Origin: Nitrospirota bacterium
GTDB taxonomy: Bacteria; Nitrospirota; 9FT-COMBO-42-15; HDB-SIOI813
DNA length: 35,482 bases
Direction: 5' to 3'
NCBI GenBank assembly: GCA_020851375.1
Contig: JADZCV010000037.1
Coordinates: forward strand, 1 to 35,482
Part shown: piece by piece, positions 1 through 35,482 of the stretch
Numbering within the stretch: position 1 is the stretch's first letter
How the letters are laid out: every line of letters starts with the position of its first letter
Notes under the pieces: generated by a model
What the model was told of the DNA's origin: nothing
What the model saw: only the letters and a program-made list of their open reading frames with translations
Database searches by the model: none
Translations under genes and position numbers: made by a program

Positions 1-180
1 GAACCTGTCCCCGCAGGATTTTTCACCCGTCATTCCCACGCAAGTGGGACTCCAGAACCAGGCCATCGGTCTGGATTCCCGCTTGCGCGGGAATGACGTT
101 TTTCATGACCCCTTGTGAGCCCTGAGCTGTGAGCGTGCCGAACAGTCGAAGGGCTCATGACGGTTCACTCGAAAATCCCT
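1..180. repeat. composite palindromic repeat, copy A (left end may be cut by the window)
   Basis: The block matches 201-300 almost base for base at an offset of 200. It holds two hairpins of the form ATTCCC-N8-GGGAAT: 32-51, whose right arm is mutated to GGGACT, and 75-94, which is perfect. A third palindrome follows near 117-157, with arms of the TGAGCCCT/AGGGCTCA type. The ATTCCC-N8-GGGAAT form is the same as that of the neisserial dRS3 repeat; relatedness is not implied. The unit appears again at 186-350 and 10968-11149. No transposase gene is in the window. Confidence 0.85.
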
Positions 181-185
181 GTATA

Positions 186-350
186 CCCGTCATTCCCACG
201 GAACCTGTCCCCGCAGGATTTTTCACCCGTCATTCCCACGCAAGTGGGAATCCAGAACCAGGCCATCGGTCTGGATTCCCGCTTACGCGGGAATGACGTT
301 TTCGTAAACCCTGGTGAGCCTGAGGCTCATGACGGTTCACCTGAAAATCC
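186..350. repeat. composite palindromic repeat, copy B
   Basis: It starts with a half element (CCCGTCATTCCCACG, 186-200) interrupted by a spacer carrying a small CCTG/CAGG hairpin. A complete pair of hairpins follows: ATTCCC-N8-GGGAAT at 232-251 and at 275-294. The third palindrome is shortened here to TGAGCC-TGA-GGCTCA (about 314-328), having lost about 28 bases of loop compared with copies A and C. A reading frame runs through the block, but its content is repeat sequence and I do not call it a gene. With copy A this fills the first 350 bases; I see no gene there. Confidence 0.85.
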
Positions 351-388
351 TGGTTTCTGCCAAGCCGTAGCGCAGAGGGCATCCCCAC

Positions 389-417
389 TTCAACTTTGTT
401 CCTGTTTCTGATATATT
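389..417 (+). promoter_or_regulatory. possible extended -10 promoter of the small membrane protein gene
   Basis: TATATT at 412-417 is preceded by TG and one base, an extended -10 arrangement. The matching -35 at 389-394 (TTCAAC) is poor, with a 17-base spacer. The predicted start near 424 leaves a short leader with the Shine-Dalgarno at 434-440. It is supported only by motif and spacing. Confidence 0.35.
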
Positions 418-443
418 GGCTGTACAATTTAAACGGAGGATGA

Positions 444-650
444 ATGAGCACCCTTAACATTACACTTAATATCATAACACTGATTTACGGCGTTGTACTG
501 ATATTTGCCGCATTCAAAAGCAACCGGGTAACTGAAATATTCAGACTCGACACCTTTTTTACGCCTCGTCCTACTCAGGCCACCAGAATGATTAATCTGC
601 CGGCAGGCCTTTTCGCCATAGGATATACTATATATACCATGCTGAAGTAA
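444..650 (+). CDS. small two-helix membrane protein of unknown function
   Basis: A 68-residue protein that I do not recognise. The start at 444 is set by a good Shine-Dalgarno (CGGAGGA, 434-440) a few bases upstream. Two hydrophobic stretches are visible: about residues 5-23 (NITLNIITLIYGVVLIFAA) and about 50-66 (INLPAGLFAIGYTIYTM). They are joined by a charged and polar loop containing FRLDTFFTPRP, so it is probably an inner-membrane hairpin protein. It stands alone between the repeat block and the winged-helix gene. No signal peptidase site or catalytic motif is visible. The ribosome binding site and membrane topology argue that it is real, but no function can be given. Confidence 0.6.
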   Translation: MSTLNITLNIITLIYGVVLIFAAFKSNRVTEIFRLDTFFTPRPTQATRMINLPAGLFAIGYTIYTMLK

Positions 651-671
651 GATGACACCAATCATAGCAGA

Positions 672-711
672 GACAGGTTATTATCGTCAAAGATAATCTG
701 CTCATCCTGTC
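672..711. other. imperfect hairpin downstream of the small membrane protein gene
   Basis: Outer arms GACAGG (672-677) and CCTGTC (706-711) enclose an inner stem ATTATC (680-685) / GATAAT (692-697). There is no T run after it, so it is not a standard intrinsic terminator. It may be a 3' end structure of the gene before it. Confidence 0.35.
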
Positions 712-735
712 ATTGTCGAATAAATTCTACGTAAT

Positions 736-754
736 AATCATAAGTTAAATGATT
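736..754. promoter_or_regulatory. inverted repeat overlapping a -35 element, possible operator
   Basis: AATCAT (736-741), seven bases, then ATGATT (749-754). The right arm runs into the -35 hexamer at 753-758. A second inverted repeat with the same seven-base gap, ATGAG/CTCAT, lies at 792-808 just before the ribosome binding site. Since the gene downstream encodes a winged-helix protein, autoregulation is a natural guess, but only position supports it. Confidence 0.35.
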
Positions 755-781
755 GTCTCTTTTGTGTTTATCCTGTATAAA
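753..781 (+). promoter_or_regulatory. promoter of the winged-helix gene
   Basis: -35 TTGTCT (753-758) and -10 TATAAA (776-781) with a 17-base spacer, TG lying directly before the -10. Predicted start near 788, giving a leader of about 43 bases before the ATG at 831. Confidence 0.5.
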
Positions 782-830
782 ATATAAAAAGATGAGTAGC
801 TATCTCATTTAGCATTAAAAGGGGGCAACA

Positions 831-1064
831 ATGAATGATCTGATTGATTTGACCGCCTCGAGAATAGATACCGTCATCAGAGAACATGGAAGTATGACTC
901 TCACAAGACTGGAATACGCAATTGATGCTTCCTACAATCTGATTTTTCTGGCTGTTGAACGGCTCGTGGCAAAGGGGAAACTTCGTATCGAAAAGAGTGA
1001 AAGGGATTATATTGTCTATTTGCCTTCCATGGAAGTTGACGAGCGAAGCGGCATCCCTGTATAG
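831..1064 (+). CDS. small winged helix-turn-helix protein (DUF2582-like)
   Basis: A 77-residue, single-domain protein. The order is three helices (about residues 5-18, 23-31 and 35-46) followed by a beta hairpin with KGKLRIEKSERDYIVYL, the layout of a winged helix. It resembles the small DUF2582 proteins, in which a helix ending LxxxGKL leads into the wing. The start at 831 has a purine-rich ribosome binding site (AGGGGG) about five bases upstream. There is no second domain for ligand binding or dimerisation. Its own promoter and possible operators lie just upstream (736-808). DNA binding is inferred from the fold and the target is unknown. Confidence 0.65.
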   Translation: MNDLIDLTASRIDTVIREHGSMTLTRLEYAIDASYNLIFLAVERLVAKGKLRIEKSERDYIVYLPSMEVDERSGIPV

Positions 1065-1133
1065 AAGCCACATATAATAAGCGCCATCCTCCGGTGCTTT
1101 GTTCCACCATCCCGCCAGGGTATTGAATAACCA

Positions 1134-1158
1134 GTGGCAGGAGGACGACTCCTGCCAC
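1134..1158. other. perfect 10-bp hairpin upstream of the glyQ promoter
   Basis: GTGGCAGGAG (1134-1143), loop GACGA, CTCCTGCCAC (1149-1158). It lies after the winged-helix gene and before the glyQ promoter. No T run follows, so it is at best a weak or factor-dependent end structure for the upstream transcript. Being upstream of the promoter at 1221, it is not a T-box for glyQ. Confidence 0.45.
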
Positions 1159-1220
1159 ACCTGCCGGCAAATAAATCAGGCAAAAATCACGGGAAAAGGT
1201 TTGTTTTTCTACTCAATTGC

Positions 1221-1250
1221 TTGACAGTAGAAGGGGCATTTCCTTATAAT
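1221..1250 (+). promoter_or_regulatory. near-consensus promoter of glyQ and the downstream operon
   Basis: -35 TTGACA (1221-1226) and -10 TATAAT (1245-1250) are both perfect hexamers with an 18-base spacer. Counting seven bases from the end of the -10 puts the transcription start at 1257, which is the A of the glyQ ATG. Only six bases lie between the -10 and the start codon, with no Shine-Dalgarno, so the transcript is predicted to be leaderless. Confidence 0.8.
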
Positions 1251-1256
1251 CCACAT

Positions 1257-2159
1257 ATGAAATTTCAGGACGTCATTCTATCTCTTCAAAGATATTGGGC
1301 AGACAGGGGCTGTGTAATAAGACAGCCTTACGACACAGAGACAGGGGCAGGCACTTTTAATCCCGCCACATTCTTTAGAGTATTGGGGCCTGAGCCCTGG
1401 CGTACTGCCTATGTAGAGCCTTCAAGGAGACCTGCAGACGGACGGTACGGTGAAAACCCGAATCGTCTGCAGCATTACTATCAATTCCAGGTAATACTCA
1501 AGCCAGTTCCGGATAATATTCAGGAAATATATCTTGATAGTCTTTCATCCCTCGGACTTAAAAAAGAGGAGCATGATATAAGGTTTGTTGAAGACGACTG
1601 GGAATCTCCAACGCTCGGAGCCTGGGGGCTTGGATGGGAGGTATGGCTTGACGGGATGGAGATTACACAGTTTACATACTTCCAGGAGGTAGGGGGAATT
1701 GAGCTTGAGCCTGTTTCAGTTGAGATAACATACGGCCTTGAACGCATAGCAATGTACCTTCAGGGAGTGGACAATGTGTTTGATCTTGTCTGGACTGACG
1801 GCGTGACTTATGGAGATATCCATCACCGTACCGAGGTCGAGTTCTCAAGATATAATTTTGAAGAGGCAAATATTGAAATGCTCTTTTTGTTATTTAGGAT
1901 GTATGAGAATGAATCATCGTCACTGATTGCAAAGGGGTTGATCCTCCCGGCCTATGATTATTGCCTTAAAACATCCCACGTTTTTAATCTGCTTGATGCA
2001 AGAAAGGCGATAAGTGTGGCAGAGAGGACGGGTTATATAGCACGCGTAAGAAATCTGGCAAAGCGGTGTGCAGAGGGATATTCGGGGAGCATTACAGCAA
2101 TTGGGGACACTTCCCCCGAAGAAGGACCGAGGGGAAGTGTCCCTGTCAAACACGGATGA
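1257..2159 (+). CDS. glyQ: glycyl-tRNA synthetase alpha subunit
   Basis: Catalytic class II subunit of the alpha2-beta2 glycyl-tRNA synthetase, which charges tRNA-Gly in the cytoplasm. Diagnostic segments include [78 protein letters not shown] and [14 protein letters not shown], in family order. The start at 1257 ([14 protein letters not shown]) matches the usual N-terminus; the longer open frame upstream crosses the promoter and is not coding. About 300 residues. The last 25 or so residues do not look like the family: they are encoded by a perfect inverted repeat (2104-2143), so the native C-terminus appears replaced or extended. First gene of the operon with glyS, cysM, ppdK, ribD and ribE. 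Confidence 0.97.
2104..2143. repeat. palindromic element forming the 3' end of glyQ
   Basis: Left arm GGGACACTTCCCC (2104-2116) and right arm GGGGAAGTGTCCC (2131-2143) are perfect 13-bp complements around a 14-base loop. It lies wholly inside the glyQ frame, contributes a Gly/Pro/Ser-rich tail and ends shortly before the stop. No T run follows, so it is not a typical terminator, and a terminator here would cut off glyS. It looks like an inserted repeat. Confidence 0.8.
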
Positions 2160-2162
2160 ACC

Positions 2163-4256
2163 ATGCAAAAAGACTTACTTCTTGAGATAGGGACTGAGGA
2201 GATACCGGCAAGGTTTATTCCTGATGCTGTATCAGGTATCAAAGACATTGCTGAGAGGCTTCTGAAGGAAAACCGGCTTAGTTTTACTGCGATTACATCC
2301 TATGGCAGTCCAAGGCGCCTTGTCTTAATCGTCAGGGGTGTGGATGAGGCGCAGGAGGACATGGTAATGCAGGTTTGTGGTCCGCCTAAGAGCGCTGCCT
2401 ACGGTAATGACGGGGAGCCTACGAAGGCTGCAACCGGTTTTGCCAGGAGTCAGGGGATAGACGTATCACAGTTAAAGGTGAGGCTGACTGATAAGGGTGA
2501 GTACATCTTTGCTGAGAAAAATGAGACAGGAAAACAGTCAAGGGAAATCCTTCCTGTGTTGTTTCATAACCTCCTCTCCTCAATTGCCTTTCCAAAATCA
2601 ATGCGGTGGAATGAGACAAGGACCCGTTTTGCAAGGCCGCTCAGATGGATACTTTCGATTCATGGCGCTGAGGTTATAGAATTTGAGTTTGCAGGCGTGA
2701 AAAGCGGAAAGGTGTCTTACGGCCATCACTTTATGTCTCCAGGCCCGTTTGCTGTCAACAGCCCGGACGAATATGTCCCGGCCCTTAAGGAACGGTTTGT
2801 TATTGCAGACCATTCAGAAAGGCGAAAGATTGTCGAGGAGCAGTTAAAGGCAATTTCTCAGGAAAAGGGTGGCATCGTCCGCCCGGATGATGAACTCCTT
2901 AAAGAAGTGGCATTCCTTACAGAGTATCCTGTTGCTGTCTGTGGCAGGTTTGACGAAAGATTCCTTGCGCTTCCCAAGGATGTGCTCATTACAGTGCTGA
3001 GGGAGCATCAGCGTTCATTCCTGATTGAAAAGGAGCGCGGAGATAGCCTCCCGTATTTTGTATCTGTTAGCAATACAATGCCGGCAGACCTGAGTGTCAT
3101 CAGGTCAGGCTATGAGAGGGTTGTCAGGGCAAGACTGTCTGATGCAAAATTCTTTTTTGATTCAGACTGCCGGACCACCCTTGAAAGTTGTTCAGGTAAA
3201 CTCAGACAGGTGGTATTCATGGCAAAACTCGGCACCATGGCGGATAAGATTGCAAGATTAAAGGCATCAGCAGGTCCTTTGTCTGAATTATTGGGGTGGC
3301 GGAATATTTCATCTGTTGCAGAGAGGGCGGCATACTTATCCAAGGCAGACCTGATGTCGGACATGGTCGGTGAATTCCCGGAGCTTCAGGGGGTCATGGG
3401 GAGGGAGTATGCCTTAAGACAGGGTGAGAAGGGTGAGGTTGCCATGGCGATATTTGAACACTATTTGCCCCGATACGCAGGAGATATGCTGCCTGCGAGT
3501 AAGGCAGGCAAAGTCCTCGCAATTGCAGAGAAGATGGACAATATTGCAGGGTGTTTTGGTTCAGGAAATTCTCCTACGGGTTCTAATGATCCGTATGCCC
3601 TGAGGCGTCAGGCGCTTGGCATTCTCCATATTCTGATAAAGGGTGAGCACCATGTTGCTTTGAGGAGGGTAGCGGAGATATGCCTTTCTTCCTATAAAGA
3701 TGTTATTGCAGAAGTAAAACATTCTGACATAATAAGGGATGTAATAGAATTCTTCAGGGAGAGGCTAAGCACGCTTCTTGTTAATGAGGGATACAGGTAT
3801 GATTGTGTCAGGGCCGTCATTTCAGCGGACCTTGATGATCCATATGATGCGTTTCTGAGGATTACAGCATTGGACCGTTACAGGATGAGACCGGAGTTTG
3901 AGGCCCTTACAATTTCATTCAAACGTGTAATGAATATAATACCCCCTGATTTTAACAATGTATTTAGTAATGACCTGTTGAAAGAGGATGAAGAAAAGGA
4001 TTTGTATCAGACTTTTAAGGACGCTGAAAACAAGGCTATTGTTGCAAAGAGGGACTATAATTACTGGAAGGCCTTTTCCGCCATTGCAGAATTAAAACCA
4101 AAGGTGGATCTTTTCTTTGATAAGGTGCTGGTCATGGACAAGGACATTAATATCAGGAACAACAGGTTATCCCTGATGAGTTTGCTTGGGGACCTCTTCC
4201 TTAACTTCGCCGATTTCCGGCAAATAGTAGTGGAAGGCAGCGGGGGCAAGTCTTGA
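2163..4256 (+). CDS. glyS: glycyl-tRNA synthetase beta subunit
   Basis: The 697-residue beta subunit, which recognises tRNA-Gly and completes the alpha2-beta2 enzyme. The N-terminus LLLEIGTEEIPARF is the family signature. Other typical pieces are YGSPRRL, the GPPKSAAY segment, FPKSMRWNETRTRFARPLRW, REHQRSFLIE and the helical segment KADLMSDMVGEFPELQGVMG, followed by NDPYALRRQALGILHIL. The C-terminal third is the tRNA-binding helical region. Length is normal. Only three bases separate it from the glyQ stop and I see no strong Shine-Dalgarno, so translation is probably coupled to glyQ. No broken motif was seen. Confidence 0.97.
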   Translation: MQKDLLLEIGTEEIPARFIPDAVSGIKDIAERLLKENRLSFTAITSYGSPRRLVLIVRGVDEAQEDMVMQVCGPPKSAAYGNDGEPTKAATGFARSQGIDVSQLKVRLTDKGEYIFAEKNETGKQSREILPVLFHNLLSSIAFPKSMRWNETRTRFARPLRWILSIHGAEVIEFEFAGVKSGKVSYGHHFMSPGPFAVNSPDEYVPALKERFVIADHSERRKIVEEQLKAISQEKGGIVRPDDELLKEVAFLTEYPVAVCGRFDERFLALPKDVLITVLREHQRSFLIEKERGDSLPYFVSVSNTMPADLSVIRSGYERVVRARLSDAKFFFDSDCRTTLESCSGKLRQVVFMAKLGTMADKIARLKASAGPLSELLGWRNISSVAERAAYLSKADLMSDMVGEFPELQGVMGREYALRQGEKGEVAMAIFEHYLPRYAGDMLPASKAGKVLAIAEKMDNIAGCFGSGNSPTGSNDPYALRRQALGILHILIKGEHHVALRRVAEICLSSYKDVIAEVKHSDIIRDVIEFFRERLSTLLVNEGYRYDCVRAVISADLDDPYDAFLRITALDRYRMRPEFEALTISFKRVMNIIPPDFNNVFSNDLLKEDEEKDLYQTFKDAENKAIVAKRDYNYWKAFSAIAELKPKVDLFFDKVLVMDKDINIRNNRLSLMSLLGDLFLNFADFRQIVVEGSGGKS

Positions 4257-4265
4257 AAGGGATTT

Positions 4266-5201
4266 ATGCTTTATAAGTCGCTCATAGAGGCAATTGGCAA
4301 TACGCCGCTTGTTGAGTTAAGCAGGCTTAATCCTAATAAAAACGTCAGGATCTATGCAAAACTTGAAGGGGCTAACCCAACAGGCAGCGTAAAGGACCGT
4401 ATTGCAAAATACATGATAGAAAGCGCTGAACAGGAAGGCCGCCTTTCCAAAGACAGTATACTTCTTGAGCCCACAAGCGGCAATACGGGAATATCCCTTG
4501 GGATGATTGCAAGGATAAAGGGTTACAGGCTTGTTGCTGTAATGCCTGAGTGCATGAGCATCGAAAGGCGTGAGATACTTAAGGCATATGGTGTTGAAAT
4601 AGTGCTGTCTCCCGGTGATGAAGGTACCAATGGCGCGATCAGGGTTGCAAAGAAGATGGCAGCTGAAGACAGCAAATATATTATGCTGGATCAATACAGC
4701 AATCCCAATAATCCAGGCGCCCATTATTATACAACGGCTGCTGAGATACTGAGAGATGTTCAGGAGCCTATAGATTATTTTGTCGCAGGCCTCGGTACAG
4801 GCGGTACCCTGATGGGGGCCGGCAGAAAATTAAAGGAGCATAATCCGGCCACACAGATCATTGCGGTACAGCCATATCCGAAGAGCGGCCTGCAGGGACT
4901 CAGAAGCCTGCTGGACGGCTATGTGCCTCCTATACTGGATTTGAGCAAGCTTGATTGCTGTGAGTTTGCCAGGGATGAAGATGCATTTCTGATGGTAAAA
5001 AAACTTGCGGATCAGGAGGGGATCTTTGCAGGAATATCATCAGGGGCTATAATGCATCATGTAATTAAAATAGTACGCAAGATGGAGAAGGGTATAATTG
5101 TAACCCTCCTTCCTGACGGCGGATGGAAATATGTGAGTGAGCGGTTGTGGACAGAGGATGTCAAAGTTATAAGTGATAAAATTAAAGGGCCGTTATGGTG
5201 A
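4266..5201 (+). CDS. cysM: PLP-dependent cysteine synthase, CysM type
   Basis: A 311-residue fold-type II PLP enzyme that makes cysteine from an activated serine and a sulfur donor. The PLP lysine is K43 in NPTGSVKDR; the substrate loop PTSGNTGIS and the phosphate-binding GTGGT (in AGLGTGGTLMGAG) are present. IFAGISSGA and the ending with DGGWKYVSERLW resemble the actinobacterial CysM that uses O-phosphoserine and a thiocarboxylated carrier protein more than ordinary CysK. No carrier protein or Mec+ hydrolase gene is in the window, so the donor is open. A purine-rich ribosome binding site (AAAGGGA) precedes the ATG, nine bases after glyS. OASS, cystathionine beta-synthase-like or CysK activity cannot be excluded. 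Confidence 0.88.
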   Translation: MLYKSLIEAIGNTPLVELSRLNPNKNVRIYAKLEGANPTGSVKDRIAKYMIESAEQEGRLSKDSILLEPTSGNTGISLGMIARIKGYRLVAVMPECMSIERREILKAYGVEIVLSPGDEGTNGAIRVAKKMAAEDSKYIMLDQYSNPNNPGAHYYTTAAEILRDVQEPIDYFVAGLGTGGTLMGAGRKLKEHNPATQIIAVQPYPKSGLQGLRSLLDGYVPPILDLSKLDCCEFARDEDAFLMVKKLADQEGIFAGISSGAIMHHVIKIVRKMEKGIIVTLLPDGGWKYVSERLWTEDVKVISDKIKGPLW

Positions 5202-5215
5202 AGGGAGGATTTCCA

Positions 5216-7846
5216 ATGGGAAAGAAAAAATTCGTTTACTTCTTTGGTGATGGAAAGTCCGAAGGGCGTGGTGACATGAAAGACCTGCTGGGTGGCAAGG
5301 GGGCCGGACTTGCAGAGATGACAAACCTTGGGATAAGGGTGCCTTCCGGTTTTACCATCACGACCGAGGCCTGCATTGAATATTATAAGAATGGAAAGAC
5401 ATATCCTGAAGGTATGTGGGATGAGGCCCTTGAACACTTGCGCAGGATTGAAAAGACCATGGGGCATAAATTCGGTGACAGCACAAATCCTCTCCTTGTC
5501 TCCGTCAGGTCAGGCGCTAAGGTCTCCATGCCTGGAATGATGGATACGGTGCTTAATGTAGGTTTAAATGACTCGACGGTACAGGGACTTGCGAGGAAGT
5601 CAGACAACGAGAGGTTTGCCTATGATGCCTACAGGCGCTTTATAACTATGTTCGGCAGCGTGGTTATGGGGGTGGAGCGGTCTAAATTCGAGGATATACT
5701 GGATGAGAAGAAAGATGCAATCAAGGTAAAGGAAGATACAGGTCTTGATGCTGAGGCGCTGAAGGATGTTGTGGCAAGATATAAGAAACTTGTGAAAAAG
5801 GATGCCGGGCGGGATTTTCCTATGGACCCCCTGGAGCAGTTGAGGATGGCGATAAACGCTGTCTTTGATTCATGGTATGCCCAGCGTGCAATTACATACA
5901 GAAGGATCCACAATTTGCCGGAAAACATGGGGACAGCGGCAAATATAGTTGCCATGGTGTTCGGAAATATGGGAGAGACGTCAGGAACAGGCGTGGCGTT
6001 CACACGCGACCCTAACTCAGGCGAGAAGAGATTCTTTGGCGAATGTCTTATGAATGCGCAGGGTGAGGACGTTGTCGCCGGCATCAGGACGCCTTTTCCA
6101 ATAGATGAGTTGAAGAGGCTTGCTCCTGCAGCCTATGACGAGTTGATGGATATCTATAAGAAACTCGAGAAGCATTATAAAGAGATGCTTGATATAGAGT
6201 TTACCATTCAGGAGGGCACACTCTACATGCTTCAGACAAGGAGCGGCAAAAGGACTGCTGCTGCCGCCATCAGGATTGCAGTAGAAATGGTTGAAGAGGG
6301 GCTTATAGATAAAGATACCGCAATTATGAGGATAAACCCTGATCAACTGGATCAGTTACTGCATCCCATGATTGACCCTGATGCAAAACTGGATGTGATT
6401 GCAAAGGGACTTCCGGCCTCGCCCGGAGCAGCAGTCGGCCGCGCCGTGTTTACAGCGGAAGATGCAGAGAGGATGGCGCGGGAAGGTGAGCGCTGCGTGC
6501 TGGTCAGGATGGAGACCTCGCCGGAGGATATAGGCGGCATGCATGCGGCAGAGGGTATACTTACTTCGCGCGGCGGCATGACTTCACATGCAGCTGTAGT
6601 GGCGAGAGGCATGGGCAAGCCGTGCGTCGTAGGGTGCAGTGACATTCAGGTTAAGGAGAAGGACAAGTACTTCAGGGCCAATGACCATATTGTCAGGGAA
6701 GGTGACTATATTACGATAAATGGTTCTACAGGAGAGACGATCATAGGGGAAGTTGGCCTAATAAAGCCCAAATTAAGTGATAGTTTTGCGGCCATGATGA
6801 AGTGGGTTGATAAGATACGCAAGTTGAAGGTGCGTACAAACGCAGATACTCCTCACGATGCGCAGGTTGCAAGGGATTTCGGTGCTGAGGGGATAGGCCT
6901 CTGCAGGACAGAGCATATGTTTTTTGAGCCTGACCGTATAAAGGCTGTCAGGGAGATGATCCTTGCTGATGACACCGACGGGAGAAAAAAGGCCCTGGCA
7001 AAGATCCTTCCGATGCAGAAGGGAGACTTCACGGAAATATTCAGGGTGATGAAAGGGCTCCCGGTTACAATAAGATTGCTCGATCCCCCCCTGCATGAGT
7101 TTTTGCCTCACACAGAGCAGGAGATTGATGAGCTTTCACGGGATATGGGGGTGCCGCCTGACCGCCTGGCGGCAAAGAATAAGACATTATATGAATTTAA
7201 TCCAATGCTTGGACACAGGGGATGCAGGCTTGGCATTACCTTCCCTGAGATTTATGAAATGCAGGCCAGGGCGATATTTGAGGCGGCATGTGAACTTGAA
7301 TGTGAAGGGGTACCGGTCATTCCGGAAGTGATGGTACCTCTTGTCGGTTACCCGAAGGAACTTCAGAGACTGAAAGAGATGATTGATATCGTTGCCGCTG
7401 AAGTGATGAAGGGTTACAAAGTCAGGATAAAATATCAGGTAGGGACGATGATAGAACTTCCACGGGCGGCGCTCGTGGCTGATGAGATTGCAGGACATGC
7501 GGAGTTCTTTTCGTTTGGAACCAATGACCTTACACAGACGACTCTTGGTTTGAGCAGGGATGATTCCGGTAAGTTCCTCCCTGTATATGTAGAGAAAGGG
7601 ATATTTGATGCTGACCCCTTTGTTTCGCTCGATCAGGATGGAGTAGGGCAGCTTGTAAAGATAGGGATCGAGAAGGGCCGTTCTGTAAAGTCTAATCTCA
7701 AAGTGGGAATTTGCGGTGAGCATGGCGGCGATCCAAGGTCAGTTGAGTTCTGCCACAGGGCTGGCATGGACTATGTAAGTTGTTCTCCTTATCGTGTTCC
7801 TATAGCAAGGTTTGCAGCAGCTCAGGCGGTAATAAAAAGCAAGTAG
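5216..7846 (+). CDS. ppdK: pyruvate, phosphate dikinase
   Basis: Interconverts pyruvate, ATP and phosphate with PEP, AMP and pyrophosphate, linking gluconeogenesis and glycolysis. Order: N-terminal ATP-grasp nucleotide-binding domain (to about residue 340, with KGAGLAEM and SVRSGAKVSMPGMMDTVLN), swivelling phosphohistidine domain with the catalytic His about 458 in GGMTSHAAVVARGMGKPC, and a C-terminal TIM barrel with FSFGTNDLTQTTLG and the catalytic Cys about 833 in CGEHGGDP. About 876 residues, normal for the family. An in-frame ATG at 5195 overlaps the end of cysM, but the start at 5216 has GGGAGG (5203-5208) at a seven-base spacing and is preferred. A PPDK regulatory protein (DUF299) is not in the window. 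Confidence 0.97.
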   Translation: MGKKKFVYFFGDGKSEGRGDMKDLLGGKGAGLAEMTNLGIRVPSGFTITTEACIEYYKNGKTYPEGMWDEALEHLRRIEKTMGHKFGDSTNPLLVSVRSGAKVSMPGMMDTVLNVGLNDSTVQGLARKSDNERFAYDAYRRFITMFGSVVMGVERSKFEDILDEKKDAIKVKEDTGLDAEALKDVVARYKKLVKKDAGRDFPMDPLEQLRMAINAVFDSWYAQRAITYRRIHNLPENMGTAANIVAMVFGNMGETSGTGVAFTRDPNSGEKRFFGECLMNAQGEDVVAGIRTPFPIDELKRLAPAAYDELMDIYKKLEKHYKEMLDIEFTIQEGTLYMLQTRSGKRTAAAAIRIAVEMVEEGLIDKDTAIMRINPDQLDQLLHPMIDPDAKLDVIAKGLPASPGAAVGRAVFTAEDAERMAREGERCVLVRMETSPEDIGGMHAAEGILTSRGGMTSHAAVVARGMGKPCVVGCSDIQVKEKDKYFRANDHIVREGDYITINGSTGETIIGEVGLIKPKLSDSFAAMMKWVDKIRKLKVRTNADTPHDAQVARDFGAEGIGLCRTEHMFFEPDRIKAVREMILADDTDGRKKALAKILPMQKGDFTEIFRVMKGLPVTIRLLDPPLHEFLPHTEQEIDELSRDMGVPPDRLAAKNKTLYEFNPMLGHRGCRLGITFPEIYEMQARAIFEAACELECEGVPVIPEVMVPLVGYPKELQRLKEMIDIVAAEVMKGYKVRIKYQVGTMIELPRAALVADEIAGHAEFFSFGTNDLTQTTLGLSRDDSGKFLPVYVEKGIFDADPFVSLDQDGVGQLVKIGIEKGRSVKSNLKVGICGEHGGDPRSVEFCHRAGMDYVSCSPYRVPIARFAAAQAVIKSK

Positions 7847-7865
7847 CGCCAGGAAGAAGGACAGG

Positions 7866-9065
7866 GTGGCAGGGATGGGTTCTCAGGATGAGAAATACAT
7901 GCGTATGGCTCTGACTCTTGCCAAAAGAGGGCTTGGCATGACAAGTCCCAATCCAATGGTAGGGGCTGTTGTAGTTAACAATGGCAGGGTGGCCGGGAGG
8001 GGATATCATAATGGTCCGGGCCAGTTGCATGCCGAGGCAGTTGCTATAAAAGAGAGTGGCAGTGAAGCGCAGGGTTCAACCCTCTATGTAAACCTTGAAC
8101 CATGCTGTCATACTGATAAAAGAACCCCGCCGTGCACTAAGGAGATTATCAGGGCCGGGGTGAAAAGGGTTGTCGCAGGGATGAAAGACCCAAACCCGCT
8201 GGTCAACGGCAGGGGGGTTATTGAACTTACAGATGCCGGTATCACCGTAGATAAGGATGTCCTCCTGAATGATGCATTAAGGCTAAATGAGATATATTCG
8301 AAGTTCATCACCTCCAATATCCCATTTGTCATCTTAAAATCTGCCACAAGCCTTGACGGAAAGATTGCCCTCGCATCAGGCGAATCGAAATGGATCACAG
8401 GGAAGGTTGCAAGACGTTACGCACACAAGCTTAGATCAATGGTGGATGCTGTTATGGTAGGTATTGGTACTGTGATTGCTGATGATCCAACACTGAACGT
8501 CCGGCATGTTAAGAACAAAGGCCGGCAACCCCTGAGGATAATAGTGGATTCAAAGTTGAGGATACCACTTAAGTCCAGAGTGCTTGACGTAAGTACTGGA
8601 CAGCAGACTATGGTTGTGACAACAGGACAAGTACCTGCGGGTAAATTAAAGGAACTTGAAGAGCTTGGTATACGGACGATGAAAATCCCCCTTAGTCCCC
8701 CTTTTTCAAAGGGGGAAATTAGTTCCCCCTCTTTGAAAAAGGGGGGAGAGGGTGGATTTGAACCGGGATTTTCAAGTGGAGATGAAAAAGTAGACCTGCA
8801 ATCACTTATGCACCTGCTTGGCAGCACAGGCATTACCAGCGTCCTCATAGAAGGTGGATCAGAGATTAATGCCTCAGCGCTCAGAGAGGGGATTGTAGAC
8901 AAAGTTGTGTTATTCTATTCTGCAAGGATAATCGGCGGCCGGGACTCTGTTGGAATAGTCGGCGGACGTTCTCCGAAGAGCCTTGATGAGTCAGTATTTC
9001 TGAAGGACATAGGCATCAAAAAGATAGATAAAGACATCATGCTTGAAGGTTATGTTGTAAAGTAG
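7866..9065 (+). CDS. ribD: bifunctional riboflavin biosynthesis protein RibD, with an in-frame repeat insertion
   Basis: Deaminates the pyrimidine from GTP cyclohydrolase II and then reduces its ribose side chain. The N-terminal zinc deaminase has H55-A-E57 and PCC(H)TDKRTPPC, with C80 and C90 the likely zinc ligands; the C-terminal reductase has SLDGKIAL and SVLIEGGSEINASAL. At 399 residues it is longer than most RibD proteins (about 360-370). The excess fits a Pro/Gly/Ser-rich segment (about residues 273-298) encoded by a palindromic repeat at 8683-8759. The frame stays open through it. The start is GTG 7866, four bases after AGAAGGA, or ATG 7875; the family core starts just after. Followed by ribE. 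Whether the reductase half tolerates the insert is unknown. Confidence 0.93.
   Translation: MAGMGSQDEKYMRMALTLAKRGLGMTSPNPMVGAVVVNNGRVAGRGYHNGPGQLHAEAVAIKESGSEAQGSTLYVNLEPCCHTDKRTPPCTKEIIRAGVKRVVAGMKDPNPLVNGRGVIELTDAGITVDKDVLLNDALRLNEIYSKFITSNIPFVILKSATSLDGKIALASGESKWITGKVARRYAHKLRSMVDAVMVGIGTVIADDPTLNVRHVKNKGRQPLRIIVDSKLRIPLKSRVLDVSTGQQTMVVTTGQVPAGKLKELEELGIRTMKIPLSPPFSKGEISSPSLKKGGEGGFEPGFSSGDEKVDLQSLMHLLGSTGITSVLIEGGSEINASALREGIVDKVVLFYSARIIGGRDSVGIVGGRSPKSLDESVFLKDIGIKKIDKDIMLEGYVVK
8683..8759. repeat. palindromic element inserted in frame in ribD
   Basis: Outer ends AAATCC (8683-8688) and GGATTT (8754-8759) are inverted. Inside, TCCCCCTTTTTCAAAGGGGG pairs with the later CCCCCTCTTTGAAAAAGGGG apart from a one-base indel, so the block can fold into one long hairpin. 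It is C-rich then G-rich, unlike the surrounding coding sequence, and encodes a Pro/Ser/Lys/Gly-rich peptide with no counterpart in usual RibD. It looks like a mobile palindrome that landed without breaking the frame. Confidence 0.85.
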
Positions 9066-9080
9066 AACTGGAATTCAATA

Positions 9081-9123
9081 ATATCCCTCCCCTTCAAGGG
9101 GAGGAAGGGTGGGGATGGGATAT
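9081..9123. repeat. palindromic element between ribD and ribE
   Basis: Ends ATATCCC (9081-9087) and GGGATAT (9117-9123) are inverted; an inner stem CCTCCCCTT (9086-9094) / AAGGGGAGG (9096-9104) is perfect. It fills most of the 68-base gap before ribE and is probably co-transcribed. Its sequence differs from the ribD and glyQ elements. No T run follows. Confidence 0.75.
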
Positions 9124-9133
9124 TTCTGCGGCT

Positions 9134-9733
9134 ATGTTTACAGGCATTATAGAAGAACTCGGTTCAGTAAAAGGTGTCAGAAGGCAGTCAGACGGAATGC
9201 GCCTGTCTGTAACGGCAACGGTTATCATGGATGGGATGCGGAAAGGTGAGAGCATTGCCGTAAACGGCGCATGCCTCACTGTAACAGAGTTCGATAGATA
9301 TTCATTCATAGCCGATGTCTCAGGCGAGACAGTAAAAAGGACAAATCTTGGAAAGCTTCGGACTGGCGACAAGGTTAATCTCGAGCGTCCGATGAAACTG
9401 TCAGACAGGCTTGGAGGCCATATGATATCAGGTCATGTTGATGGGACAGGCACCATAAGAGCTCTTGAAAAGAGGGGCGGGATGTCAATATTTACCTTTG
9501 AAGCGCCGTCCGAGATTCAGCGATACCTCATTGTCAAAGGTTCCGTGGCAATTGATGGCATAAGCCTCACAGTCAACGAGATTAAAGGAAACAGGTTTAC
9601 AGTAACGATCATTCCCCATACAGCAGAAATGACCACCCTCGGATTTAAAAATATCGGAGACGCCGTCAATTTAGAGGCAGACATGATAGGCAAATACGTG
9701 GAAAATTTCCTCAGAACTCGTATCTCATCGTAG
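9134..9733 (+). CDS. ribE: riboflavin synthase, alpha subunit
   Basis: Makes riboflavin from two molecules of 6,7-dimethyl-8-ribityllumazine. The 199-residue protein has the internal duplication of the family: the first barrel starts MFTGIIEELG with the active-site region NGACLTV, and the second has SGHVDGTG and DGISLTVNEI. The start MFTGIIE is the standard N-terminus. Shine-Dalgarno is weak; the repeat just upstream occupies the usual leader. The ribBA and ribH genes that commonly follow are absent here, and the last 23 bases overlap tail-to-tail with the minus-strand barrel gene. The protein itself looks complete. Confidence 0.96.
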   Translation: MFTGIIEELGSVKGVRRQSDGMRLSVTATVIMDGMRKGESIAVNGACLTVTEFDRYSFIADVSGETVKRTNLGKLRTGDKVNLERPMKLSDRLGGHMISGHVDGTGTIRALEKRGGMSIFTFEAPSEIQRYLIVKGSVAIDGISLTVNEIKGNRFTVTIIPHTAEMTTLGFKNIGDAVNLEADMIGKYVENFLRTRISS

Positions 9734-10949
9734 CGAACAGGTCGTCGTTTTTGTCGAGCTGGCCGAAGAATGTCCTTGAGTCTTTCCCTCCGAATATATT
9801 GATTCCTCCGGAGAACCATAGTGAGTCTGTGATGTTGTATCTGGCTTCAGGTATAACGAAGTAGTCTTCATCGTCAGGGCTGTAGAATGTAAACAGGCTT
9901 AGCCTGAGTGTGTTGTATTTGAGCATCTGTGTGAGCCTTAGTGTTACCAGTTGATGAAGTTTGTCAGACTTCGGGAATCCTGCAGGCAGGGAGTTTTCAT
10001 ATTGCCCATAGTCCTGCATATATTCTCCGTAGTATTGCACACCTGCTGTAAAATCTGACCAGATCTGTTTTGAATACCCCAGGATATATCTTGCAGAGGA
10101 GTTTGATATCGTGGGATCATCTCCATTCCTGTCATCCAGAGAGTCATAGTAGCCGCCTTCTATGCTCAGGACCCCGTTCCCCAATGCCCCCTGCATGCTG
10201 AATCCGTAGACAGCAAGCTGCGGATAAAAGAGTTCTGCCTCTGTCATGGAGGTTGGTCTCATCCCGGGTATTTTATAAAAGCCGCGGTATACATAGAGCG
10301 ATGTGTCGAAGCGTCCAAGCTGTCTGTAAAGTCTTAGTGCAATTTCTAAGTTTTCGATCTCTTCCCTCGGCGTATTGATGCCGGTGATGGTCATCGGGCT
10401 GTATAGAAAGAATCTCTTTGGATCAGGAAGCTGATAAGGTTCGAAGAAAGGTATGACTACCAGATCAGCCGATATGGCATCGGAATAGAGAGAGAGCTTC
10501 ACAGCATCAGAACCTGTTTTAAGATATTCAAGAGGCTGCCCGGAGAAGAGGGCTGAATAATTCTTTGGATATGTGTCGTTGATGAACAGCAGGTCACCTG
10601 CCCCCCATGTGATTATTTGCCTGCCGGCCCTCAGGTCATAATGACCGGACCTGTAATCCATATACGCCTCACGGATATCTACATGATCCTCATCTGCGAC
10701 AGAGTCATGGACAAGGTCAGCCTTCAGCGTAAATGCGGTGGATTCTGCAGTGCCTGTGATCTCGCCCCTTAATCGTTGTTCCCCTGAAAGATAGTCTCCC
10801 CCTTCATTGTTGTCAGGGGTTTCATTTCCTGTAATCCTTGCAGAGAGGCTGCCCTGTACAAAACCATGGAAGTTGATCTCCTGGGCACAGGCAGTAGCCG
10901 TTTTAATAGCAAAAATAAGAATTATGAAAATATAACTCATTGTCTTCAC
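9711..10949 (-). CDS. outer-membrane beta-barrel protein (DUF1302-like), exporter-associated
   Basis: About 412 residues. A signal peptide (hydrophobic about residues 5-20, likely cut after ACA in TACAQEI) leads to a chain of alternating amphipathic strands ending in YEF, the terminal Phe that marks outer-membrane barrels. The segment with RAGRQIITWGAGD followed by LFINDTYPK resembles the DUF1302 family found beside RND lipid or hydrophobe exporters. The start is GTG at 10949 with AGGAG nine to ten bases upstream; ATG 10940 would also give a signal peptide. It is the last gene of the minus-strand run after the MMPL exporter and the LolA-like protein, with a repeat between. The likely role, inferred from context, is the outer-membrane step of export. 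Its 3' end overlaps ribE by 23 bases. Confidence 0.72.
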   Translation of the reverse strand: MKTMSYIFIILIFAIKTATACAQEINFHGFVQGSLSARITGNETPDNNEGGDYLSGEQRLRGEITGTAESTAFTLKADLVHDSVADEDHVDIREAYMDYRSGHYDLRAGRQIITWGAGDLLFINDTYPKNYSALFSGQPLEYLKTGSDAVKLSLYSDAISADLVVIPFFEPYQLPDPKRFFLYSPMTITGINTPREEIENLEIALRLYRQLGRFDTSLYVYRGFYKIPGMRPTSMTEAELFYPQLAVYGFSMQGALGNGVLSIEGGYYDSLDDRNGDDPTISNSSARYILGYSKQIWSDFTAGVQYYGEYMQDYGQYENSLPAGFPKSDKLHQLVTLRLTQMLKYNTLRLSLFTFYSPDDEDYFVIPEARYNITDSLWFSGGINIFGGKDSRTFFGQLDKNDDLFATMRYEF

Positions 10950-10967
10950 CCGAAAATACTCCTAAGT

Positions 10968-11149
10968 ACCCGTCATTCCCACGGAACCTGTCCCCGCAGG
11001 ATTTAAGCGGGGAGTGGGAATCCAGGATCAAGCCTCGGTCTGGATTCCCGCTTACGCGGGAATGACGTTTTCATGAACCCTGGTGAGCCCTGAGCTGTGA
11101 GCTTGTCGAACAGTCGAAGGGCTCATGACGGTTCACCTGAAAACCCCCG
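10968..11149. repeat. composite palindromic repeat, copy C
   Basis: Third copy of the block seen at 1-350. The second hairpin, ATTCCC-N8-GGGAAT, is at 11044-11063. The first hairpin has arms ATTCCCAC (about 10975-10982) and GTGGGAAT (about 11014-11021), pushed apart by an extra segment that itself pairs TCCCCGC with GCGGGGA, so one palindrome sits in the loop of another. The third palindrome, TGAGCCCT/AGGGCTCA, is full length here (about 11084-11125). It fills the gap between the LolA-like and barrel genes. Confidence 0.88.
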
Positions 11150-11162
11150 TTAACACATCGTC

Positions 11163-11957
11163 TCACTTTATCCACTTCTCAGAAGGCTTCCTTAAATACC
11201 TCTCCGAAAACACATCATCACCAATACCGACATTGTAGGATACGTTTTCAAATACGACTTCTGTCTTATGTCCGCTCTTGATATTTTCCATGCTCCTCTT
11301 AGTCACTGTTGGAAAACCGCCGTTTATTTCAACCTTATCTGCGGTAAAAACTTTATACAACGAGCCCTGTACATCGTAATATTCATCCTTCAGGGGAAGG
11401 TAGGTCGCCTTGTCAACCCATGAAAGCTTCCTGGTATATTCTGCAGGATTCTTTGGAGTGCTCTCTATAACATGACACGGCTTTCCCTGAATAGTGTCTT
11501 CCCTCACATACTTATAGGTATCTGCCTCTGGGTCTCGGCCTGACACATCTTCATATGTGAAATCCGAGCCGACGAAGCTTGACCTGCTGTCCTTTGCAGC
11601 GATGCGGTTTACAAGATTAATGGCAGGTATGAATATCCACCTGTCATCATCCCTGCCTGGATATTTATAGACAATAAACGATGTCCCGCGAACATCAGCA
11701 GGATTGTGAAAATACATGAAATATTTCTGTTCTCCCCCTATTCCGTTTTTGCGCAGCATGGTCAGTTCTCTGAGTCTCTGCTGACCGGATTTGGACAACA
11801 GTGTCATCTTCACCCTTGCCTGCATGTCCTTCCCCTGTGCAAAAAATGCGTCCTGAGATTTCCTGATGATGTCAGCAGCATCCTCTGCCCTGAGCAAAGC
11901 CGGACTGACAGTAATAGAAAGCATAACCAGCAAAAACAATCCAAGATATTTCGTCAT
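11163..11957 (-). CDS. LolA-like outer-membrane lipoprotein-sorting protein
   Basis: A 264-residue periplasmic protein of the COG2834 type: signal peptide (about residues 1-24, ending LLRAED), then a beta-rich domain of the LolA/LolB fold. Typical features are the early helix ADIIRKSQDAFF, the segment LTMLRKNGIGGEQKYFMYF, KYPGRDDDRWIFIPAINLVNRI, SFVGSDFTYEDVSGRD and the late SWVDKATYLPLKDEYYD. Members encoded next to MMPL exporters are thought to carry a lipid or other hydrophobe across the periplasm. The start ATG 11957 has GGGAGGGG just upstream; the frame is open 12 bases further. It lies between the exporter and the barrel gene, and its leader is a pyrimidine/purine repeat tract. The cargo is unknown. 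Confidence 0.8.
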   Translation of the reverse strand: MTKYLGLFLLVMLSITVSPALLRAEDAADIIRKSQDAFFAQGKDMQARVKMTLLSKSGQQRLRELTMLRKNGIGGEQKYFMYFHNPADVRGTSFIVYKYPGRDDDRWIFIPAINLVNRIAAKDSRSSFVGSDFTYEDVSGRDPEADTYKYVREDTIQGKPCHVIESTPKNPAEYTRKLSWVDKATYLPLKDEYYDVQGSLYKVFTADKVEINGGFPTVTKRSMENIKSGHKTEVVFENVSYNVGIGDDVFSERYLRKPSEKWIK

Positions 11958-11960
11958 AAC

Positions 11961-12052
11961 CCCTCCCATTAACCTTCCACCTTCTCCCTTCTACCTTCTT
12001 CCCATTAACCTTCCACCTTCACACCTTCTACCTTCCTTCCTTCTCCCTTCTT
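11961..12052. repeat. CCTTCYN heptamer-like tract with a 20-bp direct repeat
   Basis: On the + strand the gap is almost pure pyrimidine, built of units such as CCTTCCA, CCTTCTC, CCTTCTA and CCTTCTT. A 20-base segment starting CCCATTAACCTTCC is repeated exactly at 11965-11984 and 12001-12020. Read on the minus (coding) strand it is purine-rich with many AAGG and GGAAGG motifs, and its downstream end supplies the Shine-Dalgarno of the LolA-like gene. Such tracts can slip and vary in length. Confidence 0.8.
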
Positions 12053-14335
12053 CTAAACCACCCACCTGCCAAACACCCGGATAATGGCAGGTATGAAAAG
12101 TATCGTCATAAGAGAACTGATAGCCATCATGCCGGCAATAAAAAGACCAACTGTTACATATGGGGTCAGGGGCGCAAAAATCATTACAGAAAATGCCGAG
12201 GCGAAGAGAATGGCATTCCTTATAATCCCCTTTCCGGGTCTTGCCGCTGTCCATAAAAGCGCCTTCTCTATATCCCTGTCTTCTTCGTATCTCTGCTGAA
12301 ACCTCCTGATGAAGTGGATGGCAAAATCCACTGCCATGCCTAATGACATGGCGGACAACACCGAAACAGGCATGTCAAAGTCCTTCCCGATGAATCCGAC
12401 GAAGCCGTATATGATTATGATTGTAAACAGCAGGGGGATGTAGCTTATCAACCCCCACCTGACTGACCTGAAATTAATCACCAGTATTATAAATACTGCA
12501 ATAAGGGCCAGGATGAATCCCTTCATCATGTCAAACAGGACCTCATCATTCCAGACCATGTTGAAGTATGATATACCGGCAGGTTTAAATGCTATGTCCA
12601 GATCCGGCCTTGACGACTTAAATTCTTCTATCTTGTTCAGTACATCCCGCATGGCAACGGCATCCCATGTCTTTAGCTGCAGAAATATGTTTGCCTTGTC
12701 ATAATCAGCGGTTACTACATTTTCGAGGTCCCGTGGTTTTGCAGACATGCCGAACAGAAACAGATATTGTGCTATTTCATCAGATGATTGAGGAAGGGTG
12801 TCATATTCCGGGGAGTTGCCGTGCAGAACCTTGTTTACCCTCCTGACTATGTCTGCTATGGAAGTCGTCTTGCCAACGACAGGAAGCCCTTCCAGTTCTT
12901 TCTGAAGTTTCTCGATTGCAGCGAGGTTTGCAGGCTCCTTCATGGCACCAGGTATCGATGATTCTGCTACTATGTACGCAGAGGCTGTGCCCGCAAGCAG
13001 GCTGTTCATTACACTGTCTGCCTGCCTAATGTCGCTACCTTTCTTAAACCATGAGACCATGTTGTTGTTTACCCGTATCCGCATTAACCCAGTTATGGCT
13101 ATTGCAATCATTACGATGCCGACAGTAATGACAATCCAGGACCTCCGGTAACCTGTTTCCCCCAGCCGTCTAAGCCATTTGGAGCCGCTCCCGGACTCTT
13201 CATTTTCCCGCTCTGCCATGGCCATAAGTTTCCTGTCACTGGTAAGCATCATCAGGGCCGGTATAAAGCTGAAGCTCATCAGTCTTATGACAATTGTGCC
13301 GAATGCCACAAATACCCCGAATACCTTCACAGGTATGATATGCATTATGACAAGGACGCCAAAACCGGCGGCTGTTGCGAGTGCAGTATATCTGACTGAT
13401 GGTCCAACGACGGCAAGTGTTTCCAGAATAGCCTGCTTTTTATTTTTGACCTCCCTGAGCCTGAAATAGAATTCATTGAAAATATGAACGCTGTCTGTAG
13501 ATATGGCCATGAGAAATACGGGTATCATGGAACTCATGATGTGCACTGGAAACCCAAGTCCAATGAGGAGTCCCATGCTCCATATAATGCTGAAAAATGC
13601 GACAGACATCATGGCTGCAACAAGCATGATATTGCGGAACATGATATAGAGTGCGATCATCATGATGAATCCGGCTATCGGGGAGAAGATACCCATTTGC
13701 ATGAACATATTATGGCCAAAGGTGTCCCGCGCCACCGGATCACCTGCTACGTAATAGCGCTCGGCCCCCTTTTCACCGCTTACAATATTTCTGATACTGT
13801 CGGCAATGACTTTGGCATCCGCCCCCTCTTCGAGAGGGACATATATGGCAGTTGTTGTCCTGTCGTCAGAGACGAGCCGGCCGATAAGCATTGGATTGTC
13901 ATATATCTCATCCCGGAGTCTTGTCATCTCGTCTTCAGATTGAGGCACGTGATCCATTACAGGTCTTACTATCAACTGTCCATTCTCAGACAGGACATTA
14001 TCTGCGGTTGTAAGACTCATGACATCAGGTATAACAACGCCTTTAATCCGCATAATAGCGTCTGTAAATCGTGCTACCCGTTCGAGCGTTGCCGTGTTGA
14101 ACAGGCCTGCCGGGTTTTCAATTCCAAGTACGATTGTGTCCCTGTGAAGTGCGAAGAGAGATTCCATCTGATCGTTGTAGACCCGGACAGGTGATGTCTC
14201 AGGCAGCATGTTCCTGGGATCTGTATCAATCAATATCTTTGGAAACTGGGAAAAGAAGATTAGTGTCAGAATTATTACAAAGGCAACAGTTGATCCGGGT
14301 CTTTCAACTGCAAGTTCCGTCAGCTTAGAAGGCAT
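12053..14335 (-). CDS. MMPL/RND-family exporter, hydrophobe or lipid type
   Basis: About 760 residues with the two-fold RND repeat: TM1 near residues 14-30, a periplasmic domain, TM2-6 (about 218-365), a second TM (about 400-418), a second periplasmic domain, and TM8-12 (about 605-755). The polar TM4 positions are TDSVHIFNE (Asp 281) and its repeat MAVDFAIHFIRR (Asp 670), the proton-relay region of MMPL proteins. It lacks the docking features of drug pumps and has no adaptor gene beside it, more like HpnN-type lipid exporters. The start ATG 14335 has GGGAG eight bases upstream; TTG 14353 lies before that site and is rejected. First gene of the exporter, LolA-like, barrel operon. Substrate unknown. 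Confidence 0.88.
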   Translation of the reverse strand: MPSKLTELAVERPGSTVAFVIILTLIFFSQFPKILIDTDPRNMLPETSPVRVYNDQMESLFALHRDTIVLGIENPAGLFNTATLERVARFTDAIMRIKGVVIPDVMSLTTADNVLSENGQLIVRPVMDHVPQSEDEMTRLRDEIYDNPMLIGRLVSDDRTTTAIYVPLEEGADAKVIADSIRNIVSGEKGAERYYVAGDPVARDTFGHNMFMQMGIFSPIAGFIMMIALYIMFRNIMLVAAMMSVAFFSIIWSMGLLIGLGFPVHIMSSMIPVFLMAISTDSVHIFNEFYFRLREVKNKKQAILETLAVVGPSVRYTALATAAGFGVLVIMHIIPVKVFGVFVAFGTIVIRLMSFSFIPALMMLTSDRKLMAMAERENEESGSGSKWLRRLGETGYRRSWIVITVGIVMIAIAITGLMRIRVNNNMVSWFKKGSDIRQADSVMNSLLAGTASAYIVAESSIPGAMKEPANLAAIEKLQKELEGLPVVGKTTSIADIVRRVNKVLHGNSPEYDTLPQSSDEIAQYLFLFGMSAKPRDLENVVTADYDKANIFLQLKTWDAVAMRDVLNKIEEFKSSRPDLDIAFKPAGISYFNMVWNDEVLFDMMKGFILALIAVFIILVINFRSVRWGLISYIPLLFTIIIIYGFVGFIGKDFDMPVSVLSAMSLGMAVDFAIHFIRRFQQRYEEDRDIEKALLWTAARPGKGIIRNAILFASAFSVMIFAPLTPYVTVGLFIAGMMAISSLMTILFIPAIIRVFGRWVV

Positions 14336-14354
14336 CAGCAATTCTCCCTGCAAA

Positions 14355-14387
14355 ATGAATATTCATTGTTTCATATTATCGAAACAA
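14355..14387. promoter_or_regulatory. operator-like palindromes between promoter and exporter gene
   Basis: TTGTTTC (14366-14372), eight bases, GAAACAA (14381-14387) is a perfect inverted repeat. ATGAATATTCAT (14355-14366) is a perfect 12-bp palindrome touching it. Both lie just downstream of the predicted start near 14390, a usual place for a repressor site. No regulator gene is adjacent. Confidence 0.5.
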
Positions 14388-14396
14388 GATATTACT

Positions 14397-14425
14397 AACA
14401 TAATGATTATTACATGCTTTGTCAA
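14397..14425 (-). promoter_or_regulatory. promoter of the MMPL exporter operon
   Basis: On the minus strand, -35 TTGACA (14425-14420) is perfect and -10 TATGTT (14402-14397) matches four of six, with a 17-base spacer. The predicted start is near 14390, leaving a leader of about 55 bases that contains the palindromes at 14355-14387. Confidence 0.6.
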
Positions 14426-14477
14426 GCAAATTTTAATGATAATTTTATTGTCGGGATGATGATTACAGATGAGAAGA

Positions 14478-14912
14478 TCAGTAGCCCTGGTTGCCGTCTA
14501 CAGTTATGTGTTTCACTGCAGATGTTAACTCATCTTTTTTCACATAGCCGATTGCACCTGGTTCGGATGCAACTATAGATATTACCCCGTCGCCGTTGGT
14601 TTCCTGCCTGGGGGGAGTGCCGGCGCCTGCGTACAATTTTTGCATCCAAAACCTGCGCTTAGTCTCCAAATCCACTCCAAGTATGACATTGGCAAATCGT
14701 GATGCCGGTTTGTTCTGATCAGCCTGGTCAACCGGGATAATCTTTATCCCATTATTCCAGAACTTGATTCTGCCATTGTAAATTTGTTTGAGTTGAACGG
14801 AAGAAATATCATTTATAGGATTATTCCTGTTTACTATTATTACATCTTCCGCGAAGGCGCTGCATGCAATAAATATCGAAATATAAATTATGAAAATTAT
14901 ATGTCTGAGCAT
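14478..14912 (-). CDS. small PstS-like substrate-binding protein
   Basis: A 144-residue periplasmic protein. The signal peptide (residues 1-21, cleavage likely after SAFA) is followed by one lobe-sized domain of the phosphate-binding-protein superfamily: VIIVNRNNPINDISSVQLKQIYNG, then KFWNNGIKIIPVDQ, KRRFWMQKLYAG and GAIGYVKKDEL. Full PstS proteins are more than twice as long, so this is the short single-domain form often found without an ABC transporter. The ligand may be phosphate but is not shown; residues for a complete binding cleft are missing. GGAG lies 11 bases before the ATG at 14912. It follows the porin gene after 33 bases, probably in one operon. Confidence 0.8.
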   Translation of the reverse strand: MLRHIIFIIYISIFIACSAFAEDVIIVNRNNPINDISSVQLKQIYNGRIKFWNNGIKIIPVDQADQNKPASRFANVILGVDLETKRRFWMQKLYAGAGTPPRQETNGDGVISIVASEPGAIGYVKKDELTSAVKHITVDGNQGY

Positions 14913-14945
14913 ATGGCCAGAATCTCCGGCGTTATTTCAAAATAT

Positions 14946-15995
14946 TCAGAATGCAACGTTGACTGATGCACCCACTTCATTATAATCTTCTGATACCTTG
15001 ATGTTGTTTGTATCTCCCCCAAAATGCCTGTTCTCAAGTTTAACTATGAAATTAGGCTGAATTTCATAGTTAAGCCCGTAAACAAATTCTGTCCATTTGT
15101 CATCTGACTGGTCTGTGTCAGGATCAAGTGCACCAAAACAAATATATGGAGTTACACTCTTTATCCTGTAAGCTGCCTCAGCATACCACCCATATTCTGT
15201 AGTATCATCCAATTCAGAAGACGCATACTCTGCCCTTACATTTATATGATTGCCTGCATATTCCAGAGTGGCAATCCAGGAGGAGTGGTCTTTTTCAGGC
15301 GCTGTCCCTTGCCTGCCATTGTAATAAGACCCACCTATGTTAAATCCTGCGACGGGTGATATAATCAACTGTCCACCGATAGCCTTATTGCTGTTGTCAT
15401 CTCTCTCTGCGTCGTTATTAATGGTATTTTCTCCATTCAGTATATACACATTATAATTTAACTGTAAATCCCGGTCAAAGGAATGATTCCCAGCAAGATT
15501 AATACCAGTGTTATACTTGGGAAACATGGCAAAACCACCTGCCTTCTCCGCCCTGTATATCTCCCATGGAACCCTTACGGAATTATAAGTAGATGTGGCA
15601 TCATGAATTTCGTTATATACCCCTATAGGTGTAAGGAATGAGCCGGCCTTAATCCTTTCGGAATTATTTAACAGGTATTCCAAATAAGCCCACTCTACAT
15701 TAATTTCTCCTGTGGATGCACTTTTATTTATCTTGGGGTTGTGTTCAAACTCAACATGACTCTTCACTGACAATTGGTTATTTACAGGGAATTCCATCAG
15801 CAGGTTAAAATGATATTGATCAAATGAACCCTTCTCATCCCCGGCTGGAGTAACAGGATGGCCGGGGCCGTCAGCCTTTTCATATTCAAGGTCAAAGAAA
15901 CCATTCAGCCTGAGGTCATTAATAGAGACGGCCATAACAGATGCAGGAAGACATGCAATTCCTGTCACGATCAAGAGTATGAGAAGTCCTTTCAT
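14946..15995 (-). CDS. porin-like outer-membrane beta-barrel protein
   Basis: About 349 residues. Signal peptide (about residues 1-22, ending SVMA before VSINDL), then amphipathic strands through a C-terminal VNVAF with the terminal Phe of outer-membrane barrels. The early segment DLRLNGFFDLEYEKAD and the run GSFDQYHFNLLMEFPVNNQLSVKSHVEFEHNP have the look of single-channel porins. The start ATG 15995 is fixed by GGAGG (16006-16002) at a six-base spacing; the open frame further upstream crosses the divergent wrbA leader. The next gene encodes the PstS-like protein, so the pair may take up an anion. I cannot say which solute it passes. Confidence 0.75.
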   Translation of the reverse strand: MKGLLILLIVTGIACLPASVMAVSINDLRLNGFFDLEYEKADGPGHPVTPAGDEKGSFDQYHFNLLMEFPVNNQLSVKSHVEFEHNPKINKSASTGEINVEWAYLEYLLNNSERIKAGSFLTPIGVYNEIHDATSTYNSVRVPWEIYRAEKAGGFAMFPKYNTGINLAGNHSFDRDLQLNYNVYILNGENTINNDAERDDNSNKAIGGQLIISPVAGFNIGGSYYNGRQGTAPEKDHSSWIATLEYAGNHINVRAEYASSELDDTTEYGWYAEAAYRIKSVTPYICFGALDPDTDQSDDKWTEFVYGLNYEIQPNFIVKLENRHFGGDTNNIKVSEDYNEVGASVNVAF

Positions 15996-16089
15996 CAAAC
16001 GCCTCCGCAGGTGAATTTTAAATTTCAAAAGAACCGTAAACAATAAACCAGAATAATCTTGAAGGCTGATATGCAGTATGATAGTGTTA

Positions 16090-16118
16090 ATAGTAGGAGA
16101 ACAATCTGACAAAGTCAA
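16090..16118 (-). promoter_or_regulatory. promoter of the porin gene
   Basis: Minus strand -35 TTGACT (16118-16113) and -10 TACTAT (16095-16090) with a 17-base spacer. The -35 overlaps the start of the wrbA Shine-Dalgarno (AAGGAGGT, from 16117) on the other strand, so the two divergent transcription units share this short region. Leader about 88 bases. Confidence 0.45.
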
Positions 16119-16129
16119 GGAGGTGCGTT

Positions 16130-16717
16130 ATGGCTGCTGTTAAGATTTTAGTGCTGTTCTATAGCAAGACAGGACATATGCTCAAGATGGCGAGGTCTAT
16201 TGCAGGGGATGTTGAAGCCGCAGGCGCTGAACTGCGTCTCAGAAAGGCTGCTGAACTTGCCCCAAAGGAAATAATTGAGAAGAGCCGGGAATGGAAGGCC
16301 ATTTTCGGCCAGATGACGGATATACCTGATGCTATGGTGGATGACCTGCTTTGGATGGACGGTCTCATCGTAGGCACGCCCACGAGATTTGGCAATATGG
16401 CGGCTCCAATGAGAAACTTCTGGGATCAGACGGGTAAATTGTGGATGGAAGGGGCTCTGATCGGGAAGACGGTTTCTGCCTTTTCTTCTGCAGAGATGGT
16501 TCATGGAGGACAGGAGGCAACCCTGCTGTCTATGTATCCGACATTTCTTGCCCATGGGATGATTATTGTAGGAATTCCTGCAACCGTTAAGGAGCTGTAT
16601 CAGGCAGGTTCCTACTACGGCGCATTGTCATCAGGTGAGCCCAATGATACAGACCTCCTGGTCGCCGGTAAAATGACCAGGCGGCTGATTGATATCACAG
16701 GCAAACTGACAAAGTAG
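16130..16717 (+). CDS. wrbA: WrbA-type NAD(P)H:quinone oxidoreductase
   Basis: A 195-residue flavodoxin-fold enzyme that uses FMN to reduce quinones by two electrons, protecting against radical formation. The phosphate-binding loop is in LVLFYSKTGHMLKMA; the FMN-binding GTPTRFGNMAAPMRNFWDQ and the HGGQEATLLSMY loop are diagnostic of WrbA. Family length is about 200. The start at 16130 has a strong AAGGAGGT Shine-Dalgarno about six bases upstream. It is divergent from the porin gene, with addB starting 46 bases after its stop. There is no sign of truncation, and the role in this organism is inferred from the family. Confidence 0.93.
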   Translation: MAAVKILVLFYSKTGHMLKMARSIAGDVEAAGAELRLRKAAELAPKEIIEKSREWKAIFGQMTDIPDAMVDDLLWMDGLIVGTPTRFGNMAAPMRNFWDQTGKLWMEGALIGKTVSAFSSAEMVHGGQEATLLSMYPTFLAHGMIIVGIPATVKELYQAGSYYGALSSGEPNDTDLLVAGKMTRRLIDITGKLTK

Positions 16718-16746
16718 TTGAAACAGGGACAGCGGCTATTTATTTT
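16718..16746 (+). promoter_or_regulatory. weak candidate promoter of addBA
   Basis: TTGAAA (16718-16723) and TATTTT (16741-16746) with a 17-base spacer, in the gap after wrbA. The predicted start near 16753 would leave a leader of about 11 bases without a Shine-Dalgarno before the ATG at 16764. Readthrough from wrbA is the other option. Confidence 0.3.
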
Positions 16747-16763
16747 ACAGTCAGTATTTATCT

Positions 16764-19700
16764 ATGCTTAACCTTTACCTTGGAAATTTTCATCCTGATC
16801 TTGAAGATTCGCTGTTTCATCATATATCAGAGATCAAAAAGGCGGACATTTATTCGCAGATTGCAGTAGTAACCCCCTCAGAGCATATCCGGAAACGCAT
16901 AAAGACCCTCCTCGCTGCAGAGCGGGGAATGTCCCTCCTGGGAGTCCATTTTCATACCTTTCACGCATTATCCCTGAAACTATACGAAGAAAAGTATGGT
17001 TTAACAAGTCACACGATTTGTGATGACTTTTTCTTTGCTGAGATGATCCGGATAATTCTTTCCATGGGAAATGAAGGGACAAGACTGTTCAGTCACTTTA
17101 CGCAGACTCCGGAAGGGTGCCTGGCAATCAGGAGAACCATACGGGAATTGCGGGAGGCAAGGGTAGAGCCTGAAAATATTACAGACGGCATCAGTGAGGG
17201 CCTGTTCTGCCAGGATGATAGTGAAAAGTTAGCGGCCCTTTTAACCGTCTACCGTGAATTTCTCAGGATAAAATCAGAGAAGGGCATTATTGACTACTCT
17301 GACCTTCCTGATTTATCTGCAGGAGTTGTGCCTGTATCTGCATATCTGAAAAGGTTCAGCGGGATTATTTATTATGGTTTCTATGACCTGACACAGGTCC
17401 AGTTTGATTTACTCCAGGCCATAGCAGGAGTTTATCCTGTAACAATGTTCTTCCCTTATGCAGAAGGAATCCCGGCAGCTTCATTCACCGGCATATTCTA
17501 TGATTCCTTTATCCGTGGATTGATGACGAACTATTCCAAAGTAGTAAGACTCTCGCGTTCGAAAGCGGACAATGACAGCAAATCCCTTTTCCCTGTGAAT
17601 TGTCCGACAGCGGTAATAAGCGCCTCAGGCACGGACGATGAGGTATCTGCAGTGGCAAAGACAATTCTGAGGTTAGTCGGGGCAGATGGATATCCCTTCT
17701 CCGGAATCGGGGTGGTTGCAAGAGATATTAATGAATATATTCATGCAATCGAAAGGATATTCTCTGCTCACAATATCCCGTTTGTATCAAGCGGAAGTGA
17801 GGCTGTTGACAGATATCCTGTTGTAAAGGCAGTGCTGATACTGATGTCAGTCCATGAAAATGGCTACAGGCGTTCCGATATCATAGACCTTGTTTCATCG
17901 CATTGCTGCCGGAAAAAGGCAGAGGCGTTTTTCCCTGAGGGAACAGAACTGAGGCCAGACAGGCTTGATCTGTTTACACGGCTTGCCGGCATAACAAAGG
18001 GGCTCAGGGAGTGGGAGAGACTCGACAAACACATTAGGGAAGGGTTTGTCAAACGCGGTTCCGGTGACGATGATGGCGGAGGGGAGGACATCGTCAGCCG
18101 CGAAGAGGTTGCAGGACTCAGGTCACTTATTTACGCACTGAACAATGATTTCATATCCCTCCCGCCGGTCAGCTCATGGAGTGATTATGCCGCAAGGTTT
18201 GCGTCTTTACTCAGGAAGTATATTGAAATAGATGAATTTCCGGATGAACATCCTGCAGGGTCTGTAATCGAGTCATTGGAATCAATCACAAAACTCGGGA
18301 TAATTTATCCTGAGGTTTCAGCAGCAGAATTTATTGAAACTTTTAAAAGGTGTTTGAAAGGGTCTGAGAATAAGGTCTGCAGTAAAGATATTTCAGCAGT
18401 GCAGGTGCTGGACGCGATGTCTGCCCGTGCCATACCCTTCAGGGCATTGTTTGTAATCGGCATGAACGAGAAGGTCTTTCCAAGGAACATCAGAGAGGAC
18501 CCTTTGTTGAGGGATTCAGTGCGGCATGTAATGGTGCGTACCATGGGATATAAGATAGAAGAGAAGATGAATGGCTTTGAAGAGGAGAAGCTGCTCTTTT
18601 ATCTGCTCGCAAATTCAGCGAGAGAGAGATTATATATAACATTCCAGAGAACTGATGATTCAGGCGATTTAAGGATTCCTTCCTGGTACATATCTGAGGT
18701 CAGTCCGCCTGAGCCTGTAAAGGAATGGAAGATACCAAGGCGATTAGGGGATAAATATGCGGCAGGGCAGTTCTATGATTATAATCTTCTGACCCCGCAT
18801 GAATTATCAACGAGGGTTATCCTTGAAGGGATTGATGCTTCTCCTGTAATGAAAGGGTTCTGCTTTAATCCGGCATTATATAAGTATGGCAGGGAGGCCA
18901 TTAAGCACCATGAGAAGATGAGTGCACGACTTACGGGATTTGATGGCCTGACCGGTCAGATTGATGAATACTGGGAGAAGATTGTCATGAGCGGTATTTC
19001 CCCCACGTCAATGGAGCGGTTTGCACTTTGCCCTTTTTCGTATTTTGCAGGTCATATGCTTCGTCTCAAAAGGAGAAGGAGGGATGAGCCTGTTATGGGT
19101 ATTGAACCTGCAGATGCAGGGAACATATGTCACATGGTACTAAAGAGATTCTATTCCGGATACCGTATGGCAGAGACCAGGGACTTTAAGTCCTTTCTGA
19201 ACGAGACCGCCCGTTCTGTGTTTGCTGAGTTTGAGCAGAATAATCCGGTCGGATATCCCGTGATATGGGAGATAGAGAGGGAGAGGCTGCTGACGCTGCT
19301 CACGGATTTTGTGGCATATGATCTTCATGAAATGTCCCTGTCTGGATACATTCCGTATATGTATGAAGCACCTGTTAAAGGCAAATTGGCTGCCCTGCGT
19401 CTTTCTGAATGCACGTATGACATCCCCGTATATGGCATAATTGACAGGGTAGACAGGCACAAAGATCATGACCGCTTCAGGATTATAGATTATAAATTTA
19501 AGGCAGGCAGCGCTCTTCCGGCAGGAGAGGGTGACCTGATACTTTCGGCTGTAAGGGGTCAGCGACTTCAGCCTCCGTTGTATGTTTTGATGACAAAGGC
19601 ATATCTGCATGATAAGGCAGGGGTGGAAAATCCTGTATGCGATGATGTGAGGTTTAATTATCTGGCGCCCAACTGGACTGATGTGGCAATTGAAGAAAGA

Positions 19701-19943
19701 TTCAGCTCCTTCCCGGGCGACTGCTGGGAATCTGAAACAGGAGAAAAGATTCTCACTACGATTAAACTATTGCTGGAGGGCATCAGAAAAGGGCTGTTTT
19801 TCATTATGCCTGGTAATTACTGCAAGACCTGTGACTATTCAGCAATATGCAGGAAAAACCATTTTCCGACAAGGTCCCGGGCCAAAAAGGATGAATGGAT
19901 TGTCAGGGATTACATGGATCTGAGAAACATGAAAATGGACTGA
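16764..19943 (+). CDS. addB: AddB-like helicase/nuclease subunit with iron-sulfur nuclease domain
   Basis: A 1059-residue partner of AddA in end resection of DNA double-strand breaks. The N-terminal two thirds follow the UvrD-like fold, but no Walker A (GxxxxGKT) is visible at the N-terminus (LYLGNFHPDLEDSL), so this half is probably not an ATPase. The C-terminal PD-(D/E)XK nuclease has GIIDRVDR and IIDYKF. C756 in ALCPFSYF, with C1020, C1023 and C1029 in CKTCDYSAIC, give the C-x2-C-x5-C layout of the AddB iron-sulfur staple. There is no clear Shine-Dalgarno before 16764; the start fits the usual N-terminus. It ends 20 bases before addA. It could also be labelled a PD-(D/E)XK family protein. 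Confidence 0.87.
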   Translation: MLNLYLGNFHPDLEDSLFHHISEIKKADIYSQIAVVTPSEHIRKRIKTLLAAERGMSLLGVHFHTFHALSLKLYEEKYGLTSHTICDDFFFAEMIRIILSMGNEGTRLFSHFTQTPEGCLAIRRTIRELREARVEPENITDGISEGLFCQDDSEKLAALLTVYREFLRIKSEKGIIDYSDLPDLSAGVVPVSAYLKRFSGIIYYGFYDLTQVQFDLLQAIAGVYPVTMFFPYAEGIPAASFTGIFYDSFIRGLMTNYSKVVRLSRSKADNDSKSLFPVNCPTAVISASGTDDEVSAVAKTILRLVGADGYPFSGIGVVARDINEYIHAIERIFSAHNIPFVSSGSEAVDRYPVVKAVLILMSVHENGYRRSDIIDLVSSHCCRKKAEAFFPEGTELRPDRLDLFTRLAGITKGLREWERLDKHIREGFVKRGSGDDDGGGEDIVSREEVAGLRSLIYALNNDFISLPPVSSWSDYAARFASLLRKYIEIDEFPDEHPAGSVIESLESITKLGIIYPEVSAAEFIETFKRCLKGSENKVCSKDISAVQVLDAMSARAIPFRALFVIGMNEKVFPRNIREDPLLRDSVRHVMVRTMGYKIEEKMNGFEEEKLLFYLLANSARERLYITFQRTDDSGDLRIPSWYISEVSPPEPVKEWKIPRRLGDKYAAGQFYDYNLLTPHELSTRVILEGIDASPVMKGFCFNPALYKYGREAIKHHEKMSARLTGFDGLTGQIDEYWEKIVMSGISPTSMERFALCPFSYFAGHMLRLKRRRRDEPVMGIEPADAGNICHMVLKRFYSGYRMAETRDFKSFLNETARSVFAEFEQNNPVGYPVIWEIERERLLTLLTDFVAYDLHEMSLSGYIPYMYEAPVKGKLAALRLSECTYDIPVYGIIDRVDRHKDHDRFRIIDYKFKAGSALPAGEGDLILSAVRGQRLQPPLYVLMTKAYLHDKAGVENPVCDDVRFNYLAPNWTDVAIEERFSSFPGDCWESETGEKILTTIKLLLEGIRKGLFFIMPGNYCKTCDYSAICRKNHFPTRSRAKKDEWIVRDYMDLRNMKMD

Positions 19944-19963
19944 CAGAAGGTGTTGATTCTGAT

Positions 19964-22900
19964 ATGACAGAACTACAGGATGAAAAAGACAGGCTGCTCG
20001 CAGTCACTACTTTCGACAGGAACGTAGTGGTAACAGCCGGCGCCGGTACAGGCAAGACGACCCTCCTCATTGACCGTATTACCTGCCTCCTGATGAGGGA
20101 TACAGACCCCCTCAGGATTACTGATATAATTGCCATTACATTTACGAAGAAGGCCGCAAATGAGATGAAGGTGCGGCTTCGGAACAGACTCCGGTTTTTT
20201 ATGCAGAGTGCAGATGGCAGACTTGAAGAGAACAGGTATGAGGCGGCATTGCTCGACGGGCTTATACAGCGGTACAAACTTAATGCAGATTCGGTAGCGC
20301 AGAGGGCTGAAGATGCCTTAAATAACCTTGAGAAGGCCCAGATAGGAACTATCCACAGCTTTGCAGGCCACATCCTCCGCCTCTATCCCCTTGAGGCCGG
20401 AATAGCCCCGGACATTGAAGAAGATGACGGCGATGCGCTTGAAGGACATTTCAAGCGTGAGTGGGATGAGTGGATTGATGAAGAGCTTTCTGCCGCGTCT
20501 CCACGCAGTGCGAAATGGAAAGATGTACTAAGGAGGATTTCCATAGACTGTGTTAAAGTCTTCGCGGGGTGCCTGTGCAGGGAGACGATTCCTCTTTCAT
20601 CCCCTGAGGATGCGGTGGACATGAGCAGTATTGTGTCGTGGCTTGAACAGGAGAAGGCCGGCGCACAAGAGATATTCAACAGGTACAAAGACTCAAAGAA
20701 GGTAAAGATGCAGGGCCTTCTCCAGCGGGCTGTTGAATTGTTAGATAATGCAATCAGTGGAAATAATACAGAAACCTTCAATGACAGCATACCATCAAAA
20801 GCGCCTCTGAGCTGGGATGAGGATGACTACCGTGAAGCTGTCAGGATAGTCTCAGTTGCTCAATACATTTCTGCGACGGATGAAGAGTTCATAAAAAGAT
20901 TAAATGACCTTATCGTCCCATTTGCCCTCTTGTGCAGAAAGAAGTTTGTTTCATCAGGTAACATTTCGTTTGACGGACTGATTGCCTTCTGTTGCAATCT
21001 CCTTAAAAATAAACAAAATATCCGCAATAACTTAAAGAATAAGTTTAAGTCTATACTCATTGATGAATTTCAGGACACAGATCCTCTTCAGTATGAGATT
21101 GCACTGTATCTGGCTGAAGATGAGGGTTCATGTGCGAAAGACTGGCGGGAGTTAAGGCTTTCACCAGGCAAGCTATTCATAGTGGGTGATCCGAAGCAAT
21201 CTATTTATGCATTCCGGGGGGCAGATATCGGGGCATATCACAGGGTTGTTGACATGATTGAAGGTCAGGGAGGGGTAATTGCAAATCTGTCCACCAATTT
21301 CAGGAGTCATGACAGGATAATCGGCGTTGTCAACTCTGTCTGCAGGCGAATCATAAAAAGGCGTGATAACATTCAGCCTGACTATGTGGATATAAATGCA
21401 TGTCCGGGGCATAAGGCTCTAAAGCCTCTCCAAAGGGTTGAAATGCGATTGATTGATACACGCCATGAGGATGAACGTAATTTAATGGAGGCAGCAGAGC
21501 TTGAGGCGATGGCGTTAGGAAAGTTTTTAAAGGAAGAGATGATAGGAAAAGAAATTATCACAGACACAGACGGAAGTGAGGAGCCTGTGTCACCGCGTCA
21601 TGTCGCGATATTATTTCCCAAGCTGACTCAGGTTCATGAGTATCTGGATGTGTTGAAACGCCTTGGGATACCTTACATTGTGGAAGGAGACAGGCATTTT
21701 TACGGCACTCAGGAGGTGATAGACTTTGTGAACATCCTCCGGGTGCTCGACAATCCCCTGGATGAGACCGCTATGTGCGGCGTTTTGCGTTCACCCCTGG
21801 GGGGTGTTTCTGACAGGGAACTTTATGAGTTAAGCCGGTTATCATTGCTCGATTACCGTATTGAGGCCGCAAGGCTTAAGGAGGGACTGGGTAAAGTAAA
21901 GCACTCATGCAATGGCACTAAGCGTGAAGATGTGCTCCCTGAACTGATCCCGGCATTATATGGCATGATGAAACAGCTATACCTGAATGTTTCAATGTTG
22001 CCAGTGACTGATGCCATTCATTATATATTTAACAATTCACCTGTACTTGAACTTGCAGCTTCATCATATTTTGGCGAGCAGTCAGTTGCCAACCTCCTTA
22101 AAATACACAGGATAGCAGCGTCAATTGATGAGAAATCAAGTCTGACCCTCAAAGGATTAACGGTTCTTCTGGAGAAGAAGGTTGCTTCGAAGGAGAAGGA
22201 AGGGGAAAGTCTTCTTTCCGAAGAGGGGGTGGATGCTGTCAGGATCCTGAGCATACACAGGGCCAAAGGGCTTGAGTTTCCTGTCGTGGCAGTGGCCGGT
22301 CTTCATGGCAGACCAAACCGGAGAACGGAAGCTGCAACTGTGACCCATGATTGGTCAAGGAATATGGCAGGCATTAGTGTGGCCGGGGTGAGTAATTATT
22401 CCGCTGTCATGATGCAGGATAAGAACAGGCTGATAGAACAGGAGGAGATGAAAAGACTTTTATATGTAGCTATGACGAGGGCCAGGGAATGCCTTATCCT
22501 GTCAGGTGTGCTTGGAAAGAGGGTTTACAGGGATAGTTTTCTCTCAATACTAATGGATAGCATGGGACCCTCTGCCGGAGACAGCAGCGCAGAAGAAGTC
22601 AGGATGGATGACGGAATTCTAAAACAGACTATAATTGATTACATGTCATGTTCTTATACAGAACCCCCGGCAGGAGAGAAGAGGCTGACGAATGCCGGAA
22701 TCCCGGCAGAGAAGATGGAGATGCTTTCAGGTCTCTGGAAAAAAAGAGAGAAAAATTACAGGGCTCTTCTTGACAAGCCTTATTTTGTAACGCCGTCATT
22801 AATAGAAAAAAATCCGGAGTCTGCTCCGGTAAGGAACCGGAGATCAGAAGATCCGGGAAATTCATCTGCAGGTCGGGCAATCCTTATTGGGAACATTGCA

Positions 22901-23338
22901 CATCATATCCTTTCTGAGTGGGACTTTGCATCTGATGCAGGATTGTTTAAAAATGCAGTGGGAGAGGCGTGCAAAAAATATAATTCTGACGCATCAATCC
23001 AATCGGAGCTTGAAGAAATATTTGAGATATTTTCTGATTCATCTGCCTGTGAAGAGATAAAGGGGGCAGCGGTGCTGGGGAGAGAAATTCCGTTTACGGT
23101 TCCGTGGGACGGTCAGGTCATGGAAGGGGTCATTGATATCCTCTACAGGTGCGGAGACAATATATATGCGGCAGACTACAAGACAGACAGGCTCAGGGAG
23201 GATGAGATAACATCAAAGATTAAGGAATATTCCGTATCAGTTGATATATACCGAAAAGCGGTGAAGATGTGCACCGGTTCTGATCTGGCCGGGTTTAAAA
23301 TTGTTTTCCTTCGTAATGGAATTAGTGTGAAAGTTTGA
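19964..23338 (+). CDS. addA: AddA-type UvrD helicase/nuclease
   Basis: About 1124 residues; the motor of the AddAB double-strand-break resection complex. Superfamily 1 motifs appear in order: Walker A GAGTGKTT (K31), TFTKKAANEMK, GTIHSFAGHI, DEFQDTDP (about 367-374), VGDPKQSIYAFRGAD, NFRSHDR, the late SIHRAKGLEFPVV and LLYVAMTRARE. The C-terminal nuclease has GNIAHHIL, GVIDILY (D1058) and ADYKTD (D1071, K1073). The frame is open upstream into addB, but the ATG at 19964, with AGAAGG about 13 bases upstream, puts the N-terminus just before the family start. addB and addA are adjacent and in this order, as in other bacteria. No Chi sequence can be inferred from the window. Confidence 0.93.
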   Translation: MTELQDEKDRLLAVTTFDRNVVVTAGAGTGKTTLLIDRITCLLMRDTDPLRITDIIAITFTKKAANEMKVRLRNRLRFFMQSADGRLEENRYEAALLDGLIQRYKLNADSVAQRAEDALNNLEKAQIGTIHSFAGHILRLYPLEAGIAPDIEEDDGDALEGHFKREWDEWIDEELSAASPRSAKWKDVLRRISIDCVKVFAGCLCRETIPLSSPEDAVDMSSIVSWLEQEKAGAQEIFNRYKDSKKVKMQGLLQRAVELLDNAISGNNTETFNDSIPSKAPLSWDEDDYREAVRIVSVAQYISATDEEFIKRLNDLIVPFALLCRKKFVSSGNISFDGLIAFCCNLLKNKQNIRNNLKNKFKSILIDEFQDTDPLQYEIALYLAEDEGSCAKDWRELRLSPGKLFIVGDPKQSIYAFRGADIGAYHRVVDMIEGQGGVIANLSTNFRSHDRIIGVVNSVCRRIIKRRDNIQPDYVDINACPGHKALKPLQRVEMRLIDTRHEDERNLMEAAELEAMALGKFLKEEMIGKEIITDTDGSEEPVSPRHVAILFPKLTQVHEYLDVLKRLGIPYIVEGDRHFYGTQEVIDFVNILRVLDNPLDETAMCGVLRSPLGGVSDRELYELSRLSLLDYRIEAARLKEGLGKVKHSCNGTKREDVLPELIPALYGMMKQLYLNVSMLPVTDAIHYIFNNSPVLELAASSYFGEQSVANLLKIHRIAASIDEKSSLTLKGLTVLLEKKVASKEKEGESLLSEEGVDAVRILSIHRAKGLEFPVVAVAGLHGRPNRRTEAATVTHDWSRNMAGISVAGVSNYSAVMMQDKNRLIEQEEMKRLLYVAMTRARECLILSGVLGKRVYRDSFLSILMDSMGPSAGDSSAEEVRMDDGILKQTIIDYMSCSYTEPPAGEKRLTNAGIPAEKMEMLSGLWKKREKNYRALLDKPYFVTPSLIEKNPESAPVRNRRSEDPGNSSAGRAILIGNIAHHILSEWDFASDAGLFKNAVGEACKKYNSDASIQSELEEIFEIFSDSSACEEIKGAAVLGREIPFTVPWDGQVMEGVIDILYRCGDNIYAADYKTDRLREDEITSKIKEYSVSVDIYRKAVKMCTGSDLAGFKIVFLRNGISVKV

Positions 23339-23339
23339 C

Positions 23340-23368
23340 TTGACATTTGTAATTTGTTAATGTTTAAT
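23340..23368 (+). promoter_or_regulatory. promoter of the small lipoprotein gene
   Basis: -35 TTGACA (23340-23345) and -10 TTTAAT (23363-23368), 17-base spacer, TG directly before the -10. It begins two bases after the addA stop. The predicted start near 23375 leaves an unusually long leader of about 190 bases, containing the hairpin ACATTA-AAA-TAATGT (23488-23502) but no gene that I can see. Confidence 0.6.
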
Positions 23369-23567
23369 ACTCAATTGGAAACTTGAACTGATGAAGATGT
23401 TATATTTCCCACACATAAGACTTGCCACTGAAATTTCATATCTGTCATGCACAGAATGGAAATCAATGATTGCGTGATCCTTCAGAAACATTAAAATAAT
23501 GTAATTTAATAATGATGGGAATGCATTAAAAGTGAAATATACGCAAAGAAAGGGGGTGAATGAATAG

Positions 23568-23747
23568 ATGAAGAAAGGTTTAATTATGGTATTGGCCCTG
23601 GCAATGGCAGGTATGATCGGTTTTACAGCATGTCAGAAGAAAGAACAACCGGCACCACCTCCACCGCCGGCAGAACAGGCTCCGGCAGAACAGGCTCCGG
23701 CAGCACCAGCAGCAGGTGAGGAACAAAAGCCAGCAGAGCACAAGTAA
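23568..23747 (+). CDS. small Pro/Ala-rich lipoprotein
   Basis: A 59-residue protein. Signal peptide MKKGLIMVLALAMAGMIG, then FTAC with Cys about 23 as the probable lipidated residue; Phe rather than Leu at the -3 position makes the lipobox imperfect. The mature part is only about 37 residues and disordered: a run of Pro, then Ala-Glu-Gln-Ala-Pro repeats encoded by a 15-base tandem repeat (about 23666-23695), ending in a charged tail. The start is fixed by AAAGGGGGTG about ten bases upstream. Own promoter and terminator, so a single-gene unit. No family recognised; such tails may span the periplasm or bind peptidoglycan, which is a guess. Confidence 0.75.
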   Translation: MKKGLIMVLALAMAGMIGFTACQKKEQPAPPPPPAEQAPAEQAPAAPAAGEEQKPAEHK

Positions 23748-23761
23748 GATTGATATATATC

Positions 23762-23800
23762 AAAAAAAAGCCCGCTGGAATTTTCCAGCGGGCTTTTTTT
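23762..23800. terminator. bidirectional intrinsic terminator
   Basis: GCCCGCTGG (23770-23778), loop AATTTT, CCAGCGGGC (23785-23793), followed by a T run on the + strand and preceded by an A run that serves the minus strand. It lies between the convergent lipoprotein and RRM genes and can end both. Confidence 0.95.
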
Positions 23801-23814
23801 ATTTGGACTCAGAA

Positions 23815-24162
23815 CTAATAGCTTCTTCTTTGTGGTCTGCCGCCCTTGCTGCCGCCGCCCCCTCCACGGGATGAACGGCCGCCAAAACCGCCGCCTCCGC
23901 CGCGCGGGGCCTTGGTCTGTGGACGGGCCTCGTTTACAACCAAAGCGCGATTGTGAATCGTCTTTCCATTTAGATCGTTCATTGCCTGATTTGCCTCCTC
24001 ACGGTTTGACATTTCTACAAATCCGAATCCTTTGGAGTTTCCTGTAAACTTGTCTGTGATGATCCTGGCGCTTTCCACTGTTCCAAATGGTGTAAACAGT
24101 TCGTTTAATTCTGATTCTGTGACTTCATAAGACAGATTGCCTACATAAAGCTTAACCGACAT
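23815..24162 (-). CDS. RRM-type RNA-binding protein with Gly-rich tail
   Basis: A 115-residue cytoplasmic protein with one RNA recognition motif and a C-terminal tail. RNP2 is LYVGNL (residues 5-10) and RNP1 is KGFGFVEM (44-51), with aromatic residues for stacking on RNA. After about residue 85 the chain becomes Arg/Gly-rich with RGGGGG blocks and basic residues, like RGG boxes of cyanobacterial Rbp proteins and others. Such proteins bind RNA loosely and often respond to cold, but nothing here shows that directly. AAGGAG precedes the ATG at a usual distance. The leader (24163-24244) carries a 7-bp hairpin. It shares a terminator with the lipoprotein gene. Confidence 0.93.
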   Translation of the reverse strand: MSVKLYVGNLSYEVTESELNELFTPFGTVESARIITDKFTGNSKGFGFVEMSNREEANQAMNDLNGKTIHNRALVVNEARPQTKAPRGGGGGFGGRSSRGGGGGSKGGRPQRRSY

Positions 24163-24202
24163 AACAACACTCTCCTTTTAAAATGGTTAAAAAACTATTG
24201 CC

Positions 24203-24221
24203 GCTATTACTTATTAATAGC
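24203..24221. other. hairpin in the RRM gene leader
   Basis: GCTATTA (24203-24209), five bases, TAATAGC (24215-24221). A second palindrome, GCCATAAA-N4-TTTATGGC, lies at 24232-24251 across the FKBP stop codon. Neither has a T run. Either could be a regulatory or mRNA-stabilising structure in front of the RRM gene. Confidence 0.4.
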
Positions 24222-24244
24222 CGGCCTTGTTGCCATAAAAACCT

Positions 24245-24796
24245 TTATGGCTGTGGAACATCCAGTATATTCAGTACCTTAACTTCAAAATAAAGAGTTT
24301 TGCCTGCCAGAGGATGGTTGAAGTCGAGCACCACTGTCTTATCTTTTACTTCTGTAACGCGGGCGGTAAAGATATTTCCATTATTGTCACGGCCCTGAAG
24401 GTTAGAACCTTTTACTATTGATTCAGACGGGACCTGCTCCTTATTCACCTCGAGCAGCGCATTATTGTCAACAGGACCATAGCCATCTTCCGGTTTTACC
24501 CTGACCTCTTTCTTATCGCCGACCTTCATCCCTGTCAGTGATTTCTCAAGACCCGGTATAATCTGATGGGATCCATGAACATAGGTAAGCGGCGCGCCAC
24601 CTACGTTGCTGTCTATTACAGTTTTGTCGTCGAGTCTGAGGGTATATTCTATTGATACCTGGCTGCCTTCTGATACACTCATATCAGTCTCTCCTTTATT
24701 TTGTCCTCCTGAAGCAGGGGACGTTAATGCCACTACGAATGTCAACAGGCAGAAGTAATAAGATATGGTTAAATAGACCCTGTGATTATTCATCAT
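24245..24796 (-). CDS. FKBP-type peptidyl-prolyl isomerase (SlyD-like), two possible starts
   Basis: The catalytic part starts with GSQVSIEYTLRLDDKTVIDSN and continues with GLEKSLTGMKVGDKKEVRV and PEDGYGPVDNNALLEV; then comes the insert-in-flap part GRDNNGNIFTARVTEVKDKTVVLDFNHPLAGKTLYFEVKVL, the layout of SlyD-like FKBPs that act as isomerase and chaperone. No His-rich metal tail is present. From ATG 24796 a hydrophobic stretch looks like a signal peptide (about residues 5-27, YLTISYYFCLLTFVVALTS) but has no Shine-Dalgarno. From ATG 24682 a shorter protein starts right after AAAGGAG at an eight-base gap and would stay in the cytoplasm. Either or both may be made. A promoter with an extended -10 lies at 24885-24913. 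Confidence 0.85.
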   Translation of the reverse strand: MMNNHRVYLTISYYFCLLTFVVALTSPASGGQNKGETDMSVSEGSQVSIEYTLRLDDKTVIDSNVGGAPLTYVHGSHQIIPGLEKSLTGMKVGDKKEVRVKPEDGYGPVDNNALLEVNKEQVPSESIVKGSNLQGRDNNGNIFTARVTEVKDKTVVLDFNHPLAGKTLYFEVKVLNILDVPQP

Positions 24797-24884
24797 GCTC
24801 AATTGTCTGGCAAGATAGACTGGAAGGCCCTGGATACATGATGGGATGTAGGAAATGTCCTCCAAACTATCAATCTTAGAAGTT

Positions 24885-24913
24885 ACTATAACAGCTTATA
24901 TCTAAATATGCAA
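24885..24913 (-). promoter_or_regulatory. extended -10 promoter of the FKBP gene
   Basis: Minus strand -35 TTGCAT (24913-24908) and -10 TATAGT (24890-24885), 17-base spacer, with TG one base before the -10. Predicted start near 24878, so the leader is about 82 bases to ATG 24796, or about 196 to ATG 24682. It has the same -35 and extended -10 plan as the nusA promoter. Confidence 0.6.
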
Positions 24914-24935
24914 GGTTTGATTTAAGATGATTGTC

Positions 24936-25022
24936 TGGTGCCGGGAGGGGGAATCGAACCCCCATGGGGTTGCCCCCGCGGGATTTTGAGTCCCGTGCGT
25001 CTACCTGTTTCACCATCCCGGC
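24936..25022 (-). tRNA. tRNA-Leu (anticodon CAA)
   Basis: Acceptor arms GCCGGGA and TCCCGGC pair fully, followed by A and an encoded CCA. The anticodon stem CGGGA/TCCCG closes the loop CTCAAAA, giving anticodon CAA. A long variable arm (GCGGGGGCAACCCC) marks a class II tRNA, and the T arm GGGGG-TTCGATT-CCCCC is normal. Reading leucine TTG codons. It lies divergently next to nusA and in line with the FKBP gene. Confidence 0.96.
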
Positions 25023-25050
25023 ATGGTAAATCTTCTGATTGAAAATTTTC

Positions 25051-25082
25051 ATTATATTCCATGAATTACCATTAAAAGTCAA
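25051..25082 (-). promoter_or_regulatory. weak candidate promoter of tRNA-Leu
   Basis: A perfect TATAAT on the minus strand (25056-25051) lies 28 bases from the tRNA 5' end. The best -35, TTGACT (25082-25077), is 20 bases away, longer than usual, so the match is only partial. Confidence 0.4.
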
Positions 25083-25096
25083 GATTGTTCCATACC

Positions 25097-25125
25097 TTGC
25101 ATTTTGATTTTTACTATGCTATAAG
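25097..25125 (+). promoter_or_regulatory. extended -10 promoter of the nusA operon
   Basis: -35 TTGCAT (25097-25102), 17-base spacer, -10 TATAAG (25120-25125) with TG one base before it (25117-25118). The start near 25132 gives a leader of about 77 bases that contains the terminator-like hairpin at 25156-25186. It lies back to back with the tRNA-Leu unit. Confidence 0.6.
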
Positions 25126-25155
25126 AAAGGTACACAGTGAAGCTCTACTTGATTG

Positions 25156-25186
25156 AGTGGGCGGTGGTTTTGCCCACTTTTTTTTT
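25156..25186 (+). terminator. intrinsic terminator/attenuator in the nusA leader
   Basis: AGTGGGC (25156-25162), nine-base loop, GCCCACT (25172-25178), followed by nine T bases (25178-25186). It has the form of an intrinsic terminator placed between the nusA promoter and the nusA start at 25209, only about 22 bases before it. Since NusA itself promotes pausing and termination at such hairpins, a feedback loop is likely. A second reading, as the end of an upstream transcript, has no gene to serve. Confidence 0.75.
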
Positions 25187-25208
25187 GAAAGGGAGGAAAA
25201 GATTCTCG

Positions 25209-26330
25209 ATGAGCAGGGAACTAATTAATGTAATTGAGCAGATTAGCAGGGAAAAGGGTATCAATGGGGCCATTATAATTGATGCTGTAAAGGCAGCCCT
25301 TTTATCAGCGGCAAAAAAACGCTTTGGGGTTACGGACAACATTCAGGTGGAGATTGACCCCAGGTCAGGCGAGATACAGGTTATATTAATAAAGAAGATA
25401 GTTGAAGAGGTGACAAATCCTAAAGAAGAGATTTCTCTTGAAGAGGCAAGGACTATGGACGATGAAGCCGAACTCGGGGATGAGATCGGGGCCTTGATAG
25501 AGGTAGGAGACTTTGGCAGGATTGCAGCGCAGACAGCAAAGCAGGTCATATTCCAGAAGGTCAGAGAGGCTGAGTGGGATACAGTCTACAAGGACTTCAT
25601 AGACCGTCAGGGGGAGATTGTCCATGGTGTAATCCTGGGGCATGAGAACAGAAATTATATTGTTGACCTCGGAAAGACTGAAGGCCTTCTGCCTATGAAA
25701 GAGCAGATTCCGAGGGAGACATTCAAGCGTGGTGACCGGATTAAGGCCTATCTGCTGGAGGTCAAGCCGTCCGCAAAGGGTCCTCAGCTTATCCTGTCGA
25801 GAAGCCATCCTAATTTTGTCAGCAAGTTGTTTGCAACAGAGGTTCCGGAAATATATGAAAGGATAGTGGAGATTAAAGATGTCGTAAGGGAACCTGGTGA
25901 CAGGACAAAGATATCTGTTTTATCAAAGGATCCTGCAGTTGACCCTGTCGGTGCATGTGTCGGCATGAAGGGTTCGCGGGTGCAGGCAGTTGTGCGTGAG
26001 TTAAGGGGTGAGAAGATAGATATAATTCCATGGTCGGATGACCCGAGGGTATTTATTGCTGAGGCTCTGAGTCCGGCCGTTGTTGACAGGGTTGGGATGA
26101 ACGAAGAGGAAAAATCCGCGCTTGTTGTGGTGACGGATCAGCAGTTGTCGCTTGCAATAGGGAAAAAGGGACAGAATGTCAGGCTTGCCGCAAAACTTAC
26201 AAACTGGAAAATTGATATAATAAGTGAAACCGAATATGAACAGAAACGTGCCAGGGAGAAGGAGTCTGAGATTTCTGAGAGTATGGCAAGGGAGATGGAG
26301 GCAGGACAGGAGGCCGAAACCAAGGAGTAA
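25209..26330 (+). CDS. nusA: transcription termination/antitermination factor NusA
   Basis: Binds RNA polymerase and nascent RNA, aiding pausing, termination and rRNA antitermination. About 373 residues: N-terminal polymerase-binding domain (to about 125), S1 domain (about 135-200, with GVILGHENRNYIVDLGKTEGLLP), then two KH domains (AVDPVGACVGMKGSRVQAVVREL and SLAIGKKGQNVRLAAKLTNWKIDI). No acidic repeats at the C-terminus, like the short Gram-positive-type NusA; the end is a short Glu-rich tail. The start is MSRELINVI at 25209, with GGGAGG 12 bases upstream; the frame is also open further upstream through the attenuator from GTG 25137. infB follows after six bases. The rimP gene usual in front of nusA is missing here. 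Confidence 0.96.
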   Translation: MSRELINVIEQISREKGINGAIIIDAVKAALLSAAKKRFGVTDNIQVEIDPRSGEIQVILIKKIVEEVTNPKEEISLEEARTMDDEAELGDEIGALIEVGDFGRIAAQTAKQVIFQKVREAEWDTVYKDFIDRQGEIVHGVILGHENRNYIVDLGKTEGLLPMKEQIPRETFKRGDRIKAYLLEVKPSAKGPQLILSRSHPNFVSKLFATEVPEIYERIVEIKDVVREPGDRTKISVLSKDPAVDPVGACVGMKGSRVQAVVRELRGEKIDIIPWSDDPRVFIAEALSPAVVDRVGMNEEEKSALVVVTDQQLSLAIGKKGQNVRLAAKLTNWKIDIISETEYEQKRAREKESEISESMAREMEAGQEAETKE

Positions 26331-26336
26331 ATATTG

Positions 26337-28862
26337 ATGAGTGGTAAAAAGGTTTTTGAGATAGCACGTGATCTTAATATGAAGAGTAAAGAACTCCTTG
26401 ATGTCCTCAAGGGGCTCGGGATAAGTGCCACGACACACATGTCGGTTCTTGAGGAGAGTTCAATTGCTGTTTTAAAGTCCAAATTGAACAAAAAAGCGGA
26501 AGGGACAGGCAGGGCGAGTGAGTCGTTTAAAGAGATAAAAGGCACCCCAAAGACTATTCTTATAAAGAAGAAGGCGGCAGCGCCGTTGACTGAGGAGGTT
26601 CAGCAGGATTCTGCGGTTAAAGAGGAGGCGCATGTACATCCTCCTGCAGAAGAGATTTCTGTTGAGACGGGTGTGGCCGGGCTTCAGGCAGAGGAGAAGA
26701 AGATTGAGGAGAAGGTAGTTAAGAAGTTAAAGGAGTTCCGGGAACTGAAGGGATTGAAGGAAGATTTACATGCAGTCAATTTGATTACAGAACAAATGGC
26801 TGAACCCGGGGCACCTGAAGTGAGGCAGGAGCAGACACAGGAAATCATACTTCCCAAGATTCCGGAATCACCCGTTGTTGAAGCCGTAACTTCTGGTAAA
26901 GCCAAACCAGCAGAAGTAAAGCCGGAGATTAAAGGGCAGAAGAAAAAGGGCATTAAAGCCATCGCAGGTGAAGTTGATGAAGACCTTGTCATAGCTCACA
27001 GGTGGAAGAGCTTTAAAGTCATTCCGAAGAAGGTCAAAAAGTTCAAATCCGCAGTTGCGGACAGGAAGGCCAGGGCAGTTCAGCAGGCCGAAATCACAAA
27101 ACCGAGGAAGAAGATCATAAAACTTTATGAGGGTGTTACTGTAAAGGAATTTGCCGATTTGATCGGACACAAGTCGAGCGAGGTAATAGCAAGGCTGATA
27201 GAGATGGGCATGATGGTCCCTGTTAACAACCCGGTTGATGTGGATGCAGCAATTCTGATAGCCGATGCCTTTGGATTAAAGGTAGAGGTGGCCTCTGAGA
27301 AGAAGCTGGAAGAGTACATAGAAGAGGTCGAGGATGTGCCTGAGACTCTGCAGGGGCGTGCGCCGGTTGTAACCATTATGGGGCATGTTGATCACGGTAA
27401 AACCTCCCTGCTCGACGCAATACGGAAGACAAGGGTGTCAGAAGGGGAAGCCGGCGGTATTACCCAGCATATAGGTGCATATGTTGTAGAAACAAACGGC
27501 AAAAAGATTGTATTTCTTGATACGCCTGGTCATGAGGCATTTACGGCAATGAGGGCCCGCGGGGCAAAGGTTACTGACATTGTAATCCTGGTCGTTGCTG
27601 CAGATGACGGAATTATGCCGCAGACGATTGAGGCTATTAATCACGCAAGTGCGGCAAATGTGCCGATTATTGTTGCCATTAATAAGATTGACAAACCTGG
27701 CGCCAATCCTGAACGGATAAGGCAGGAGCTCACAAAGCATGGTCTGGTCCCCGAGGAGTGGGGAGGGCAGAATATAGTTGTCGAGGTATCTGCAAAGCAG
27801 AAGCTGGGTCTTGACCACCTGCTTGAAATGATACTCCTTCAGGCAGAGGTGCTTGAACTGAAGGCAAATCCGGACAAGAAGGCAAGGGGCATTATCCTTG
27901 AGGCCAAGCTTGATAAAGGCAGGGGCCCTGTTGCAACGGTTTTGGTTCAGAACGGTATGCTGAGGCAGGGAGATCCGTTTGTCTGTGGAACCTTCTATGG
28001 AAGGGTGAGACTGCTGCTTAATGATGTTGGAAAGCCGTTGCAGATTGCATATCCTTCCACGCCTGTTGAGGTTATCGGATTATCAGGAGTTCCCCAGGCC
28101 GGTGATACATTTGTGGTTGCAGAAGACGAGCAGATAGCAAGGTCTATAGCCACCGACAGGCTGCAAAAGCAGAGGGTTGCAGGACTTGAAAAGGCAAAGA
28201 AGGTTACTCTTGATGAATTATACAGCCAGATAAAGGATGGCGTCGTCCGGGAATTAAAGATAATTATCAAGGGTGATGTACAGGGCTCTGTGGAAGCTGT
28301 TAATGAGGCGCTTGAGAGGCTCGGCACCGAGGCGGTCAAGGTCAGGGTCATTCATGGCGGTGTCGGAGGGATTACAGAAACTGACGTAATGCTTGCTGCT
28401 GCCTCCAATGCCATAATTACAGGATTTAATGTCAGGCCGGAGCCCAAGGCGGTTGTACTAGCGGATAAGGAAAACGTTGATATTCGTCTCTACAACATTA
28501 TTTATGACGCTGTAGCTGACGTCAAGGCTGCGATGGAAGGTCTCCTCGAACCTACACTTAAAGAGCATATCAAGGGGAGGGCAGAGGTCAGGGAGGTGTT
28601 CACTATCCCCAAAATCGGGAGCATTGCAGGTTCATATGTTCTTGACGGCACCATATCAAGGTCAAGTACAGGCGTCAGGCTGATACGTGATAATGTTGAG
28701 ATATATAAAGGCAGGATCGGGTCGCTGCGCCGCTTCAAAGATGATGTCCGTGAGGTTCAGGCAGGTTATGAGTGCGGCATAGGGATTGAGAATTTCAATG
28801 ACATAAAGGCTGGAGATATAATAGAGGCATTCCTGATAGAAAAGATCGCCGCAAAATTATAA
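26337..28862 (+). CDS. infB: translation initiation factor IF-2
   Basis: The GTPase that brings initiator tRNA to the small ribosomal subunit. About 841 residues: an N-terminal IF2N domain (residues 5-35), a long Lys/Glu/Ala-rich linker, a second IF2N-like domain (about 265-310, [18 protein letters not shown]), the G domain and the C-terminal beta-barrels and tRNA-binding domain. G motifs: G1 GHVDHGKT (349-356), G3 DTPGHEAF, G4 NKID, G5 SAK. The start is ATG 26337 with AAGGAG (26322-26327) nine bases upstream; a TTG just before is rejected. Second gene of the nusA operon. No anomaly was seen apart from the low-complexity linker, which varies in this family. Confidence 0.97.
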
Positions 28863-28869
28863 GTTTATT

Positions 28870-29151
28870 ATGCTTGTAGGTCTCTGTACTGTAGAACTTT
28901 TTATCCCTGACAGCGGTTCTCTGAAAGGAAAACGGCAGGTTATCAAGAGTATCAAGGACCGGATACGGCAAAAATTTAATGTATCAATAGCTGAGATAGG
29001 TGATCAGGACCTCTGGCAGAGGGTAGTGTTTGGAATTGCATGCGTAGGGACTGATAAGAAGTTTATTAACGGGGTGCTGGATAAGATAATAGATCTTATT
29101 ACAGAAGAACATTCTGTTGAATTGCTGAAACACAATATTGAGTTTGTTTGA
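28870..29151 (+). CDS. DUF503 / YlxP-like protein
   Basis: A 93-residue protein with the DUF503 pattern: MLVGLCTVELFIPDSGSLKG, KRQVIKSIKDRIRQKFNVSIAEI and the later DLWQRVVFGIACVGTD. It is usually encoded between infB and rbfA, as here. The ferredoxin-like fold is small and its role is unclear; context ties it to ribosome function. There is no clear Shine-Dalgarno, seven bases after infB, so it is probably coupled. rbfA follows 16 bases after its stop. Confidence 0.93.
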   Translation: MLVGLCTVELFIPDSGSLKGKRQVIKSIKDRIRQKFNVSIAEIGDQDLWQRVVFGIACVGTDKKFINGVLDKIIDLITEEHSVELLKHNIEFV

Positions 29152-29167
29152 GGCTGGCAGATTTGTA

Positions 29168-29524
29168 ATGCACCAGTATAAGCGTACAGACAGGCTTGGT
29201 GACCAGATCAGGGCCGAGGTTGCAGATATTATTGCAAGAAAGATAAAGGACCCGAGGATCGGTTTTGTCACTGTAACGTCCGTAGATGTGAGTGAGGACC
29301 TAAGACACGCAAAGGTATCAGTCAGCGTGTACGGTGATGAGAAGACACAGGCTGAGACGATGAAAGGGCTTAACAGCGCAGCGGGATTTGTCAAGGGAGA
29401 GATAGGCCGGAGGATTAAGATCAAATTTACTCCGGACATAATCTTCAGGCTGGATAGTTCCCTTGAAAAGGCTGCCCACGTACTTGAAATACTGGAGCAT
29501 ATTAAGAAGGATGAAGACAATTGA
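29168..29524 (+). CDS. rbfA: 30S ribosome-binding factor RbfA
   Basis: Assists late maturation of 16S rRNA in the small subunit, especially in the cold. The 118-residue single KH-like domain has RTDRLGDQIRAEVADIIARK, KDPRIGFVTVTSVDVSEDLRHAKV and KFTPDIIFRLDSSLEKA. The start ATG 29168 (MHQYKRTDRLG) fits the family; a TTG 30 bases upstream overlaps the DUF503 stop and is rejected. GAGG lies about 14 bases before it, weak. The stop TGA shares bases with the TTG start of nrnA (29521-29524), so the two are coupled. Confidence 0.94.
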   Translation: MHQYKRTDRLGDQIRAEVADIIARKIKDPRIGFVTVTSVDVSEDLRHAKVSVSVYGDEKTQAETMKGLNSAAGFVKGEIGRRIKIKFTPDIIFRLDSSLEKAAHVLEILEHIKKDEDN

Positions 29525-30492
29525 GCATTGACAGGATAATAGATACATTAAAGAATAAAGAGAGCTTCATGCTGACGACCCACATGAATCCTGAGGGTGA
29601 CGCCATTGGCTCGACGCTTGCGCTTGCGCTTGCGTTGTCGTCAATAGGAAAGAAGGTAACGGTCAATACGGCTGATCCTGTACCTGGAGTTCTAATGTTT
29701 CTCCCTTCGAGTGAAAAGGTTCAGCAGGTCAAAACGGTTGACGGCCGCTTTGATGCCGTAATAGTCCTCGACTGCGGCGACCTTGAGAGGGTTGGGTTCT
29801 TAAAAAAAGATAACATACCGGCAGACACCCTGATTAACATTGACCACCACAAGACCAATCTCGGTTTTGGTACAATGAACCTCGTGAAAGAGGCGGTTGC
29901 ATCAGCAGATATTGTCTATACCATCATAAAGAAAATGGGTATACCGGTTACTCCTGATATCGCCGTCTGTATCTATACCGCAATAATGACTGAGACAGGT
30001 TCATTCAGGTATTCGAATACCTCTGCCCACACCCTTAAGGTGGCAGGTGAAATGATCAGATATGGCGCTGACCCGGCAGCGATTGCTGATAATGTGTTTA
30101 ATAGAAACAGCATGGGCAGGATAAATCTGCTGGGGCGGGTGCTGTCTACGCTTAAATTAAGTTCGGATGGGAAGATTGCATGGATTACTGTGCTTGAAGA
30201 GATGTTCAGGGAGACCGGGACTACAAAAGAAGATACTGAAGACATGATAAATTATCCACGTTCCATAACCGGCGTTGAGGTGGCGGCCTTGTTCAGGCAA
30301 TCGGGCAATGACTGGAAGTTGAGCTTCAGGTCCAACGGGAGGGTTGACGTTGCATTGGTTTCACTGGAGTTTGGCGGCGGAGGACACAGCATGGCAGCAG
30401 GCTGTTTATTAAAGGGACCGCTTGAGGAGGTCAGGGAAAAAGTTTTAGGGAAGGTGGCTGAGGCTGTTGGAAGGATTGATTATAATAAATAA
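29521..30492 (+). CDS. nrnA: DHH-family oligoribonuclease/pAp phosphatase NrnA
   Basis: Degrades short RNA oligomers and may dephosphorylate pAp. The 323-residue protein has a DHH domain (HMNPEGD about 21-27, LDCGD 83-87, IDHH 107-110) and a C-terminal DHHA1 domain with FGGGGHSMAAGC. The first metal motif reads EGD rather than the more usual DxD, so E25 stands in for Asp; this may still bind metal. The start is TTG 29521, with AGAAGGA nine bases upstream, overlapping rbfA by four bases. The end overlaps truB by 26 bases. The order matches many bacterial nusA operons. Confidence 0.9.
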   Translation: MSIDRIIDTLKNKESFMLTTHMNPEGDAIGSTLALALALSSIGKKVTVNTADPVPGVLMFLPSSEKVQQVKTVDGRFDAVIVLDCGDLERVGFLKKDNIPADTLINIDHHKTNLGFGTMNLVKEAVASADIVYTIIKKMGIPVTPDIAVCIYTAIMTETGSFRYSNTSAHTLKVAGEMIRYGADPAAIADNVFNRNSMGRINLLGRVLSTLKLSSDGKIAWITVLEEMFRETGTTKEDTEDMINYPRSITGVEVAALFRQSGNDWKLSFRSNGRVDVALVSLEFGGGGHSMAAGCLLKGPLEEVREKVLGKVAEAVGRIDYNK

Positions 30493-31393
30493 GCAAAAAG
30501 GCTGGACATCGCATGATGTGGTGGCCAGGTTACGCAGTGTGTTATCAGTACAGAAGATAGGTCACACAGGTACGCTTGATCCGGATGCAACTGGAGTCCT
30601 TACAGTGTGCATAGGGAGGGCGACAAGGCTTGCTCAGTACACGAATGAGTCTGACAAAGAGTATAAGGTTGTCATGAGGTTGGGAATACGAACTGATACC
30701 CAGGATGCAACCGGCAGGGTAACCGGGGAAACAAAAGACTTTACAATAGGCAGGGAAGAGATAGAAGAGGCCTTCAGGAAGTTTACAGGCAGGATTAATC
30801 AGGTTCCTCCCATGTACTCGGCAGTTAAAATCAAAGGTGTACCTCTTTATCGTCATGCACGCAGGGGAAAAGAAGTTGAAAGGCAGGCGCGTGAGGTCGT
30901 TATTTCAGGAATAAGGCTCCTTGAATACTCGGGAGCATTTGTAACATTTGAGGTGACTTGTTCAAAAGGTACATATATACGGACTCTGTGCGCAGACATT
31001 GGTGATTTTATCGGTGTTGGCGCTCATATGTTCAGCCTTCAGAGGACAAGGTCCGGAGAGTTTTCACTAAGGGATTCCGTGACAGTTGAGGAGGCTGAGG
31101 CACTGAATCGTGCCGGTAAGATCGAATCAAGGTTGAAGAGTCTTGAGCAGGTGACAGGGTGGATGCCATCCGTAGTAATTAACGATCATGGCTCCTCTCT
31201 TGTCAGAGACGGGAGGCCGCTCGGCCTGGATGCGATTGATAAAGTGAAAGGTGAGTTCCGCCCTGACGATGATGTTGCAATAGTAGACTGCAATGGTGTA
31301 CTTAAGGCTATAGGAAAGGCAGTCTGTGGAAGTGATGAGCCAGGAGGCCATGTCATGGAAAAGGTTTTAAAAATTGAGAAAGTTTTGATATAA
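30467..31393 (+). CDS. truB: tRNA pseudouridine(55) synthase TruB
   Basis: Converts U55 of the tRNA T loop to pseudouridine. The 308-residue protein starts GLIIINKQKGWTSHDVV, then GHTGTLDPDATGVL with the catalytic Asp 38. RLAQYTNESDKEYKV, the RINQVPPMYSAVKIKG loop and GTYIRTLCADIG are also typical, followed by a C-terminal PUA-like part. TTG 30467 is the best start and lies inside the end of nrnA, with a GGTGG-type purine stretch upstream; a TTG three codons later is also possible. The stop overlaps the -10 of the rpsO promoter. Confidence 0.93.
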   Translation: MEGLIIINKQKGWTSHDVVARLRSVLSVQKIGHTGTLDPDATGVLTVCIGRATRLAQYTNESDKEYKVVMRLGIRTDTQDATGRVTGETKDFTIGREEIEEAFRKFTGRINQVPPMYSAVKIKGVPLYRHARRGKEVERQAREVVISGIRLLEYSGAFVTFEVTCSKGTYIRTLCADIGDFIGVGAHMFSLQRTRSGEFSLRDSVTVEEAEALNRAGKIESRLKSLEQVTGWMPSVVINDHGSSLVRDGRPLGLDAIDKVKGEFRPDDDVAIVDCNGVLKAIGKAVCGSDEPGGHVMEKVLKIEKVLI

Positions 31394-31394
31394 T
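31366..31394 (+). promoter_or_regulatory. extended -10 promoter of rpsO inside the end of truB
   Basis: -10 TATAAT (31389-31394) is perfect and is preceded by TG and one base, an ideal extended -10. The -35 position (31366-31371, TTTAAA) is moderate at a 17-base spacer. The hexamer covers the truB stop codon. Start near 31401, about 30 bases before rpsO. Confidence 0.65.
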
Positions 31395-31430
31395 CATTCA
31401 AATTAGTTCATTCATAGAGGAGGTTGACAA

Positions 31431-31700
31431 ATGAGTCTGGAGAAACAGGAAAAACAAAACATTATAAAGGGATTCAGCAGACATGCGTCTGATACAGGTT
31501 CCCCTGAGGTGCAGGTAGCTATCCTGAGCAACAGGATAGCCTATCTTACGGAGCACTTTAAGACACACATCAAGGATCATCATTCACGCAGGGGTCTCTT
31601 AAAGCTCGTAAACCAGAGGCGGAGACTTCTTCAGTATCTGCAGCGCATTGACTCCGGCAGATACAAAGATCTTATCAAAAGGCTTGGACTGAGAAAATAG
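31431..31700 (+). CDS. rpsO: 30S ribosomal protein S15
   Basis: An 89-residue primary 16S rRNA-binding protein of the small-subunit platform. Signature segments: [51 protein letters not shown] and the ending [20 protein letters not shown] (31417-31423) lies seven bases before the ATG. It follows truB and precedes pnp, an order shared with many bacteria. In E. coli S15 controls its own translation through a leader pseudoknot; the 30-base leader here is too short for me to claim the same. Confidence 0.98.
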
Positions 31701-31725
31701 ATTACCTTACAGGGGGAACACAATA

Positions 31726-33840
31726 ATGATTCATAAAGTAGATGCTGAAATAGGTGGGAAGACGCTGTCCCTCGAAACAGGGTGGATGGCAAAACAGGCT
31801 GACGGCGCAGTAGTTGCGAGGTATGGTGACACTGTTGTATTGTCAACTGCCGTAGCCTCTAAACAGATCAGACAGGGGATAGATTTTCTCCCGCTGACCG
31901 TAGACTATCAGGAAAAGTCATATGCTGTAGGCAGAATCCCCGGCAGTTTTTTCCGCAGGGAGGGGAGGCCGACGGAGAAGGAAACTCTTACAAGCAGACT
32001 GATAGACCGGCCGTTGAGACCACTCTTTCCAAAAGGTTATTACAATGATACGCAGATTATTTCGTATGTCCTGTCAGCAGATTTCGGCTATTCAACAGAT
32101 CTGCTTGGAATTACAGCATCGTCTGCGGCCCTTTTTATATCACAGATACCTTTTAATGACCCGGTGGGTGCCGTTCGTGTAGGTTATATCAATGGAGAGT
32201 TTATCATTAATCCGGGATTTTGTGAGCTTGACAACAGTGATCTTAATCTTGTGGTTGCCGGCACTCGTAATGCTGTGATGATGGTAGAAGGCGGCGCCAA
32301 GATGGTGCCTGAGGAGATTGTTTTAAGAGGCATTGAGCTTGCACATGCTGAGATTCAGAAACTGATTGATGCACAGATTGAGTTGAGGAGACTCATCGGA
32401 CGTGAAAAGATACCGGTGACAGTCAGCGTCATTAATGAGGGACTTGTTGCAGATATTGAGAAGCTGTCACTTGAGAAAATAGTAGATGCATTGGTTATTC
32501 CAAATAAGACACAGCGTCAGGCTACTCTGGATGCTATCCTTGATGAGGTACTCGGCCAACTGAATCCGGAGGGAGCAGAAGGAGAGAAGAGCAGGGATAT
32601 CAGGACTGTTTTTCACAAGATTGAAAAGAGAGAGATGCGGAGGATGATACTTGCCAAAGGGGTAAGGGCGGATGGCAGGGGGCCTGCAGACATCAGAACA
32701 ATAACCTGTGATGTCGGGATCCTGCCAAGGACTCATGGCTCAGCCCTGTTTACAAGGGGCGAAACTCAGAGTCTTGCTGTAGTGACTCTTGGTACAGCGG
32801 ATGATGAACAGTTCGTTGAGGCGCTTGAAGGAGAGTCTACCAAGGCATTTATGCTCCATTATAATTTCCCGCCATTCAGTGTAGGCGAGGCCAGGCAGCT
32901 TCGCAGTCCGGGCAGGAGAGAAATAGGGCATGGAGCGCTTGCTGAACGTGCAATAAAACCGATTATCCCAGGCAAAGATGCATTTCCGTACACACTCAGG
33001 ATTGTCTCAGATATCCTTGAGTCAAATGGATCATCATCTATGGCGACTGTTTGCGGCTCTTCGCTGGCACTTATGGATGCAGGAGTACCCATCACGGCGC
33101 CGGTCGCAGGGATTGCGATGGGGTTGATAAAGGAAGGTGACAATATTGAAATATTATCGGATATCCTGGGTGTTGAAGATCATCTTGGCGATATGGACTT
33201 TAAGGTTACAGGTACTGCGGATGGTGTGACGGCCATACAGATGGACATGAAGATTGCGGGAATCACTACTCAGGTTATGGGCAGGGCGCTTGAGCAGGCG
33301 AGGAAGGGAAGACTGCATATACTTGACAGGATGATTGCGGCAATTGCTGCCCCGAGGGCATCGCTTTCCGCCCATGCCCCCAGGATATTTACTATGAAAG
33401 TTAAACAAGGCAGGGTTGGTGAGGTTATAGGGCCAGGCGGAAAGATGATAAGAAGTATTATCGAAAGGACAGGCGTTAAGATTGATATTGATGACTCAGG
33501 GTTGATCACAATAGCGTCTACGGATGAAGATGCCGCCAATAAGGCAATTGAGATTATAAGTAAAATTACAGAAGAAGTTGAGGTTGGAAGGATATATCTT
33601 GGAACCGTCAGAAAGATTATGGAATTCGGGGCATTTGTTGAGATACTTCCACGTACGGACGGTCTTGTCCATATATCCCAGCTTGCTGATTTCAGGGTGA
33701 ACAATGTCTCTGATATAGTTCATGAGGGGGATGAAATTATTGTAAAAGTGCTGGAAGTAGACAAGCAGGGAAAGATACGCCTCAGCAGGAAGGATGCGAT
33801 GAGGGAAAAAGGGATCAAGGATGAAAAGAGCGGCTCGTAG
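31726..33840 (+). CDS. pnp: polynucleotide phosphorylase
   Basis: Phosphorolytic 3'-to-5' exoribonuclease of mRNA decay. The 704-residue protein has two RNase PH domains (the first with DFLPLTVDYQEKSYAVGRIPG and RLIDRPLRPLFPKGY, the second with GTADDEQFVEALEG, FPPFSVGEA and SDILESNGSSSMATVCG), a KH domain (about 565-620, VIGPGGKMIRSIIERTGVKI) and an S1 domain (about 620-690, GTVRKIMEFGAFVEILPRTD then GLVHISQLADFRV). AGGGGG lies upstream of the ATG, 25 bases after rpsO with no terminator between. Its stop is directly followed by the M16 gene start, with no gap. Confidence 0.98.
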   Translation: MIHKVDAEIGGKTLSLETGWMAKQADGAVVARYGDTVVLSTAVASKQIRQGIDFLPLTVDYQEKSYAVGRIPGSFFRREGRPTEKETLTSRLIDRPLRPLFPKGYYNDTQIISYVLSADFGYSTDLLGITASSAALFISQIPFNDPVGAVRVGYINGEFIINPGFCELDNSDLNLVVAGTRNAVMMVEGGAKMVPEEIVLRGIELAHAEIQKLIDAQIELRRLIGREKIPVTVSVINEGLVADIEKLSLEKIVDALVIPNKTQRQATLDAILDEVLGQLNPEGAEGEKSRDIRTVFHKIEKREMRRMILAKGVRADGRGPADIRTITCDVGILPRTHGSALFTRGETQSLAVVTLGTADDEQFVEALEGESTKAFMLHYNFPPFSVGEARQLRSPGRREIGHGALAERAIKPIIPGKDAFPYTLRIVSDILESNGSSSMATVCGSSLALMDAGVPITAPVAGIAMGLIKEGDNIEILSDILGVEDHLGDMDFKVTGTADGVTAIQMDMKIAGITTQVMGRALEQARKGRLHILDRMIAAIAAPRASLSAHAPRIFTMKVKQGRVGEVIGPGGKMIRSIIERTGVKIDIDDSGLITIASTDEDAANKAIEIISKITEEVEVGRIYLGTVRKIMEFGAFVEILPRTDGLVHISQLADFRVNNVSDIVHEGDEIIVKVLEVDKQGKIRLSRKDAMREKGIKDEKSGS

Positions 33841-35109
33841 ATGCGAAATGCCACTTTTTGCAAAGAGCATCTTGACAACGGCATAAGGGTCGTTGCAGAG
33901 CGTATCCCTGCAGTAAAGTCCGTGTCACTCGGCATCTGGGTCTGTGCAGGATCAAGAGATGAACAGGAAAAAGACGCAGGCATATCTCATTTCATTGAGC
34001 ATATGTTCTTCAAGGGCACTGCACACCGCACTGCACATGACATTGCCCTTGAGATAGACTCGCTCGGCGGCGAGCTGAATGCCTTTACAACCCGGGAGAC
34101 AACTACATTTTACGTAAAGGTCATTGATGAACACCTTTCCAGGGGTATTGAAATCATCTCAGACCTCTTTCTTCACTCTTCCCTTGCCAGAAAGGATATG
34201 GAGAAGGAAAAACAGGTTGTTCTCGAAGAATTAAAAATGGTCGAGGATGATCCTGAGGACTATATTCATGATATGCACTCAAGGCTTGCCTGGGACGGTA
34301 ACCCTCTTGCGAGGCCTATTGTCGGAAGCGTTGATACGATTCAGGGCATAAGCCGCAACAGCATGCTTGATTATATAAAACGTCATTATCATCCCTCCGA
34401 CATTATCATATCTGCAGCAGGAAATTTCGAATTTACAAACCTTCTGAATCTGTTAAACAAGAGTCTGGGTAAATTAAGGCGTACTGTTAAAGAGAACAGG
34501 CGGGACAAGCCGGAGCTTAAGAACGGTATAGTTGTAAAGAATAAGAGTATTGAGCAGATTCACCTGTGCCTCGGCACTCTCGGACTCCCCCAGAATGACA
34601 GGAAGAGATATGCCTTATATGCCCTGAATTCAATACTTGGCAGCAGTATGAGCTCGAGGCTGTTTCAGGAGGTGAGAGAGAAACGCGGGCTTGTGTACAG
34701 CATATATTCATATCTCTCATCTTTTACAGACAGCGGGCTTATAAATATCTATGCAGGCACCAGTAAGGAGTCTCTGTCTCTGGTTCTTGAACTTGTGATG
34801 AAAGAGATAAAGAGGATCTGCAGGGACGGGATCTCGAGGAAGGAGATGAACAGGGTAAAGAATCAGATGAAGGGTAATCTGATGTTAGGCCTTGAGAGTA
34901 CGAGCAACCGTATGAGCCGTATAGCCCGTGATGAAATTTACTCCGGAAGGTTTTATACACCTGATGAAATTATAGGTGAGATAAACAGGATTACGCCTTC
35001 ACAGATTCAGTCGCTTGTAAATGACCTGTTCAAGTCTGAATACCTCTCCCTTGCGATTCTTGGTCCTGTCAAGAAAGATGTCGTATCAGAAGATCTGCTG
35101 ATAATCTGA
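33841..35109 (+). CDS. M16-family zinc peptidase
   Basis: A 422-residue pitrilysin-like protease. The inverted zinc motif HFIEH is at residues 50-54 (GISHFIEHMFFKGT), and EKEKQVVLEELKMVEDDP carries the third ligand Glu. The second half has the GSSMSSRLFQEVREKRGLVYSIYSY segment of the C-terminal domain. No signal peptide is visible, so it is probably cytoplasmic. This gene commonly follows pnp in bacteria; its substrate is unknown. The ATG directly abuts the pnp stop without a strong Shine-Dalgarno, so it is probably coupled. Confidence 0.94.
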   Translation: MRNATFCKEHLDNGIRVVAERIPAVKSVSLGIWVCAGSRDEQEKDAGISHFIEHMFFKGTAHRTAHDIALEIDSLGGELNAFTTRETTTFYVKVIDEHLSRGIEIISDLFLHSSLARKDMEKEKQVVLEELKMVEDDPEDYIHDMHSRLAWDGNPLARPIVGSVDTIQGISRNSMLDYIKRHYHPSDIIISAAGNFEFTNLLNLLNKSLGKLRRTVKENRRDKPELKNGIVVKNKSIEQIHLCLGTLGLPQNDRKRYALYALNSILGSSMSSRLFQEVREKRGLVYSIYSYLSSFTDSGLINIYAGTSKESLSLVLELVMKEIKRICRDGISRKEMNRVKNQMKGNLMLGLESTSNRMSRIARDEIYSGRFYTPDEIIGEINRITPSQIQSLVNDLFKSEYLSLAILGPVKKDVVSEDLLII

Positions 35110-35415
35110 GAAATCAGTTGCAGAAAGAAAATTGTCCCTGAAAAATGACTGCCAGTTTGATGACGCAATGGGTGCAGATGCGGATGATATATTTGCACGG
35201 ATGGAGTATGCGACTGACACAGGATGATAATTGGAGTTGAGGCAGACTTTGAGATAAGAGACATGCACGCTGGTCCGACGGACAGAAGGACATGGACAGT
35301 CGTTGATTTGATGTATCAACCGAGTGACAGACGTGAATTCAGCGCCGGCTATGGAATAGAAGATATAAATGATGCATCTAATGTTGTGTGGTTGAAAGTG
35401 GAACAGCAGTTTTAA
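35108..35415 (+). pseudogene. remnant of an outer-membrane barrel protein
   Basis: No intact gene fits here. The open frame at 35224-35415 encodes 63 residues ending VWLKVEQQF, a C-terminal Phe and strand pattern like the end of an outer-membrane barrel (WTVVDLMYQPSDRREFSAGYG). Just upstream, another frame continues DDIFARMEYATDTG to a stop at about 35204. Joined by a one-base shift, the two read as one protein tail, FARMEYATDTG followed by MIIGVEADFEIRD. So this looks like a frameshifted 3' fragment whose 5' part is gone. A short live gene from 35224 is less likely: no Shine-Dalgarno and no signal peptide. Confidence 0.55.
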
Positions 35416-35437
35416 GAATGTTCGAGATGGATAGTTT

Positions 35438-35482
35438 TGGCTGGGGGACGAGGGCTCGAACCTCGATAGACAGATCCAGAGA
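35438..35482 (-). tRNA. partial tRNA, probably tRNA-Gln (anticodon CUG)
   Basis: Only the 3' part is in the window. On the minus strand the T arm is CGAGG-TTCGAGC-CCTCG, then TCCCCCA, discriminator G and an encoded CCA; UGGGG starts and a G discriminator are typical of tRNA-Gln. The anticodon loop at the very edge reads CTCTGGA, giving anticodon CTG. The closing base pair of that loop looks like a T-T mismatch, which lowers certainty about the isotype. Confidence 0.75.

Follow-up and report, generated by a model that had tools for sequence, protein, structure and literature searches.

A conserved set of an MMPL/RND pump, a LolA-like carrier and an outer-membrane barrel with a recurring sulfur-gene neighbourhood as a candidate route for a hydrophobe across the bacterial envelope

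The three-gene locus and the encoded proteins

The window analyzed here, i.e., the whole stretch of 35,482 nucleotides, lies on contig C37 of a Nitrospirota MAG (2.5 Mb, 98% complete), the nearest named relatives of which are Nitrospirae groundwater MAGs. The original prediction placed an exporter, a periplasmic carrier and an outer-membrane barrel, which together could serve as an export route for a lipid or other hydrophobe, at positions 9711-14335, and three consecutive minus-strand ORFs are indeed present there (Table 1). Its neighbours in the window are a PstS-like gene and a porin gene on one side and riboflavin-synthesis genes on the other; the earlier statement that no adaptor or biosynthetic gene is adjacent thus holds for the window.

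Table 1. Features of the triad locus in the window
Feature	Positions	Strand	Remarks
Outer-membrane beta-barrel, 412 aa, signal peptide	9711..10949	-	AlgE/porin-like fold, DUF1302-related
REP-like palindrome copy, carrier-barrel spacer	11042..11065	.	outside the ancestral unit
LolA_like periplasmic protein (PF17131), 268 aa	11163..11969	-	profile match; ATG 11957 is the likelier start
MMPL/RND inner-membrane pump, 760 aa from ATG 14335	12053..14335	-	ORF extends to TTG 14353
Spacer upstream of the pump	14354..14477	.	ArsR-type regulator at the equivalent site in same-family genomes

The triad genes of the window are separated by gaps of 83 nt (pump-carrier) and 213 nt (carrier-barrel). The pump-carrier spacer (positions 11970-12052) is purine-rich and repetitive (AGAAGGTGGAAGG...). 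The REP-like palindrome of the other spacer, ATTCCCGCNNNNGCGGGAATCC, is also present at positions 73-96 and 273-296 of the window and is dispersed genome-wide in about 176 copies (90 forward and 86 reverse matches with no more than one mismatch, and none for the reversed control pattern).

According to the comparison with Pfam, the pump belongs to the MMPL family PF03176 (133.7 bits, above the cut-off of 20.5). The top RND model in NCBIfam was that of the HAE3 transporters (TIGR00921), with a score below the cut-off (195.5 against 351.9 bits), and the scores with the equivalog models of HpnN (88.1 against 751.85 bits) and BstA (23.7 against 1400 bits) were far below theirs. The sequence relatives of the pump in the PDB are Dispatched, MmpL3/4, NPC1-type and HpnN proteins. 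3D modeling using AlphaFold2 gave an RND-type topology bearing two periplasmic domains, and the nearest structures were those of MmpL4, MmpL5, MmpL3 and NPC1 (TM about 0.7). The start of the protein is probably the ATG, since orthologs share it (MxSKLT), and not the TTG of the longest ORF. In the pump, two Asp/His pairs are conserved (Asp287/His290 and Asp676/His680, counting from the TTG start); we take them to be the RND proton-relay pairs, and they would fit RND proton coupling.

As for the carrier, its match with PF17131 (LolA_like) was strong (211.5 bits against a cut-off of 30, E = 1e-62). DUF1329 was also detected above its cut-off (33.6 against 23.1 bits), but PF17131 is a much better fit. 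The start given in Table 1 as the likelier one was chosen because it is aligned with the ortholog starts. The solved relatives of the protein (9tp6, 3bk5 and 4z48) take its functional name no further than 'lipoprotein-sorting', and the Pfam text for PF17131 reads 'outer membrane lipoprotein-sorting protein', which could be taken to mean that the carrier transports a lipoprotein. We consider lipoprotein sorting extremely improbable: the carrier has no NCBIfam match, hence none with a curated LolA model, its partner is an RND pump and not LolCDE, and the name of PF17131 is an annotation rather than a tested function.

The barrel remained slightly below the cut-off of DUF1302 (PF06980; 21.5 against 23.2 bits), and the matches with Wzi and Alginate_exp were also sub-threshold. 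Among its relatives, an ortholog barrel (locus L088) exceeds the same cut-off with 24.9 bits, and the barrel of a paralogous triad on contig C10 of the window's genome scores 54.9. The AlphaFold2 model is a beta-barrel (pLDDT 85), for which AlgE and porins were the top PDB matches (TM about 0.5).

Gene order and neighbourhoods of the orthologous triads

In a scan of one genome per species (84,980 species), 467 relatives of the exporter were confirmed. The neighbourhood counts refer to the best 80 of these 467 loci, with flanks of up to 10 kb. These 80 loci come from about 12-13 phyla, and the lineages among them include Nitrospirota, Methylomirabilota, several 'Deltaproteobacteria' lineages, Zixibacteria, Latescibacterota, Elusimicrobiota, Omnitrophota, Betaproteobacteria, Rokubacteria, Acidobacteriota, Bdellovibrionota and Ignavibacteriota. 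All 80 loci originate from MAGs, so that odd placements, e.g., a single Actinomycetes bin, may be due to misbinning.

A lack of co-occurrence of the three families in other genomes had been named as the refutation of the triad. At least 7 kb of downstream sequence was present in 51 of the 80 named loci, and both the LolA-like carrier and the barrel were found in 50 of these 51; therefore, the three families do co-occur. A barrel ortholog with at least 41% identity was identified in 18 of the 61 genomes searched, and in these genomes the exporter ortholog is located upstream of the barrel on the same contig and strand, except for G003, in which the barrel is at the contig edge. The barrel orthologs show 39-82% identity to the window barrel. 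Since orthologs of each gene keep the same order in other genomes, the triad cannot be regarded as a chance arrangement. The gaps between the ortholog genes clustered at -4 nt (pump-carrier) and at -13 or -4 nt (carrier-barrel), so the triad genes overlap in many species; they mostly overlap or abut, unlike the spaced genes of the window.

Clustering of all genes around the triads exposed a set of recurring partners, namely, ArsR, sulfide:quinone oxidoreductase (SQR), TusC/DsrF-like, TusB/DsrH-like, DsrE, DsrE2-like, rhodanese, YeeE/YedE and TauE proteins. Among the best 80 of the 467 loci, same-strand ArsR regulators were present in 60 and SQR in 50. At least one SQR/Tus/DsrE gene was found in 64 of the 80 (in 42 of the 48 in which 4 kb are present on both sides), and 75 contained ArsR and/or SQR/Tus/DsrE genes. 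The SQR/Tus/DsrE link was observed in 40/48 Nitrospirota-type loci and in 24/32 other loci, and it is therefore no peculiarity of Nitrospirota. In four 'Deltaproteobacteria' loci (L100, L101, L151 and L158), the SQR gene is located between the pump and the barrel, and in about ten loci rhodanese and/or YeeE are encoded between the pump and the carrier. The neighbouring SQRs align over their full length with the solved SQRs of Aquifex and Acidithiobacillus (3hyv, 3t2y), and the catalytic residues Cys159 and Cys341 were each found in 48 of the 50 proteins; four of the matches were weaker, and their assignment to SQR relies on this cysteine test. A small SAM-dependent methyltransferase (e.g., L125 6095-6772) is encoded in 27 of the 80 neighbourhoods, 11 times between the carrier and the barrel, and its substrate might give a hint at the cargo of the triad.

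Twenty distant triads composed of these three families and taken from the same phylum (pump identity roughly 22-31%), scanned alike, served as controls. ArsR was found in none of the 20, and neither SQR/Tus/DsrE nor the other listed partners were found in any of them. The difference between 64/80 (SQR/Tus/DsrE) and 60/80 (ArsR) versus 0/20 has a Fisher p-value of 1.4e-11, uncorrected for shared ancestry. The contrast is also valid within single genomes, as G019 and G056 hold both kinds of triads. In a quick maximum-likelihood tree, the window pump was placed inside the clade of sulfur-linked triads and apart from the controls (support 96); it grouped with its own family, and this family is not part of the 70-row core clade, where sulfur genes reach their highest frequency. 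Its identity to the clade members is 55-75%, and to the C10 paralog about 31%.

The C10 triad (L016 6277-11787) has none of the sulfur partners nearby. Its genes are tightly packed in the order LolA_like, DUF1302, MMPL. The MMPL protein (L016 6277-9180) contains a long stretch of low complexity that is enriched in Trp, Lys, Gly and Glu, e.g., PWWAKWQKGGWGKNWKGGGDW, and a similar end was found in a nearby ABC-type ATPase (L016 17458-18861) unrelated to it. The third LolA_like gene of the genome (L017 7939-8760) stands alone; its neighbours encode a sensor protein and a penicillin-binding protein, and it has no pump or barrel gene beside it.

As for the regulators, in many orthologous loci the gene immediately upstream of the pump encodes ArsR, and the cysteine in the HAxxC motif of this regulator is nearly invariant (31/35). 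The ArsR proteins of the clusters score as generic metalloregulators; with the BigR model, scores of 46.5 and 60.9 were obtained, below the cut-off of 155. The position, the cysteine and the generic scores of these regulators could indicate ArsR-controlled efflux of a toxicant (metal, metalloid or organic), in which case the sulfur genes would supply thiols and not the cargo. Such efflux appears very unlikely: genes for arsenic or metal resistance are not among the recurring partners in the 80 neighbourhoods, and ArsR-type regulators sensing sulfane sulfur are well known (PMC12423496), though the cysteines of the cluster ArsRs are, as judged by eye, located elsewhere than in the SqrR, BigR and SoxR sensors (PMC12423496). 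ArsR-rhodanese fusion regulators were found near the triad in seven loci (L110, L131, L155, L160, L161, L174 and L175) and are candidates for sulfane-sulfur sensors of an unusual build.

The triad in its own genome and genus

In the window, no ArsR or SQR/Tus/DsrE gene adjoins the triad, and no ArsR or DsrE remnant is detectable, including in the spacer upstream of the pump. The genome as a whole has no SQR of the neighbour-gene family, no YeeE and no DsrA above the cut-off. A sulfur module located elsewhere in this genome was considered and rejected, since only DsrE-type genes unlinked to the triad were found, namely, a DsrE/DsrF/DsrE2 set on contig C10 and a weak DsrE match on C27.

The gene order in G009, which belongs to the same family, is FMN reductase, porin, PstS-like protein, ArsR and MMPL, i.e., the order of the window plus ArsR. 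ArsR is also located directly upstream of the pump in three other genomes of the family (G004, G006 and G008), and DsrE directly downstream of the barrel in two (G005 and G008). Because the genus-mate G002 also has no ArsR, the simplest explanation is that the window's genus lost this gene. The PstS-like gene and the porin gene next to the triad were rejected as parts of the system; the pair is also present in G009, but in G002 FMN reductase is directly upstream of the pump.

Several irregularities were observed among the related loci. In G002, a fragmentary second barrel copy with an in-frame stop follows the intact one (L090 5717-6040). In G022, a complete genome of the Nitrospirota phylum, the cluster looks decayed (L096 6403-9636) and consists of ArsR, TusC, TusB and then truncated SQR, MMPL and barrel genes. 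Three barrel ORFs (L087 8126-9661, L088 11248-12702 and L096 8816-9379) begin with a tandem SKRLLMLS-like repeat, probably reflecting a DNA repeat that precedes the actual start of the barrel.

A sulfur role of the triad in the window's genome would thus be derived from orthology and not from the local genome, and two observations speak against the sulfur reading: the triad persists although SQR, YeeE, DsrA and the pump-side ArsR are missing, and the window's branch lies outside the core clade. With the regulator gone and these sulfur enzymes missing, the triad of this genus may function independently of the sulfur module, possibly in a constitutive manner or with a related hydrophobe as its cargo.

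Possible cargo, direction of transport and related systems

The explanation favoured here, in which we place middling confidence, is that the triad would move a hydrophobe linked to sulfide/sulfane-sulfur metabolism across the envelope, with protons as the driving force, rather than export sterols; sulfur chemistry is favoured over sterols because of the recurring sulfur partners. The MMPL/RND pump would extract this hydrophobe from the inner membrane, the LolA-fold carrier would take it across the periplasm, and the AlgE/porin-like barrel would let it through or into the outer membrane. The original prediction of one transport route gained support from the gene order kept over about 12-13 phyla, the overlapping or abutting genes, the fitting folds and the conserved Asp/His pairs, while transport as such, its outward direction, the hand-over among three proteins and the cargo are what we infer from these data.

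The cargo itself is not identified by the gene neighbourhood. Our best guess would be a hydrophobic sulfur species, polysulfane or S8, or else a sulfur-modified or sulfide-stress-induced lipid, formed around SQR and the DsrE-type sulfur relay. The function of the clade would most likely be the export of a hydrophobic product of sulfide/sulfane-sulfur chemistry or of a protectant against it, S8/polysulfane being the most interesting candidate. That the clade is a dedicated trans-envelope carrier of zero-valent sulfur (S8/polysulfane) in Gram-negative sulfide oxidisers, outward or back in, is a narrower proposal that we regard as doubtful. A covalent persulfide relay through the triad was rejected as unlikely: ortholog alignments contain no conserved cysteine in the pump or the barrel, and Cys165 of the carrier, found in 69 of 84 sequences, is not specific to the sulfur-linked carriers, being also present in the paralog without sulfur neighbours. 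The cargo is therefore probably held non-covalently.

The main rival is an envelope lipid under sulfide-stress control. The triad would in this case be a general exporter of envelope lipids or hydrophobes like HpnN and BstABC, sharing only regulation with its sulfur neighbours, e.g., in outer-membrane remodelling under sulfide stress. Structural and sequence relatives of the pump move lipids and sterols (PMC10942540), the triad survives where SQR and YeeE are missing, and the same genome has a sulfur-free paralogous triad. Lipid- or sterol-synthesis genes, as judged by eye, do not recur in the 80 neighbourhoods, except for a sterol-desaturase-like gene in four loci, which would favour a lipid, and sulfur genes recur over many phyla, even inside the triad. 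Given also the scores with the HpnN and BstA models, sterol or hopanoid export was rejected, and the lipid- or sterol-type cargo suggested originally was not borne out; a general lipid exporter is possible, though clearly less probable than the sulfur-linked route.

The direction of this sulfur-linked route could also be the reverse, with the barrel and the carrier delivering extracellular elemental sulfur, or some other hydrophobe, to the sulfur enzymes inside and the pump controlling the inner-membrane step. MMPL-type RND pumps work outward by proton antiport as a rule, and the ArsR regulation more resembles a stress or efflux response, so that uptake seems unlikely to us. It would be consistent with the presence of YeeE in several ortholog operons, as YeeE/YedE and Tus/DsrE act on inbound sulfur (PMC13293266), and with the induction of an MMPL-LolA protein and a porin on n-C28 alkane, for which uptake was proposed (PMC6304351).

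Among the known systems, AmeABCD of Castellaniella defragrans, for which efflux of apolar monoterpenes was proposed (PMC6394551), appears to be the closest to the triad. Its parts are of comparable kinds, with an HAE3-type RND pump, a periplasmic protein of the LolA superfamily and a DUF1302 outer-membrane protein encoded together (PMC6394551). In contrast to the triad, whose carrier belongs to PF17131, AmeB is a DUF1329 protein; AmeABCD has a second periplasmic protein, AmeC, whereas the window contains no further gene between or directly beside the triad genes; and its context is terpene metabolism rather than ArsR, SQR and Tus/DsrE as in the triad clade. The sterol transporters BstABC of Methylococcus capsulatus also include an inner-membrane MMPL pump, a periplasmic part and an outer-membrane-associated part (PMC10942540), but BstB and BstC are from other families, and the triad has no sterol genes nearby. 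The hopanoid transporter HpnN and MmpL3/4/5 share the RND fold with the triad pump (TM about 0.7); unlike the triad, HpnN has no dedicated carrier and barrel. In Thalassolituus oleivorans, TOL_3187/TOL_3188 are composed of MMPL, a LolA-like domain and a porin and respond to n-C28 alkane (PMC6304351), but MMPL and LolA are combined in one protein there, and the context is that of alkanes, with no sulfur genes reported (PMC6304351).

On the side of sulfur metabolism, the DsrEFH type II/YTD cluster of cable bacteria and sulfate reducers resembles the triad loci in combining YeeE/YedE with DsrE-type sulfurtransferases and is also found in Nitrospirota (PMC13293266), but the set of RND, LolA and barrel proteins is not mentioned in that paper (PMC13293266), and the window has no YeeE. 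Neither RND nor MMPL proteins come up in recent work on DsrEFH/YTD clusters, on cable bacteria or on sulfur disproportionation. A literature search mostly outside the subscription journals turned up no account of such a triad together with SQR or DsrE, nor of this clade or its link to sulfur, which is weak evidence of absence. The parts of the triad are known families and its general architecture has precedents; the sulfur neighbourhood is the new point.

How insoluble elemental sulfur crosses the bacterial envelope is an open question. Chlorobaculum tepidum is reported to make and use extracellular S0 globules by a mechanism that is unknown, vesicles having been proposed as one component (PMC12285230). 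A conserved set of pump, carrier and barrel with a physical link to the genes of SQR and sulfur transfer offers a concrete and testable candidate. If the zero-valent-sulfur reading is true, it would be a protein route that puts insoluble sulfur outside the cell or fetches it, over about a dozen phyla. If the cargo is something else, the link with sulfur genes would still be the first lead to the cargo of a widespread RND/LolA/DUF1302-like clade.
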